Shown here piece after piece: positions 1-64,000 of a DNA stretch of 64,000 bases. Below the pieces are notes generated by a model. It did no database searches, was not told the origin of the DNA, and saw nothing but the letters and a program-made list of their open reading frames with translations. The DNA is from Candidatus Nitrotoga sp. BS (lineage in GTDB: Bacteria > Pseudomonadota > Gammaproteobacteria > Burkholderiales > Gallionellaceae). The position numbers and the translations under genes were made by a program. Position 1 is the first letter of the stretch. The number at the start of each line of letters is the position of its first letter. The stretch is from assembly GCF_927797785.1 (NCBI RefSeq), contig NZ_CAKMLL010000068.1, positions 1 through 64,000 of the forward strand, given 5' to 3'.

Positions 1-164
1 GCTGCAGGCTTCTTGGCAGCGACTGCTGTTTTAGCTGCAGGCTTCTTGGCAGCGATTGCTGTTTTAGCTGCGGGTTTAGCTTTCTTTACTGCTGTTTTAG
101 CTGCGGGTTTAGCTTTCTTTACTGCTGTTGTAGCTGCGGGTTTAGCTTTCTTTACTGCTGCCAT
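1..164 (-). CDS. Alanine/lysine-rich histone H1-like DNA-binding protein (5' part only)
   Basis: The minus strand reads from an ATG at 162-164, with GGAGG seven bases upstream, into a low-complexity protein made of tandem units such as AVKKAKPAAKT and IAAKKPAAKT. The frame runs off the left edge, so only about 54 residues are visible. Strongly basic Lys/Ala/Pro repeats of this kind are typical of bacterial H1/HC1-like nucleoid proteins, which bind DNA non-specifically. The DNA repeats (gctgcgggtttagctttctt and variants) are imperfect 36- to 45-base units, so copy number may vary between strains. An AlgP-like repeat protein is the alternative reading. Confidence 0.75.
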   Translation of the reverse strand, partial: MAAVKKAKPAATTAVKKAKPAAKTAVKKAKPAAKTAIAAKKPAAKTAVAAKKPA

Positions 165-258
165 TTCAACCTCCTTCGGTAATCAAAGTTCAAAGAAATA
201 CAACATTAACAACCACTACCTTCTCTAGTGCATATCAATGCAGAATGACCGAAGCCTA

Positions 259-1308
259 TTAATCCCAAGATAGCGCGCCCCCGGTTTGATATTCGGTAAC
301 GCGCGTTTCGAAGAAATTTTTCTCTTTCTTGAGATCAATTATTTCCGCCATCCACGGGAACGGGTTACTAGCTCCTGGATATAGCACATCCAGCCCGATT
401 TGCTGACAACGTCGGTTGGCGATAAAGCGCAGGTATTCTTTGAACATTGATGCGTTCATGCCGAGCACACCACGTGGCATAGTGTCCTCAGCATAACGGT
501 ATTCCAGCTCCACGCCTTTCTGCATGAGGCTGCAAATTTCCGCGCGGAACTCAAGTGTCCACAGGTGGGGATTTTCCAGCTTGATCTGATTGATTACGTC
601 CACACCGAAATTGAGGTGCATGGATTCGTCACGCATGATGTACTGGTACTGTTCGGCGGCACCGGTCATTTTATTTTGACGTCCAAGCGCTAAAATTTGC
701 ACGAAACCGACATAGAAAAAAAGTCCTTCCATGATGCAGGCGAACACAATCAGACTGCGTAATAATTGTCTATCCGTTTCCGGTGTGCCAGTCTTGAAGT
801 CCGGATTGGTCAGAGTGTCGATAAAGGGCAGCAAAAATTCATCTTTTTCACGTATGCTGGAAACCTCATGATACATGTTAAAAATTTCGCCCTCATCCAA
901 TCCTAGGCTTTCAACGATGTATTGGTAGGCATGCGTGTGGATTGCCTCCTCGAACGCTTGGCGCAGCAGGTACTGGCGGCATTCAGGGTTGGTGATGTGA
1001 CGGTAAGTGCCAAGTACGATATTGTTGGCCGCGAGGCTGTCCGCTGTGGTGAAAAACCCAAGATTGCGCTTGACCATGAGGCGCTCATCATCGGTCAGGC
1101 CGTTGGGGTTCTTCCATAGCGCGATGTCGGCGGACATGTTGACCTCTTGCGGCATCCAATGGTTGGCACAGGCAGAGATGTACTTCTCCCAAGCCCATTT
1201 GTACTTGAATGGCACGAGCTGATTAACGTCTGCATTGCAGTTGATGATGCGTTTATCTTCCACTCGTATCCGTCCAGTCGAACTGGATGCGATAGTATAG
1301 TCATTCAT
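259..1308 (-). CDS. nrdB: Ribonucleoside-diphosphate reductase class Ia, beta subunit
   Basis: Small, radical-carrying subunit of aerobic ribonucleotide reductase, which makes deoxyribonucleotides from NDPs. The 349-residue product has the expected metal ligands and radical tyrosine: Asp90 (TTADS), Glu121 and His124 with Tyr128 in EAIHTHAY, Glu194 (CIMEG), and Glu228/His231 in DESMH. The first codon overlaps the end of nrdA by four bases (ATGA type), so the two are very probably translationally coupled. Length and motifs fit a functional class Ia protein. Confidence 0.97.
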
Positions 1309-4067
1309 TGGCAGCTCTCACATTCTGGATCGTCAATTGCGCACATCTGCACCGCATTCAGTTCACCAGCGCGCGAAGTGGATTTCTCCGTCGAAGTCGC
1401 GCCCATGGTGCGTAAATAATAAGTAGTTTTCAGGCCACGCAGCCATGCCAGCTTGTAGGTTTCGTCGAGCTTGCGCCCCGATACGCCAGCCATGTAGATA
1501 TTGAGTGATTGTGATTGATCAATCCATTTCTGACGCCGTGCCGCCGCTTCTATTACCCATTGGGGCTCAACTTCAAATGCGGTCGCGTACAGGCTACGCA
1601 ATTCGGCTGGAATGCGATCAATTTTGGCAAGGCTTCCATCGAAATATTTTAGGTCAGCTATCATCACCTCATCCCACAGTCCAAGTCGTTTGAGATCCTT
1701 CACCAGATATTCGTTAATAACAGTAAATTCACCGGACAGGTTCGATTTTACAAACAAGTTCTGGTAAGTAGGTTCAATGCAGGCTGATACGCCGATAATA
1801 TTCGATATAGTCGCAGTGGGCGCTATGGCCACGCAGTTTGAGTTACGCATGCCGTACTGCCTGATGCGCGCACGCAGCTTGTCCCAGTCCATGCTGGTGG
1901 ACATATCTACCTCTACATGCCCTCCACGTGACTGACGCAGAAGCTCCAGCGTATCCTGCGGCAATATGCCCTGATCCCACAGGCTGCCATTATAGCTTTC
2001 GTAGCGGCCTCGTTCTTCGGCCAGCTCTGTGGATGCAGAATAAGCGTAATAGCACACTGCTTCCATGGAGCTGTCGGCAAATTCGACTGCCTTTTTCGAG
2101 GCATAGGGAATCCGCAGTTCATGCAGGCAATCCTGAAACCCCATGATACCTAGCCCAACAGGACGGTGCCTGAGGTTGGAGTTGCGTGCCTTTTCAACAG
2201 CGTAGTAGTTGATGTCGATTACGTTGTCCAGCATACGCATGGCGGTGGTAATGGTGCGCTTAAGTTTTTCATGATCAAGCTGACCGGATGTATTGAGATG
2301 CGCTTTGAGGTTGACTGAGCCAAGGTTGCATACCGCGATTTCGGATTCGGAGGTGTTTAGCGTAATTTCGGTGCATAAATTAGAACTATGCACCGTGCCG
2401 ATGTGTTGTTGCGGCGAACGTATGTTGCATGGGTCTTTGAAAGTAATCCATGGGTGGCCGGTCTCAAACAACATGGTCAGCATCTTGCGCCACAGGTTGG
2501 CAGCCGAAATTTTCTTGAACAGGGTAATCTCGCCATTCGCTGCCTTGGCTTCATAAATCATGTAGGCACGCTCGAATTCTGTGCCGAATTTGTCGTGCAG
2601 GTCAGGGCAGATTGACGGCGAAAACAGTGTCCATTGCCCGTCTTCCATAACGCGTTTCATGAACAGGTCGGGTATCCAGTTGGCGGTGTTCATATCATGC
2701 GTACGACGGCGATCATCGCCAGTATTCTTGCGCAGCTCAAGAAACTCCTCAATGTCCAGATGCCATGTTTCCAGATACGCGCATACCGCGCCCTTTCTTT
2801 TGCCCCCTTGGTTGACTGCCACGGCGGTGTCATTGGCAACTTTCAGGAACGGCACTACGCCTTGCGATTTGCCGTTGGTGCCCTTGATGTGAGCGCCCAT
2901 GGAACGCACGGGCGTCCAGTCGTTGCCAAGACCACCAGAGTATTTGGCCAGAAGGGCGTTTTCCTTTACCGCTTCAAAAATTCCGGCAAGATCATCCGGC
3001 ACGGTAGTAAGGTAGCAGGAAGAAAGTTGCGAACGAATCGCCCCGGAGTTGAACAAGGTCGGTGTCGAACTCATAAACTCAAAGCTGGACAGCAGATGAT
3101 AAAACTCGATAGCGCGTGCATCGCGATCACTCTCCCTGAGCGCCAGCCCCATAGCTACGCGCATAAAAAATGCCTGTGGCAGCTCAATACGGTTTTCGTT
3201 TATGTGCAGGAAGTAACGGTCATATAGGGTTTGCAAGCCAAGATAACTGAACTGCAAGTCACGGCTTGCAGTGAGTTCATTAGCCAATCGAGGCAGGTCA
3301 AAGTTCGCCATGTCACGGTCAAGTAGCTCTGCCTCGATGCCGCGCTTGATGAACGAGGGAAAATATTCGGCATAACGCGTTGCCATGTTGGCGTCTTCAC
3401 CGACAACATCACAGCAGATGTTGTTCAGCAACAGACGGGCGGTAACAAAGCTATAGGCTGGATCATGTTCGATCATTGCGCGGGCGGCCAGAATGGCACT
3501 CTTGCGTACCTCTTCAACTGGTACGCCATCATAAAGATCACGTAGTGTCAGCTTTAGAATTGGGTCAGCACTTACCGCGTTGCCTAGCCCCTCACAAGCT
3601 GCCGTGATACGTGCCGCAAGCACTGCTTCATCTAGTGGGAGAAGCACGCCCTTGTCGTTAACTTGAAGAACATGTGCTGGCGCGATCTTTTCCTTGGCCC
3701 GTTCACGTGTGCGTTCCTCGCGGTAAAGCACGTAGGCGCGAGCCACATCGTGTTCCCCGGAGCGCATCAAAGCCAGTTCGACCTGGTCCTGAATATCTTC
3801 GATATGCAGCGTCCCGCCATGCGGGTGGCGGCGCAACAGCGCATTAACCACGGTGTCGGTCAATTGGTTAACCAGCTCGCGCACGCGCGCGGATGCCTCG
3901 CCGTTTACGGCAATAAACGCCTTGGTCAAAGCAACCGCAATCTTAGTTGCCTCAAAAGCAACTACAGAACCATTGCGGCGTATAACCTTATGTTGGTCAA
4001 AAGGGAGGCTGGAAGAAGACGTGCCTTCGACGGAAACAACTTTTACCGATACTAGAGAGGAGGTCAT
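1305..4067 (-). CDS. nrdA: Ribonucleoside-diphosphate reductase class Ia, alpha subunit
   Basis: Large catalytic subunit (920 residues). An ATP-cone begins near residue 28 ([16 protein letters not shown]) and would sense ATP/dATP. A second weak cone-like stretch ([21 protein letters not shown]) follows near residue 140. The catalytic core shows [14 protein letters not shown] and [10 protein letters not shown], which supply the redox cysteine pair, the thiyl-radical cysteine and the acidic partner. The C-terminus ends CESCQ (Cys916/Cys919), the swinging thiol pair reduced by thioredoxin or glutaredoxin. Followed at once by nrdB; preceded by a promoter with NrdR-box-like sites. Confidence 0.97.
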
Positions 4068-4145
4068 GTAGATCTTATATTGAGTCTTAAATTATGAGTA
4101 ACTTTTGATTATCGTAACATAATAATTGTTGCTTGAACTACAAGA

Positions 4146-4173
4146 ATTATCACTTTATATTAAATCAGGTCAA
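4146..4173 (-). promoter_or_regulatory. Probable sigma-70 promoter of nrdAB
   Basis: Read on the minus strand: TTGACC (4168-4173) as -35, a 16-bp spacer, then GATAAT (4146-4151) as -10, about 80 bp upstream of the nrdA start. Both hexamers are near consensus and the spacer is exactly the length of one NrdR box. Confidence 0.6.
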
Positions 4174-4199
4174 AATAAAAAAACCACTATATGTAGTGG
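4152..4199 (-). promoter_or_regulatory. Putative NrdR-box pair controlling nrdAB
   Basis: The palindrome CCACTATATGTAGTGG (4184-4199) agrees at 13 of 16 positions with the NrdR consensus acaCwAtATaTwGtgt. A more degenerate AT-rich site fills the promoter spacer (4152-4167). The two centres are 32 bp apart, the spacing expected for tandem NrdR boxes on one DNA face. The first lies just upstream of the -35 and the second between -35 and -10, a layout that would repress transcription. The second site is weak, so the pair is an inference. Confidence 0.5.
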
Positions 4200-4201
4200 T
4201 T
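4174..4201 (-). terminator. Rho-independent terminator for pilS-pilR-ampD
   Basis: On the minus strand AACCACTA-CATA-TAGTGGTT forms a hairpin followed directly by a run of seven T. It lies about 150 bp after ampD, oriented to end that transcript. The same inverted repeat is also the best NrdR-box candidate for the next gene, nrdA. Confidence 0.65.
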
Positions 4202-4354
4202 CAGTATCGTATATGGGAGTAGCTATAGTAAAAACAGTTTTAGTGCACCAGCAAAATAATTCAATTTTTTTCTGCTAAATCAATCTATTTTATACAACGA
4301 AAAATTACAACAAGTAAACACAGCACAATATATTTTCTATCGACGCAAATAGAC

Positions 4355-4918
4355 CTACATGTCCAATTTTCTGCTCACTTTCAAGTAATCTTTTGCAAGA
4401 TAACGCGACCAGTCGAATTCATACCCAGGATCAGTCTTGCGTCCCGGCGCAATGTCTGAATGTCCTACGGTGGCACGAACTGGATAGGCACGTTTGAGCA
4501 CTCGTGTCAGCCGTATCAATGCAGCATACTGCTGATCGCTGAATGGCAGGAAGTCCGTGCCTTCTAGTTCTACGCCTATGGAAAAGTCATTGCAGGCCGT
4601 GCGTCCATGCCACGCTGATGCACCCGCATGCCAAGCACGCTTGCCGCAAGGCACGAATTGGATAATCTCGCCCGTACGTTGTATTAAAAAATGGGCAGAA
4701 ACTCTCACGCCGTTGAGTTGAGCATAAAATGGGTGCGCATCCGTATCAAGCGTGTTGGTAAATAACTGCGCAACCGCCAGGCCACCGAATTCACCCGGTG
4801 GCAAGCTGATATTGTGAATAACCAATAAATCTATGGCAGTACCAGCTGGACGGGAATCACAATTTGGCGAAGCAAGACGGCGCATACCGCTGACCCATCC
4901 ATTTGTGCCAACTTTCAC
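4355..4918 (-). CDS. ampD: 1,6-anhydro-N-acetylmuramyl-L-alanine amidase
   Basis: Cytoplasmic zinc amidase that removes the peptide from anhydro-muropeptides during cell-wall recycling and so lowers the inducer signal for AmpR-type beta-lactamase control. The 187-residue product carries the amidase_2 zinc ligands His35 (VIHNIS), His153 (VGHSDIAPGRK) and Asp163 (DPG), with the AmpD-type PGEFGG and HAGAS motifs. No signal peptide, as expected for AmpD rather than periplasmic AmiD. Starts three bases after pilR stops, so probably the last gene of that transcript. Confidence 0.93.
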   Translation of the reverse strand: MKVGTNGWVSGMRRLASPNCDSRPAGTAIDLLVIHNISLPPGEFGGLAVAQLFTNTLDTDAHPFYAQLNGVRVSAHFLIQRTGEIIQFVPCGKRAWHAGASAWHGRTACNDFSIGVELEGTDFLPFSDQQYAALIRLTRVLKRAYPVRATVGHSDIAPGRKTDPGYEFDWSRYLAKDYLKVSRKLDM

Positions 4919-4921
4919 TGT

Positions 4922-6280
4922 TTACTCATCCTTGTCAGTGATGTCCAACCGATCCATACGATAGCGCAAGGCGCGAAAAGTCACTCCCAACACCTTGGCC
5001 GCAGCTGTGCGATTAAAATTGGTCTGTTGTAACGCTTCCAGAATCGCTGCGCGTTCAACGCTATCCAGATAATCGGTAAGCGGGTATTTGCCAGCCACAC
5101 TTGGTTTGACGGTGACTCCCTCAATATCAATGGGCGCTAGCTGCAAATCGGCTGGCATGATTATGTCGTCCGAACACAGTGCAAGCGCCCGCTCGATTAT
5201 GTTTTCCAGCTCGCGCACATTACCTGGAAAATCATATTGTTGAAGTGCCTTTAAAGCTGTCGCCGCAAACTCGACCTTTGCATCACCACTCAAGCGAACT
5301 AAAAACTGGCTGGCGACCTCGACGATGTCATCGCGCATTGCGCGCAACGGTGGCATAAGCAGGGTAATAACGTTCAGTCGATAATACAGATCCTGACGGA
5401 ATTTCCCCTGCTGTACCTGCTCTGCCAACGCAGTATGGGTGGCGCTGATGATACGCACATCCACCGACTCTTCCTGTGTAGCGCCCACCTTACGTACTTT
5501 TTTTTCCTGGATTACCCGCAGGAGCTTTACCTGCATGGAGAGAGGCAAATCGGCCACCTCGTCAAGGAATAAAGTGCCGTCATTGGCAGCTTGAAATAAA
5601 CCCTCACGATCTTTCTCCGCACCAGTGAATGCGCCCTTGCGATAACCGAAAAATTCGCTTTCCATGAGCGCTTCCGGGATTGCACCGCAGTTTACCGCGA
5701 TGAAAGGTTGGTCTCGCCGAGCGCTTTTTTCAACGATCAGCCGCGCAGCCAATTCTTTTCCGCTCCCGGATTCGCCACTGATATGCACCGGCGCCTGGCT
5801 ACGCGCAACCCGGTCGATCAGGTCGCGCACCTTCTCCATTGCCGGGGAGTGCCCCAGCAAAATTCGCACGCCTTTCCGCACGGTTGCGGATGGTGGCGGC
5901 AGCTTCAACACAGCATTGACCAAGGCGCGCAACTGGGTCAATGCAACTGGCTTGGCCAAGTAGTCAAAAGCACCCGCCTTTAGTGCAAAAATCGCATTTT
6001 CCATATTGCCATGCGCGGTAATCACTGCAACGGGCACATGCATGTTGCGGGCTGAAATATGCTGCACCACCTCCAACCCTTCTCCGTCCGGCAGGCGCAT
6101 ATCTGTCAGGCACAGTTGATAGGATTTATTATTTAGTTGTTGCAAGGCTTCTTGCACGTTGCTTGCGCGATCGACCTGCAATCCCATGCGTAGTAACGCC
6201 AACTCGATCAGCTCCAATATGTCTGGCTCGTCATCCACCACCAAGACGCGCGCAGTATTGGTCGGCATATCAACGTTCAT
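4922..6280 (-). CDS. pilR: Sigma-54-dependent response regulator, PilR type
   Basis: 452 residues in three parts: receiver domain with the phospho-acceptor Asp in LTDMRLPDG; AAA+ sigma-54 activator domain with Walker A GESGSGKE, the sigma-54-contacting GAFTGA loop and Walker B-type GTLFLDEVADLPL; and a C-terminal Fis-like helix-turn-helix (NRTAAAKVLGVTFRALRYRM). I place the start at the ATG at 6280, preceded by GGAGAG, rather than an upstream in-frame codon inside pilS. It overlaps the pilS end by 11 bases. The family member PilR activates pilA transcription for type IV pili; no pilin gene is visible here. Confidence 0.9.
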   Translation of the reverse strand: MNVDMPTNTARVLVVDDEPDILELIELALLRMGLQVDRASNVQEALQQLNNKSYQLCLTDMRLPDGEGLEVVQHISARNMHVPVAVITAHGNMENAIFALKAGAFDYLAKPVALTQLRALVNAVLKLPPPSATVRKGVRILLGHSPAMEKVRDLIDRVARSQAPVHISGESGSGKELAARLIVEKSARRDQPFIAVNCGAIPEALMESEFFGYRKGAFTGAEKDREGLFQAANDGTLFLDEVADLPLSMQVKLLRVIQEKKVRKVGATQEESVDVRIISATHTALAEQVQQGKFRQDLYYRLNVITLLMPPLRAMRDDIVEVASQFLVRLSGDAKVEFAATALKALQQYDFPGNVRELENIIERALALCSDDIIMPADLQLAPIDIEGVTVKPSVAGKYPLTDYLDSVERAAILEALQQTNFNRTAAAKVLGVTFRALRYRMDRLDITDKDE

Positions 6281-7904
6281 TTTGCTCTCCAAATACAATG
6301 CGGAAACACGCACCGTCCTTTGCCGGCTGCCTATATTCAAGCGTCGCACCATTAGCTTCACACAGTTCGCGTGCGAGATACAGGCCTAAACCTGTGCCGC
6401 CCGCAGTCAGGGTGAAGAAAGGCTCGAACAATTTATGAACGGCCTCGGGGGCAACTGGAGGTCCATCGTTAAAAATTTCCAATACCGCCTTGCCCTCACT
6501 GGAGTTCCATGCAGACAGTTGCACACTGCCTACCTGTTTGCTGCAATAACGCAGAGCATTGCGGCATAAATTCCACAATACTTGATCTAGATGACCACGA
6601 TCGAAGCTGATTACGCAGGCCGATGCAACCTCAATTACAAATATCTCCTGCGACACGCCCTGGGTATGACTAAGCCCCTCAATATAGGGAGGTAATTTTT
6701 CGGCTAAATTATATTCTTCGCTTTGTACTCTGTCGCGCTGGTTCAATTGCAACACATCTTCCACGATGTGATTCAACCTTGCAGCATTGTCCATAATGAT
6801 CTGAAATAACCGAGTCTGCGCCGGATCGTGCTTTTCTTCTTGCAGCAATTCAGTTGCGTAACTGATAGCCGACAATGGGTTGCGCACCTCATGGGCAATG
6901 TTAGCGGTCAGCCGGCCCAGTGCGGCAAGCTTGATCTGCTGAGCTTGAGCCTGAACACGTTGAATATCCTCAAGAAAAATTATCGCGCCCCTGAATCCCT
7001 CGCGCTGTACAGGCAGGAAACGCACACGCACCTGATGGTTGGTGATCGGCAAACGCAACACTTCATGTCCACGCCTCTGGTGCTGCCGCCAAACGGAGAA
7101 CCGATCCGCCAGCATAGGCTCGCAACTTTCCAGCGTGGCACTGTCAGTATCTGAAAACTTGTACCCTAACAAACGCTCTACGCTAGGATTGTATTGCCTG
7201 ACCATCCCGCTCTCATTCACCACGAGCACGCCGTCAGGCATGTCTTGAATCACCAGCCTGTTAATTTCCGCCATATTGGCCAGATCTACACCGCGCATAG
7301 CGGCCAGATTTTCACTGGCAATGGCATACTTGGCCATGGTATGTGCTAACCAAGCAACGGCGAAATAAGCGGTACTCAACAATCCGGCCTGCATATATTG
7401 GGCTACCGCTGCATCTTGGGTAAGCACTGCGTAGGAATGCTGCAATAACACCGCAATACTGGCAAGGGCCGCGAAGAAGAGAGTGATCTTGCCACGGCTA
7501 ATCAATCCTGTAGCGGTCAACGATACTAGTAGCAACACTCCCAAGCCGCTTTGTACGCCCCCGCTGGCATGCGACAAAATTGTTATACATACAATATCAA
7601 CTGCTACCTGCAATGCCAATTGCAAGCCAAATCGTGGCTGACGTAACTTGATGCTTAGAAGTGACGCTAAGGTCAGTACGCAGTATGTAATACTGGTGTA
7701 CAAGAACAACGATGGCGAGTGTGAACCTAATGACAGAGCTTCACTAAACGTGCTCACTAGGAACACAAATAGTCCACTCAAGGTCAGTCGATATAGGTTA
7801 AAGAAGTAAATTGAGCGCCACATGGCTTCCGGTGCTGGCGCAGACGCAGAATTAGATCCCGCGCGTAATAAATGCCACGTAGAGAGGGGCAGGTTATCCC
7901 ACAT
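6270..7904 (-). CDS. pilS: Sensor histidine kinase, PilS type
   Basis: About 544 residues. The N-terminal 190 residues contain roughly six hydrophobic segments that would anchor it in the inner membrane. A PAS-like region follows (MPDGVLVVNESGMVRQYNPSVERLLGY), then HisKA with the phospho-accepting His in IAHEVRNPLSAISY and an HATPase_c domain with LWNLCRNALRY and GGTGLGLYLARE. It overlaps pilR by 11 bases, giving a cognate pair. ATG at 7904 is preferred over the adjacent TTG at 7907. Confidence 0.9.
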   Translation of the reverse strand: MWDNLPLSTWHLLRAGSNSASAPAPEAMWRSIYFFNLYRLTLSGLFVFLVSTFSEALSLGSHSPSLFLYTSITYCVLTLASLLSIKLRQPRFGLQLALQVAVDIVCITILSHASGGVQSGLGVLLLVSLTATGLISRGKITLFFAALASIAVLLQHSYAVLTQDAAVAQYMQAGLLSTAYFAVAWLAHTMAKYAIASENLAAMRGVDLANMAEINRLVIQDMPDGVLVVNESGMVRQYNPSVERLLGYKFSDTDSATLESCEPMLADRFSVWRQHQRRGHEVLRLPITNHQVRVRFLPVQREGFRGAIIFLEDIQRVQAQAQQIKLAALGRLTANIAHEVRNPLSAISYATELLQEEKHDPAQTRLFQIIMDNAARLNHIVEDVLQLNQRDRVQSEEYNLAEKLPPYIEGLSHTQGVSQEIFVIEVASACVISFDRGHLDQVLWNLCRNALRYCSKQVGSVQLSAWNSSEGKAVLEIFNDGPPVAPEAVHKLFEPFFTLTAGGTGLGLYLARELCEANGATLEYRQPAKDGACFRIVFGEQNER

Positions 7905-7928
7905 CAAAATTCATCTGGTAGTTAGGAG

Positions 7929-8168
7929 TTATTCAGGTTCGTCTATATGTTCGCGGCGATGCGCCTCACTGCAATAGTGCTTATGATCAAGCATTATGCT
8001 CTCACCTTTGGGGAGATGCACACCGCAGTGCGCGCAACGCACCATATTTTCTCTTTGCTTGGATGCATCTTCACCAGGGACATCTTCTTTTGGCAACTGC
8101 TTGCGGTAATACTTAAGTAACAAGTAGATGGCTATGAAGATAACAACTACAAGAAATAAGCGACTCAT
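7929..8168 (-). CDS. PP0621-family small protein with a Cys-rich C-terminus
   Basis: About 79 residues: one N-terminal transmembrane helix (LFLVVVIFIAIYLLLKYY), a charged linker, then CAHCGVHLPKGE and HYCSEAHRREH, a probable zinc-binding finger. This architecture recurs next to pilS in betaproteobacteria and is annotated as PP0621 family; its function is not known. I chose the ATG at 8168 (MSRLFLV) because it puts the helix at the N-terminus. It ends 24 bases before pilS and is probably co-transcribed. Confidence 0.75.
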   Translation of the reverse strand: MSRLFLVVVIFIAIYLLLKYYRKQLPKEDVPGEDASKQRENMVRCAHCGVHLPKGESIMLDHKHYCSEAHRREHIDEPE

Positions 8169-8648
8169 CCCACCATACTCCACAGAAACCGCTCGTAAGC
8201 AGAAATTAAAAGGTAAACAGTAGTCTCTCGTCTTAGGGAAGCAACCACCATGCTATCAGCCCCTCTATAACTGGTCCTGGTCAGAGCGATGAGGATAAAC
8301 CCGGCAGGCCTTTAATAGAAGTGAGATCTTAATTTATTTAAATGATAAAACCTGCAAGAAATATTGAGGGCGACATCTCTCAATCGTAGCAGGGTTGATA
8401 TGTTGGGCGTGCTCATTTGGTAAGTCGATAATATGATTGCCATGCACCTTATCGAGATTCCGCTCGTCGAAAGTTAAGAATTCAGGCCGTGTCAATTTCG
8501 ATTACCTTCGACATCGTCGGGCTCTGAAGTCTACCCACTCCCATTTCGCATTGTGCCATAGCTTTTCGATTTGAGTCCGTGTTGGGACTGCTGGGTGAAA
8601 ATATAAGCTCCAATAATTTCTAACTGTCCGAGCTAAGATTGCCTGCCA
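8169..8648. other. 480-bp stretch with only decayed coding sequence
   Basis: No complete gene. On the minus strand 8334-8501 is an open frame of about 55 codons (LTRPEFLTFDERNLDKVHGN and onward) whose LTFDxR segment recalls the C-terminal part of PIN-domain toxins. Just upstream another frame reads MSKVIEIDTA before a stop, which suggests a frameshift. Too short and broken to name. Confidence 0.3.
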
Positions 8649-9071
8649 TTATTTCTCGTTTTTTGCCAAGCGCTGCAACGCTGTTTTCAGAGGTGAGTCC
8701 TGCAATTTTACGGTGAAATCAACCAGCTGTTGCCGTCCAATGCTACTGAGCGAGTTGGGGCGAGGAGGTCGCGTGGTGATCGGCAAGGCAACTTGCACCC
8801 TAAACTGAATTCCAGTAATCTCATACCCCCTATCTTGCAATAGCTGGGTAAGTCCTGGGGCAAGCTGACGCAATTTGGCCGCCACCGTGCCGTTATCAGC
8901 AGCGACCAGGAGAGTGTGCTGGTCAATTTGCATCACATGGCTAGCGCGTACCAGGGCAGGTGGCGCGATTTGCTCATAGTGCCGCTGTAATATGAGCAGC
9001 TGATCTACCTTGTGCGATAGTTGACGCAACTCTTGGCTGGCGTTGAAATATGAACTTAATCGATTTGACAC
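8649..9071 (-). CDS. DciA-like protein (DUF721)
   Basis: 140 residues with the DUF721 pattern: an N-terminal helix with LSHKVDQLLILQRHYEQIAP, then the alpha/beta core HTLLVAADNGTVAAKLRQLAPGLTQLLQDRG. DUF721 proteins include DciA, which helps load the DnaB replicative helicase. In many betaproteobacteria this gene lies just before secA; here it is divergent from it. The C-terminal third is less conserved, so the assignment rests mainly on the central region and the neighbourhood. Confidence 0.75.
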   Translation of the reverse strand: MSNRLSSYFNASQELRQLSHKVDQLLILQRHYEQIAPPALVRASHVMQIDQHTLLVAADNGTVAAKLRQLAPGLTQLLQDRGYEITGIQFRVQVALPITTRPPRPNSLSSIGRQQLVDFTVKLQDSPLKTALQRLAKNEK

Positions 9072-9694
9072 TAAAATCCGGCTAATTCAAAAATGTAAAC
9101 GTTGATATTATTCTAGTTTCCGTTGTGTTGTAAAATCTCGTAGTGCCTGCTCGGTAACAATGCACTATCAGAGAGCTGTGCTGTCTTTAGGGCAGGATTG
9201 TTCCCATTGCCAGTGCGTTATACTCAACAAGAAACTGCCTCGCTTCCAGCGAATGGGCTTTTCAATGTATAAACATTTTTAATTGGGCACAGCTCTTAAT
9301 TGATATTAGATATTAGGAGTGCATTCGGATTACCCAGAGCAATATGATAATATGTCAAAGACTGATTATGGCAATGATGTTTGGTTCTCTATGTGTACAT
9401 CTTTAGTCTGCTGTCGCAATTCATAACAGCAATGCGGGCGGGAGGTAGCCAAGGCCAACAGATATGGGCTTTTTTGCTTGCTTATACTAACATTAGAAGT
9501 CAAACATCCAACGATGCCAAACATAGCCACAAGCGTTTTTTGGAACGTCGCGATATTGATAGTCATTGGATTTTGTACCAGGGTGAGGTGTGGCACTTCA
9601 CCCTTTTTATTTAGTGTAGTTGAAAATGAATTAAAATTTCGGAATTTAAATCCAGCATTAAAATTCTCAGAATTGAAACCTAAAAAATTAAATA
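9072..9694. other. 623-bp region between the DciA-like gene and secA
   Basis: No convincing gene. A peptidase gene often found here in relatives is absent. At 9514-9705 (plus) there is an open frame starting MPNIATSVFWNVAILIVIG, with one hydrophobic segment, that overlaps the secA start. It has no clear ribosome site and contains a terminator-like hairpin, so I do not call it a gene. Confidence 0.4.
9581..9612 (+). terminator. Hairpin with T-rich tail upstream of secA
   Basis: GGGTGA-G-GTG-TGG-CAC-T-TCACCC followed by TTTTTATTT. It would end plus-strand transcription about 85 bp before secA, as a terminator of upstream read-through or as an attenuator. Confidence 0.5.
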
Positions 9695-12406
9695 ATGATT
9701 TCTAATTTATTGAAAAGTGTTTTTGGCAGCCGTAACGATCGTCTTCTCAAACAATATCGTCAGACAGTGAAGGCAATTAACACTCTCGAGGCCGAGATGG
9801 GAAAGCTTTCAGACGAGGCATTGCGCCTTAAAACTGAAACCTTCAAACAGCGCATTGCCAAAGGCGAAGCTCTGAACACATTGTTACCAGAGGCATTCGC
9901 CGTGGTGCGTGAAGCTGGGCAGCGCGTATTACAAATGCGCCACTTCGACGAGCAGCTGATCGGCGGCATGACGTTGCACCATGGCAAGATTGCGGAAATG
10001 CGCACTGGCGAGGGCAAAACTTTGATGGCGACTTTGCCCGCATATCTCAATGCGCTTTCAGGTCAAGGCGTGCATGTGGTGACGGTAAACGATTATCTCG
10101 CGGCACGTGATGCTGAATGGATGGGGCGGCTATATCGCTTTCTTGGATTGTCGGTTGGAGTAATTCTGTCTCAGATGGATCATGCTGACAAGCTTGCTGC
10201 TTACAATGCAGATATCACCTACGGCACCAACAACGAATTCGGCTTCGATTACCTGCGCGACAATATGGCCACCCATGCTGGTGAGCGCTTCCAGCGCAAG
10301 CTTAATTATGCCATCGTGGATGAAGTGGATTCCATTCTGATTGATGAGGCGCGTACCCCGCTGATCATTTCTGGCCAGTCTGAAGACAATGTTGACGTCT
10401 ATGTCCGTATGGACAAGCTGGCGCCGCAGCTTGTCCGTCAGCAAGAAGAAGATAGCCCCGGCGATTATAGTGTTGACGAAAAAAACCGTCAGATCTTATT
10501 GACGGAAAGCGGCCATATACATGCTGAGGAATTGCTTAGTCAGGCAGGGCTATTGCCCGCTGGTGGCAGCTTGTATGACCCGGCCAACATCATGCTGATT
10601 CATCATCTGTATGCTGCGTTGCGAGCACATGCGCTGTTCCTTCGCGATCAGAACTATGTAGTGCAGAACGGTGAAGTGATCATTGTAGACGAATTCTCTG
10701 GTCGCATGATGGCAGGAAGGCGTTGGTCCGACGGCCTGCACCAAGCGGTAGAGGCCAAGGAAGGAGTGGCTATCCAGAAGGAAAATCAAACGCTAGCCTC
10801 CATTACCTTCCAGAATTACTTCCGTCTATATGGCAAATTGGCCGGTATGACCGGTACAGCAGATACCGAAGCGTTTGAGTTTCAGCAGATTTACAGCCTT
10901 GAAACCGTTATTATTCCGCCGCACCTGCCCACTATTCGCAAGGATATGATGGACAAGGTTTATCTTACGACAGATGAAAAATATAGAGCAGCAATTTTAG
11001 ATATTCAGGATTGCTACCAACGTAAACAGCCGGTGCTAGTCGGCACAACCTCGATTGAAACATCGGAATTACTGTCGCAATTACTCGATAAAGAAAAGCT
11101 GCCGCACCAAGTTTTAAACGCCAAGCAGCACGAGCGCGAAGCAGAGATCATAGCGCAAGCGGGAAGCCCAAAGATGATTACGATTGCCACTAACATGGCT
11201 GGGCGCGGCACTGACATTGTGTTGGGCGGTAATGTGGAAAAGCCCATCGAACTGTTACGCATGGACGAGAGCTTGGATAATGTCACTCGTGATCAACGTA
11301 TCGCCCAATTGCGTGCTGAATGGCAGCCGATACATGACCAGGTTGTGAAGAGCGGTGGTTTGCATATCATCGGCACTGAGCGCCACGAATCGCGTCGTGT
11401 AGATAACCAGTTGCGTGGCCGTGCGGGCCGTCAGGGCGACCCCGGCTCCAGCCGTTTTTATTTATCGCTGGAAGACCCGCTGTTGCGTATTTTCGCCTCC
11501 GACCGCGTGGCAGCCATCATGAACCGTTTCAAACTACCCGAAGGTGAAGCGATTGAGCATACTTGGGTCACCCGCGCCATTGAGAACGCACAACGCAAGG
11601 TCGAAGCGCGTAATTTCGACATGCGCAAGCAGATTCTTGAATACGACGATGTCGCCAATGAACAACGTAAGGTAATTTACCAGCAACGCAATGAGCTGTT
11701 GGAGAGTGTGGACATTTCCGAAACTATCGATGCAATGCGTGAAGGGGTAATGCATAACATCATTAGCGGATACATCGTGCCGCAAAGTATGGAAGAGCAG
11801 TGGGAAGTCCCTGAGCTGGAGAAGGAATTGGCTGCTGAATTTCAATTATCGCTACCACTTACACAGTGGCTAGAACAAAATAAGCAGCTTGATGAAACTG
11901 CTTTGCGTGACCATGTGGTACAGGCTGCACAGCAGCAATATCAAGCCAAGGTGGAGCAAGTTGAGTCAGAAATGATGCACGGATATGAGCGCATCATTAT
12001 GCTGCAAAGCGTTGATTCCCACTGGCGTGAGCACTTGGCAGCACTGGATCATCTGCGTCAGGGTATCCATCTGCGTGGTTATGCGCAGAAGAACCCCAAG
12101 CAAGAGTATAAGCGTGAAGCATTTGAGTTGTTTTCCAGTATGCTGGACTCGATCAAGCGTGACGTCACGCGCACACTGATGAACGTGCGCATCCGCAACG
12201 AAGAGGATATTGAAGCAGTAGAAGCACCCCACGCTCCAGAAAATGTGCAGTATCATCATGCTGGTTACGATGAGGCATTGGCTACGGAAGATGGTGATGC
12301 AGAGCAAAAACCTTTTGTTCGCACTGACAAAAAAGCCGGGCGCAATGATCCATGCCCCTGTGGTTCTGGCAAAAAATACAAGCAATGCCATGGCAAATTA
12401 ACTTGA
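9695..12406 (+). CDS. secA: Preprotein translocase ATPase SecA
   Basis: Motor that drives unfolded preproteins through SecYEG. 903 residues, the usual length. Walker A is at residues 102-109 (MRTGEGKT). The [16 protein letters not shown] segment marks the DEAD motor, and [21 protein letters not shown] and [17 protein letters not shown] follow in order. The extreme C-terminus [19 protein letters not shown] is the zinc finger that binds SecB and lipids. All motifs are intact. Confidence 0.98.
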
Positions 12407-12436
12407 TGTAGTTATTATTGGTGGTGGGAGAGCACG

Positions 12437-12934
12437 ATGACGATGGATGACCTGATTTTGCAGACCTTGCGCAACTCCACGTTGACTGAAGAGTTGCGAG
12501 ATGCCGAGATTGAAACGTTGGCAAGTATTGTTACGGTGCATGAATACAAAGCGGGTGAGTATCTTCTCCAGCCTGGCAATAGCACGCTCAGAAATACACT
12601 TATGATCCTTGCTACTGGTGAGGTTGAGGCGACGGCCACTCTCGGCGGTGAGAAAGCTACCTTGCATCTGCTACAGCCCGGTGACTTGGCTGGCATCATC
12701 ACGTTTGTTGGTGGGAGTGCCGCGCAGATCAGTGCGACCGTGATGGCCAAAACAAACAGCAAAATGCTGTTACTAGAACGCTCCCGACTAGAATCGTTTC
12801 TTAGCACTAACCCCGCCATCGTTTACTATGTAATGCGCGGTGTCGTGCGTCATGTGCATGGCATTGTGAGGCGCATGAATATGCAATCCGTAGAAATGAG
12901 CAACTATATCTACCAACAAGGTGGTCGCTACTAG
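12437..12934 (+). CDS. Cyclic-nucleotide-binding-domain protein
   Basis: 165 residues with a CRP-type cNMP-binding beta-roll: YKAGEYLLQPGNSTLRNTLMILATGEVEATATLGGEKATLHLLQPGDLAGIITFVGG. There is no C-terminal helix-turn-helix, so it is not a CRP/FNR transcription factor; it may act as a stand-alone sensor. It starts 30 bases after secA, preceded by a good GGTGGGAG. Whether it binds a nucleotide is uncertain: the phosphate-cassette RxA/S motif is not obvious. Confidence 0.75.
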   Translation: MTMDDLILQTLRNSTLTEELRDAEIETLASIVTVHEYKAGEYLLQPGNSTLRNTLMILATGEVEATATLGGEKATLHLLQPGDLAGIITFVGGSAAQISATVMAKTNSKMLLLERSRLESFLSTNPAIVYYVMRGVVRHVHGIVRRMNMQSVEMSNYIYQQGGRY

Positions 12935-13111
12935 CGCAAATCCTAAAGCTTTAACTGTGGAGAGCACCTCCTTACTGGCCTCTAGATGTTTCTATACAAT
13001 ATGCTGTTCAGATCATTATATGAATATCCACACCGCGCCTTCAAATGCATTGCCTGGTAGCTAATGGCATTCGCACATCGTACAAATTTATGAAACATAT
13101 GGGCTAGAGGC

Positions 13112-14341
13112 ATGCCAGTTAATCTACAATCTCCCGTTTCAAGTGCTCTCCTGCCTGTCAAGGGCGTGCTGCTGGGCACGGCGGAAGCGAGTATCAAAAA
13201 GCCCGGGCGCAAGGACTTACTGCTCATGCATCTAACCGAGCAAGCCACGGTGGCCGGTGTATTCACGCAAAACCGCTTCTGCGCTGCGCCGGTTATTGTG
13301 GCACGCGAACATCTGGTTGCGCACAAAAACGTGCGCGCATTGGTGGTTAACACGGGTAACGCCAATGCTGGCACCGGTGAGCAGGGATTGGCTGCGGCTC
13401 GCGCCACCTGTGCCGAAGTAGCCAATCTGCTGGACTGCGAGGCAGAGCAGGTGCTGCCGTTCTCCACCGGAGTCATCATGGAGGCGTTGCCACTGTCGCG
13501 GTTGATATCTGGGCTGCCAACCTGCGTAACTGAACTACGCGAGGATAACTGGCTTAATGCCGCGCAGGCCATCATGACCACTGACATCGTTGCCAAGGCG
13601 GCGTCCAAACAAATTATGCTCGATGGTGTAACGATCACAATTACCGGCATTGCTAAAGGCTCCGGCATGATCCATCCCAACATGGCTACCATGCTTGGCT
13701 ATATTGCCACGGATGCGGCGGTGGCACAGCCTCTGTTGCAACAGTTAGCCACTCACGCCAGTGATGCTTCATTCAACTGCATCACCGTGGATGGCGATAC
13801 CTCCACAAATGACGCACTGATTGTAATCGCCACCGGCATGAGCGGCGCACAAGCTATCGTTGACGTGACAAGCAGGGCGTTCGAGCAATTGCAGGCGGCA
13901 ATCACGGATGTTGCCATATTGCTGGCGCAGGCCATCGTGCGTGATGGAGAGGGTGCAACTAAATTTATCACTGTCCAAATTGAAGGGGGAAAGAGCGTGG
14001 CGGAGTGCAAGAAAATTGCCTATGCTGTGGCACATTCTCCTTTGGTCAAGACTGCATTCTTCGCTTCTGATCCCAATCTTGGACGCATTCTCGCTGCTAT
14101 CGGTTACGCCGATGTGCAGGATCTCGACGTGCATCGTCTCAAGCTATATCTTGACGACGTGCTAGTGGCTGAAAATGGTGGGCGCGCTACCAGCTATATT
14201 GAAGAAGATGGTCAGCGCATCATGCAACAAAGCGACATTACCATTCGGGTCATGCTAGATCGCGGCACGGCTGTTGCCACAGTATGGACCTGCGATTTCT
14301 CTTATGACTATGTCAAGATAAACGCCAGTTATCGTAGCTAG
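13112..14341 (+). CDS. argJ: Glutamate N-acetyltransferase / amino-acid acetyltransferase
   Basis: Arginine-pathway enzyme that recycles the acetyl group of N-acetylornithine onto glutamate. 409 residues. The self-cleavage site is visible as [21 protein letters not shown], where the protein splits between Ala and Thr and the new N-terminal Thr is the nucleophile. NTGNANAGTG near the N-terminus and [15 protein letters not shown] near the C-terminus are also family signatures. The gene stands alone. Confidence 0.96.
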
Positions 14342-14466
14342 TGCGTCATAATCAGCGATGCTTTTGCAGACTTTGACCTCCAAACATTACTAAGGTCGGT
14401 GCTCTCCTTACCTGTTCAACTGAATGCCGACGATAATCGGCGTCTGCGGATTATATTAAGGGGAGA

Positions 14467-14540
14467 TGGAGCGGGCGATGGGAATCGAACCCACGGCGCT
14501 AGCTTGGGAAGCTAGGGTATTACCATTATACGACGCCCGC
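14467..14540 (-). tRNA. tRNA-Gly(CCC)
   Basis: The minus strand folds as a cloverleaf: acceptor GCGGGCG/CGCCCGC, anticodon stem CTAGC/GCTAG around loop TTCCCAA (anticodon CCC at 34-36), and T-loop TTCGATT. The 3' CCA is encoded (discriminator T, then CCA at 14467-14469). It closely resembles the E. coli CCC glycine isoacceptor. Confidence 0.95.
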
Positions 14541-14575
14541 ATGTAAAATAGATGTTACCTTAACCAGACCAGAAT

Positions 14576-14785
14576 TTGAAAGTGATTTCAGTCTCAATTA
14601 ACGGCAAAGTTCGCCAATTCGATAATTCTATTACCATCGCTACGCTCCTCGAACAGATGCAACTGACGGGCAAGCGTATCGCGCTTGAGCTCAACGGTGA
14701 AATCTTGCCGCGCGGACAATTCAACCAACAACTGCTGGCAGATGGCGACCAACTTGAAATTGTTGTCGCAGTCGGTGGTGGTTAA
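14576..14785 (+). CDS. thiS: Sulfur carrier protein ThiS
   Basis: Small ubiquitin-like carrier whose C-terminal Gly-Gly is thiocarboxylated to deliver sulfur for the thiazole ring of thiamine. 69 residues, ending VAVGGG as required, with the typical LNGEILPRGQF core. The start codon is ATG or GTG within the first bases after the tRNA spacer. thiG starts 15 bases after the stop, so the two form an operon. Confidence 0.93.
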   Translation: MKVISVSINGKVRQFDNSITIATLLEQMQLTGKRIALELNGEILPRGQFNQQLLADGDQLEIVVAVGGG

Positions 14786-14800
14786 ACACGGAACACATTA

Positions 14801-15586
14801 ATGAACAAAGATACATTGCTCATCGCGGGCAAAAGCTATAACTCGCGCCTCTTAATCGGCACCGGCAAATACAAGGATTTCACCGAGACTCAGGCAGCGG
14901 TGGAGGCCAGCGGCGCCGAAATTATCACCATCGCCATCCGTCGCAGCAACATCGGGCAAAACCCGAACGAGCCAAATCTGCTGGACATTTTACCGCCATC
15001 AAAATATACCCTGCTGCCCAACACGGCGGGGTGCTACAGCGCGGACGACGCCGTGCGCACGCTGCGACTCGCACGCGAGCTACTGGACGGGCACAGTCTG
15101 GTCAAGCTGGAAGTGCTGGGTGATCCACAATCGCTTTATCCGAATGTTGTAGAGACCCTCGCCGCCGCAAGAACGCTGGTGGCAGATGGCTTTCAGGTGA
15201 TGGTGTATACCTCGGATGACCCCATCATCGCCAAGCAGCTGGAAGATATCGGCTGTGTCGCCATTATGCCGCTGGCTTCGCTGATCGGCTCCGGCATGGG
15301 TATCCTCAATCCGTGGAATTTGCAGCTCATCATGGATCGCGTGCAGGTGCCGGTTATTGTGGATGCGGGAGTGGGCACGGCTTCAGACGCGGCCATCGCC
15401 ATGGAGCTCGGTTGCCATGGGGTGTTGATGAATACCGCCATTGCCGCCGCACAGCAGCCGGTGTTAATGGCCTCTGCCATGAAGCTGGCCGTGGAGGCGG
15501 GTCGCATGGCATTTCTGGCCGGACGCATGCCAAAAAAACTGTATAGCGCTACACCCAGCTCACCTACCAGCGGATTAATAAGTTGA
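14801..15586 (+). CDS. thiG: Thiazole synthase ThiG
   Basis: Makes the thiazole phosphate of thiamine from deoxyxylulose phosphate, dehydroglycine and ThiS thiocarboxylate. 261 residues in a TIM barrel. Visible signatures are [11 protein letters not shown], the Schiff-base lysine in [32 protein letters not shown] and [21 protein letters not shown]. It follows thiS directly and overlaps the trmB start codon. Confidence 0.96.
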
Positions 15587-16260
15587 TACCACAGCGCTCC
15601 TCACACATTCGCAGCTATGTGCTGCGTCAAGGGCGCATCTCCAATGGGCAACAGCGGTGCCTCGACGCGCTCCTGCCAGTTTATGGCATCCCCTACCATT
15701 CTCAATCGCTGGATTTGGAAAGTATTTTCGGCAGAACGGCGACTAAAATCCTTGAGATCGGCTTCGGCATGGGAGAAACTACTGCCGCCATTGCCCAATC
15801 ACATCCGCAAAATGATTATCTTGCCCTTGAGGTACACACCCCGGGCGTGGGTTGTTTGCTCAAACTGATTGAAGAGTTGGATTTGAAAAATATCCGCATC
15901 ATTCAGCATGATGCAGTTGAAGTACTGCGCGACATGCTGGCCGATAACGTGCTGGACGGTGTCCATATTTTTTTTCCCGATCCCTGGCACAAGACACGCC
16001 ACAACAAGCGTCGCCTGATTCAACCTCCATTTGTGGCGCAACTGGTGAAGAAAATCAAACCGGGTGGGTATGTTCATGTCGCCACTGATTGGCAGGATTA
16101 CGCTGAACAGGTTCTCACAGTATTGAGCGGCGAAACATCACTGGAAAATACCGCAGCTGATTATGCACCGCGCCCGGCTTATCGCCCGCTTACCAAGTTC
16201 GAACAGCGTGGGCTGCGATTGGGACATGGCGTTTGGGACATGGTATTCAAGAAGCTCTAA
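15583..16260 (+). CDS. trmB: tRNA (guanine-N7-)-methyltransferase
   Basis: SAM-dependent enzyme that makes m7G46 in the tRNA variable loop. 225 residues with the SAM-binding [10 protein letters not shown], then [16 protein letters not shown] and [16 protein letters not shown], all TrmB hallmarks. The only start that keeps the conserved N-terminus ([11 protein letters not shown]) is a TTG at 15583, overlapping the thiG stop as TTGA. This suggests coupled translation. Convergent with hemW after a 16-bp gap. Confidence 0.95.
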
Positions 16261-16276
16261 TCAAATCCACAAAACC

Positions 16277-17470
16277 TTACTTACGCAAAAAAACCTGCAG
16301 CAAGTCATTCAAAAATCGCCGCCCCAACTCGGTCGGTGCGATACGTTGCAGATCACGCTCCAGCAGGCCACGTTGCACAGCCTGCTCCAGTTCACGACGA
16401 ATCAATAGCAAAGACAAGCTGGTACGCTCGGCAAATAGTGTGTCAGCAAAACCTTGATTCAAGCGCAACGCATTCATCATGAATTCAAACGGCAAATCCT
16501 CGCGCTTCACGGACTCTTCGGACTGCACCGGCAAATCCTGCGCGACCTGTTTCAGATACGCCTGCGGCTGTTTATAACGGACCTGTCGCAGCACCTTATC
16601 CGGAAAACTCAACTTGCTGTGCGCGCCCGCGCCTATGCCCAGATAATCACCAAACTGCCAGTAATTCAGATTATGGCGTGATTGTTTTTTCGGTTGTGCA
16701 AAGGCCGAAGTTTCGTAATGTTGATAACCGTGCTTACTGAGTATTTGTTCAATATTCTGCTGCATGGCGCTACACAGATCATCGTCTGGCAAAGGTGGCG
16801 GATAACGGTGAAAAAGTGTATTGGGTTCCAGAGTGAGGTTGTAGCAGGACAAATGTTGCGGTGAAAACTCCAGCGCGGCATGCACATCCTGCACCGCTTC
16901 CGCCTGCGTTTGCTGCGGCAAGCCGTACATTAAATCCAGATTAATGTTGTCAAAATGCTGCTGTGCGATTTCTACTGCCCGCCGCGCCTCAGATGCATCA
17001 TGAATTCGTCCCAGCGCCTTGAGGTGAGTATCGTTGAAACTCTGTATACCAAGCGACAGCCGATTGACTCCGGCATCACGGAAACCCGCAAACTTGTTTG
17101 CCTCCACTGTGCCCGGATTGGCTTCCAGCGTAATTTCCGCGCCAAGATCCAGTGGCAATAACATGCGTACTGTAGCGAGAATTTTCTCCATCGCCTGAGC
17201 AGAAAGCAGACTGGGCGTACCGCCACCGATGAACACGGTGTAAACCTTGCGTCCCCAAATTTGCGGCAGAGCCAGCTCCAGATCGCGCACTAACGCAGTC
17301 ACATATTCCTGCTCCGGCAGAGACTCGCGCACCTCATGCGAATTAAAGTCACAATAAGGGCATTTGCGCACACACCACGGAATATGGATGTACAAAGACA
17401 ACGGCGGTAAAGCTTTAAAACTGATCGCTTGCGTCGTGGAGTTGAGTGGGTGTGAAAGGTGAATGTTCAT
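16277..17470 (-). CDS. hemW: Radical SAM heme chaperone HemW
   Basis: HemN-like radical SAM protein that delivers heme, not a coproporphyrinogen oxidase. About 397 residues from the ATG at 17470 (MNIHLSHPL). The radical SAM cluster motif is HIPWCVRKCPYCDFNSHE (CxxxCxxC), followed by FIGGGTPSLL and NRLSLGIQSFND. HemW has this shorter N-terminus and the CPYCDFNS variant. In-frame codons upstream extend into noncoding sequence. Transcribed after rph and rdgB. Confidence 0.9.
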   Translation of the reverse strand: MNIHLSHPLNSTTQAISFKALPPLSLYIHIPWCVRKCPYCDFNSHEVRESLPEQEYVTALVRDLELALPQIWGRKVYTVFIGGGTPSLLSAQAMEKILATVRMLLPLDLGAEITLEANPGTVEANKFAGFRDAGVNRLSLGIQSFNDTHLKALGRIHDASEARRAVEIAQQHFDNINLDLMYGLPQQTQAEAVQDVHAALEFSPQHLSCYNLTLEPNTLFHRYPPPLPDDDLCSAMQQNIEQILSKHGYQHYETSAFAQPKKQSRHNLNYWQFGDYLGIGAGAHSKLSFPDKVLRQVRYKQPQAYLKQVAQDLPVQSEESVKREDLPFEFMMNALRLNQGFADTLFAERTSLSLLLIRRELEQAVQRGLLERDLQRIAPTELGRRFLNDLLQVFLRK

Positions 17471-17611
17471 GGATGCGATTGTACCAACTGAGAGCATAAA
17501 ATATGGAACAGGCAACTTTTTCAGCAGGGTGTTTCCGGGATGGAGAAGCTGCATTTCGGCAGACGCCAGGCGTACTTGGAACGAGCGTTGGAAATATTGG
17601 CGGCAATACGG

Positions 17612-17710
17612 TCAATCCAACTTAATATGGAAGTGTGCACTGGCACCACTGGCCACGCCTAGGATGACCACCAGCAGTATCTGGAAAAACACGGACAAGG
17701 TCACTGTCAT
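17612..17710 (-). CDS. Possible 32-residue single-helix membrane peptide
   Basis: Lies in the 320-bp gap between rdgB and hemW. It starts MTVTLSVFFQILLVVILGVA and continues with a short SGASAHFHIKLD tail before TGA. The peptide is almost entirely one hydrophobic helix. No clear ribosome-binding site is seen. The rest of the gap shows nothing recognisable. Confidence 0.25.
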   Translation of the reverse strand: MTVTLSVFFQILLVVILGVASGASAHFHIKLD

Positions 17711-17790
17711 TAGAAATGTCAGCGCGAACGACTTCGCCTGCTACTGCGCGCGGTTGGTATACCTGAGAGTGGTTTGCAACGCCAGCACTC

Positions 17791-18384
17791 TCAAGGCTCC
17801 GCAATTTGCAGCTTTTGTAGCAGAATATGCAGTGCCTGTGCACGGTGGCTAATCTCCGCTTTCTCGTCGCGGTTCAATTCCGCACTCATTTTGTTGAGTT
17901 GCGGCAACCAGAACAGCGGGTCGTAACCAAATCCTCCTTCGCCGAGCATTTGTTGCGCAATTTCGCCATGCCATTCACCTTCTGCAATCAGCGGCTGCGG
18001 ATCGTCAGCATGGCGCACCAACACTAGCACACAATAATAATGTGCACGCCGGTCAACCACGTCTTTCATTGCTTGCAACAATTTCTCATTGTTGCGCGAA
18101 TCCGATTTCGGATCGCCCGCATAACGCGCAGACTGTACTCCCGGTGCGCCGCTCAAAGCCGCGACGCAAATTCCAGAATCGTCCGCCAGTGCGGGCAGGC
18201 CACTGATACGGCTGACCTGACGCGCCTTGGCCAGCGCATTCTCAATGAAAGTACAGTGAGGTTCTTCAGCCTCTTCAATGCCCAGTTGCGCCTGCGTCAG
18301 TATCTCTATGGGGAGTGACGCAAGCGTTAACTGCAACTCGCGCAATTTGCCCGGATTGTTGGAGGCGATAACTAGCTTATGCAT
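17791..18384 (-). CDS. rdgB: XTP/dITP pyrophosphatase
   Basis: House-cleaning Ham1-family enzyme that hydrolyses dITP and XTP to monophosphates. 197 residues with LVIASNNPGKLREL at the N-terminus, ALADDSGICVAALSGAPGVQSARYAG as the metal/nucleotide site, and GGFGYDPLFWLP and ISHRAQAL further on. Six bases separate it from rph, so they form an operon. Confidence 0.96.
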   Translation of the reverse strand: MHKLVIASNNPGKLRELQLTLASLPIEILTQAQLGIEEAEEPHCTFIENALAKARQVSRISGLPALADDSGICVAALSGAPGVQSARYAGDPKSDSRNNEKLLQAMKDVVDRRAHYYCVLVLVRHADDPQPLIAEGEWHGEIAQQMLGEGGFGYDPLFWLPQLNKMSAELNRDEKAEISHRAQALHILLQKLQIAEP

Positions 18385-18390
18385 GGTGAG

Positions 18391-19107
18391 CTACTTCCCC
18401 AGCGCCGCGCGCTGTATCTCAATTAATTTGGCGATGCCAGACTGCGCTAAATCGAGCATGGCATCCATTTCAACACGGCTGAAAGCGTGACCTTCTGCCG
18501 TACCCTGCACCTCTATAAAATGGCCCGCACTGGTCATCACCACATTCATATCGGTATCACATGCAGCATCTTCGGCGTAATCAAGATCAAGCACTGGTAC
18601 ACCTTGATACATGCCCACCGAAATCGCAGCGACGAAATCGCGTAATGCGCTTTCTTTGATCAACTCTTGTTTGACCAATCCACTAACGGCATCGTGCAAG
18701 GCGACAAAAGCACCGGTAATACTGGCGGTACGCGTGCCGCCATCGGCCTGAATCACGTCGCAGTCCACTTGGATGGTGCGCTCGCCCAATAGTTTCAAAT
18801 CCACTACAGAACGCAAACTGCGTCCTATCAAACGCTGGATTTCCTGCGTCCGTCCAGACTGTTTGCCTTTGGCCGCTTCACGCGCCATGCGGCTGCCGGT
18901 TGAGCGTGGCAACATGCCATATTCCGCCGTAACCCATCCCTCACCAGAGCCCTTTTTATGCGGCGGCACACGCTCCTCCACGCTTGCGGTGCAAATCACT
19001 TTTGTGTCGCCGCATTCGATCAGCACCGAACCTTCGGCATGCTTGGTGTAATGACGCGTGATGAGAATGGAACGAAGCTGATCAGATTGCCGCTGGCTGG
19101 GACGCAT
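18391..19107 (-). CDS. rph: Ribonuclease PH
   Basis: Phosphorolytic 3'-5' exoribonuclease that trims tRNA 3' ends. 238 residues from the ATG at 19107 ([12 protein letters not shown]), which matches the conserved family start; an upstream in-frame ATG adds nine atypical residues. Motifs include [37 protein letters not shown] and [19 protein letters not shown]. Divergent from yicC, a common pairing. Confidence 0.95.
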
Positions 19108-19365
19108 AAAATAATCCTGAAAATAGAATGGCACGCATTATAACTTGCGCCACCGCAGTCTTCAGGATTAGTCCCGCGCGACTGCTACAGACGCGTTTTA
19201 AACGGTATATAACAAAAATTACACTATGCAATCATCATATAATGCACACACTTCAGCTCAATCTATATTTCCAAAAAAACGTAGCCAGACATAAATAAAT
19301 CATGGCCTTGATTAACGTTGGAACTGGATTGGGCAATCACTCACACTACATTATCTGGAGTCCCA

Positions 19366-20232
19366 ATGATTTTTAGCATGACCGGTTTTGCCACTGCCGC
19401 AACAGAACTCGACAGCGGATCGCTTGCAGTAGAACTGCGTGCAGTCAACCACCGTTACCTCGACCTCCAGATACGCATGCCAGACGAACTGCGCATGCTG
19501 GAACCCCTATTGCGTGAGATCCTTGCTGCGCAGCTGACGCGCGGCAAGGTGGAATGCCGTATCGGCTTCTCCGCACGGATATCCGAACAGAATCCGGCGC
19601 AGCTCAATCAACCCCTGGTACAACAACTGGCGAAATGGAACGACGAAGTGCAATCCATCCTGTCCGAAGCAAAGGGCTTGAGCGTAGCCGATGTATTGCG
19701 TTGGAATGGCGCGCTACTAAGCGCCGCTCTCCCTACCGACACGCTGCAAACCCTGGTGCCTGAACTACTGCAACAAGTGCTGCAAGAATTCACCGCAGCA
19801 CGTGGACGCGAAGGTGACAAATTACAAGAGTTTCTGTTGCAGCGCATAGAGCAAATCGAAACCTTATGCGCCCTGGTCTCACCGCGCATCCCAACGGCAA
19901 TTGCGGCGTATGAAGAAAAACTGGTCGCGCGTTTGCGTATAGCGCTGCAAACAGGAGACGATGAACGCGTGCGGCAGGAAATTACACTGTTTGCCAGCAA
20001 AATTGACGTGGATGAAGAATTGTCACGCCTGCAAACGCATCTGGTAGAAATGAAGCGAGTACTGGTCAAAGGCGGGGCAGTAGGCAAGCGGCTGGATTTT
20101 CTGATGCAGGAGCTTCACCGCGAAGCAAACACGCTAGGCTCAAAGTCCGTCGACGCAGAAGTATCCCGTGCATCGATGGAAATGAAGCTTTTGATAGAAC
20201 AGATGCGAGAGCAGATTCAGAACTTAGAGTAA
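19366..20232 (+). CDS. yicC: YicC-family endoribonuclease
   Basis: 288 residues from the ATG at 19366 (MIFSMTGFA), preceded by CTGGAG; the open frame extends upstream but the MxxSMTGF start is invariant in the family. YicC_N and DUF1808 signatures are clear: VELRAVNHRYLDLQIRMP near the N-terminus and GKRLDFLMQELHREANTLGSKS near the C-terminus. Recent work describes YicC proteins as RNases acting on small RNAs. Confidence 0.92.
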   Translation: MIFSMTGFATAATELDSGSLAVELRAVNHRYLDLQIRMPDELRMLEPLLREILAAQLTRGKVECRIGFSARISEQNPAQLNQPLVQQLAKWNDEVQSILSEAKGLSVADVLRWNGALLSAALPTDTLQTLVPELLQQVLQEFTAARGREGDKLQEFLLQRIEQIETLCALVSPRIPTAIAAYEEKLVARLRIALQTGDDERVRQEITLFASKIDVDEELSRLQTHLVEMKRVLVKGGAVGKRLDFLMQELHREANTLGSKSVDAEVSRASMEMKLLIEQMREQIQNLE

Positions 20233-20488
20233 TGTTTCATTTTGTTGCAAGTCATGTGATGTATTTATAGCCCTCGTTACTTGAACTGGGAAGACGAAGA
20301 TGATGTACAACAAGAATAAAACGATGAATTTGCTAACTAAATTCGGATGTGGTGTAGGCTTTACATTCAATTAAAGCAGTTGATTAACAGACATAAGCAC
20401 CACTTTATGCATCTATAGGTATTTTTAGTGGCATTTTTTGGGGTACCTAATTTACGTTAGGTCACAACACATAGGAGCGGTACTTAAC

Positions 20489-21127
20489 ATGCAAAAATAC
20501 TATCCGCCTGAATTCCAAGAAGCTCAATTTCATTGTATTCATTGCGGGGTATATGCAGCACAGTATTGGCACAACTTATATTACAAAACGGAGCATAGGA
20601 GTATCTATACTGAGCAACACCTCAAATTTTGCGCATGCAGTCACTGCTCTAAATGGTCGTACTGGTTTGACGAACGGATGATCGTGCCCTCAGACGCACC
20701 AGTACAGCCCCCACACCTCGATATGCCGCAGAAGTGCCTTCCAGAATATCAAGAGGCGCGTTCGATCGTCTCTGCTTCTCCTCGTGCAGCATCTGCGCTG
20801 CTGCGGCTAGCAGTTCAGCAGCTAATGCCAATACTTGGAGAATCTGGTAAGAATATTAATGATGATATCGCTAGCCTCGTGAAGAAGGGTCTCCCTGTAC
20901 AAGTCCAACAGGCATTAGACTTCTGCCGTATTGTTGGCAACAATGCTGTGCACCCAGGTGAGATTGATCTGAACGACACACCTGAAATTGCCCACCAAAT
21001 TTTCGCGATGATCAATTTCATCGTTGAGGACCGAATCAGCCGCCCCAAGCAAATTGAGGCACTCTACTCAAATCTACCTGAGGCCGCACGTAATGCAATT
21101 GCGGTGCGTGATGGAAAAGCCCCTTAA
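20489..21127 (+). CDS. DUF4145-domain protein
   Basis: 212 residues from the ATG at 20489, with AGGAGCGG upstream; a longer TTG-started frame is unlikely. The N-terminal part has CIHC and CACSHC, a probable zinc ribbon. The C-terminal DUF4145 region shows ARSIVSASPRAASALLRLAVQQL, IASLVKKGLPVQVQQALDFCR and VGNNAVHPGEIDLND. DUF4145 occurs alone or in restriction and other defence-related proteins; the function of stand-alone forms is unknown. It sits between yicC and a RAYT element, so probably accessory. Confidence 0.75.
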   Translation: MQKYYPPEFQEAQFHCIHCGVYAAQYWHNLYYKTEHRSIYTEQHLKFCACSHCSKWSYWFDERMIVPSDAPVQPPHLDMPQKCLPEYQEARSIVSASPRAASALLRLAVQQLMPILGESGKNINDDIASLVKKGLPVQVQQALDFCRIVGNNAVHPGEIDLNDTPEIAHQIFAMINFIVEDRISRPKQIEALYSNLPEAARNAIAVRDGKAP

Positions 21128-21153
21128 GTCGGGTTAGCGCAGCGTAACCCGAC
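21128..21153. repeat. REP palindrome upstream of the first RAYT
   Basis: Imperfect palindrome GTCGGGTTAGCGC...GTAACCCGAC that folds as a hairpin. It pairs in type with 21741-21770 on the other side of the RAYT gene. Confidence 0.75.
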
Positions 21154-21197
21154 GATTAACTTGTACGAATTGACGTTATTCGAGGATAAACCATGCA

Positions 21198-21734
21198 ATG
21201 AGATACCGGCGCGCTTTCGTTTCTGGTGGTTCATTCTTCTTCACATTGGTGACGGAGAAGCGGCGACCGTTGTTTGCATCAGCGGAGGCTGTGGATGTCT
21301 TGCGACGTGCATTTCGCTCGGTGCGCTCCACTCGCCCTTTTGTGCTTGATGCGATAGTGGTTTTGCCCGATCACTTGCATTGCATTTGGACATTGCCACC
21401 CGGCGACGCGGATTTTGCCACTCGCTGGCGACTGGTTAAAACATGGTTCACCAAGCATTGCGATCCGGCGCTACGTCCCGCACCAAGCGCTGTACAGACG
21501 AGAAGGCAAGAGCAGGCGTTATGGCAGCATCGTTATTGGGAACATATGCTGCGAGACGAAGCCGATTTCGAGCGCCATGTGGAATACATCCATTACAATC
21601 CGGTGAAACACGGGTATGTGGCATCGCCGTTGGCGTGGCCGCATTCCAGCTTCCCGCGATATGTCGAATCTGGGGTTTATGAGGCGGGCTGGGGGCAGGG
21701 GCAGATGGATTTTGAGGATATTGGGCATGAATGA
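21198..21734 (+). CDS. REP-associated tyrosine transposase (RAYT)
   Basis: 178-residue single-domain HUH nuclease of the IS200/IS605-related Y1 group. The HUH motif is His59-Leu-His61 in LPDHLHCIW. The catalytic tyrosine is probably Tyr130 in HVEYIHYNPVKHGYV, followed by the WPHSSF signature. REP hairpins of one type flank the gene, the usual arrangement for RAYTs, which process and spread REP/REPIN sequences. The frame is intact. It is distinct in sequence from the other RAYT family at 29-36 kb. Confidence 0.92.
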   Translation: MRYRRAFVSGGSFFFTLVTEKRRPLFASAEAVDVLRRAFRSVRSTRPFVLDAIVVLPDHLHCIWTLPPGDADFATRWRLVKTWFTKHCDPALRPAPSAVQTRRQEQALWQHRYWEHMLRDEADFERHVEYIHYNPVKHGYVASPLAWPHSSFPRYVESGVYEAGWGQGQMDFEDIGHE

Positions 21735-21740
21735 GGGAAT

Positions 21741-21770
21741 GTCGGGTTACGCTACGCCAACCCGCCCTAC
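21741..21770. repeat. REP palindrome downstream of the first RAYT
   Basis: GTCGGGTTACGCTACGCCAA followed by CCCGCCCTAC: same repeat type as 21128-21153, right after the RAYT stop codon. Confidence 0.75.
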
Positions 21771-21820
21771 GTGCCTGTATCTATTTAATATTTATAAAAT
21801 TAATTTTAAGGAGATAATTA

Positions 21821-22384
21821 ATGATGATGAATGCCCAACTAATTTTTCACAGGTTTTTTCTCATGACTGTCGTAATGTTCTCATTAACTACAGTTAGTAG
21901 CCATGCCGCTGAATCTGCGGAAGACTTGAACAGAGAGGCTACTCAAGCACTTCAAAGTTTGCTCAAATCCAATTCTATTGCAGCAGAATTTTCAAAGATT
22001 GCTAAGGCCGTAATAGTGTTCCCCAACATTGTCAAAGCCGGACTTGTATTTGGAGGGAGCTATGGTGAAGGGGTCTTAATGAAAAATGGCTCTGTTGCAG
22101 GTTATTATAATTCGGTAGGAATATCGTGGGGTTTGCAGGCAGGTGCACAATCGTATGGTTACGTTTTGTTTCTCATGAACGACAAGGCCATAAATTATCT
22201 AGAAAAATCGAAGGGCTGGGAAGTGGGTGTAGGACCGTCTGTAGTTGTGATGAATGAAGGAGTCGCTAAGAATGTCTCCACAACAACATTAAAAGATGAC
22301 GCCTACGCTTTCATATTTGACATGCAGGGACTCATGGCGAGCATAAGCATTGAAGGTACAAAAATTTCCCAAATCAAGCGTTGA
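21821..22384 (+). CDS. SYLF-domain (YSC84/BPSL1445 type) exported protein
   Basis: 187 residues beginning with a signal peptide (hydrophobic FFLMTVVMFSLTTVSSHA, likely cleavage at HAAES). The mature part is a SYLF domain: IAKAVIVFPNIVKAGLVFGGSYGEGVLM, YYNSVGISWGLQAGAQSYGYVLFLMN and AYAFIFDMQGLMASISIEGTKISQI. SYLF proteins bind phospholipid; the bacterial exported members have no settled role. AAGGAGATAATTA precedes the ATG. Convergent with clcA. Confidence 0.88.
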   Translation: MMMNAQLIFHRFFLMTVVMFSLTTVSSHAAESAEDLNREATQALQSLLKSNSIAAEFSKIAKAVIVFPNIVKAGLVFGGSYGEGVLMKNGSVAGYYNSVGISWGLQAGAQSYGYVLFLMNDKAINYLEKSKGWEVGVGPSVVVMNEGVAKNVSTTTLKDDAYAFIFDMQGLMASISIEGTKISQIKR

Positions 22385-22475
22385 ATTGCATTGCCAGATC
22401 CTGAGAAAAAACAATTTATTCCTCAGAAAAAATGGCTATGAATGGTTAAAGCAGACTTGCCCATCTCTACTTGGC

Positions 22476-23813
22476 TTAATCCGTTGCCCTGCGAGATTCA
22501 TGATAGGGGGAGGATATAAGCCTCCTCTCTGTCTTGGGCAAAAAGTTTTTGGCAAGCGTATGGAACAGCGGTGTGGGACAGATCAATTTCGAGCAGACTT
22601 TTGCTATGAAAGCAGCTGCCATCATCGGCAAGATCATCTCGTGGTTGTCTGTCATCTCGATGACGATAACGAAAGCGGTAATGGGTGCCTGGGTTACGCC
22701 GGCGAAGTAAGCAACCATTCCAAGGATGATGGCAGCACCTGTAGGTACCGAGGTGAAGAAGTGCGCAATGTTGGCGCCGAATCCCGCCCCTGCAGAAAGC
22801 GTTGGCGCCATGATCCCCCCCGGAATTCCGCTGACGTAGGAAACGATGGTGGCAACCATTTTCAACAAGCCGTAGCTTTCCGGTAATTCTGCGTTGGCGT
22901 CAAGAAGTGATTTGGCTTCGATGTATCCGCTTCCGTAAGTGCTATTACCGGATGCCAGACCTATCAGTGCCAGTGCAACACCACAACAACCGGCAAAAGC
23001 GACCGGTTTTTCCCGCATCAACTTGCCCATACGGCCTTTCAAACCCTTGTTGACTTCGATCAGGATGCGGCTGAACCCTCCGCCCAGCAATCCGCCGCTG
23101 ATGCCGCAGAATATGACCACACTCCATTCCCTGCCGAGCACCAGTGTTTCAGAGGTGTGGCCGAAGTAGGAATAATTACCCAGCAACGCCAGTGAAGTGA
23201 TACCGGCAATGATTACTGTCATGAGGATCGTTGAACTGTTGTGCTCTTCAAAGGATCGGCTCATCTCTTCGATGGCAAACACGATGCCGGCCAGCGGTGT
23301 GTTGAAAGCAGCTGCGACACCTGCTGCGCCGCCGGCAAGTATCAAACCCTTTTCAAGATCGTGCCTGGGGAAGCGTGCAAGGTTGCCCAGACTGTGCATG
23401 ATGGCTGCGCCGATTTGTACCGTCGGACCTTCGCGTCCCACGGAAGCGCCAAAAAAAAGTCCAGCGATACAGAGCATGATTTTCCCGAAAGCCACGCGCA
23501 ATGAAAGCATACGATCACGGATTTCGGAGCTTTCATTTTTTTCAAGAGAGGCAATGGTCTGGGGAATACCGCTACCTTGGGATCCCGGGAAGAATTTTCG
23601 GGTCACAAAGACGATCATCATGAGACCCAGTGGAGTGAGTATCAGCGGAAGATAGGGGGAGTACGCAAGCAATTTATGAAACAGGGCATTTGCCTGCTCA
23701 CAGGCAACAGCAAAAAAAATTGCAACCACGCCGACGCTGACTGCGCCGCTCCAGAATACAAGCCGGCGCTTCCATTCAAGAATCTGCTTTTCTTCCAGAA
23801 ACGGGAATTTCAT
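22476..23813 (-). CDS. ClC-family chloride channel / H+-Cl- antiporter
   Basis: 445 residues with about ten to twelve membrane segments. The selectivity motifs appear in order: GSGIPQ, GREGPTVQIGA (the gating glutamate) and SGIPGGIMAPTLSAGAGFGANI. The EE pair in VFAIEEMSRSFEEHN includes the internal proton-path glutamate of transporters, so this is more likely an exchanger than a passive channel. No CBS domains. ClcA-type exchangers aid acid resistance, but the role here is not shown by context. Confidence 0.9.
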   Translation of the reverse strand: MKFPFLEEKQILEWKRRLVFWSGAVSVGVVAIFFAVACEQANALFHKLLAYSPYLPLILTPLGLMMIVFVTRKFFPGSQGSGIPQTIASLEKNESSEIRDRMLSLRVAFGKIMLCIAGLFFGASVGREGPTVQIGAAIMHSLGNLARFPRHDLEKGLILAGGAAGVAAAFNTPLAGIVFAIEEMSRSFEEHNSSTILMTVIIAGITSLALLGNYSYFGHTSETLVLGREWSVVIFCGISGGLLGGGFSRILIEVNKGLKGRMGKLMREKPVAFAGCCGVALALIGLASGNSTYGSGYIEAKSLLDANAELPESYGLLKMVATIVSYVSGIPGGIMAPTLSAGAGFGANIAHFFTSVPTGAAIILGMVAYFAGVTQAPITAFVIVIEMTDNHEMILPMMAAAFIAKVCSKLICPTPLFHTLAKNFLPKTERRLISSPYHESRRATD

Positions 23814-23983
23814 CAGTTAATCGAGGTTCCAGCTTGATAATAAATACTTTTCAGGCCGCCATTATACATAGAGCCTGAGGTCACCCCAAAATTTGCAGCA
23901 CTGGATGATCATAATGCAACCTTTCCAGAGCCTACGGAACTCTCGTGACGGGAATACCGCCATTTAAATGGTCTAGCAGCCTA

Positions 23984-24877
23984 TCAGGATTTCGTTGTGC
24001 TGCTCTGCGTCTTAACGATATTGACAGGATCCTGATACACCTCGCGCATCTTGTCGTAGAGCGGGATGGTCGTGCCGTTGATACGGTTTTGCATCAGCGC
24101 ATCGAGATCGACATCTGCAACCACCACCTGCTCCATGTTGGCAACGCCTTCTGCGGCGATGCCATCGCGCGAAAACGGAAAATCAGACGGCGTCATGATA
24201 CAAGCTTGGCCGTAATGCATACCCAGCCCTTCCACCGCAAGGTTACCCACGGTGCTGGTCATCGCGACGTAGACCTGATTCTCGATGGCGCGCGCATGGG
24301 CGCAGTAGCGCACCCGCAAGTAACCCTGGCGGTCGTCTGTGGAAGACGGCACAAACAGGATATCCGCGCCCGCCTCGCACACCATCCTGGACAATTCTGG
24401 AAACTCAATGTCATAGCAGATCAGGATACTGACCGCGCCATATTCAGTCTGAAAAAGGTGCAGCTTGCTTCCCGCCGAAGTATCCCACTTTTCGCGCTCC
24501 CAGCGGGTGCGGTGGATCTTGTCCTGCATGAACATCTCGCCCTGCGGCGAGAACATGAACGAGGTGTTGTAGAGCAGGCCGGCGCGCAGGTTGGGGTGGC
24601 TGCCGGCGATCAGGTAAAACCCGTATTTCTTGGCCATCTCGATCATCAGTTCCTGATAGCGCGGGGTGAAGTCGTGCATGCGCCGCACAGCGGCCTTGAT
24701 ATCGTTATCCGTATCCAAGAATGACAGCAACTGGCTGGTAAAAATCTCCGGCAGCATCACAAAGTTCGGTTTGTATTCTGCAGCTGCCTTGAGCATGAAG
24801 CGAACCTGGTTTTCAAAACCGTCCCAGTCTTTGATTGAGCGGAGCAGATATTGTACAGCGGCGATACGGACTTTCAC
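23984..24877 (-). CDS. Carbon-nitrogen hydrolase (nitrilase superfamily)
   Basis: 297 residues from a GTG at 24877 (VKVRIAAVQYLL). The catalytic triad is visible: Glu44 in VMLPEIF, Lys120 in MQDKIHRTRWE and Cys154 in ILICYDIEFPEL. The substrate is unknown. The GTG overlaps the stop of the upstream acetyltransferase gene as GTGA. In many proteobacteria these two domains are one fused protein, so the pair here is a split form. The frame extends much further upstream but reads the acetyltransferase gene out of frame. Confidence 0.88.
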   Translation of the reverse strand: MKVRIAAVQYLLRSIKDWDGFENQVRFMLKAAAEYKPNFVMLPEIFTSQLLSFLDTDNDIKAAVRRMHDFTPRYQELMIEMAKKYGFYLIAGSHPNLRAGLLYNTSFMFSPQGEMFMQDKIHRTRWEREKWDTSAGSKLHLFQTEYGAVSILICYDIEFPELSRMVCEAGADILFVPSSTDDRQGYLRVRYCAHARAIENQVYVAMTSTVGNLAVEGLGMHYGQACIMTPSDFPFSRDGIAAEGVANMEQVVVADVDLDALMQNRINGTTIPLYDKMREVYQDPVNIVKTQSSTTKS

Positions 24878-25533
24878 GGCGCTTCTCCTTGCATGATGAG
24901 ACTGGGCTTCTTTGCATTGTAACGCGGGTTGAGCCACACGATCAGTGCGGCATAACCGTGGCTCTCCTGATCTTCCGGTATGTAGCCAACAACGATGCCG
25001 CAGTACTGGAATTCCTCGCGCAACTGGAAGCTGAGCACCGGATCCTGAAGATCGCCCCACACGACCTTCTGCGCATAGAGTTCGGCGGGCATCTGGTCTG
25101 CATAACGGTGGTAGCCCGGCAGGCGGCCGCAGGCCATGATGCGTTTCAGGTTGAGCCGACGGCACAGACGCCGGCGCTCGTGATACAGTGCATGCCCTAT
25201 CCCCGCACCGCGCTTATGCGGATGTACGAATACTTCGGCGGCATACAGCGTGCGACCTTCGGGATTGTGGGTGTTGAAGCTGCCACGGGCGGTGATCTCT
25301 TTCCAGGTATGTTCCACCTGCCATTCATCCCACAGCACCACGAACGAACTCGACGCGCCCACCAACTCACCATTGATCTCGGCGACGAACTGTCCCTGAG
25401 GAAACACTTCCAGCTGATTCAGCAGCAGATCCTCACGCCAGGGCGGGATAGTCGGATAGACGTGCTTTTGCAACTCGATCAACGGAATGACATCTGCATG
25501 GGTGGTATTGCGAATAACGACTTTCCTGCTCAT
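24874..25533 (-). CDS. GNAT-family N-acetyltransferase
   Basis: 219 residues from the ATG at 25533 (MSRKVVIRNTTHADVIPLIEL). The acetyl-CoA binding motif is TLYAAEVFVHPHKRGAGIGHALYHERRRL, followed by the extended C-terminal region (GRLPGYHRYADQMPAELYAQKVVWGDLQDPVLSFQL) typical of acetyltransferases partnered with a nitrilase-like domain. It overlaps that gene by four bases. The substrate cannot be told from the sequence. Confidence 0.87.
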   Translation of the reverse strand: MSRKVVIRNTTHADVIPLIELQKHVYPTIPPWREDLLLNQLEVFPQGQFVAEINGELVGASSSFVVLWDEWQVEHTWKEITARGSFNTHNPEGRTLYAAEVFVHPHKRGAGIGHALYHERRRLCRRLNLKRIMACGRLPGYHRYADQMPAELYAQKVVWGDLQDPVLSFQLREEFQYCGIVVGYIPEDQESHGYAALIVWLNPRYNAKKPSLIMQGEAP

Positions 25534-25854
25534 ACATGAATTATGATTCTTGTGATTTACCAATGGCCAGTTTACGCTTTTTTAAATCCGATTGCCCCCG
25601 GATTCGCATCACTTTGCGTGTGCCGAAGATTGGCTTTTAGAGTTGCACAACACTGTTACCGGCCCATCAAATCGCAACCATATAAAATCGAACAGGAGAT
25701 CAAAACCAATTACAGTCTTTGTCGACTTATCTACATCTGCGTAGTACGCTATGCAACAATTTCTATCTGGTCAGTTTTAACCCGGCACAACTGGTCAATC
25801 CGAAGCCAGCGCCAACAAAACGAACACACTCTCGCCTATAAGCCAGTCAAAATT
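25534..25854. other. Divergent intergenic region
   Basis: 321 bp between the acetyltransferase gene (minus) and the redox operon (plus). I see no gene and no clear operator. An in-frame upward extension of the next gene runs through it but does not look coding. Confidence 0.5.
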
Positions 25855-26481
25855 ATGAACCAAACTACAGAAACTTTAATAAATGCGACCATTAATGGTA
25901 AAGCTATAAGCGCTCCGGAGTATTTATCAGTCATTCAGGCGTTATGGCATGCGGGCTATCCAAGGATAAAAAGCGTGGGTTGCCTTGAGGGTGTTTGCGG
26001 CACCTGCAGGGTATTGGTGCGCAGGCAAAATTCTCAAACCATTAGCACTGAATTAGGTTGTCAGGTGCTGATTGAAGAAGGCATGCAGGTTAATTTCCTG
26101 GCTTTCCCAACGCCTGCACAACAGCATTACAAACTAGAAGATATCCGTAATTCATGGGAAGTACAGGACAATTTCCATACAATTTTCCCGGAAGCGGAAA
26201 ATTGTCGGCATTGTGGTGGCTGCAATACAACCTGCCCCAAAGGGATAAATGTCGAAAGAGGCGTGATTCTTGCCGCCAAGGGACGTTTCAGAGAAGCCGG
26301 TGATCTTTTTACAGAATGTGTGCTGTGTGACCTTTGCCAAAGTGCATGCCCTGAAAATATCGCCCCGAATCATGTTGGCATTTTTTCTCGTCGAGTTACT
26401 GCTCACCTGCATACACGTCCATCCAATTTAATAAATAGACTTGAGCTATTACGCAAGGGTGAGCTTAAAGTCGTCATCTGA
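25855..26481 (+). CDS. Iron-sulfur subunit with 2Fe-2S and two 4Fe-4S centres (SdhB/FrdB-like)
   Basis: 208 residues from the ATG at 25855. A plant-type ferredoxin fold binds 2Fe-2S through Cys43, Cys48, Cys51 and Cys69 (GCLEGVCGTC...LGC). A C-terminal alpha-helical ferredoxin domain has two CxxCxxCxxxCP sets: Cys117/120/123/127 and Cys155/158/161/165. Ordinary SdhB/FrdB usually has one 3Fe-4S site, so this protein looks built for a low-potential wire. It is the first gene of a three-gene operon and would link the NADH module to the flavoprotein. Confidence 0.85.
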   Translation: MNQTTETLINATINGKAISAPEYLSVIQALWHAGYPRIKSVGCLEGVCGTCRVLVRRQNSQTISTELGCQVLIEEGMQVNFLAFPTPAQQHYKLEDIRNSWEVQDNFHTIFPEAENCRHCGGCNTTCPKGINVERGVILAAKGRFREAGDLFTECVLCDLCQSACPENIAPNHVGIFSRRVTAHLHTRPSNLINRLELLRKGELKVVI

Positions 26482-26501
26482 TGCTGAGATAAAAAATTTA
26501 T

Positions 26502-28118
26502 ATGACTAATAATATTTCTTACCAGGAAGCATTTGCTAGCTATGAGGCCGTCTCAGAAAGGCCTTTGCCTGAAGTGAACTATGAGGGGTTGCTTGAAAAA
26601 TATCACCCGGATTATTTCAAAGACGCGTGCGTTCAACTTAAGATTGGCCCGAACAAGGGCGACATTTGCCATATTCAATTAGCCGAGATGTTACAGGCTG
26701 ATGCACGTATTGATGAGGCCGACCTTGCAGGTGCGCAAGTCATTGAAACAGACATATTGATCATTGGCGGTGGCGGTGCCGGCTGTGCTGCCGCGCTAAC
26801 CGCTGCAGAGTCCGGCGCCCGTGTACTTATCGCAACCAAATTACGTTTAGGCGACAGTAATACCGTGATGGCTGAGGGCGGTGTGCAAGTTTCCATTGAG
26901 AAAGATGATACGCCACAGCAGCATTATGATGACACTTTGCGCAGTGCAGACAGGCCGGTAGATAAAGAACTCGTCGCTGAAATGGTCATGAGTGCGCCTG
27001 ATGTTATTCGTTGGCTTATCCAGCAAGGCATGCAGTTTGATCTGGATGAATATGGTGATTTGCTTACCAGAAAGGCGGGTGGAACCACGGCTCCCCGGGT
27101 GGTCTATTTCAAAGATTACACCGGCCTTGAAATGATGCGGGTGCTAAAGGAGGCGGTGCGCAGCACAGAAATTGAGGTGCTGGATTATGTGCCTACAGTA
27201 GAGTTGTTGTCCGATGAGGATGGCCATTGTACAGGCGCTGTGCTGTCCTCTTTAGAGGACAATCGTTATAAGCTGGTAAAAGCCAAGTCTGTGATCATTG
27301 CCACGGGTGGCATAGGTCGTTTGCATTTGAATGGTTTTCCTACCTCAAACCACTTCGGCGCAACGGGTGATGGGCTGGTGTTAGCATACAGGCTAGGTGC
27401 GAAGCTGCGGGATCTTGATTCATTTCAGTATCATCCATCTGGCCTGGCGTATCCGCAGCATTTATCCGGCACGTTAATTACCGAAGGGGTGAGGTCTGCC
27501 GGTGCATACTTATTAAATGCTCGGGGAGAACGCTTTGTTGATGAGTTACTACCGAGAGATAAAGTTGCTGCGGCAATCATGCGTGAATGTGTAGAAGGTC
27601 GGGGCGTAGATGCAGGGAATGGTATAAAAGGCATCTGGATTGATACCCCTGGTTTAGAGCTTAATAATCCGGGTATTTTTAACGCTCGATTTCCTAAATT
27701 AATTAAAATAGGCAAGAAGTCCGGTATAGACCCGCGTACACAACCCTTGCTTATTTATCCAACACTTCATTATCAGAATGGTGGCGTTATCATTGACAAG
27801 CATGGGCAAACAAATATTCCAGGATTGTATTGTGTCGGTGAAGTGAGTGGCGGCATTCATGGACGCAACCGCTTAATGGGTAATTCGCTACTGGAAATTA
27901 TAAGCTTCGGTCGCAGAGCAGGCATTCATGCAGCAAAATACTCTCCAAGAAAGCCCTTTAGAAAAATCTCTATTGAACATTTAAGTCGATTACGCAGAGA
28001 GTTGATGCTTGCCGATATGCCAATGGACTCAAAAGGTCCTATTTTATTTCCGGCTTATGCAAAGTTTGAAACAGATTCAGACTATTCCGGGCTACATAAG
28101 AATAAAAAGAGTAAATGA
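26502..28118 (+). CDS. Fumarate reductase/succinate dehydrogenase-like flavoprotein
   Basis: 538 residues. After an unusual 80-residue N-terminal extension comes the FAD-binding IIGGGGAGCAAALTAAESGA, then GDSNTVMAEGGVQ. Substrate-site elements follow: FQYHPSGLA (active-site His), TEGVRSAGAYLLNARGERF, LLPRDKVAAAI (proton-donating Arg), HYQNGGV and GEVSGGIHGRNRLMGNSLLE. They match the FrdA/SdhA/aspartate-oxidase group. Aspartate oxidase is less likely because the partners are an Fe-S protein and a NuoF-like subunit. Fumarate or another enoate is the inferred substrate. It overlaps the next gene by ATGA. Confidence 0.82.
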   Translation: MTNNISYQEAFASYEAVSERPLPEVNYEGLLEKYHPDYFKDACVQLKIGPNKGDICHIQLAEMLQADARIDEADLAGAQVIETDILIIGGGGAGCAAALTAAESGARVLIATKLRLGDSNTVMAEGGVQVSIEKDDTPQQHYDDTLRSADRPVDKELVAEMVMSAPDVIRWLIQQGMQFDLDEYGDLLTRKAGGTTAPRVVYFKDYTGLEMMRVLKEAVRSTEIEVLDYVPTVELLSDEDGHCTGAVLSSLEDNRYKLVKAKSVIIATGGIGRLHLNGFPTSNHFGATGDGLVLAYRLGAKLRDLDSFQYHPSGLAYPQHLSGTLITEGVRSAGAYLLNARGERFVDELLPRDKVAAAIMRECVEGRGVDAGNGIKGIWIDTPGLELNNPGIFNARFPKLIKIGKKSGIDPRTQPLLIYPTLHYQNGGVIIDKHGQTNIPGLYCVGEVSGGIHGRNRLMGNSLLEIISFGRRAGIHAAKYSPRKPFRKISIEHLSRLRRELMLADMPMDSKGPILFPAYAKFETDSDYSGLHKNKKSK

Positions 28119-29371
28119 TGGAAAATGTGCTTAATCAGGTTCTGTTGCACAAAAATAACAGAGTGGGTGCAGACTACTCACTCTGGAAAAATGGCTGGGG
28201 TGGGCAAGGTTTAAAAAATGCCATGGAGCATCCTGCCGATATTATTTCTAATATTAAAGATGCAGGTTTGCTCGGGCTTGGCGGAAGCGGCTTTCCGACA
28301 CATATAAAATGGCAAGCCATTGCTGATCAGACAAATACGGAAAAATATTTAATTTGTAATGGCAATGAAGATGAGCCAGGTACATTTAAAGATAGAGTGT
28401 TATTGGAAGAAACGCCATTCCAGGTGATTGAAGGCGCAACAATTGCAGCGTTAGCCTGCGGTATAAATAATGTTGTTTTTTATATTAATCCTAACCTCAA
28501 AACCTGCCATGAAGTTATGCAAAGTGCCCTGGCAAAATGGCTAGCTTCTGAAATTCACAATAATGCTTTACAGCAGGGCTTAAATCTAAAATACACAATA
28601 GTCGCCAGCAGCGGACACTATATTGCCGGAGAAGAAACAGCCGCCATTGAATCAGTCGAAGGCAAATTCCCTTTTCCAAGAGGTAAAGAACCGCGTCCTA
28701 CTACTTCAGGTGTTAATGGCTGCCCTACCCTGATTAATAATATAGAAACCTTATGTAACGTCCCGCATATTTTGCGTAAAGGTGTGCAATGGTATCGAGA
28801 TTTAGGTATAGGCGAAGCGAATGGCACGAAAATATATAGCTTGAGTGGTGATGTGCTTTCACCCGGTGTTTATGAATTACCAATGGGCACACCTTTAACG
28901 GAGCTTATATTTAAATATGGGCAGGGTATGTTGGTAGGCAAGCAGCTGAAAGCAGTATTTACCGGCGGCCCCTCGAATACCATTCTGACTGAAAAAGATC
29001 TGGATGTTAATTTGGATTTTAAATCTGTTTCAGAAAGACGTTCAGCTCTGGGTACAGGTGCAATGATTGTGGTATCACGTGGTACAGGTATTGTTAAACG
29101 CGTGGCGCAGTATGTTGATTTTTTTGCGGCAGAATCATGTGGCCAATGTCCCGCTTGTAAAACGGGTACGTACTATATGTCTCAATTGTTAGGTGAGATA
29201 GATACGGGAAAAGGCTCAAAAGCCGATCTGGATAGCCTAGTTGATTTATGCAATATTTTACCGGGAGGCGGGCGCTGTCATTTGTTAGATGGTGCTGTAA
29301 AAGTTGTAGATAGCTCGCTTTATCATTTTCTGGATGAGTACAAAGAAGCATTAAGTGATGACTTAAATTAG
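28115..29371 (+). CDS. NuoF-like NADH-binding flavin subunit
   Basis: 418 residues related to the 51-kDa subunit of complex I. The FMN/NADH site shows GLLGLGGSGFPTHIKW, CNGNEDEPGTFKDR and SGHYIAGEETAAIESVEGK. The SLBB-like segment follows (YSLSGDVLSPGVYELPMG), then a 4Fe-4S site at Cys342, Cys345, Cys348 and Cys388 (SCGQCPACKTG...GRCHLL). There is no NuoE or NuoG nearby and no membrane subunit. It is coupled by overlap to the flavoprotein gene. The codon use is clearly more A/T-rich than that of the flanking core genes. Confidence 0.85.
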   Translation: MMENVLNQVLLHKNNRVGADYSLWKNGWGGQGLKNAMEHPADIISNIKDAGLLGLGGSGFPTHIKWQAIADQTNTEKYLICNGNEDEPGTFKDRVLLEETPFQVIEGATIAALACGINNVVFYINPNLKTCHEVMQSALAKWLASEIHNNALQQGLNLKYTIVASSGHYIAGEETAAIESVEGKFPFPRGKEPRPTTSGVNGCPTLINNIETLCNVPHILRKGVQWYRDLGIGEANGTKIYSLSGDVLSPGVYELPMGTPLTELIFKYGQGMLVGKQLKAVFTGGPSNTILTEKDLDVNLDFKSVSERRSALGTGAMIVVSRGTGIVKRVAQYVDFFAAESCGQCPACKTGTYYMSQLLGEIDTGKGSKADLDSLVDLCNILPGGGRCHLLDGAVKVVDSSLYHFLDEYKEALSDDLN

Positions 29372-29448
29372 ATGTTAAATAACGCACAGATCCACTCTCG
29401 TCAAATTGGGGAAACGCTGATATGTTTAACGTACGTTTGATTGTCTTA

Positions 29449-29573
29449 ATCGACATTTCATTGCTTTGTGCGTGATGGGATATATGCGCATGACTGGTCT
29501 GATTCGATGGGAAATGCGGTGCTTGGATATGATTGACGCAGACCGCGTGGGCACAAAGACGTGCCCACCCTAC
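29449..29573 (+). pseudogene. 3' remnant of a RAYT gene plus its 3' REP
   Basis: Matches the last ~25 codons of the family-2 RAYT (VRDGIYAHDWSDSM...NAVLGYD then TGA), followed by the right-hand REP hairpin at 29543-29573. The rest of the gene is missing. Confidence 0.85.
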
Positions 29574-29619
29574 GTGACTGAATTTTCAACACAAGAAACA
29601 TAAAAGGAGATATTGAACA

Positions 29620-30291
29620 ATGATGATGATTGAGCGTGGAGCGAAAAGAACCGCAAAGCCTGATATTTTTATCAGTCATTCTTCTAAAGATAAAAAGGCG
29701 GCACTTCATTTGGCTAAAGTACTCAATTTTTGTTCTATAGATGTATGGTTAGACGATTGGGAACTTGAGGTAGGACAAAGCCTTACAGATGAAATCTCTA
29801 AGGCCATGAATGAATCTCGATATATAGCAATATTGATTACTGAAAACTACAACAAAACTGTATGGACAAAAACAGAATATAAAAAGGCCTTGTCCAGAGA
29901 GCAAAAAGAACAACGCACAGTAATGCTCCCACTCATAATTGGTGAAGCGGTTATACCCGACTTCCTTGAAGATAAGATGTATATTGATCTTAGAGCCAAG
30001 TTTTTTAATGGCGTTGTTAATCTAGTTGGCATGATTCACAGTATATCTAGATTCAGAATCTCTGAGGCTTTGAACGATTCAGAGCCTGAGAATGTTGGCG
30101 ATATTTGGAGGCTTCTTCAGTCAATAGGTTTCGAACCGTATGTCGTACTTGGTAATGATGACTTTCAAGAAATGCTTAAGCACGGTGGTCATTTAATAAA
30201 AGAAGATTATGCGACATTTGATCCATTCGAACTCAAGAATAGTGGCAAAGTATCTAATCATGTTAAGGCGCTGATTGGCGAACTGATTTGA
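29620..30291 (+). CDS. TIR-domain protein, probable NADase defence effector
   Basis: 223 residues, preceded by AAGGAGATATTGAACA. Residues 14-130 form a TIR domain: PDIFISHSSKDKKAALHLAKVL, VWLDDWELEVGQSL, and VWTKTEYKKAL, where Glu86 is in the position of the NAD-cleaving glutamate. The C-terminal 80 residues (from ISRFRISEALNDSEPENVGDIW) match nothing I recognise and may be a sensor. Bacterial TIR proteins often act in anti-phage abortive infection. It sits alone between RAYT copies with no partner gene, so function is inferred from the domain only. Confidence 0.8.
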   Translation: MMMIERGAKRTAKPDIFISHSSKDKKAALHLAKVLNFCSIDVWLDDWELEVGQSLTDEISKAMNESRYIAILITENYNKTVWTKTEYKKALSREQKEQRTVMLPLIIGEAVIPDFLEDKMYIDLRAKFFNGVVNLVGMIHSISRFRISEALNDSEPENVGDIWRLLQSIGFEPYVVLGNDDFQEMLKHGGHLIKEDYATFDPFELKNSGKVSNHVKALIGELI

Positions 30292-30353
30292 AAGTATTAA
30301 CAAATATCGAGCCTAACGAATAAGGTTAGGTTGGAACGCACGGGTAGAGCCAT

Positions 30354-30988
30354 GTAGGGTGGGCACGTTTTTGTGCCCACGCGGATTCGTCATTTTGGAG
30401 TAAACAGCAATGACACGTTATCGCCGCGTAATGGCTGCAGGCTCAAGCTATTTCTTTACGGTGGTCGCTTACCGGCGGCAGTCAATTTTATGTGATGAAG
30501 CGATTCGTAACGCACTACGTGCCTCAATCGAAACGGTGAGCGTGGCGCGTCCTTTCGTCATCGATGCATGGGTATTGTTGCCTGACCATTTACATTGCGT
30601 GTGGACATTACCTGACGGTGATGCCGATTTTCCACTCGTTGGATGATGATCAAGCGAGCGGTTTCTTTGGCCTGCAGAGAAGAGCATCGTCGTGCCGACT
30701 GGGTGACTGCATCAAAACTCAAACATCGCGAATCGACTATCTGGCAACGGAGATTCTGGGAACACCAAATTCGTGATGAAAATGATTTTGCCCGTCATGT
30801 CGATTACATTCATTTCAACCCGGTTAAACACGGGCATGTACAACGTGCGATTGATTGGCCTCATTCGACATTTCACCGCTATGTGCATGATGGGGTATAT
30901 GCGCATGACTGTTCTGATTCGATGAGAAATGGGGTGTTAGGGTCTGATTGACTCAGACCGCGTGGGCACAAAGACGTGCCCACCCTAC
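30354..30988 (+). mobile_element. REP-RAYT-REP element, family 2, copy with frameshift
   Basis: Bounded by inverted REPs: the left begins GTAGGGTGGGCACG (30354-30384) and the right begins CCGCGTGGGCAC and ends CCCACCCTAC (30958-30988). The two are reverse complements apart from one or two bases. The RAYT gene between them is broken (see next entry). Confidence 0.85.
30410..30951 (+). pseudogene. Frameshifted RAYT transposase
   Basis: Encodes MTRYRRVMAAGSSYFF... with the HUH motif LPDHLHCVW, then loses frame in GATGCCGATTTTCC. The sister copy at 31.5 kb has five T where this copy has four (30628-30631). The second half resumes one frame over from 30643 and carries the Tyr motif HVDYIHFNPVKHGHV to the stop at 30951. 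A single-base loss in a homopolymer explains everything. A sequencing error is the alternative. Confidence 0.85.
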
Positions 30989-31093
30989 TTGACTGCTCAG
31001 AAGTTTGCCGTCCCTCAGTTTTATTGCGCTTCAAAATAACTGCTTTAACTGTAACCTTATAAACTAGCCTTTTTCAACTTTGAGAGCGAGATT

Positions 31094-31495
31094 ATGAATG
31101 ACGACAAGCGGCTCGAACGACTGTACGACTACACGAAGTGGCACATTGGTATTTACCTGTCTGTAGCAGGAGCGCTGACTGCCGCCGTCGGTTATCTTGC
31201 CGAGGAGAACAAAACCCGGAATCTAGCGCCATATGTTGGCAGCCCGAAATTGCTGCTCGCTGCAGTAATCTTTATGTTTCTAGCTGGGGTCTGCGGGGCG
31301 GTCATCGCAAGCTCCAGCACTGAATGCAAAACGTATGACGAACTTTGGCTTTGCAAGCAAGGGCCATACGGACTTCGCCTTATGCCGGGTAGAGTCTGGG
31401 CAATGTTTGAGCATAGTTTCTTCTGGCTCAGCTCGGCCTGTATCGCTCTGTCTGTGCTGACGGCAGAGCCGGTCTTAAAGTGGCTCGCAAAATAA
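31094..31495 (+). CDS. Small membrane protein of unknown function
   Basis: 133 residues with three predicted membrane helices: GIYLSVAGALTAAVGYLA, LLLAAVIFMFLAGVCGAVIA and FFWLSSACIALSVL. The N-terminus is charged (MNDDKRLERLYDYTKWH). I recognise no family. It sits between two RAYT copies and may be accessory cargo; the GAGAGCGAGATT before its ATG is a plausible ribosome site. Confidence 0.6.
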   Translation: MNDDKRLERLYDYTKWHIGIYLSVAGALTAAVGYLAEENKTRNLAPYVGSPKLLLAAVIFMFLAGVCGAVIASSSTECKTYDELWLCKQGPYGLRLMPGRVWAMFEHSFFWLSSACIALSVLTAEPVLKWLAK

Positions 31496-31503
31496 ACAGC
31501 CAT

Positions 31504-32006
31504 GTAGGGTGGGCACGTTTTTGTGCCCACGCGGATTCGTCATTTTGGAGTAGACACTATGTCACGTTATCGCCGCGCAATGGCTGCAGGCTCAAGCTAT
31601 TTCTTTACGGTGGTCGCTTATCGGCGCCAGTCGATTCTATGTGACGAAGTGATTCGTAACGCATTGCGCACCTCAATCGAAACGGTGCGTGTGGCGCGTC
31701 CTTTCGTCATTAATGCATGGGTATTGTTGCCTGATCATTTACATTGCGTGAGGACATTACCTGACGGTGATGCCGATTTTTCCACCCGTTGGATGATGAT
31801 CAAGCGCGCGGTTTCTTTGACCTGCAGAGCAGATTATCGTCGTGCCGACTGGGTGACTACATCAAAACTCAAACATCGCGAATCGACTATCTGGCAACGG
31901 CGATTCTGGGAACACCAAATTCGTGATGAAAATGATTTTGCCCGCCATGTCGATTACATACATTTCAACCCAGCTGCCCGCGTGGACACAAAGACGTGCC
32001 CACCCT
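31504..32006 (+). mobile_element. REP-RAYT element, family 2, 3'-truncated copy
   Basis: Left REP at 31504-31534, then the RAYT gene. The right REP starts prematurely: after codons for HFNP the sequence jumps to GCTGCCCGCGTGGACAC and runs to CACCCT at 32006, where the IS110 element begins. The jump removes about 40 C-terminal codons compared with the 30.4-kb copy. Confidence 0.8.
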
Positions 32007-32032
32007 TGTATCTTTCTTCCCGTGGTGGTTAG
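31559..32032 (+). pseudogene. C-terminally truncated RAYT transposase
   Basis: MSRYRRAMAAGSSYFF... with HUH motif LPDHLHCV and the Tyr region HVDYIHFNP present in one frame. The natural C-terminus (WPHSTFHRYV...) is replaced by AARVDTKTCPP read from the REP and LYLSSRGG read from the IS110 end. The catalytic residues survive, but the lost WPHS segment probably makes it inactive. Confidence 0.8.
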
Positions 32033-32044
32033 CTACCATTACAC

Positions 32045-32185
32045 GAAGCAGAGGAAGCTTGAGCCCACCCTTAAGGCTCGACCTTGTCATGTAGATCAAG
32101 CCCTCTGCTTCACCTTTCGCCAGCATAGACACTGAACGGTATCCAAGGGGTGAACCCTGCATGCACAAGGCAAGTGGGCGAAGTT
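32045..32185 (+). ncRNA. Putative IS110 bridge RNA
   Basis: The long left end contains, in the order known for bridge RNAs: GCCCACCCT (32063-32071), identical to the REP left of the insertion; GTAG (32091-32094), complementary to core plus right target CTAC; ACGGTATC (32136-32143), identical to the element's right end at 33207-33214; and ACAAG (32165-32169), complementary to core plus left end CTTGT. These would be the left/right target and donor guides. The first guide sits in the loop of a GAGCC/GGCTC hairpin. RNA ends are approximate. Confidence 0.6.
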
Positions 32186-32211
32186 GGCTAACATTGAAAC
32201 AGGAGGTCATC

Positions 32212-33198
32212 ATGTTCTATCTCGGTATGGATGTGGCAAAAGCCAAATTAGATTGTTGCCTGTTGCTGGATGAGGCCAGTAGCAAGCGCAAGACTAAAGT
32301 AGTGAAAAACACCCAGTCAGGCATCATTGATTTGCTGGCTTGGGTTGCCAAACAAAACGTATCCCCGGAAGCTTTGCATATCGTCATGGAAGCCACCGGC
32401 ATCTATCACGAACATGCTGCCATGGCGCTCGCGGATGCTGGTGTGATGGTTTCCATCATCAATCCGGCGCAGGTTAAAGATTTTGGCCGTGGGCTGGCCG
32501 TGCGCACCAAGACCGATGGCGTGGACAGCGTTGTGCTGGCTCGTTATGGCGCATTACTCAAACCCAAAGCTTGGGTGCCGCCTACACCGGAAGCACGGGT
32601 ATTGCAAGCGTTGTTAGTACGCCGTGAGGCGCTTGTCCAAGATTTACATCGTGAGCGTAATCGCCAGGAGAAAGCCGTTGCCACAGACACGCCAGCGCTG
32701 ATTCATAAATCACTTGAAGAGGGCATTGCATTTCTGGCCAAGCAGTTAGATCAGATACAAAAGGATATTGACGCACATATCGACAAGCATGCGGATCTTC
32801 AGAAAGATAGGGCATTGCTCCAGAGTATTCCAGCAGTTGGTCCACAGGTGGGGAGCAATTTACTCTCTGTGATGCACAACCATGATTTTGGTTCGGCTGA
32901 ACAGTTGGCGGCTTATCTGGGACTCGTTCCGGTGGAACGAAAGTCGGGTAGTTCGGTGCTGGGTCGCGCGCGTATGTCCAAGGCCGGTCCCGCCAGAATA
33001 CGTGCCGTGTTATATATGGCTGCCGTCGTGGGGACACGCTGCAACCCACACGTCAAAGCTGTTTATGAACGCCTAGTTGCTCGAGGCAAGTCCAAGATGT
33101 CTTCCCTCGGTGCCGCAATGCGTAAGTTGGTACATTTGTGCTTTGGCGTACTCAAAACTCAACAGCCATATCAACACAATTATCTGAAAAATGCTTGA
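32212..33198 (+). CDS. IS110-family transposase (DEDD recombinase)
   Basis: 328 residues from the ATG at 32212, preceded by AGGAGG. The N-terminal DEDD RuvC-like domain shows LGMDVAKAKLDCCLL (first Asp), IVMEATGIYHEHAAMAL (Glu) and RTKTDGVDSVVLARYG (Asp pair). The C-terminal transposase_20 domain shows LLQSIPAVGPQVGSNLLSVM, AAYLGLVPVERKSGSS and RIRAVLYMAAVVGTRCNP, including the conserved serine region. The frame is complete, so the element may be active. Confidence 0.93.
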   Translation: MFYLGMDVAKAKLDCCLLLDEASSKRKTKVVKNTQSGIIDLLAWVAKQNVSPEALHIVMEATGIYHEHAAMALADAGVMVSIINPAQVKDFGRGLAVRTKTDGVDSVVLARYGALLKPKAWVPPTPEARVLQALLVRREALVQDLHRERNRQEKAVATDTPALIHKSLEEGIAFLAKQLDQIQKDIDAHIDKHADLQKDRALLQSIPAVGPQVGSNLLSVMHNHDFGSAEQLAAYLGLVPVERKSGSSVLGRARMSKAGPARIRAVLYMAAVVGTRCNPHVKAVYERLVARGKSKMSSLGAAMRKLVHLCFGVLKTQQPYQHNYLKNA

Positions 33199-33336
33199 CT
33201 TTAAAGACGGTATCTACTTGGCTCTTCCGCCGTGGCATCAAGCGATACGGCCGGCATCTGCAATAGTCCTGATAATGCATGAACCTCTCCAGAATATCTC
33301 TGATCCATAAATTGTCAGATTTTCCACTTTCCAGCA

Positions 33337-33365
33337 CTTGAAATTTTATGTTCGTGTCCACAGAT
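33337..33365 (+). promoter_or_regulatory. Sigma-32 (heat-shock) type promoter of the hsp20 pair
   Basis: CTTGAAA (33337-33343), a perfect -35 for RpoH, then 14 bases, then CCACAGAT (33358-33365), which matches CCCCATNT at five positions. It lies 50 bp before the first Hsp20 gene. Confidence 0.55.
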
Positions 33366-33414
33366 TGAGGGGTATGGCAATCCTGCCAGCATTTACCCGT
33401 TGAAAGGAGACATC

Positions 33415-33834
33415 ATGCATTATCGAGGTATTTTTCCCCGCGATCTGTTCGCGGAACTGGAGCGGTTGCAGCGTGATTTTGACGGCTCCCCCAGCATTCG
33501 CGGTGCAGCGCCAGGCTATCCGGCCATGAACGTTGGCACAACACCGAAGTCGGTTGAGGTCTATGCCTTTGCGCCCGGCATGACACCGGAGGAATTCGAT
33601 GTGCAAGTCGAGAATGGCGTGCTGACCATCAGTGGCGAGCGCAAAGACATAGTGGCACCTGAGGGAGCGACCATACATATTGGCGAACATTTCTCCGGGC
33701 GTTTCCGACGTGTCGTATCGCTGCCGGACGACATCGAGCCGAATTCGACAACGGCCAGTTATCGCGATGGCGTGCTACACGTCTGCGTGGCGCGCAGGGA
33801 AGCTGCCCAATCGCGCCGGATTTCGGTTCAATGA
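33415..33834 (+). CDS. Small heat-shock protein, Hsp20/alpha-crystallin family (first of pair)
   Basis: 139 residues from the ATG at 33415 with GAAAGGAGA before it. The alpha-crystallin domain covers roughly residues 40-135: VEVYAFAPGMTPEEFDVQVENGVLTISGER and FSGRFRRVVSLPDDIEPNSTTASYRDGVLHVCVAR. Such proteins hold unfolding proteins in soluble complexes. The conserved A-x-x-x-n-G-V-L motif appears as ASYRDGVL. The next Hsp20 gene follows after 14 bp; two classes in tandem may form hetero-oligomers. Confidence 0.92.
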   Translation: MHYRGIFPRDLFAELERLQRDFDGSPSIRGAAPGYPAMNVGTTPKSVEVYAFAPGMTPEEFDVQVENGVLTISGERKDIVAPEGATIHIGEHFSGRFRRVVSLPDDIEPNSTTASYRDGVLHVCVARREAAQSRRISVQ

Positions 33835-33848
33835 GAAAGGAGAACACC

Positions 33849-34223
33849 ATGAGCGAGAAAGTTATCAAGCGTGAAAATGCGAGTGAAGAGAGTGCAGCCA
33901 TGCGCCCTGCAGTGAACGTAGTTGAAGATGCGACCGGCATCACACTGTATGCCGATCTACCTGGAGTGCCAAAAGAAAAGTTGTCCATCCATGTGGAAGG
34001 CGACAATCTGATTCTGGAAGGCGAGCTGGAAATAAATTCCCCGCCGAACATGGAGGCGATCCACGCTGAAGTCGACCTGTCGCGTTACCGCCGGGTATTC
34101 GGCCTGTCGCGGGAACTGGATGGCAACAAGGTATCGGCAGGATTCCGACATGGCGTGCTGGAATTGCGCATTCCGAAAGCCGAGCATGCACAGCCGCGCC
34201 GGATCGTAGTGCAGGCTACCTGA
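33849..34223 (+). CDS. Small heat-shock protein, Hsp20/alpha-crystallin family (second of pair)
   Basis: 124 residues from the ATG at 33849 (MSEKVIKREN). An in-frame ATG at 33831 overlaps the previous stop, but the ribosome site AAAGGAGAA lies between the two ATGs and fits the second. The alpha-crystallin domain shows ITLYADLPGVPKEKLSIHVEGDNLILEGEL and YRRVFGLSRELDGNKVSAGFRHGVLELRIPK. Shorter N-terminal arm than its neighbour. Confidence 0.92.
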   Translation: MSEKVIKRENASEESAAMRPAVNVVEDATGITLYADLPGVPKEKLSIHVEGDNLILEGELEINSPPNMEAIHAEVDLSRYRRVFGLSRELDGNKVSAGFRHGVLELRIPKAEHAQPRRIVVQAT

Positions 34224-34323
34224 TCTCATCACCCGGCGGTGGATTTACTCCACTGCCGGATATAGATAAGAGGTTCATCATGCAAATTGAAAGAAATTAA
34301 GAGAACATGGGGGCTGTTAATAA

Positions 34324-34491
34324 TGTAGGGTGGGCAGGTTTTTGCCTCGTAGAGGTTCTCGCACCCGGAGGGTGTGCCCACGCGGATTCTGGGAACACCA
34401 AATTCGTGATGAAAATGATTTTGCCCGTCATGTCGATTACATTCATTTCAACCCAGCTGCCCGCGTGGGCACAAAATCGTGCCCACCCTAC
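34324..34491 (+). mobile_element. 168-bp non-autonomous REP element derived from family-2 RAYT
   Basis: Left REP (with ~28 bp of extra sequence in its loop) joins at CGCGGATT to codons for WEHQIRDENDFARHVDYIHFNP, then jumps at CAACCCA to GCTGCCCGCGTGGGCAC and the right REP ending at 34491. The 5' junction equals that of the 36.0-kb element; the 3' junction equals that of the 31.5-kb copy. Confidence 0.8.
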
Positions 34492-34494
34492 TTG

Positions 34495-34686
34495 GCTACT
34501 TGGCTGGCGCTGGTGGCCGAGCAGTCTGTCGGCAACCGCCCCGGACGAATCGAGCCAAGGGCAATCAAGCGACGCCATAAACCATATCAGCTACTGACAA
34601 AAACAAGGGATTTGGCAAGGGAGCAATTGATCAAATATAGGTATCCGAAAAAACTTAAGGGCTGGCCTCGTAATCATGCATTTTGA
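34495..34686 (+). pseudogene. C-terminal fragment of an IS4-type transposase
   Basis: Reads in frame as GNRPGRIEPRAIKRRHKPY, then LLTKTRDLAREQLIK and a stop. The RPxRxEPRAxKRRPKPYxLLT pattern is the usual C-terminus of a large IS4-family transposase group. Nothing of its catalytic domain remains; it begins right after the REP element at 34491. Confidence 0.7.
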
Positions 34687-34827
34687 GCGAAGTTTGATGG
34701 AGCGCTCTGCTAACAATGGAATAATGCACCCATAAGTATTCGCCGCCTTCTTTGACCCCTTCGCCTCTGTCTCAAGAGCTTGACAGCTTTGCTATACTTA
34801 AATTTTCATAAGCATAAGGCAACGAGT

Positions 34828-35232
34828 ATGAAAACAGACGAACAGCTAAAGAAAGACAATCCTGAGCTATACAGAGTTGCTCGACAAGGAGGTACGGAAC
34901 CATCAGGCTCCAGTGACTTATTGCATGCAGACAAAGAAGGTGTGTTTCGCTGTGCAGTATGCAATGCAGCACTTTTTAGTGGAGACACAAAGTTTGAGTC
35001 AGGTACAGGATGGCCGTCATTCACTGATCCGGTAAGTAAAGATGCAGTCAAGCTTATCAGCGATGACAGCCACGGTATGCGCCGCACTGAAGTACAGTGT
35101 GCGGGCTGCAAAGCACACCTCGGACATGTTTTTCCAGACGGACCAGACCGCAAAAAAGATGGCGAGCAAGACTTTGGTCGACACGATCGCTACTGTATCA
35201 ACGGTATTTGTCTTGACCACAAAACTACATAG
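34828..35232 (+). CDS. msrB: Peptide-methionine (R)-S-oxide reductase
   Basis: Repairs R-methionine sulfoxide in proteins. 134 residues from the ATG at 34828. Zinc is held by CAVCNAALF and CAGCKAHLGHVF; FESGTGWPSFTDP and RTEVQC are family signatures; the catalytic Cys is in HDRYCINGICL. That motif is usually RYCINSASL, so the Ser-to-Gly change beside the catalytic site is slightly atypical, though seen in some members. msrA follows after 26 bp. Confidence 0.94.
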   Translation: MKTDEQLKKDNPELYRVARQGGTEPSGSSDLLHADKEGVFRCAVCNAALFSGDTKFESGTGWPSFTDPVSKDAVKLISDDSHGMRRTEVQCAGCKAHLGHVFPDGPDRKKDGEQDFGRHDRYCINGICLDHKTT

Positions 35233-35258
35233 AGGTTACTCACTAACGGTAAATAACG

Positions 35259-35765
35259 ATGCCTACACATAAGAAAGCAGTCCTAGCGGGAGGTTGTTTT
35301 TGGGGGTTAGAAGACCTAATTCGAAAGCAGCCGGGAGTTGTCGATACTGAAGCCGGCTATACTGGCGGCCAGAATGACAACCCGACCTACCATAACCATT
35401 CCAATCATGCCGAAGCGGTCGAGATCACGTACGATCCAGCTCAAACAAATTACAAGAAATTGCTCGACTTCTTCTTTCAGATTCACAATCCAACGACGAT
35501 TAACCAACAAGGTAACGACTGCGGTTCTTCGTATCGCTCAGCTATTTTTTTTGCTAATGATGAAGAAAAAGCGATCGCTAAAGAAATGATTGGCATTGTT
35601 GATAAATCTAAACGTTGGCCTAATCCGGTGGTTACTACCCTTGAACCACGCGGGCGTTTCTGGGTAGCTGAAGACTATCATCAAGACTATTTGGTGAATA
35701 ACCCAGGTGGCTATACCTGCCATGCTGTGTACTTTGATAGCTACTTAACCGCTGACGAGAATTAG
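35259..35765 (+). CDS. msrA: Peptide-methionine (S)-S-oxide reductase
   Basis: Repairs S-methionine sulfoxide, complementing msrB. 168 residues. The catalytic Cys13 is in [51 protein letters not shown] and AEDYHQDYL are all intact. No signal peptide, so cytoplasmic. The start at 35259 is the only ATG near the conserved N-terminus. Confidence 0.96.
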
Positions 35766-35802
35766 GAAAAAGGAGAGCTTGTAAATTGGTGGCAAACTTG
35801 AG

Positions 35803-35942
35803 GACACCTCTAAAAATCCAATTTTCGTCACAATACTGCGTTACTCGAAAAAAATTATCGCTTACATATCAACTATATGCCTCGCTCAAATTTTTTACTC
35901 GCGCCTTGTCTTGTCTAGAAAATTGAATTTTTAGAGGCGCCC
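35803..35942. repeat. 140-bp long imperfect palindrome (MITE-like)
   Basis: Ends are inverted repeats: CCTCTAAAAATCCAATTTTC at the left and GAAAATTGAATTTTTAGAGG at the right. The interior (ACTCGAAAAAAATTATCGC ... CTCGCTCAAATTTTTTACTCG) is a second, nested inverted repeat. The whole would fold into one long hairpin. No coding sequence and no transposase; it resembles a miniature inverted-repeat element. Confidence 0.6.
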
Positions 35943-36014
35943 TTGATTTAATCTGCCACCTCACGTTTCGATCTGCCACGCGACAGAGGCATTGCCCGAC
36001 GCTCCGTAAGTAAG

Positions 36015-36281
36015 GTAGGGTGGGCAGGTTTTTATGCCCACGCGGATTATGGGAACACCAAATTCGTGATGAAAATGATTTTGCCCGCCATGTCGATTAC
36101 ATCCATTTCAACCCGGTTAAACACGGGCATGGTAATCGTGCGGTTGATTGGCCTCATTCGACATTTCACCGCTATGTGCGTGATGGGGTATATGCGCATG
36201 ACTTGTCTGATTCGATGGAACGCGCGGTGCTGGGATATGATTGACGCTGCCCGCGTGGGCACAAAGACGTGCCCACCCTAC
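36015..36281 (+). mobile_element. 267-bp non-autonomous REP element derived from family-2 RAYT
   Basis: Left REP 36015-36045 joins at CGCGGATT to the RAYT 3' third (GNTKFVMK region; the natural frame reads HQIRDENDFARHVDYIHFNPVKHGHG and WPHSTFHRYV) down to the natural stop, then the right REP 36246-36281. The 5' two thirds of the gene, including the HUH motif, are deleted. Confidence 0.8.
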
Positions 36282-36331
36282 CTACTGGCCAAGTCAATAG
36301 TGCCATTCCGAGCCTCACCCCTTTATTTCCC

Positions 36332-39013
36332 TCAGCCCAAAGTCTTGAACACCACCTCTTGCACATCCTTGGACAAGCCTTTGGTTGCGGCAATTTTCTG
36401 CAACGCGGCCTGCATCTGTTGTTTCAGCGCAGGCTGGAATTTTTTCCAATGATCCAGCGTGCGTACCAAACGCGCAGCCACCTGCGGATTGAGGTTGTTC
36501 AGCGCGATCACCTGTTCTGTCCAGAAGGCATAGCCGCTGCCATCTGCTGCATGGAACTGTGACGGATTGCCGTTGCAGAAACTGGAGATCAGACTGCGTG
36601 CGCGGTTGGGATTTTTCAACGTGAACGCGGAATGTGTCATCAGCTTACGCACTGCTTTTACATCGGTATGCACCGCGACCGCCTGCAGGCTGAACCATTT
36701 GTCCACCACCAGCGCCTCGTTTTTGAAATCCCGATAGAAATTTTTCAATGGCTGTTGTGCCGTCTTGCTACCGGTATTCACCAGCGCCATTAGCGCCGCC
36801 AGGCGGTCGGTCATATTGTCGGCAGCGTCGATCTGCGCGTAAGCCAGTTGCAGCGTGGATTCATCTTGCCAGCCAAGCAGATAAGACAGGCACAGGTTCT
36901 TCAGCCCGCGTTTACCGGCCGATCTGGCATCGGGGCTGTATTTGCCGGGTGTCTGGTTGGCTGCATAGACGGCGATGAAGTCGGCCTTGAGTCTTTCAGA
37001 GATCGTCTTGCGCATAAACTGGCGCGCAGTGTGAATCGCCTGCGGGTCGATCATTTCGCACTGTTCGGCCAGCATCAATTCAGAAGGCAACGCTAACACC
37101 ACCTCAATGAAAGATGGATCAAGCGACGGATCGTTGAGCGTGGTGCGCAAGGCGTTGACGAACAACTCATCCAGCGTCAGCGTTTTACCCTCTTGTACCT
37201 GCTTGATCAGATTGAGCAAGCGTTGCATGGCCAGCCGCTGTCCGGCTTCCCAGCGGTTGAAGGCATCGCTGTCATGCGCCATCAGCTGTGCCAGCGCCTG
37301 ATCGGTGTAGTTGTATTCCATCACCACGGGTGCCGAGAAGTTGCGCAGCAACGAGGGCGTGGGGTTGCTGGTGACGTTGGTGAAGGTGAACGTCTGTTTT
37401 GCCTTGGTGAGCTCCAGCACACAGGTGGTGGGGGCAGGGGTAGCAGCGGTGGCAGCGGCTGCGCCTTCAAGCTGCAATGGCATGTCTCGCCCCTGGGCAT
37501 TGAGCAGGCCCACCGCAACCGGGATATGGAAGGGCAGGGGCTTCTTTTGCCCAACACCGGGTTTGCAGCTTTGGCTGAGCGTGAGTTCATAGGTTTGCTT
37601 ATCGGCGTCGTAACGGCTTTGCACCTTGAGTTGCGGCGTGCCGGACTGGCTATACCAGCGCTCGAACTGGGCAAGATCGCGCCCGCTGCTGTGGGCCATG
37701 GCCGCGCGGAAATCGTCGCAGGAAACCGCCTGTCCGTCATGCCGTTCAAAGTACAAGTCCATGCCCTTGCGGAAGCCGTCACGTCCCAGCAGGGTTTGAT
37801 ACATACGCACCACCTCCGCGCCTTTTTCATAAATGGTGACGGTGTAGAAATTGTTGATCTCGACATAACTGTCCGGCCGCACCGGATGGGCCATCGGCCC
37901 TGCGTCCTCGGAGAACTGCACCTGGCGCAACATGCGCACATTTTCGATGCGACTCACCGCACGACCGCTGTCCGTACCGATCATGTCGGCTGAGAATTCC
38001 TGGTCACGGAACACCGTGAGGCCTTCCTTTAACGATAACTGAAACCAGTCGCGGCAGGTCACGCGGTTGCCGGTCCAGTTATGAAAATATTCATGGCCGA
38101 CCACCGCCTCAATATTGGCGTAATCGGTATCGGTGGCGATGCTGGGATTGGCCAGCACATACTTGGTGTTGAAGATATTCAGGCCCTTGTTTTCCATCGC
38201 GCCCATGTTGAAGTCGCTCACCGCGACAATCATGAAGCGATCGAGATCCAGCTCCAGTCCAAAACGGTGCTGATCCCAGCGGATGCTGTGCTTGAGTGAA
38301 TCCATCGCATGCTGGGTCTTGTCCAGATTGCCCGGCTCCACCCACACTTGCAGTAATACACGACGCCCGCTGTTGAGCTTGAATTTTTCTTCCTGGCACA
38401 CCAGCTTGCCGGCCACCAGTGCAAACAGATAGGACGGCTTCTTGAACGGATCTTCCCACTTGGCATAGTGGCGACCCCCGGGCAGATCGCCCTGTTCGAT
38501 CAGATTGCCGTTGGACAGCAGCACCGGATACTTCTTCTTGTCGCCGCGCAGCATGACCGTGTATTTGGCCATCACATCCGGGCGATCGGGGAACCAGGTG
38601 ATCTTGCGGAACCCTTCGGCCTCGCATTGGGTAAAGAAATTGCCGTTGGAGACATACAGACCCATCATCGAAGTATTCTTCTCGGGCTCAACCAGTGTCT
38701 CGACCTCCAGCGTGATTTCGTCCGGTGCGTTGGCAATGCGCAACTTGCCGTCTGCTATCGAGTAACCCTTAACTCCTTTGCGGAGCGTCTTGCCATTCAT
38801 GCGCAAAGCCACCAGCTTGGCGCCGTCGCCCAGCAGTTCCACATCCTTGTTGGGTGATGCGCTATTGCGCTGCAGCGTGATGCGCGTGGACACACGGGTT
38901 GCCGCAGGGTCGAGATCGAAACCTATTTCAACGATATTCACCCAATAGGCCGGGGCAGTGTAGTCTTTGCGATGGATGGTGACGGGTGTATTCAGGGTCG
39001 GGTTCTGGGTCAT
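36332..39013 (-). CDS. pepN: Aminopeptidase N (M1 family)
   Basis: Broad cytoplasmic zinc aminopeptidase, 893 residues, the length of the E. coli type. The substrate N-terminus anchor is MGAMENKGLN. The zinc site is VGHEYFHNWTGNRVTCRDWFQLSLKEGLTVFRDQEF, which supplies HExxH and the distal Glu. The large C-terminal helical domain is complete (DUF3458 regions). A REP element ends 50 bp after its stop. It stands alone as a unit. Confidence 0.97.
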   Translation of the reverse strand: MTQNPTLNTPVTIHRKDYTAPAYWVNIVEIGFDLDPAATRVSTRITLQRNSASPNKDVELLGDGAKLVALRMNGKTLRKGVKGYSIADGKLRIANAPDEITLEVETLVEPEKNTSMMGLYVSNGNFFTQCEAEGFRKITWFPDRPDVMAKYTVMLRGDKKKYPVLLSNGNLIEQGDLPGGRHYAKWEDPFKKPSYLFALVAGKLVCQEEKFKLNSGRRVLLQVWVEPGNLDKTQHAMDSLKHSIRWDQHRFGLELDLDRFMIVAVSDFNMGAMENKGLNIFNTKYVLANPSIATDTDYANIEAVVGHEYFHNWTGNRVTCRDWFQLSLKEGLTVFRDQEFSADMIGTDSGRAVSRIENVRMLRQVQFSEDAGPMAHPVRPDSYVEINNFYTVTIYEKGAEVVRMYQTLLGRDGFRKGMDLYFERHDGQAVSCDDFRAAMAHSSGRDLAQFERWYSQSGTPQLKVQSRYDADKQTYELTLSQSCKPGVGQKKPLPFHIPVAVGLLNAQGRDMPLQLEGAAAATAATPAPTTCVLELTKAKQTFTFTNVTSNPTPSLLRNFSAPVVMEYNYTDQALAQLMAHDSDAFNRWEAGQRLAMQRLLNLIKQVQEGKTLTLDELFVNALRTTLNDPSLDPSFIEVVLALPSELMLAEQCEMIDPQAIHTARQFMRKTISERLKADFIAVYAANQTPGKYSPDARSAGKRGLKNLCLSYLLGWQDESTLQLAYAQIDAADNMTDRLAALMALVNTGSKTAQQPLKNFYRDFKNEALVVDKWFSLQAVAVHTDVKAVRKLMTHSAFTLKNPNRARSLISSFCNGNPSQFHAADGSGYAFWTEQVIALNNLNPQVAARLVRTLDHWKKFQPALKQQMQAALQKIAATKGLSKDVQEVVFKTLG

Positions 39014-39118
39014 GAGCGGCAGGTCCGGAGGATATGAGAAGAATCGGATTTTAACAGGGTCGGGGCAGGTGGGGCTGCCCCTATTGTCCCGATGTTAGCC
39101 CCAACTAGTGAATGTTAT

Positions 39119-40443
39119 CACTGCTGTCCGGTTAAACGAATGGTCAAATCGCTGGAAGCCGTACTTGGTGGAGCGTCCATAGGATAACGTTGTGGTGTCG
39201 ATTTGAATGTCAAAATGGTGTTCCGTACGAATTCTGGGGGTAACACACCCTGAGACGTATATGAACACTGGCAAAACACTGTTTGCCCAACCGATGGATT
39301 TCCTGCCTTGGAGCACGTTCACACGCCTTGTCGAGCGACATGGCGGCGACCGTTACGTGAAGTCGCTCACCTGCGCCGAGCAATTCCGCGTGATGGTCTT
39401 CGCCCAACTGACTTATCGCGAGAGTCTGCGTGACATCAAGGTTTGCCTCTCGGCTTAATCTGCCAGGCTTTACCATATGTGATTCGAGCAGGAGGTCAAG
39501 CGCACAACGCTGGCCGATACCAACGAGACGCGGAGCTGGCGCATCCATGAGAAGTTCGCTCAGCGCCTGATCGTTCAAGCCCGGAAGCTTTAATCGACGA
39601 TAGCTTTGGCATTGAGCTTGCGAATACGACTTACGCACTGGATTCGACGACGATTGATCTGTGCATGTCGCTCTTCCCTTGGGCGCTGTTTCGCACGACA
39701 AAGTCGGCAGTGAAGATGCACATACTGTTCGATTTGCGCGGCAACATCCCCAGCTTCATCCCTATCTCTGACGGTAAGCTGGGCGATGTGAATGTGCTCG
39801 GATGTGCTGGTATTGGAAGTTGGCGCGATCTACGTCATGGATCGTGGCTATCTGGATTTCGCAAGGCTTTACGTGATGTATCAGGCACAAGCCTGTTTTG
39901 TCACGCACGCCAAGTCGAACACTCAAATGCGACGCGTCTATTGGGCTACGGTAGATCGCAGCACGGGGATCATCTGTGACCAAACCGTCGCGCTCACTGG
40001 CATCATTAAGCCGCAAAATTATCCCGAGCATCTGCGCCGTATCCGTTTCAATGACCCCGAGACCAACAAGACGTTGGTATTTCTGACCAACAATTTTGTT
40101 TTGTCGGTAGCCACCATCTGCGCTCTTTATAAAGCACGCTGGCAGGTGGAATTGTTTTTTAAGTGGATAAAGCAGCATTTGCGTATCAAGAAATTTTACG
40201 GTAACTCTGAAAATGCAGTGAAATCACAAATCTGGATCGCCGTGTCGGTTTATCTCCTCGTTGCCATTGTCAAAAAACGCCTCAATCTGGAGACTTCACG
40301 TTACACTTTGCGACAGATATTTTCGCTCACACTGTTCGAAAAAATGCCCATGCAGCAGGCCTTTGCGGGCAGTGACTACGTTTCGGATGATGCCACCATC
40401 AGCAATCACCTTAATTTATTCGACTTTTAACCGGACAGCAGTG
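39119..40443 (+). mobile_element. Degenerate IS4-family insertion sequence
   Basis: Perfect 18-bp terminal inverted repeats CACTGCTGTCCGGTTAAA (39119-39136) and its complement (40426-40443). The transposase begins at 39261 (MNTGKTLFAQPMDFLPWSTF, a DUF4372-type start) but is interrupted by a stop at 39456 and at least two frameshifts. Its catalytic pieces remain in different frames: DSTTIDL, VMDRGYLDFARLY and the Y-R-E-K motif YKARWQVELFFKWIKQ. No clear target duplication. Inactive copy. Confidence 0.9.
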
Positions 40444-40545
40444 CTATTTTATAGTTAACCAAGAGCCAGATAGACTGATTTTTTATGCACCCGAATATTA
40501 ACGAGGGAGCATCTCCTTGATAAAGCACACTCAAATTAAGGTAAA

Positions 40546-41907
40546 CTATTCCTTCTTGCTTGGTCTCCGCCAGCCCGTCAGAGTAACTTGCTTGGCACGT
40601 GACAAGGTTAATTCACCTTCAGGTGCATCGCTCGTAATGGTGGAGCCCGCGCCTATGGTAGCACCACGCCCGACTTCTAATGGCGCTACCAGTTGTGTAT
40701 TTGAGCCTATGAAAACATCATCATGGATGATAGTGCGATGTTTGTTTGCGCCATCATAATTGCAGGTGATAGTGCCTGCGCCTATGTTTACGCGGCTGCC
40801 GACGCTGCTGTCTCCAATATAGCTTAAGTGGTTAGCCTTACTATTGGCGGCAATTTCACTATTTTTAACCTCGACGAAATTGCCAACGTGTACCTCGTTA
40901 TGTAATTTGCTGCCAGGACGCAGACGGGCATAAGGGCCGATACGGCAACTGTCGCCGATACTCACTTGATCAATATGGCTATATGGTTCGAGGTAGGTAT
41001 TAGCGCCAATGCGAGTATTTTTTATAATACAGTAAGCACCTACGCGTACGCCATCTCCTAGAGAAACATCGCCTTCGAAGATGCAGCCAACATCAATTTC
41101 AACATCACGCCCGCAAACCAATTTACCGCGCACATCGATGCGCGCAGGGTCAGCCAACGTAACACCATTCATCAATAGCTGGTGTGCCTGTTCGTGTTGC
41201 CAGATACGTTCCAATTCGGCCAATTGTGCTTTGCTGTTGACACCTGCAACCTCCCATCCATGAGCAGGCTGTACCGTATGCACAGCAACACCCTGCGCAA
41301 CGGCCATGCCGACTATGTCTGTTAAGTAGTACTCGCCTTGTGCATTTTCATTGCGTAATTTCGACAACCAGTTACACAGTAGATTGGTAGAAACAGCAAG
41401 GATGCCAGTATTTACTTCGCGGATGGCGCGCTGCTCTGCAGTGGCATCTTTTTCCTCTACGATGCAGATTACGTTGCCTGCACTATCGCGCACGATACGT
41501 CCGTAACCGGCAGGATTACTAAGGTGAATAGTGAGCAAAGTGAGTGCTTGATGCTCTAGCAACATTTTTTCCAATGTGTCGCGCTGAATAAGCGGCACGT
41601 CGCCATACAGCACCAGAGTAAAAGTGTCATCATTTAAATGCGGAAGTGCTCGCTGTACCGCATGACCGGTACCGAGCTGGGGCTCCTGCAACACAAAATC
41701 AGCACCATACTTCGCCATCGCCTGCGGCACCGCTTCGCCTCCATGGCCATAAACCACGCAGGTTATACCAGTAGTTAATTGGGCAGCGGTATCAAGAACA
41801 TGTTGTATCAGTGGACGACCAGCCAAAGTATGCAGCACCTTTGGTTTATTCGAGTGCATGCGCTGCCCCCTGCCAGCAGCAAGAATAACGATATTGAGCT
41901 TTGTCAT
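40546..41907 (-). CDS. glmU: Bifunctional UDP-GlcNAc pyrophosphorylase / glucosamine-1-phosphate acetyltransferase
   Basis: Makes UDP-GlcNAc for peptidoglycan and LPS. 453 residues from the ATG at 41907 ([17 protein letters not shown]); an earlier in-frame codon lies beyond the atp terminator. The N-terminal uridyltransferase has the [25 protein letters not shown] loop and LYGDVPLI. The C-terminal left-handed beta-helix has the hexapeptide repeats and the catalytic region [28 protein letters not shown] with [15 protein letters not shown]. It follows the atp genes but lies behind their terminator. Confidence 0.97.
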
Positions 41908-41942
41908 GATATATACAATATAAAATATATTGATAAGTATAA

Positions 41943-41968
41943 ACAAAAAAAGCGGCCTAAGCCGCTTT
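41943..41968 (-). terminator. Rho-independent terminator of the atp operon
   Basis: On the minus strand AAGCGGC-TTAG-GCCGCTT followed by TTTTTTG, 28 bases after atpC. It separates atpC from glmU. Confidence 0.9.
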
Positions 41969-41995
41969 CATTGAAAATCACATTAATATAGTAGC

Positions 41996-42424
41996 TTAAT
42001 GTGGTTGTTGCTTACGCATTTTCTGAATTGCTTGCAACTGGGCTAGTGCTTCAGATAACTCGGCTTGCGCCGTAGCGTAGTCAATATCAGAAGCACGGTT
42101 CTTCATTGCTTCTTCAGCTACACGCTTAGCTTCGAGCGAGCGCGCTTCATCCAAGTCTGCGCCACGAATGGCGGTATCAGCTAAAATCGTAACAACACTG
42201 GACTGCACTTCCAGCATCCCGCCAGAAACATAAATCAGCATAAATTCACTTTGATCCGGCAGCTTGAGGCGAACAGAACCTGGTTTAATGCGTGTTAATA
42301 GTGGTGCATGGCGTGGGTAAATACCTAGCTCACCCATTTCTCCCGGAACGACGACCATTTCTACAAGGCCAGAGAAAATGGACTCTTCTGCGCTCACCAC
42401 ATCAACATGAACAGTCATTGCCAT
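41996..42424 (-). CDS. atpC: ATP synthase F1 epsilon subunit
   Basis: 142 residues. The N-terminal beta-sandwich shows [43 protein letters not shown], the usual family core; the C-terminal helical hairpin ([16 protein letters not shown]...) can inhibit ATP hydrolysis. Last gene of the operon, 48 bp after atpD and just before the terminator. Confidence 0.96.
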
Positions 42425-42472
42425 AAATTTCCTTATTACTACGACACGTGGCCCAATTACGGCGTTAAAATC

Positions 42473-43927
<1,455 letters not shown>

Positions 43928-44102
43928 TCATTGTTGCAAACAGTTGAGTACATCTCTAATTCAAAATCTATCGTGATCTGGCTTTGTTAACTAAATATTT
44001 ACTTATTGTTAAGCATCTACAAAATATGCGTGTGCTATTTTTTAGCAGCCCAGTTCTAATTTAAGATTCTAAATTTGATTGAGCCGCAGTAAATAACATA
44101 CA

Positions 44103-44972
44103 TTAACTTACAGCCGCTGCACCACCAACAATTTCTGATATTTCCTTCGTAATCGCTGCTTGACGCGCTTTATTGTAAATCAGCTTTAGTTCACCTATCA
44201 CTTCCTTCGCATTATCGGATGCAGCCTTCATGGCTACCATGCGAGCACTCTGCTCGGACGCCTGATTTTCAGTCACCCCGTTATAAACTAACGATTCAAT
44301 GTACCGAACTAACAACTCATCCACTACGACCTTGGCATCAGGCTCATAAATGTAATCCCATGCGCTGCCATTCGTAGGCTCCAGAAGTTCGCCCGTGAGC
44401 GGCAGCAATTGCTCCATTCTTGGCTCTTGCTTCATGGTGTTAACGAACCCGTTATAACTAATGTAAATTGCATCAATCTCACCGGCATTGTATCCATCCA
44501 GCATTACCTTGACCGCTCCTATCAGTTTCTCGATGTGAGGAATGTCTCCCAGTCCAATCATATGTGATTTGACTTTTGCACCGATACGGGACATAAAGGT
44601 AAAACCTTTATTACCAACAGCGCATATGCTAATACCTTTACTCTCGTCTTCCCATTCCTTCATCCGCGCCACTACTAGACGCAAGATGTTCGTGTTGAGA
44701 CCGCCACACAATCCTTTGTCAGAGGTAATAATAATCACACCGACATTCTTGATGATCTCTCGTTTAATCAGAAATGGATGCTTATATTCCGGATTAGCAC
44801 GAGACAAATGTGCTGCAACCTGACGTATTTTTTCCGCATATGGGCGAGCGGCGCGCATACGTTCCTGTGCCTTACGCATCTTGGAAGCCGCCACCATTTC
44901 CATCGCGCGCGTGATCTTTCGTGTATTCTCTACACTTTTTATTTTAGTTCGTATTTCTTTGCTACCAGCCAT
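44103..44972 (-). CDS. atpG: ATP synthase F1 gamma subunit
   Basis: Central rotor shaft, 289 residues. The N-terminal helix [38 protein letters not shown] and the C-terminal helix [44 protein letters not shown] are the coiled-coil shaft; the middle has [12 protein letters not shown]. 15 bp after atpA. Confidence 0.96.
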
Positions 44973-44987
44973 TATCTTGCCCCCAGT

Positions 44988-46529
44988 TTAGTAAACTGCA
45001 GTGGACTTGAATTTTTCAATCGCAGCAATCAAGATTTTCTCGTTGTCGGCAGATAATTCCTTACTGGACTCAATGGCTTCCTCCAAGGACTTATATTGGG
45101 ATTTTACGAATGTGTGGAGTCCGATTTCAAATGCCAAAACCTTATTGATAGGTACATCATCAAAGGAACCTTTGTTAATCGCGAACAGCGTTATTGCCAT
45201 TTCAGCTACGGACAATGGTGCATACTGCGGCTGCTTCATCAATTCCATAACCAAGCGACCACGCTCCAGTTGTTTGCGTGTTGCGTCGTCCAAATCAGAA
45301 GCGAACTGAGCGAAGGCGGCTAGTTCGCGATATTGCGCCAACGCCAAACGTACGCCGCCCCCCAGTTTTTTGATTACCTTGGTCTGTGCCGCACCACCCA
45401 CGCGCGATACTGATATGCCGGCGTTGATCGCGGGGCGGATGCCCGAATTGAATAAATCAGATTCCAGGAAAATCTGGCCGTCGGTAATGGAAATTACATT
45501 GGTAGGGACGAAAGCGGACACGTCACCTGCGGCAGTTTCAATCACTGGCAACGCTGTCAACGAGCCAGTCTTGCCTTTGACTTCGCCATTAGTAAATTTT
45601 TCAACATACTCTTCATTCACCCGTGCGCCACGTTCCAGCAAGCGCGAGTGCAAGTAAAATACATCTCCTGGGTAGGCTTCACGACCGGGTGGTCTGCGTA
45701 ACAGCAAAGATATCTGGCGATATGCCCAAGCTTGTTTTGTTAAATCGTCATAAACAATCAGCGCATCTTGGCCACGATCTCGATAATACTCGCCCATAGT
45801 ACAACCGGCGTAAGGCGCCAGAAATTGCATGGCCGCAGAATCAGAGGCGGTTGCCACAACCACAATGGTGTATTCCATCGCGCCGTGCTCTTCGAGCTTA
45901 CGCACTACGTTGGCAACAGTAGATGCCTTTTGGCCAATCGCAACGTAGATACAGGTCATGTCCTGACCTTTCTGGTTGATGATGGCATCTACAGCTACGG
46001 CAGTCTTTCCAGTTTGGCGATCACCAATGATCAATTCGCGTTGGCCGCGACCAACTGGAACCATCGAATCAATGGCTTTGAGGCCGGTCTGCACTGGCTG
46101 TGACACTGACTTGCGGTCAATTACACCCGGCGCAACCTTTTCAATTTTATCTGTAATCTTGGCGTTGACTGGACCCTTGCCGTCAATGGGTTGACCAAGA
46201 GCATTCACTACGCGGCCGATCAGCTCGGGTCCGACAGGCACTTCCAAAATTCGGCCAGTGCACTTGACAGTGTCACCTTCAGTAATGTGCTCGTAGTCGC
46301 CCAGCACCACTGAGCCAACGGAGTCGCGCTCAAGATTGAGCGCCAGCCCGAATGTATTGCCGGGAAATTCGAGCATCTCACCCTGCATAACATCTGACAG
46401 ACCGTGAATACGTACAATACCATCGGTTACGCTGACGACCGTACCTTCCGTACGCGCTTGGGATAGCGCCTCGAAATTTTCGATGCGACTACGAATCAAA
46501 TTACTAATTTCAGAAGGGTTGAGCTTCAT
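44988..46529 (-). CDS. atpA: ATP synthase F1 alpha subunit
   Basis: 513 residues, the usual length. Non-catalytic nucleotide site with Walker [30 protein letters not shown] and the arginine-finger region in [22 protein letters not shown] are intact. 30 bp after atpH. Confidence 0.97.
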
Positions 46530-46559
46530 CTACTTTTCCTTAATTTCAATATATCTGTA

Positions 46560-47093
46560 TCAAGCCAAGGCGTTGGCCAACTCGGAAAGGTGGGTGCGCG
46601 CAGATCCATCTATCACCTTATCACCGGCGCGGATAACTATTCCGCCTAATAATTTGCGGTCAGTTTCACAGCTAAGCCTGATCTCTCGGCCCATGCGCTT
46701 TTGTAGCGCTTCAGAAATTTTTTGCTTTTGTACTTCACTTAAATCAAAGGCGGAAGTCACCACAACGTCCACATTTTTCTCTGCTTCAGCTCGCATTATC
46801 TCAAACAGAATTACGATTTCTGGCAAAAGCGTGAGGCGCTGACCCTCTATCATCAATTTGACAAAGCTTTGTTGAATCTTGCTTACCTTATCGCCGGCAA
46901 GTGCCAGCATCAAGTCTACTAACTGGCTTTTGATTATGCGTGGGCTGGTAATAATTGCACGAACCTCTGGATTAATCACTGCCTGAGCTAGTGATTGCAA
47001 CATGTCCGACCAACTCTTCAATTCGCCAAGCGCACGCGCTTCATCGAATGCGGCTTGAGCATATGGGCGTGCGACAGTAATAGCTTCAGCCAT
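46560..47093 (-). CDS. atpH: ATP synthase F1 delta subunit
   Basis: 177 residues of the OSCP/delta family, joining the b-dimer stalk to the alpha3beta3 head. VARPYAQAAFDEA at the N-terminus and the C-terminal VTSAFDLSEVQKQKISEALQKRMG and GGIVIRAGDKVIDGSARTHLSEL are the family signatures. Five bp after atpF. Confidence 0.95.
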   Translation of the reverse strand: MAEAITVARPYAQAAFDEARALGELKSWSDMLQSLAQAVINPEVRAIITSPRIIKSQLVDLMLALAGDKVSKIQQSFVKLMIEGQRLTLLPEIVILFEIMRAEAEKNVDVVVTSAFDLSEVQKQKISEALQKRMGREIRLSCETDRKLLGGIVIRAGDKVIDGSARTHLSELANALA

Positions 47094-47098
47094 AATAT

Positions 47099-47569
47099 TT
47101 AAATTTCCGCGACTAGCTTATCAAGCAAGTCGTTATGTGCCTTGGCGTCTATTTCTCGACCCAGAATTTTGCCTGCACCAGCCAATGCAACTGCAGTCAC
47201 CTGTGTACGCAAATGCTCCTTGGCGCGGAATACCTCCTGCTCAACTTCAGCCTTAGCTGCCGTAACAATACGTTCACCTTCTATCTTGGCTTGCACCTTG
47301 GCTTCTTCAACTATTTCGCTTGCGCGCTTGTCACCTAACGCAATAATTTCAGATACCTTTTCTTTTGCTTCTCGGAGAAGCTCGGCAGAGCGCTTGGAAG
47401 CTAACGCCAAGTCATTCTTGCCTCGCTCTGCCGCAGCCAAACCATCTGCAATCCGCTTACTGCGAGCATCCAGCGCTGCCATGATGGGTGGCCACACAAA
47501 TTTCATGCAAAACCATACGAACAATGCAAACATGATCGTTTGGCCGATAAGGGTCGCATTAATGTTCAT
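47099..47569 (-). CDS. atpF: ATP synthase Fo b subunit
   Basis: 156 residues: one N-terminal membrane helix (IGQTIMFALFVWFCMKFVWPPI) and a long charged helix that dimerises as the stator stalk (ALDARSKRIADGLAAAERGKNDL...). Length and pattern match proteobacterial b subunits. 34 bp after atpE. Confidence 0.95.
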   Translation of the reverse strand: MNINATLIGQTIMFALFVWFCMKFVWPPIMAALDARSKRIADGLAAAERGKNDLALASKRSAELLREAKEKVSEIIALGDKRASEIVEEAKVQAKIEGERIVTAAKAEVEQEVFRAKEHLRTQVTAVALAGAGKILGREIDAKAHNDLLDKLVAEI

Positions 47570-47603
47570 GCAAATACCTTTCCTAGATTAAACGTACGTA
47601 GGC

Positions 47604-47870
<267 letters not shown>

Positions 47871-47902
47871 TTAAGTGTTTAAGAAAATAAAGTTATGATT
47901 CT

Positions 47903-49131
<1,229 letters not shown>

Positions 49132-49196
49132 TTCCCTCGAAGCCCAGCATTCTACTCAATCTAGCTGACTTGCGTCAACGATTTATTTTCAGGGCG

Positions 49197-50039
49197 TCAT
49201 TTCCAGCGTGCGATGAGCTCGGCCAAGTGATCATGACTAGTGTAGTTAATAATTAACTTACCCGCGCCTTTTTTACCTTCCTTGATTTGTACGTTAGTGC
49301 CGAGATTCTGGGCAATATCTTCTTGTAATTGCAGTGTATCGCGACTGGGTTTGACCCTGTTGTGTCGCGGTATTGGATTCAACAAATCTTGCACCAGCTT
49401 TTCTGCCTCGCGCACCGACAGCCCGTCCGCTGCAATTTTGTTGGCGGCGGCGATCAGCCGCGCGCCATCCAGCGCCAGCAGCGCACGAGCGTGCCCCATA
49501 TCGAGGCCGCCCCCCATCAACATATCCTGCACTGCCTTCGGCAACTTGAGCAGGCGCAGTAGGTTACTAGTTGCACTGCGCGAACGCCCTACCGCGTCGG
49601 CGGCCTCCATGTGCGTCATCTGAAATTCATCGATCAGACGCTGAATGCCGATTGCTTCTTCTAATGGATTGAGATCCTCACGTTGAATGTTTTCGATTAA
49701 CGCCATGGCCAGTGCGGCGTTGTCTGCCACCTTGCGCACCAACACCGGCACCTGGCTCAGACCTGCCAGCTGAGCAGCTCGCCAGCGGCGCTCCCCGGCA
49801 ATTATCTCGTGATCACCATTGGGTAACAAACGCGCCAGGATTGGCTGCATAACGCCCTGCGCTTTGATCGAAGCGGCCAGTTCATTGAGTGAGGCTTCAT
49901 CCATGCGGCTGCGCGGCTGGTACTTGCCCGGCTGGAGTTCATCAACCTTCATTTCACTCAGTACGTCGTCTTGCTCTTTGCCGTTGCCGGACAGCAATAC
50001 ATCCAAGCCGCGCCCCAATCCTTTGTTTGGTTTTACCAA
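49197..50039 (-). CDS. parB: Chromosome-partitioning protein ParB
   Basis: 280 residues. The N-terminal segment KGLGRGLDVLL is the ParA-stimulating peptide. Next come LQPGKYQPRSRMDEASLNELAASIKAQGVMQPILAR and the CTP-binding GERRWRAAQLAGL motif, then a helix-turn-helix region (MTHMEAADAVGRSRSATSNLLRLLKLP) and a C-terminal dimerisation domain. It binds parS; a matching site is at 53500. Confidence 0.95.
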   Translation of the reverse strand: MVKPNKGLGRGLDVLLSGNGKEQDDVLSEMKVDELQPGKYQPRSRMDEASLNELAASIKAQGVMQPILARLLPNGDHEIIAGERRWRAAQLAGLSQVPVLVRKVADNAALAMALIENIQREDLNPLEEAIGIQRLIDEFQMTHMEAADAVGRSRSATSNLLRLLKLPKAVQDMLMGGGLDMGHARALLALDGARLIAAANKIAADGLSVREAEKLVQDLLNPIPRHNRVKPSRDTLQLQEDIAQNLGTNVQIKEGKKGAGKLIINYTSHDHLAELIARWK

Positions 50040-50055
50040 GTCATTTCCTTCTAGG

Positions 50056-50835
50056 TTAAGACGGTGCCGATTGCGCCGCCTTATTGAGCAATTCGCCAGC
50101 CAGAGCTAGATAGGCCTGAGCACCCTTGGAAGATTTGTCATGGTGAAGTACCGGCACACCATAGCTGGGCGCTTCCGCCAACCGCACATTACGTGGGACG
50201 ATAGCACGGTAGACTTTCTCACCAAAGTGCTGTTGCAATTGTTCTGATACCTGCAAAGCCAATGTATTACGTGGATCGAACATGGTGCGCAACAAACCCT
50301 CGATTTCAAGATCCGGATTAAGGTGAGCTCGCACCTTTCGGATGGTATTAACCAAATCGCTAAGCCCTTCCAGGGCATAGTATTCGCACTGTACCGGAAT
50401 CATGACTGACTTTGCTGCACACAGCCCGTTGAGGGTAAGCAGATTTAAAGCGGGGGGACAATCAATCAATGCATAATCATACTCAGCCGTTACGGCTTGC
50501 AGAATTTTCTTGAGTCGGGTTTCACGCTGCGGCAAATCAACCAGTTCAATTTCGGCACCAGCCAGATCACGGTTCGCCGGTAGTACGTCATACTTACCGA
50601 CTTCCGACTGAAGACGAACTTCTTGCAGGGTTTTGCTTCCCAGTAAAACGTGGTAAATAGTTGCCGACAAATCACGCTTGTTAATACCACTACCCATAGT
50701 GGCATTACCTTGGGGATCCAGATCAATCAGCAATACGCGCTGCTTCATGGCTGCCAGACTTGCAGCCAAATTAATTGACGTGGTCGTTTTACCCACCCCC
50801 CCTTTCTGATTGGTAATCGCTAGTATCTTGACCAT
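50056..50835 (-). CDS. parA: Chromosome-partitioning ATPase ParA (Soj)
   Basis: 259 residues from the ATG at 50835 (MVKILAITNQKGGVGKTTTSINLA); a TTG two codons earlier is less likely. Deviant Walker A KGGVGKTTT, then LLIDLDPQGNATMG and ALIDCPPALNLLTLN. It binds DNA non-specifically as an ATP dimer and is removed by ParB. Two bp after rsmG and 16 bp before parB. Confidence 0.95.
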   Translation of the reverse strand: MVKILAITNQKGGVGKTTTSINLAASLAAMKQRVLLIDLDPQGNATMGSGINKRDLSATIYHVLLGSKTLQEVRLQSEVGKYDVLPANRDLAGAEIELVDLPQRETRLKKILQAVTAEYDYALIDCPPALNLLTLNGLCAAKSVMIPVQCEYYALEGLSDLVNTIRKVRAHLNPDLEIEGLLRTMFDPRNTLALQVSEQLQQHFGEKVYRAIVPRNVRLAEAPSYGVPVLHHDKSSKGAQAYLALAGELLNKAAQSAPS

Positions 50836-50837
50836 AT

Positions 50838-51458
50838 TCAAGTGAATTTCAACATCATCAGGCAGCGTTCGGCGGCCAGCCCTGGCACCTGCAACGGAAC
50901 AACTCGTTCCACACTGACATCATTTGGCAACCGCTCCAGCTCCAGCTGCGGAACGCTCTTCATGGCTACCCAGCGCCCTTCCTGTGCCAGCAAATGACGT
51001 GTCAGCGCAACAAATTTTGTTGCCTCTGCGAAAGCTCTGGAAATGATGCCATCAAATTTCTCCTCCGACTGCCAGGCTTCCACTCGTCCGCAGTAAATGC
51101 TTACGTTGCGCAATTCCAGTTCAATTTTCACTTGCTGCACAAAGCTAGTTTTCTTGCTGTTACTATCCAGAAGGACGAATGTCCATTCTGGGCGCATTAG
51201 CGCCAGCATCAAGCCGGGTAGGCCTGCACCGCAGCCCACGTCTAGCCAACGGCCTGGCCATAAATGCGGCAAGACGGCAAGGCTGTCGAGCAAATGACTA
51301 CTTACCATCTGTGCCGGCTGACGAATTGCCGTCAGGTTATAAACCCGATTCCATTTTTGCAACAACTCAAGATAACTTAACAACTTGCACTGCACATCTG
51401 GCGCAACATCCAACCCGAGTTGCGTAATACCAAGCGCCAGCTCTTTGGCCTGATTCAC
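50838..51458 (-). CDS. rsmG: 16S rRNA (guanine527-N7)-methyltransferase
   Basis: 206 residues. SAM site [21 protein letters not shown], preceded by [11 protein letters not shown] and followed by [23 protein letters not shown] and [11 protein letters not shown]. Overlaps the mnmG end by four bases. Loss of this enzyme gives low-level streptomycin resistance in other species. Confidence 0.96.
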
Positions 51459-53392
51459 GCGCTTTTCTTCACTTTCGCGCCTTCTGGTGGCTCTTTAACA
51501 TCTGCTGTCATTACAACACTCCGAAAACCGCGTTTCAGGTGTACCAATAACAAGGAAACCGCTGCCGGAGTTATTCCGGAAATACGGGCCGCCTCTCCTA
51601 CTGTCTCTGGCATATGTTGATTGAGTTTTTGCTGCACCTCAATTGACAGGCCAAGCACCGTTCGATAATCCATAGTTTCAGGTAACCGCATATTTTCATT
51701 ATGTTCATTGCGCGCAACTTCACCGCGCTGTCGCTCAATGTAGCCGTGATATTTGGCTTGAATTTCCACCTGCTCTGCCACTTTTTCATCAACTACCGGC
51801 TCACCTGCCCCAGGCAAAGTCATCAGGCTGGCATAGCTCACATCGGGACGGCGCAAAAGTTCATATAACGCATATTCGCGCTCTATCCCTTTGCCCAGAA
51901 CGCGCACCGCATCTTCCTGTGGCAACAGCTTTGGGTTGATCCAAATGGATTTCAGCCGTTCTTGTTCGCGTGTAATTGCATCACGCTTCAACTCAAACGC
52001 CCGCCAATATGCATCATCTACCACACCCAGTTTGCGCCCGATTTCTGTTAAACGCAGATCTGCGTTATCTTCACGTAGTTGCAGGCGATACTCGGCACGA
52101 CTGGTAAACATACGATAAGGCTCAGACACGCCACGCGTAATTAAGTCATCTACCAATACGCCCAGATAGGCCTCATCGCGTCGCGGGCACCAACTTTCTT
52201 TGCCCAGCACGCGCAAGGCTGCATTAATGCCCGCCAATAAACCCTGAGCGGCCGCTTCTTCATATCCGGTGGTGCCATTAATTTGCCCGGCAAAAAACAG
52301 GTCACTTATCACTTTGGTTTCCAATGAATGCTTCAATCCGCGTGGATCAAAATAATCATATTCAATTGCATAGCCAGGGCGCGTGATATGCGCATTCTCC
52401 AAGCCCTTTATGGAACGCACTAGTGCCAACTGCACATCGAAAGACAAGCTGGTGGAAATCCCGTTTGGATAAACTTCGTGTGTAGTCAACCCTTCCGGCT
52501 CCAGAAAAATCTGGTGCGATTCTTTGTCGGCAAAGCGCGTGATCTTGTCCTCGATAGAAGGGCAATAGCGTGGCCCCACACCCTCAATAACTCCGGTGAA
52601 CATCGGTGAACGATCTAACCCAGCGCGGATAATATCGTGCGTGTGTTGATTTGTATGGGTAATCCAGCAAGATAATTGTTGCGGATGCTGTTGTACTCGT
52701 CCCATAAATGAGAATACTGGCACCGGCATATCGCCAGGTTGCTCGGTCATCACGGAATAATCAATGCTACGCCCATCAATGCGCGGTGGCGTGCCAGTCT
52801 TCAGCCTGCCCATCGGTAACTTAAGTTCGCGCAAACATTGCGCTAAACTAAAAGAGGGTGGGTCGCCCGCCCGTCCTGCTTGGTAAGAGGTCTGTCCGAT
52901 GTGAATTAGGCCCGAAAGGAAAGTCCCTGTAGTCAACACAACGGTTTTTGCAGAAAAATACAAACCCAGTTGAGTGAAAACTCCGCATACCTTATTATCT
53001 TCTACCCGTAAATCATCCACCGCCTGCTGAAATAACCAAAGGTTGGGGGTGTTTTCTAATCGCTTGCGGATGGCTTGCCTGTATAGCACTCGATCAGCCT
53101 GAGCGCGCGTAGCGCGCACTGCTGGCCCTTTAGAGGCGTTGAGGATGCGAAATTGAATGCCAGATTCATCAGCTGCCGCCGCCATAACACCGCCCAAAGC
53201 ATCTATCTCTTTGACTAGATGCCCCTTTCCGATGCCGCCAATAGATGGGTTGCACGACATCATCCCGAGTGTCTCAATGTTATGCGTGAGCAACAAGGTG
53301 GCGCAGCCCATGCGTGCACTTGCAAGTGCAGCCTCTGTCCCGGCGTGGCCACCGCCCACGACAATCACATCGAATTTTTTCGGGAAATCCAT
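51455..53392 (-). CDS. mnmG: tRNA uridine-34 carboxymethylaminomethyl synthase subunit
   Basis: FAD-dependent partner of MnmE, modifies the wobble uridine of several tRNAs. 645 residues from the ATG at 53392 ([29 protein letters not shown]); an upstream frame exists but does not match the family. [41 protein letters not shown] and [11 protein letters not shown] are intact. First gene of the mnmG-rsmG-parA-parB block. Confidence 0.96.
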
Positions 53393-53499
53393 CTTTGTTT
53401 TCTTTAGTTTTTTGATTGCAGAAACGGTAATACGCTTGATGAAACGAATACACGCATCATACATCAAAATGATACGAAGGCAGAAAGCCCTCTCATAGT

Positions 53500-53515
53500 T
53501 GTTCCACGTGAAACA
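53500..53515. promoter_or_regulatory. parS centromere site
   Basis: TGTTCCACGTGAAACA differs at one position from the consensus TGTTTCACGTGAAACA bound by chromosomal ParB. It lies about 110 bp upstream of mnmG, within 3.5 kb of parB, where parS sites usually cluster near the replication origin. No DnaA-box cluster is seen nearby. Confidence 0.85.
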
Positions 53516-53661
53516 AAGTATTACTTAATTTTTAAGCGTTCAAAACGGACAATCAATACGTTACAGAGGGCCTCAGAACTGAGGTAGCATAGTGCTGGAA
53601 TAGTTTTTTGACCGAGTTAATCACGACCTGTCGATGGAAAAAACTTTCGTGATAGTCGAGG

Positions 53662-54729
53662 ATGGACGAGTATATCGCCTATGAATCAGCACTTGGAAGT
53701 AGACTTATGTCTTTAACCGATATGCGAACGACTGTAAAACATACGTCAAAGGCAAAGCGGCGGGCAATCGGTAACCTGCTGAACGTTACGCTGCCAGATG
53801 GCACAGCCATAGACTATCTGATCGATGGAGAGAATCGCCGTATTGGCAAAAAAGTGAACGGAACACTGGTGCAGGCGTTTTTATACCAGGGCCGGCTTCG
53901 TCCTGTTGCCGAATTGAACAGCACTAACGCTATCGTGAGTCGTTTCGTATATGCCACACACATTAATGTGCCCGATTACATGATCAAGGCCAGTGTAACC
54001 TACCGCATCATCGCCGATAATCTGGGTAGCCCGAGGTTGGTGGTGAATACCTCCACCGGCGCCATCGTACAACGCATGGATTACGATGAATTCGGCAATG
54101 TTATTGCGGATTCCAACCCTGGCTTCCAACCTTTCGGCTTCGCAGGCGGGTTGTATGATCGCAATACCAAGCTGCTCAGATTCGGCGCTCGCGATTATGA
54201 TGCCGAAGTTGGACGGTGGACAGCCAAGGATCCGATCTTGTTTGAAGGTGGGGATCGGAATTTGTATACCTATGTCGGGGGGAATCCGCTTAGTTATGTG
54301 GATCCTTTGGGATTAGCATCGTTGTATACCGACATGCGTGGAGGTACGACCACATTTGATCCTCGACCAGAAGATCCAAATGGGAATCCATTTACAATTC
54401 CGACGAGTACTTCTGTTTCATCACGCGCAAGATCAGATGCAAATCAAGGATTTTCTACACCAAATGTTATTGGTGTACGTCACAAAGGTAATAGCCGAGC
54501 GTTTGGCCCAGACGGTGCTGTGATTGACGTTGGAGATTCGCGAGGTAGACATATTCATGGAGGTGGAAGCTGTAGAGCTGTAGCAGACTCCCAAGCAGAC
54601 CAACAGGGGTGGTGTGCAACCATGGGTTGTACTAGAGGACAGAATGGCGACGTTTTAGATTTGGCTGACAAGATTATGGATTTCAAGAAAGAACATCCAG
54701 GAGTCAGTATTCCATACTATCGATATTAG
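53662..54729 (+). CDS. Truncated Rhs protein with L,D-transpeptidase-like C-terminal toxin domain
   Basis: 355 residues; a full Rhs protein has over 1,000. The first ~35 residues are atypical, then the Rhs core tip is clear: [70 protein letters not shown] and ending in the border motif [10 protein letters not shown] (near residue 217). The variable tail carries HIHGGG (His299) and [20 protein letters not shown] (Cys323), the His and Cys arrangement of L,D-transpeptidases. It is likely a displaced Rhs tip aimed at the cell wall. Without its N-terminus it may not be delivered. Confidence 0.8.
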
Positions 54730-54744
54730 GATTGAGAAGCTTTT

Positions 54745-55323
54745 ATGCGAATAAATATATCTAGATTCGTTATGGTTGTAGCGTTGTTATTTCTGACTTT
54801 AACTGTCCACGCTGCCTCTAAAGAGGGGCCGACATGTTTAGGTGAAAACTGTCTAGATAAAAAAGCGTTGGATGCCAAGCATCTTTTCAAAACGATAGGT
54901 AAGGTAAATCCTGCGGGTAAAGACATTGTCTACTATTGTTATGCTGTGACTGGTGGCGGTTATTTTCGAGCTGGCGTACTACAGAGCGAAGGGATAGTAG
55001 TCTCGATGCTTCTTTCTAATAACGAAGCTTGTGCTTCCAGAGGGAAAGCAAAATATATCCTTAACCAATTTGTCACTGAAAGAGGAATTTCACTTGGTAG
55101 CACTGAAAAAAATGTGATATCTGCTTATGGAAATCCTATAGAAATTCTGGACTCAGCAACAGCCTATAAATGATGGCTTTCGGATGATAGTGGCAGATAT
55201 TACAAACCAAAAGAGTTAGATCAATTCTGGCTATACGGACCTGATACAGATACATCTTTAGTTCGTGGCATAGGAATGCGCCAAGGTATTGTGGTTTCAA
55301 TTTTGCTGCAAGCGTCACCTTGA
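54745..55323 (+). pseudogene. Signal-peptide protein with internal TGA, candidate immunity protein
   Basis: Starts 15 bp after the Rhs fragment. Signal peptide MRINISRFVMVVALLFLTLT with cleavage near VHAAS, then a mature domain with YYCYAVTGGGYFRAG and GSTEKNVISAYGNPIE. The frame meets TGA at 55171, then continues open for 49 codons (WLSDDSGRYYKPKELDQFW ... GIVVSILLQASP) to TGA at 55321. The second part repeats the style of the first, so one nonsense change seems to have split a 192-residue gene. Export to the periplasm fits immunity against a cell-wall toxin; this is inference. Confidence 0.6.
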
Positions 55324-55353
55324 TCCTACATGGCAAGCGTAGCCTGAGCTAAC

Positions 55354-55473
55354 GTAGGTTGGCGCTGAGCTTACGAAGCCCAACATCACAAGGGGAGGAC
55401 ACATGCGTTACCAATGTGCCAACCCGCGTAAGGCGCACCCCGTAAGGCGACAATAAGCGAAGCGCATTGCGCC
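55354..55473. repeat. Two REP-like hairpins
   Basis: 55354-55384 (GTAGGTTGGCGCTGAGC...AAGCCCAAC) and 55446-55473 (GGCGACAATAAGCGAAGC...GCGCC) are imperfect palindromes of two different types, both unlike the REPs of the RAYT elements in this window. They lie in a noncoding stretch (55324-55542). Confidence 0.5.
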
Positions 55474-55542
55474 GTATGATAATGTTCCACAATTCGCTGA
55501 TTGATTGAGCCGCACTGCCCACCCTCTCTCTTCCTTACTTAT

Positions 55543-55755
55543 TTACAATAAAAAAGCCATCCTCTCCGGCAACCCGGATGCGGTGGTTTCTTTTTTAGCG
55601 GCTATCACATTTTGATAATCCTGCACCTCGGCATCAAGATAAACCGGCAGGTTGGGGCGTAGATTGGGCTGATCAAACTTGCCGCGTGTCGAACCGGTAT
55701 AATCCACTTCGACAGGGATGTCGTTGTCATGTGAGGGGGTAGTAGCTGCATTCAT
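55543..55755 (-). CDS. Antitoxin-like small protein, probably degraded at its C-terminus
   Basis: About 70 residues from the ATG at 55755. The core VEVDYTGSTRGKFDQPNLRPNLPVYLDAEVQDY resembles small antitoxins encoded next to BrnT-type toxins, with an (R)GKF..PN and LPVYLDxEVxxY pattern. The tail (NVIAAKKETTASGLPERMAFLL) does not continue as expected and may follow a frameshift. It starts eight bases after the stop of the toxin-like remnant upstream. Confidence 0.45.
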   Translation of the reverse strand: MNAATTPSHDNDIPVEVDYTGSTRGKFDQPNLRPNLPVYLDAEVQDYQNVIAAKKETTASGLPERMAFLL

Positions 55756-55763
55756 ATTGGTAC

Positions 55764-55996
55764 CTATCGTGGTACGTTCTCGTAAAAAAACCGTTTCCAC
55801 TTAATGGCCGGGTGGGCGGAAATCAAGCGGGCACTGGCACTGGTGGGGCCGGTAGTCTGGTAAATATGCGTCACCAGCAACAAGACTCCGCTGGCATCAT
55901 GCCCCAGCGACCAACAGCGTTTCTTATCCTGATTGTGCGCTTCATCAACTTCACGCCACGCTTGTCAGCATTGATTGATGCCTTGACGATGTCTCA
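55764..55996 (-). pseudogene. BrnT-like toxin remnant with a frameshift
   Basis: Two adjacent frames on the minus strand: DIVKASINADKRGVKL, then QAWREVDEAHNQDKKRCWSL continuing GHDASGVLLLVTHIYQTT, ARLISAHPAIKWKRFFYENVPR and a stop. The order (D-x-x-K-x-x-x-N-x-x-K-x-G-V, then L-L-L-V-x-x and R-L-I-S-A) is that of BrnT-family RNase toxins. A single frameshift near 55950 separates the parts, and the start is missing. Confidence 0.5.
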
Positions 55997-56077
55997 CTGA
56001 AAATAATAAACAATGAAGTGATCGTTTAGTGCCTGATCGAGTCGCCTGACATCACACTCAAAAAAAACCGGCAAGGT

Positions 56078-56362
56078 CAACGCATGGATTACGATGAATT
56101 CGGTAACGTTATAGCGGATTCCAACTTTAGCTTTCAACCAAACGACACAAGAAACAAATTCTTGTACCATATGGATAGCAGGAACCGGTCATAAGCTCGA
56201 CAGTCTGAGGGGCGGGCAGCAGTTGGGTGAAATGCTCATGGATTTGTACAACAACGCTGTCGGGCGAGACGCTGGAAAAACAGTACGCCGGTTAATCAAG
56301 GCAAGCTGTGGACTCTGCCTCTCAACGGCTCGTCATACAATACATATCAAGGAGCGCGCTGA
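56078..56362 (+). pseudogene. Second Rhs tip remnant with a DUF6973-like tail
   Basis: 56078-56139 repeats the Rhs segment [16 protein letters not shown] found at 54075 with a few changes, then breaks down (stop at 56192). Further on, HKLDSLRGGQQLGEMLMDLYNNAVGRDAG resembles the LFNNxVGRDIG signature of Rhs-tail toxins of the DUF6973 type. One frame over, VNQGKLWTLPLNGSSYNTY ends at TGA 56360. An internal loss plus a frameshift; no working product. Confidence 0.5.
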
Positions 56363-56679
56363 AATGAAGACTTTCTTACTAGGTGGTGTCGGTAGCTCTT
56401 CTCTTGACTTCGTGCATGACTTACAAAGGAAACTTCTCACTTGTTAATAAGGCTAGGGAGCCCATCACTCATGCGACGGTGGCAATATGTGGGCAGAAAA
56501 TCGAGCTGAAGGATATTGTGAGCCTAACAAGAGTGCGCTGACTCTTCGCTTTGCTGGCTTTATTTTTCAAGCTTGATTTTCATCGCTGCGGCAATGCAGT
56601 TCTCAGCTAGCAAGAGTACGTTTGGTGTGCGGTCTAGCGTTATAAGAGCATCATCGATACCCCTATAGCCTTTCGAGTG
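56363..56679. other. 317-bp noncoding stretch before aroC
   Basis: A 27-codon frame starting MKTFLLGGVGSSSLDFVHDL at 56364 may be the leftover start of another small gene of the Rhs cluster. Nothing else recognisable. Confidence 0.35.
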
Positions 56680-57780
56680 CTAATCGATCTTGCCTGGAAT
56701 TTTTGGTGTGGTGCATACCACGTCTGCGTTCTGGGCTCTGTGGCGCAGCGCATGGTCGATCAGTACCAAGGCAAGCATGGCTTCAGTGATAGGCGTAGCG
56801 CGAATACCTACACACGGGTCGTGGCGACCATGGGTTTCCACCAGCGTTGGCTCACCCGCTTTATTGATGGAGCGGCGCGGAAGACGAATGCTGGAAGTGG
56901 GTTTTATGGCGACATGTGCCACAATATCCTGTCCAGTGGAAATGCCGCCCAGTATGCCGCCAGCATGGTTGGATAAAAAACCTTGTGGAGTGATTTCGTC
57001 ACTATGCTCACTGCCTCTCTGCGTAACTGAGGAAAAGCCGGCACCAATCTCTACACCTTTTACAGCATTAATGCTCATCATGGCGTAGCCAATGTCGGCA
57101 TCAAGACGGTCATACACTGGCTCGCCCCAGCCCACAGGCATATGTTCAGCCACGACCGTGAGTTTTGCACCGATGGAATCGCCGGATTTGCGTAACGCAT
57201 CCATGTAGGTTTCCAGTTGCTCAACGTAACTGTTATCGGCGACAAAAAAGGGATTGCAGTTGACTTCATCCCAGCTCTTGAAGGGCACCACTATTTCACC
57301 CAATTGCGATAAATAGCCGCGTATCACCACACCATAACGCTCGTTCAGCCATTTTTTCGCAATCGCTCCAGCCGCTACGCGCACTGCGGTCTCACGTGCC
57401 GACGCCCGCCCGCCACCGCGATGATCGCGGATGCCGTATTTCTGCCAATAAGTGTAGTCGGCATGGCCAGGACGAAAGCTTGCGGCGATGTTGCCGTAAT
57501 CTTTGCTACGTTGATCTTCGTTGCGAATCAACAACGCAATCGGTGTGCCAGTGGTTTCGCCTTCAAAGATACCGGATAAAATTTCTACCGTGTCTGACTC
57601 GCGTCTTTGGGTGACATGGCGTGAAGTGCCGGGCTTACGCCTGTCCAGTTCACTTTGAATATCTGCTGTACTCAACGCCATCCCAGGCGGACAACCATCA
57701 ACCACGCAACCGATTGCGGCACCATGAGACTCACCAAAAGATGTGACGCAGAATAAAGTACCGAATGTATTTCCTGACAT
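56680..57780 (-). CDS. aroC: Chorismate synthase
   Basis: Last step of the shikimate pathway, uses reduced FMN. 366 residues. [65 protein letters not shown] and [13 protein letters not shown] are the family motifs in order; the C-terminal R-D-P-C-V-G-I-R-A region is present. Monocistronic here. Confidence 0.97.
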
Positions 57781-57940
57781 GGCTAAACTCGCTAAATTTA
57801 TGAGGCGAGTTTAACATACCACATCTCTATCAAGTCGCTCCAACTAGGCAGTTGATGTGTAATAGGCTTTTTTGACTTTCTGGCGATTTGCGGCCTCGGT
57901 CTCCGGTTACCCTTCCAACCATCCATTCATGGTTACAAAA

Positions 57941-58942
57941 ATGAAAGCAATTTTAATGACCGCAGCTGGCAGCCCCGATGTGTTGCAACTGCGTGAAATC
58001 CCCCTACCCGAAATACCCTCACAAAACCATTTGCGGGTCAAACTGGCCGCCGTGGGTATCAATCCGCTGGACACCAAACTGCGCGCTAAGCCAGCCTATT
58101 ACCCCGACAAACTTCCCGCCATCCTGGGCTGCGATGGTGCCGGTATCGTAGATGCCATCGGCACGGCCGTGACGCGTTTTGCAGTCGGTGATGCGGTCTA
58201 TTTCTGCAACGGTGGTATCGGCGACGAACCCGGCTGCTATGCTGAATATACCACCGTGCATGAAGACTACTGCGCTTTCAAACCAGCCAACCTCAGCCTG
58301 CATGAAAGCGCTGCGTTGCCACTGGTGCTGATTACCGTGTGGGAGGCGCTAGTCGAACGCGTTAATCTGCAAGTCAAACAATCTATCCTCATCCATGCCG
58401 CGGCTGGGGGTGTCGGCCATATTGCCGTGCAACTCGCCCACCATCTGGGCGCACATGTCGCGGTAACAGTAAGCGATGACAGAAAAGCCGGGCTGGTGCA
58501 AGGTCTCGGTGCAAAAAAAATAATTTATTACCGCGAGCAGGATTTTGTGCCGGAAGTTCTTGCCTGGACCGCTGATAAAGGTGTGGACGTGATATTTGAC
58601 ACGGTAGGCGGCGAAGTTTTTCTGCGCTCGTTCAATGCAGCGCGCATTGGCGGCAAAGTGGTCAGCTTGCTGTCCACTCCGCTGTCATTGACTGACACTC
58701 AACTGGCGCGACTGCGCAATCTGTCATTGTGCTACGAACTGATGCTTACGCCGCAAGTGATGCACTTGCATGACGAGCGTATACGCCAGCGCAAAATACT
58801 GGAACAGGGAGCGCAATTAGTTGAGGCCGGAAAACTCGGCGTGCTGATGAGCATGGTGATGCCATTGAAAGATGCTGCCCACGCACACCGTCTCATTGAA
58901 AAAGGCGGCGTCACTGGCAAAGTCGTACTGGTGATGGATTAA
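57941..58942 (+). CDS. Zinc-free MDR-family quinone oxidoreductase-like protein
   Basis: 333 residues from the ATG at 57941 (MKAILMTAAGSPDVLQL); an ATG at 57929 is also possible and there is no clear ribosome site. The GroES-like domain (GINPLDTKLR, GCDGAGIVDAIG) is followed by the NADPH-binding IHAAAGGVGHIAVQLAHHLGAHVAVTVSDD. Zinc-ligand residues of true alcohol dehydrogenases are lacking, which points to quinone or enone reductases. Substrate unknown. Confidence 0.85.
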   Translation: MKAILMTAAGSPDVLQLREIPLPEIPSQNHLRVKLAAVGINPLDTKLRAKPAYYPDKLPAILGCDGAGIVDAIGTAVTRFAVGDAVYFCNGGIGDEPGCYAEYTTVHEDYCAFKPANLSLHESAALPLVLITVWEALVERVNLQVKQSILIHAAAGGVGHIAVQLAHHLGAHVAVTVSDDRKAGLVQGLGAKKIIYYREQDFVPEVLAWTADKGVDVIFDTVGGEVFLRSFNAARIGGKVVSLLSTPLSLTDTQLARLRNLSLCYELMLTPQVMHLHDERIRQRKILEQGAQLVEAGKLGVLMSMVMPLKDAAHAHRLIEKGGVTGKVVLVMD

Positions 58943-58954
58943 TACTACGGTCAA

Positions 58955-60418
58955 CTACAAGCCAAGCTCCTCCCACATGGCATCTACACGACGCTTGATC
59001 GCGTCGTCCATCGCAATTGGCGTACCCCACTCGCGTTGCGTTTCACCTGGCCATTTGTTGGTCGCATCCAGTCCCATCTTACTGCCCAGACCGGATACCG
59101 GGCTGGCGAAATCGAGATAATCAATGGGCGTATTATCCACCAGCAATGTGTCGCGCGCGGGATCAACGCGCGTTGTGATCGCCCAGATAACTTCCTTCCA
59201 TTGACGGATATCGATGTCATCATCCACCACGATGATGAACTTGGTGTACATGAACTGACGCAAGTAGGACCAGATGCCGAACATCACGCGCTTGGCATGT
59301 CCCGGATACTGCTTTTTCATGGACACAATTGCCAAACGATAAGAACAGCCCTCCGGCGGCAGGTAGAAATCCGAAATTTCGGGAAACTGTTTCTGCAGAA
59401 GTGGCACGAACACTTCGTTCAATGCCACGCCCAAAATGGCCGGCTCATCTGGCGGTTTGCCGGTATAGGTGGAGTGATAAATGGGATTGTGACGCATGGT
59501 AATGCGCTCAATGGTGAATACCGGAAACTTTTCCTGCTCATTGTAATAACCGGTGTGGTCACCAAACGGGCCTTCCAGCGCGATCTCATTTGGGTGGATC
59601 ATTCCCTCCAGAACGATCTCGGCACTGGCAGGTACTTGCAAATTGCTACCAATACATTTAACCAGTTCTGTTTTCGATCCACGCAACAACCCAGCAAATT
59701 GATATTCAGACAGGCTGTCCGGCACTGGCGTGACGGCGCCTAAAATGGTAGCTGGGTCGGCACCGATCACCACTGCCAGCGGAAACGGCTGACCCGGATG
59801 CGTTTTGCACCACTCTTGATAATCCAGCGCACCTCCGCGATGCGCCAGCCAGCGCATAATGACCTTGTTGGGCGCGATCACCTGCTGGCGGTAAATGCCA
59901 AGATTCTGGCGCGGCTTGTTGGGGCCACGGGTCACCACCAGCCCCCAGCTAATCAGGGGTGCCGCATCTCCTGGCCAGCAAGTTTGTATGGGTAGCCTGC
60001 TCAGGTCTACTTCGCTGCCATCCCATACTACTTCCTGGCAGGCAGCGCTCGAAACTACCTTGGGTGTCATATTCAGCACCTGCTTCAATATCGGCCACTT
60101 GTCCCAGGCATCCTTTAAACCTTTGGGTGGCTCGGGCTCTTTCAGGTAAGCCAGCAACTTGCCCACTTCGCGTAATGCCGTTACGCTTTCCTCGCCCATG
60201 CCTAATGCCACGCGGTGCGGCGTACCGAACAAATTCGCCAGAACAGACATACTGTGTCCTGCAGGATTTTCAAACAGCACAGCAGGGCCTTGTGCATGCA
60301 ACACACGATCGCAGATTTCCGTCATCTCCAAATGCGGAGAAACTGACGTAATCACGCGCTTAAGCTCACCCAGTTTTTCTAATTGCGAGATAAAATCGCG
60401 CAGGTCACGATATTTCAT
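58955..60418 (-). CDS. ubiD: 4-hydroxy-3-polyprenylbenzoate decarboxylase
   Basis: Decarboxylation step of ubiquinone synthesis; uses prenylated FMN made by UbiX. 487 residues. [29 protein letters not shown] and [20 protein letters not shown] form the cofactor site, with the E-x-R-E region intact. It overlaps the downstream edge of the acyltransferase gene by four bases, so three genes (61284, 60415, 58955) form one leftward transcript. Confidence 0.95.
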
Positions 60419-61287
60419 TTATAAAAACTTTCTTCGCCCTCGGGGCGGGTTTTAAATCGCTTGTGCAGCCAGAAATATTGTTCCGGCATTTCCCGCACTC
60501 GCTGTTCGATAAATTCGTTTATACGGCGGGTATCGACTATTAAATCATTACTAGGATAGTTTTCCCACGCTGGATAGAAGCGTACCTCATACCCTTTATA
60601 ATCCGGCAAAACACGTGTAATACACGGCACCACCTTTGCATTAGCCATCATTACCAGGCGAGGCAACGTCGCCAACGTAGCGGCGGGTATACCAAAGAAT
60701 GGAACGAACACACCATCCTTGGTAGTCCAATCTTGATCCGTAAAATAATAAAATGGCCGACATTCGCGTAATGATTTTACTACCGGGCGCATCCCCGCTT
60801 GTCGCGCATACAAAAATTGCTTGCCGAAACGCGCGCGTTTCTGCAACACCAAGTTTTGCAAGTAAGTATTTTTTTGTTTAGAGTACACACTCACCCCATC
60901 CGTATGCTGGGTAATCCAGGAACCACCAACATCCAGAGCAACAAAATGTGACGTCAGTAAAATCAGTGGATTACCGAGTGCGTTTTGAAAATGCTCCACA
61001 CCTTCAACACGTATCAACTTCTGGATGCGCTCGCGGCTAGACCACCATAAAATACCCCGCTCCACAATACTGCGGCCAAAAGCATTAAAGTGCTGTCGCA
61101 CCAGTTTCGATCGCTCTGCTTCGTTCAGTTCGGGGAAACATAAACGCAAATTGATACATGCCACGCGACGACGCTTGGCTGTAAACATATAAAGCAGCGC
61201 CCCCAGGACATTGCCTATCCACGCTTGCAGCCGATATGGAAGGAAATGCAGTAACCACAGCAGAAAAACACCACAACGCACCATCAT
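60415..61287 (-). CDS. Lipid A biosynthesis acyltransferase, HtrB/LpxL type (second of pair)
   Basis: 290 residues. Starts with a membrane-anchoring segment ([28 protein letters not shown]). The acyl-transfer HX4D site is [32 protein letters not shown] and [24 protein letters not shown] are family motifs. It overlaps the upstream acyltransferase and the downstream ubiD by four bases each. Which acyl group it moves cannot be told. Confidence 0.9.
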
Positions 61288-62168
61288 ATTGGATTTACGT
61301 CTTGCTTCGTGGCCGGCTTAATGCCTGCCGGAGTCTTGTAACGATTGTAACTCCACAAATATTGCGCAGGATTCGTGAGCACCAATTCTTCAAGCGCCGC
61401 ATTGACCTGCCTACCAATGGGCAAATCAACATTGAATTTCAGGGGTGTGAAGCGCAGGACATATCCCGACCCATTGGTTAATCGTTCGACGGAAGTCATC
61501 ACTACCGATGCGCCGCTAGACTTCACCAAGCGCCCAATCAACGTCATGGTGTAGGCTGGTCGCCCGAAGAAGTCTGCCCATTCTCCCTCGCCATTGCCGG
61601 GCACCTGATCTGGCAAAAGCCCTATTGCTTCAGCCCGCTTGAGCGCTTTATACAACTGGCGCACCCCGCTTACATCGGTACGCGCCAGCCGCATTTGGGC
61701 TCGCTCGCGACCGTTGCGCATCACTTGCTCTAGCCAGATTAACTTGGGAGGGCGATACAGTACAGTGAGTGGCATATGCTCTGCGACATATAAGGCTGAC
61801 ACATCGAAACATCCCAAATGCGGCGTTAAAAAAATTATCCCCTTGCCACTTGCACGTGCCGCTTCGATATGCTCCCAGCCATAACATGCTTTGACGCTGG
61901 CGGTCACCTCTGCTAAAGGTCGGCACCAAATCCACAGTAACTCGACCGCCCCCTTGCCCGTTTCAACTATGCTGGCGTTTAACACTCTGCGAAAATCTGT
62001 TTGGGGACGCCCTTTTAATGCATTATTGAGGTTTTCACGCATCCGTTCTGCATACTTATCCGACAGACTATAAGTCAATTTGCCCAGCATGGCGCCAAGA
62101 CGGTGTAACACACTCAGCGGTAAACGCGCTACCAAATTGAATAGTCTGGCTACAAGCGAGGGGATCAT
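61284..62168 (-). CDS. Lipid A biosynthesis acyltransferase, HtrB/LpxL type (first of pair)
   Basis: 294 residues. HX4D motif in FLTPHLGCFDVSALY, with LLPDQVPGNGEGEWADFFGRPAYTMTLIGRLV as the acceptor region. It differs strongly from the second copy, so the two probably transfer different secondary acyl chains to lipid A. Divergent from metK, from which it is 70 bp away. ATGA overlap with the following gene. Confidence 0.9.
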   Translation of the reverse strand: MIPSLVARLFNLVARLPLSVLHRLGAMLGKLTYSLSDKYAERMRENLNNALKGRPQTDFRRVLNASIVETGKGAVELLWIWCRPLAEVTASVKACYGWEHIEAARASGKGIIFLTPHLGCFDVSALYVAEHMPLTVLYRPPKLIWLEQVMRNGRERAQMRLARTDVSGVRQLYKALKRAEAIGLLPDQVPGNGEGEWADFFGRPAYTMTLIGRLVKSSGASVVMTSVERLTNGSGYVLRFTPLKFNVDLPIGRQVNAALEELVLTNPAQYLWSYNRYKTPAGIKPATKQDVNPI

Positions 62169-62189
62169 GGGGGTAATTACAATCAGTAG

Positions 62190-62199
62190 TTGCTATAAT
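62190..62199 (+). promoter_or_regulatory. Extended -10 promoter of metK
   Basis: TTGCTATAAT: perfect TATAAT at 62194-62199 with the TGN extension; no good -35, as usual for this class. It leaves a leader of about 30 bases, too short for a riboswitch. Confidence 0.6.
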
Positions 62200-62238
62200 G
62201 AAGGTTTTCTCAACCAACTCTATCTTTAAGGAGAGTTC

Positions 62239-63402
62239 ATGAATGAATTTCTATTTACATCCGAGTCAGTGTCTGAAGGTCATCCAGACAAAGTCGCGGA
62301 TCAAATTTCCGATTCCATTTTAGATGCTATTCTAGCGCAAGACCCCCATGCGCGAGTAGCCGCTGAGACATTAGTCAACACCGGCCTCGTGGTGCTTGCC
62401 GGTGAAATCACCACCAGCGCTAATGTGGACTATATCAAAGTTGCGCGCGACTGCATCAAGCGCATCGGCTATGACAATACCGAATACGGCATAGACTACA
62501 AAGGTTGTGCCGTGCTTGTTGCTTATGACAAGCAAAGTCCGGACATCGCCCAAGGCGTTGATCGCTCATCTAATGAGTACATGGATCAGGGCGCAGGTGA
62601 TCAAGGCCTGATGTTTGGTTATGCTTGCGATGAAACACCCACGTTAATGCCGCTGCCGATTCATTTGGCACACCGCGTAGTTGAGCGCCAGTCGCAACTG
62701 CGCCGCGATGGTCGCCTTAACTGGCTGCGTCCGGATGCAAAAGCGCAAGTCACCATCCGTTATGTGGATGGTAAGCCACACTCCATCGACACTGTATTGC
62801 TATCTACTCAGCACTCCCCCGAGATGTCGCTAGAAACAATTCGTGAAGCCGTAATTGAAGATATTATCAAGCCCCTGTTGCCACAGGAGCTAATCAAAGG
62901 TGACATTAAGTATTTGGTAAATCCCACTGGCCGTTTTGTTATCGGCGGCCCGCAAGGCGACTGCGGCCTGACAGGGCGCAAGATTATTGTAGATTCTTAC
63001 GGTGGCTCCGCCCCTCATGGAGGTGGTGCATTCTCCGGCAAAGATCCCTCTAAGGTAGATCGTTCCGCAGCCTACGCTGGCCGTTATATCGCCAAGAATA
63101 TCGTAGCTGCTGGTCTGGCCAGCAAGTGCTTGATTCAGATTTCCTACGCGATTGGCGTGGCTCTACCCACCAGTGTGTGGGTCACCAGTTATGGAACGGG
63201 AAAAATTTCCGATGAAAAAATTGCGGAGTTAGTAAAAAAACATTTCGACCTGCGCCCAAAAGGTATTGTGCAAATGCTCGATTTGTTGCGCCCAATTTAT
63301 ACCAATACTGCTGCCTATGGCCACTTTGGCCGCGAAGAACCAGAGTTTACCTGGGAAGCAACAGACAAGGCACCTGCCCTGCGGGCTGACGCCGGGCTAT
63401 AA
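62239..63402 (+). CDS. metK: S-adenosylmethionine synthetase
   Basis: Makes SAM from ATP and methionine. 387 residues, preceded by [43 protein letters not shown], the P-loop-like [22 protein letters not shown] and a complete C-terminal domain are all typical. Monocistronic with a strong palindrome after it. Confidence 0.98.
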
Positions 63403-63427
63403 GTCACTTAATGGTTTAAATGTCTTA

Positions 63428-63471
63428 CCCATATTGTCACTTGGAAGCACAGATCCAAGTGACAATATGGG
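63428..63471. terminator. Perfect 18-bp inverted repeat after metK
   Basis: CCCATATTGTCACTTGGA (63428-63445), eight-base loop, then its exact complement (63454-63471). It lies 26 bp after metK and before the convergent transposase fragment. The T-tract expected of a Rho-independent terminator is absent, so RNA stabiliser or IS-related palindrome are alternatives. Confidence 0.5.
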
Positions 63472-63526
63472 ATTTGCAATCGAACCTATTTAGTCGACAC
63501 TGAATTATTCGATTCTGTCGTTAAGA

Positions 63527-63973
63527 TCAGGCTACGTAAGTTGCCTGAGTGCTGATCTGTTTTACTCCTCCGTACTTGATGCATTGCCCTAGCGAGATAA
63601 TGATTATTTTTGTGGCGTAGTGACCATTTACTGCGCCTAAAATGCAGGCAAAATCCCTCATCCACTTGGTGAAGTTCCATACTGCAGCAGCTATCAGGAC
63701 GTTTAGTTGGTCGCCCATCATCCCTTTGAGAAAGTTGCGTCCCAGCCGATAGTCTGATTTCAGATGGCCAATAACCGGCGCTATCCCTGCCCGTCGTCTG
63801 AAGCGATAACGTGCCAGAAAAAGCTGCTCCTGTCTGGCATTCTTGCGTGTGGTTTTAGGGATAAGGATATGGGTATCGCCGATGGTGGATTTTCCCCGAT
63901 TTCCCCTGTCACATAAACCAACTTGATTGGTTACATGCCTCAGCTGGGTACAATTTTTTACTTTCAGGCTCAT
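63527..63973 (-). pseudogene. C-terminal part of an IS5-family transposase, catalytic Glu lost
   Basis: About 148 codons. VGLCDRGNRGKSTIGDTHILIPK and FRRRAGIAPVIGHLKSDYRLGRNFLKGMMGDQLNVLIAAAVWNF match IS5-type transposases. The catalytic site reads RAGIAPVIGHLK where active enzymes have RAGIEPVIGHLK: Glu is replaced by Ala (GCG for GAG). The N-terminal half lies beyond the window or is gone. Confidence 0.8.
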
Positions 63974-64000
63974 GTGGTGAGCTATGAGGGGGTAATAATA

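What the first reader, a model, noticed from the sequence alone, without database searches (positions are those of the whole stretch)
32005..33215. IS110 element targeted to a RAYT-associated REP, with a readable bridge-RNA guide set
Seen directly: the element interrupts a REP between CACCCT and ACTTGGCT; both junctions carry CT; the 205-bp left end contains GCCCACCCT (same as the left target), GTAG (complement of core plus right target), ACGGTATC (same as the right element end) and ACAAG (complement of core plus left element end), in target-then-donor order. Known: IS621, an IS110-group element of E. coli, inserts in REPs with a CT core under control of a bridge RNA. Inferred: this is an independent bridge-RNA system aimed at a different REP family, one spread by local RAYTs.
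Basis: partly seen in the sequence, partly recalled or inferred. Interest (0 to 1): 0.8.

Follow-up and report, generated by a model that had tools for sequence, protein, structure and literature searches.

The report
IS621-like bridge-RNA element in Nitrotoga REP
This is a complete jumping gene of the IS110 (IS621-like) family in the nitrite-oxidising bacterium Candidatus Nitrotoga, whose predicted guide RNA spells out the repeat sequence it landed in; it is a well-supported new example of a recently discovered RNA-guided system, not a new kind of system.

Summary
Positions 32007-33213 are an intact IS110-family element with CT cores at 32005-32006 and 33214-33215 and a 328-aa recombinase carrying all IS621 catalytic residues. 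It sits in a REP at the 3' end of a RAYT gene copy. An uninterrupted paralogue of that site lies at 34385-34497. The left end folds as an IS621-type bridge RNA: 5' stem-loop, target loop, donor loop. GCCCACCCU occupies the left-target-guide slot exactly, with GUAG, ACGGUAUC and AU/CAAG in the other three. Across 20 related elements the left guide matches each element's own left flank at 122 of 140 non-core positions (58.7 expected, p about 5e-6). The other three guides show compensatory changes in outgroups. A covariance model built here from these elements recovers IS621's own left end. So the RNA-guided reading is strongly supported in silico; no RNA or transposition was observed. Only the left guide is retargeted. 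IS110 elements in different hosts' REPs have been known since 2006. New member of a known kind. One mildly new point: the nearly constant right guide GUAG equals the GTAG tag of REPs that RAYTs cleave.

The parts
32007..33213 (+). IS110-family (IS621-like) insertion element, left end TGTATC... to right end ...ACGGTAT
   Evidence: Ends conserved in full copies in other Nitrotoga genomes; empty paralogous site
32005..32006 (+). CT core dinucleotide, left junction
   Evidence: Sequence; the same CT at nearly all copies
33214..33215 (+). CT core dinucleotide, right junction
   Evidence: Sequence
32212..33198 (+). DEDD/serine recombinase (328 aa); D7, E60, D102, D105, S245, G246 align to IS621 D11, E60, D102, D105, S241, G242
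   Evidence: Pfam PF01548 + PF02371; NF033542; 8wt6 E=3.7e-58; residue alignment
32020..32203 (+). Predicted bridge RNA stretch modelled here (about 177 nt expected by analogy to IS621)
   Evidence: Fold z=-2.4; consensus fold and covariation; covariance model recovers the IS621 left end
32022..32042 (+). 5' stem-loop of the predicted bridge RNA
32045..32111 (+). Target-binding loop with its closing stem (outer stem has 4 pairs with compensatory changes)
32063..32071 (+). Left target guide GCCCACCCT, identical to the left target 31998-32006
   Evidence: natural covariation over 20 elements
32088..32094 (+). Right target guide GTAG (32091-32094), extended form CATGTAG, complement of core + right target
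32119..32180 (+). Donor-binding loop with its closing stem
32136..32143 (+). Left donor guide ACGGTATC, identical to the right element end plus first core base
   Evidence: compensated in L099
32161..32169 (+). Right donor guide AT-(GCA)-CAAG, same split pattern as IS621 A157-U158/C162-G165
   Evidence: compensated in L093
33193..33213 (+). Right-end part of a predicted junction promoter: TTGACT (-35) overlapping the stop codon; in the circle it lies 17 nt from TATCTT in the left end
   Evidence: sequence only, no expression data
31981..32006 (+). Left part of the interrupted REP (CGTGGACACAAAGACGTGCCCACCCT)
33216..33223 (+). Right part of the interrupted REP (ACTTGGCT)
31559..31999 (+). RAYT gene copy (N-terminal 131 of 146 model positions) whose downstream REP was hit
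   Evidence: NF047646

Best explanation
This is an autonomous IS621-like IS110 element. When it excises as a circle, the right and left ends join (TTGACT-17 nt-TATCTT) and should recreate a promoter that transcribes a roughly 177-nt bridge RNA from the left end. The target loop of that RNA reads GCCCACC-CT (left) and, through GUAG, CT-AC (right), and so selects the foot of the local REP. The donor loop reads the element's own joined ends (ACGGTATCT / CTTG.AT). The DEDD/serine recombinase then joins target and donor at the CT core, top strand first. Shown here: the anatomy, the empty site, the fold with covariation, guide-target covariation between lineages, and intact catalytic residues. Inferred from IS621: transcription, circle formation and chemistry.
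For: Domains, catalytic residues and solved homologue. Empty paralogous site at 34385-34497. Identical ends in full copies. MFE fold leaves exactly GCCCACCCU and the GUAG segment unpaired on opposite sides of the target loop. Consensus fold over 17 sequences: 98% of cells paired, 10 pairs with double-sided change versus 2.9 in shuffles and 2-5 in slid controls. Model R1 recovers IS621's left end at 34 bits, E=5e-9. Left guide versus own left flank, 20 lineages: 122/140 versus 58.7 expected, p about 5e-6; with 15 distinct guides only, 90/105 versus 39.6. Extended right guide p=0.002. Compensatory switches: L099 right target CTCA with guide TGAG and right end ACGGTTAC with donor guide ACGGTTAC; L093 left end TATATC with TAAG and right target CTAT with ATAG. 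Junction promoter spacing of 17 nt in six elements spanning the clade.
Against: No RNA-seq, circle junction or transposition was observed. Within Nitrotoga alone the guide-flank association is not significant (74/84 versus 71.0, p=0.055), because guides there differ at only one position, and some copies sit at the other guide's site (L015, L029). A few elements match poorly (L024 3/7, L020 4/7). The donor loop is the less certain part of the single-sequence fold. Guide tables were read by eye from aligned slots.
Confidence: 0.94

Rival explanations
1. An IS110 element inserted by protein-read specificity for REP hairpins; the matching segments in the left end are coincidence or captured target sequence.
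For: Half of the insertion sites sit at a stem of score 7 or more, versus 8% of control CCTAC/CTTAC sites, so hairpins are clearly enriched.
Against: Several targets with well-matched guides have no hairpin (L044, L048, L091). The guide follows the flank across unrelated targets such as TTCGCACCT, TTGCCACCT, CCGCATCCT and GTCTGCGCT. Right and donor guides are compensated too.
Confidence: 0.03
2. The element is immobile: the structure is a conserved relic, and this copy no longer moves.
For: Only one full-length copy in this assembly, and many decayed relatives in the genus.
Against: Open reading frame intact with all catalytic residues; ends and fold intact; perfect left-guide match to the site it occupies; full copies at different sites in other species of the genus.
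Confidence: 0.15
3. An IS1111-type element with seekRNA downstream of the recombinase gene, rather than an IS110/IS621-type element.
For: ISPa11, an IS1111-type element, also targets REPs (PMC11187229).
Against: The non-coding stretch is upstream of the gene (205 bp) with only 15 bp downstream, and the RNA matches the IS621 layout.
Confidence: 0.01

Closest known systems
IS621 (E. coli, IS110 family; bridge RNA, PMC11208160, PMC11208158)
   Same: DEDD + serine recombinase of similar size with all catalytic residues; CT core; right target AC with guide GUAG; donor ends ACRGTATCT/TGTAT; RNA layout of 5' stem-loop, target loop, donor loop; split right-donor guide; junction promoter; REP target
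   Different: 39.5% protein identity; left target guide GCCCACCCU instead of AUCGGGCCU; the REP belongs to a Nitrotoga family; left-end sequence strongly diverged (34 bits to the model)
ISPpu9, ISPpu10 (Pseudomonas putida; IS110 family, REP-specific; PMC1525189, PMC8450116)
   Same: IS110-family elements inserted at one fixed position inside the host's own REP family
   Different: Different host and REP; not compared by sequence here; ISPpu9 leaves an AG repeat and has two described small RNAs
ISPa11 (P. aeruginosa; IS1111 type, seekRNA; PMC11187229)
   Same: RNA-guided DEDD recombinase aimed at a REP
   Different: Guide RNA downstream of the gene, subterminal inverted repeats, IS1111 branch

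Membership tests
[quoted passage not shown]
   residues D7, E60, D102, D105, S245
IS110 family, IS621-like branch | Gene length 315-330 aa, non-coding stretch upstream, short right end, no terminal inverted repeats | tested here: met
   328 aa, 205 bp upstream, 15 bp downstream; ends TGTATC / GGTAT are not inverted repeats
IS110 family, IS621-like branch | Insertion at a CT core, with the core present at both junctions and once in the empty site | tested here: met
IS110 bridge RNA | Two internal loops, target then donor, with left and right guides on opposite sides of each loop | tested here: met
   the donor loop is less certain in the single-sequence fold
IS110 bridge RNA | Guides match the element's own target and donor, and covary with them among relatives | tested here: met
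IS110 bridge RNA | Match to an Rfam family | tested here: inconclusive
   No relevant Rfam match; a self-built model recovers IS621
IS110 bridge RNA | RNA is expressed from the circle junction and binds the recombinase | not testable with these tools
   Only the promoter-like sequence was checked
REP of the GTAG class | Short palindrome ending in GTAG at one end, flanking a RAYT gene | tested here: met
   ccatGTAGGGTGGGCAC...GTGCCCAC at 31500-31531 and 30350-30381; RAYT by NF047646

The most novel reading that the evidence does not exclude
A clade of IS110 elements has specialised as REP hunters by a division of labour in its guide. The nearly constant half (core plus GUAG) reads the GTAG tag of REPs that RAYTs recognise and cleave, while the variable half (left guide) drifts base by base to follow each host's REP stem. 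The element is then a parasite of a parasite, competing with RAYT for the same four bases.
Probability: 0.4. Interest if true: 0.5.

Novelty: new member of a known kind. Interest (0 to 1): 0.4.

Why it matters
It gives a bridge-RNA system about 40% identical to IS621 with all four guide segments readable and naturally reprogrammed among close relatives. That is useful for studying how guides change in evolution and for choosing orthologues for genome engineering. It also suggests why REPs are recurrent targets: the right guide plus core equals the REP tag, so only the left guide has to change when the element enters a new host.

Tried and rejected
Rfam scan of 30000-35000: nothing relevant. 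Viral contigs: no relative. No held paper combines GTAG, IS621 and REP, and none found describes Nitrotoga IS110 elements. Chance matching of the motifs was rejected by shuffles and by covariation. An IS1111-type assignment was rejected because the non-coding region is upstream. The within-genus guide test was not significant (p=0.055) and is not used as support. L076 and L077 were left out of the covariation test because the guide slot is ambiguous. Protein structure prediction was not run: solved IS621 structures with matching residues made it unnecessary.

Full report
Setting. The window lies on contig 68 of a 3.1-Mb genome whose close relatives are Candidatus Nitrotoga. Position 32007-33213 is a 1,207-bp element flanked on both sides by CT.

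Observation. The two flanks joined without the element align without a gap, 108 of 113 positions, through the junction to 34385-34497. That second RAYT-end/REP copy is uninterrupted and acts as the empty site. Nearly identical ends occur in copies of 92-93% identity in four other Nitrotoga genomes.

Protein. The 328-aa product carries both IS110 domains and matches NCBIfam 'IS110 family RNA-guided transposase'. It aligns to the solved IS621 recombinase (39.5% identity), with all residues that PMC11208158 reports as essential conserved.

RNA. The left end folds into a 5' stem-loop, a long-stemmed target loop and a donor loop. The nine unpaired bases on the 5' side of the target loop are exactly GCCCACCCU, and GUAG lies unpaired on the 3' side. 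Over 17 related left ends the structure keeps 98% of cells paired. Ten pairs change on both sides, against 2.9 in shuffles and 2-5 in slid controls. A covariance model of these sequences finds the left end of IS621 from an E. coli plasmid record (34 bits, E about 5e-9) and of Arsenophonus and other relatives.

Guide-target covariation. I read the left-guide slot and the left flank in 20 lineages, IS621 included as a positive control. They agree at 122 of 140 non-core positions, against 58.7 when guides are shuffled among elements (p about 5e-6); restricted to 15 distinct guides, 90 of 105 against 39.6. Examples are TTCGCACCT/TTCGCACCT (L042), TTGCCACCT/TTGCCACCT (L093), CCGCATCCT/CCGCATCCT (L096) and GTCTGCGCT/GCCTGCGCT (L044). 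The three bases beyond CTAC also follow the extended right guide (21/45 against 12.1, p=0.002). In outgroups the other guides change together with their partners. L099 has right target CTCA with guide TGAG, and right end ACGGTTAC with donor guide ACGGTTAC. L093 has left end TATATC with TAAG in place of CAAG, and right target CTAT with ATAG. Within Nitrotoga alone the test is not significant (p=0.055), because guides there differ only at GCCCA[C/A]CCT and elements tolerate that mismatch.

REPs. Half of the insertion sites sit at the foot of a palindrome scoring 7 or more, against 8% of control CCTAC/CTTAC sites. The REP hit here, CGTGGGCACAAA-CGTGCCCACCCTAC, flanks the RAYT copies in inverted orientation (30356 minus, 30961 plus; 31506 minus, 31981 plus) and occurs at 12 sites within two mismatches in the genome, 5 of them in this window. 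REPs characteristically end in GTAG, and RAYT cleaves that motif (PMC3733652). The core plus right target CTAC is its complement, so the element's nearly constant right guide reads the REP tag and the left guide reads the stem. I found no held paper stating this. It is an inference: some non-REP targets also carry CTAC, so the constancy may instead be ancestral.

Promoter. Joining the ends gives TTGACT-17-TATCTT, and the 17-nt spacing is the same in six elements examined. This matches the junction promoter described for IS621 (PMC11208160). No expression was tested.

Verdict. The RNA-guided reading is about as strong as sequence can make it. IS621 established the mechanism, and Tobes and Pareja 2006 (PMC1525189) established that IS110 elements hit the REPs of different hosts. 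This is therefore a new member of a known kind with a retargeted left guide, homologous to IS621 rather than independent of it.

Noticed in passing
Relatives of the element in Nitrotoga and Gallionellaceae genomes, e.g. L002, L021, L025, L031, L040: Decayed copies are one-sided: 20 interior remnants keep the right end and lack the left, against 2 the other way round (contig-edge matches excluded; p about 1e-4). Left breakpoints look random. Unexplained; a deletion bias from the REP hairpin beside the left end, or selection against the guide-bearing end, are guesses.
   Followed up: partly
window 30410-30951, 31559-31999, 34363-34482, 35960-36160: Several RAYT copies within 6 kb, flanked by the same REPs: one frameshifted near 30632, two sharing a deletion of about 130 bp that fuses the RAYT coding end to the REP. 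The genome has 19 RAYT-family matches, although RAYTs are usually single-copy (own knowledge). This suggests local multiplication of a RAYT-REP unit.
   Followed up: partly
window 29620-30291: A TIR-domain protein gene (TIR_2, E=5e-25) lies between REPs upstream of the RAYT copies; possibly a defence or signalling gene.
   Followed up: no
L013 and L030 (G005 contig 1, 295262-298335): Two near-complete copies of the element in tandem, about 660 bp apart, each in a REP of a second family (GTTGGGCT...AGCCCAACCTAC); L013's guide is GCCCAACCT.
   Followed up: partly
window 33193-33198: The stop codon of the recombinase gene overlaps the -35 hexamer of the predicted junction promoter (GCTTGACT), so the gene end and the promoter share bases.
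   Followed up: no
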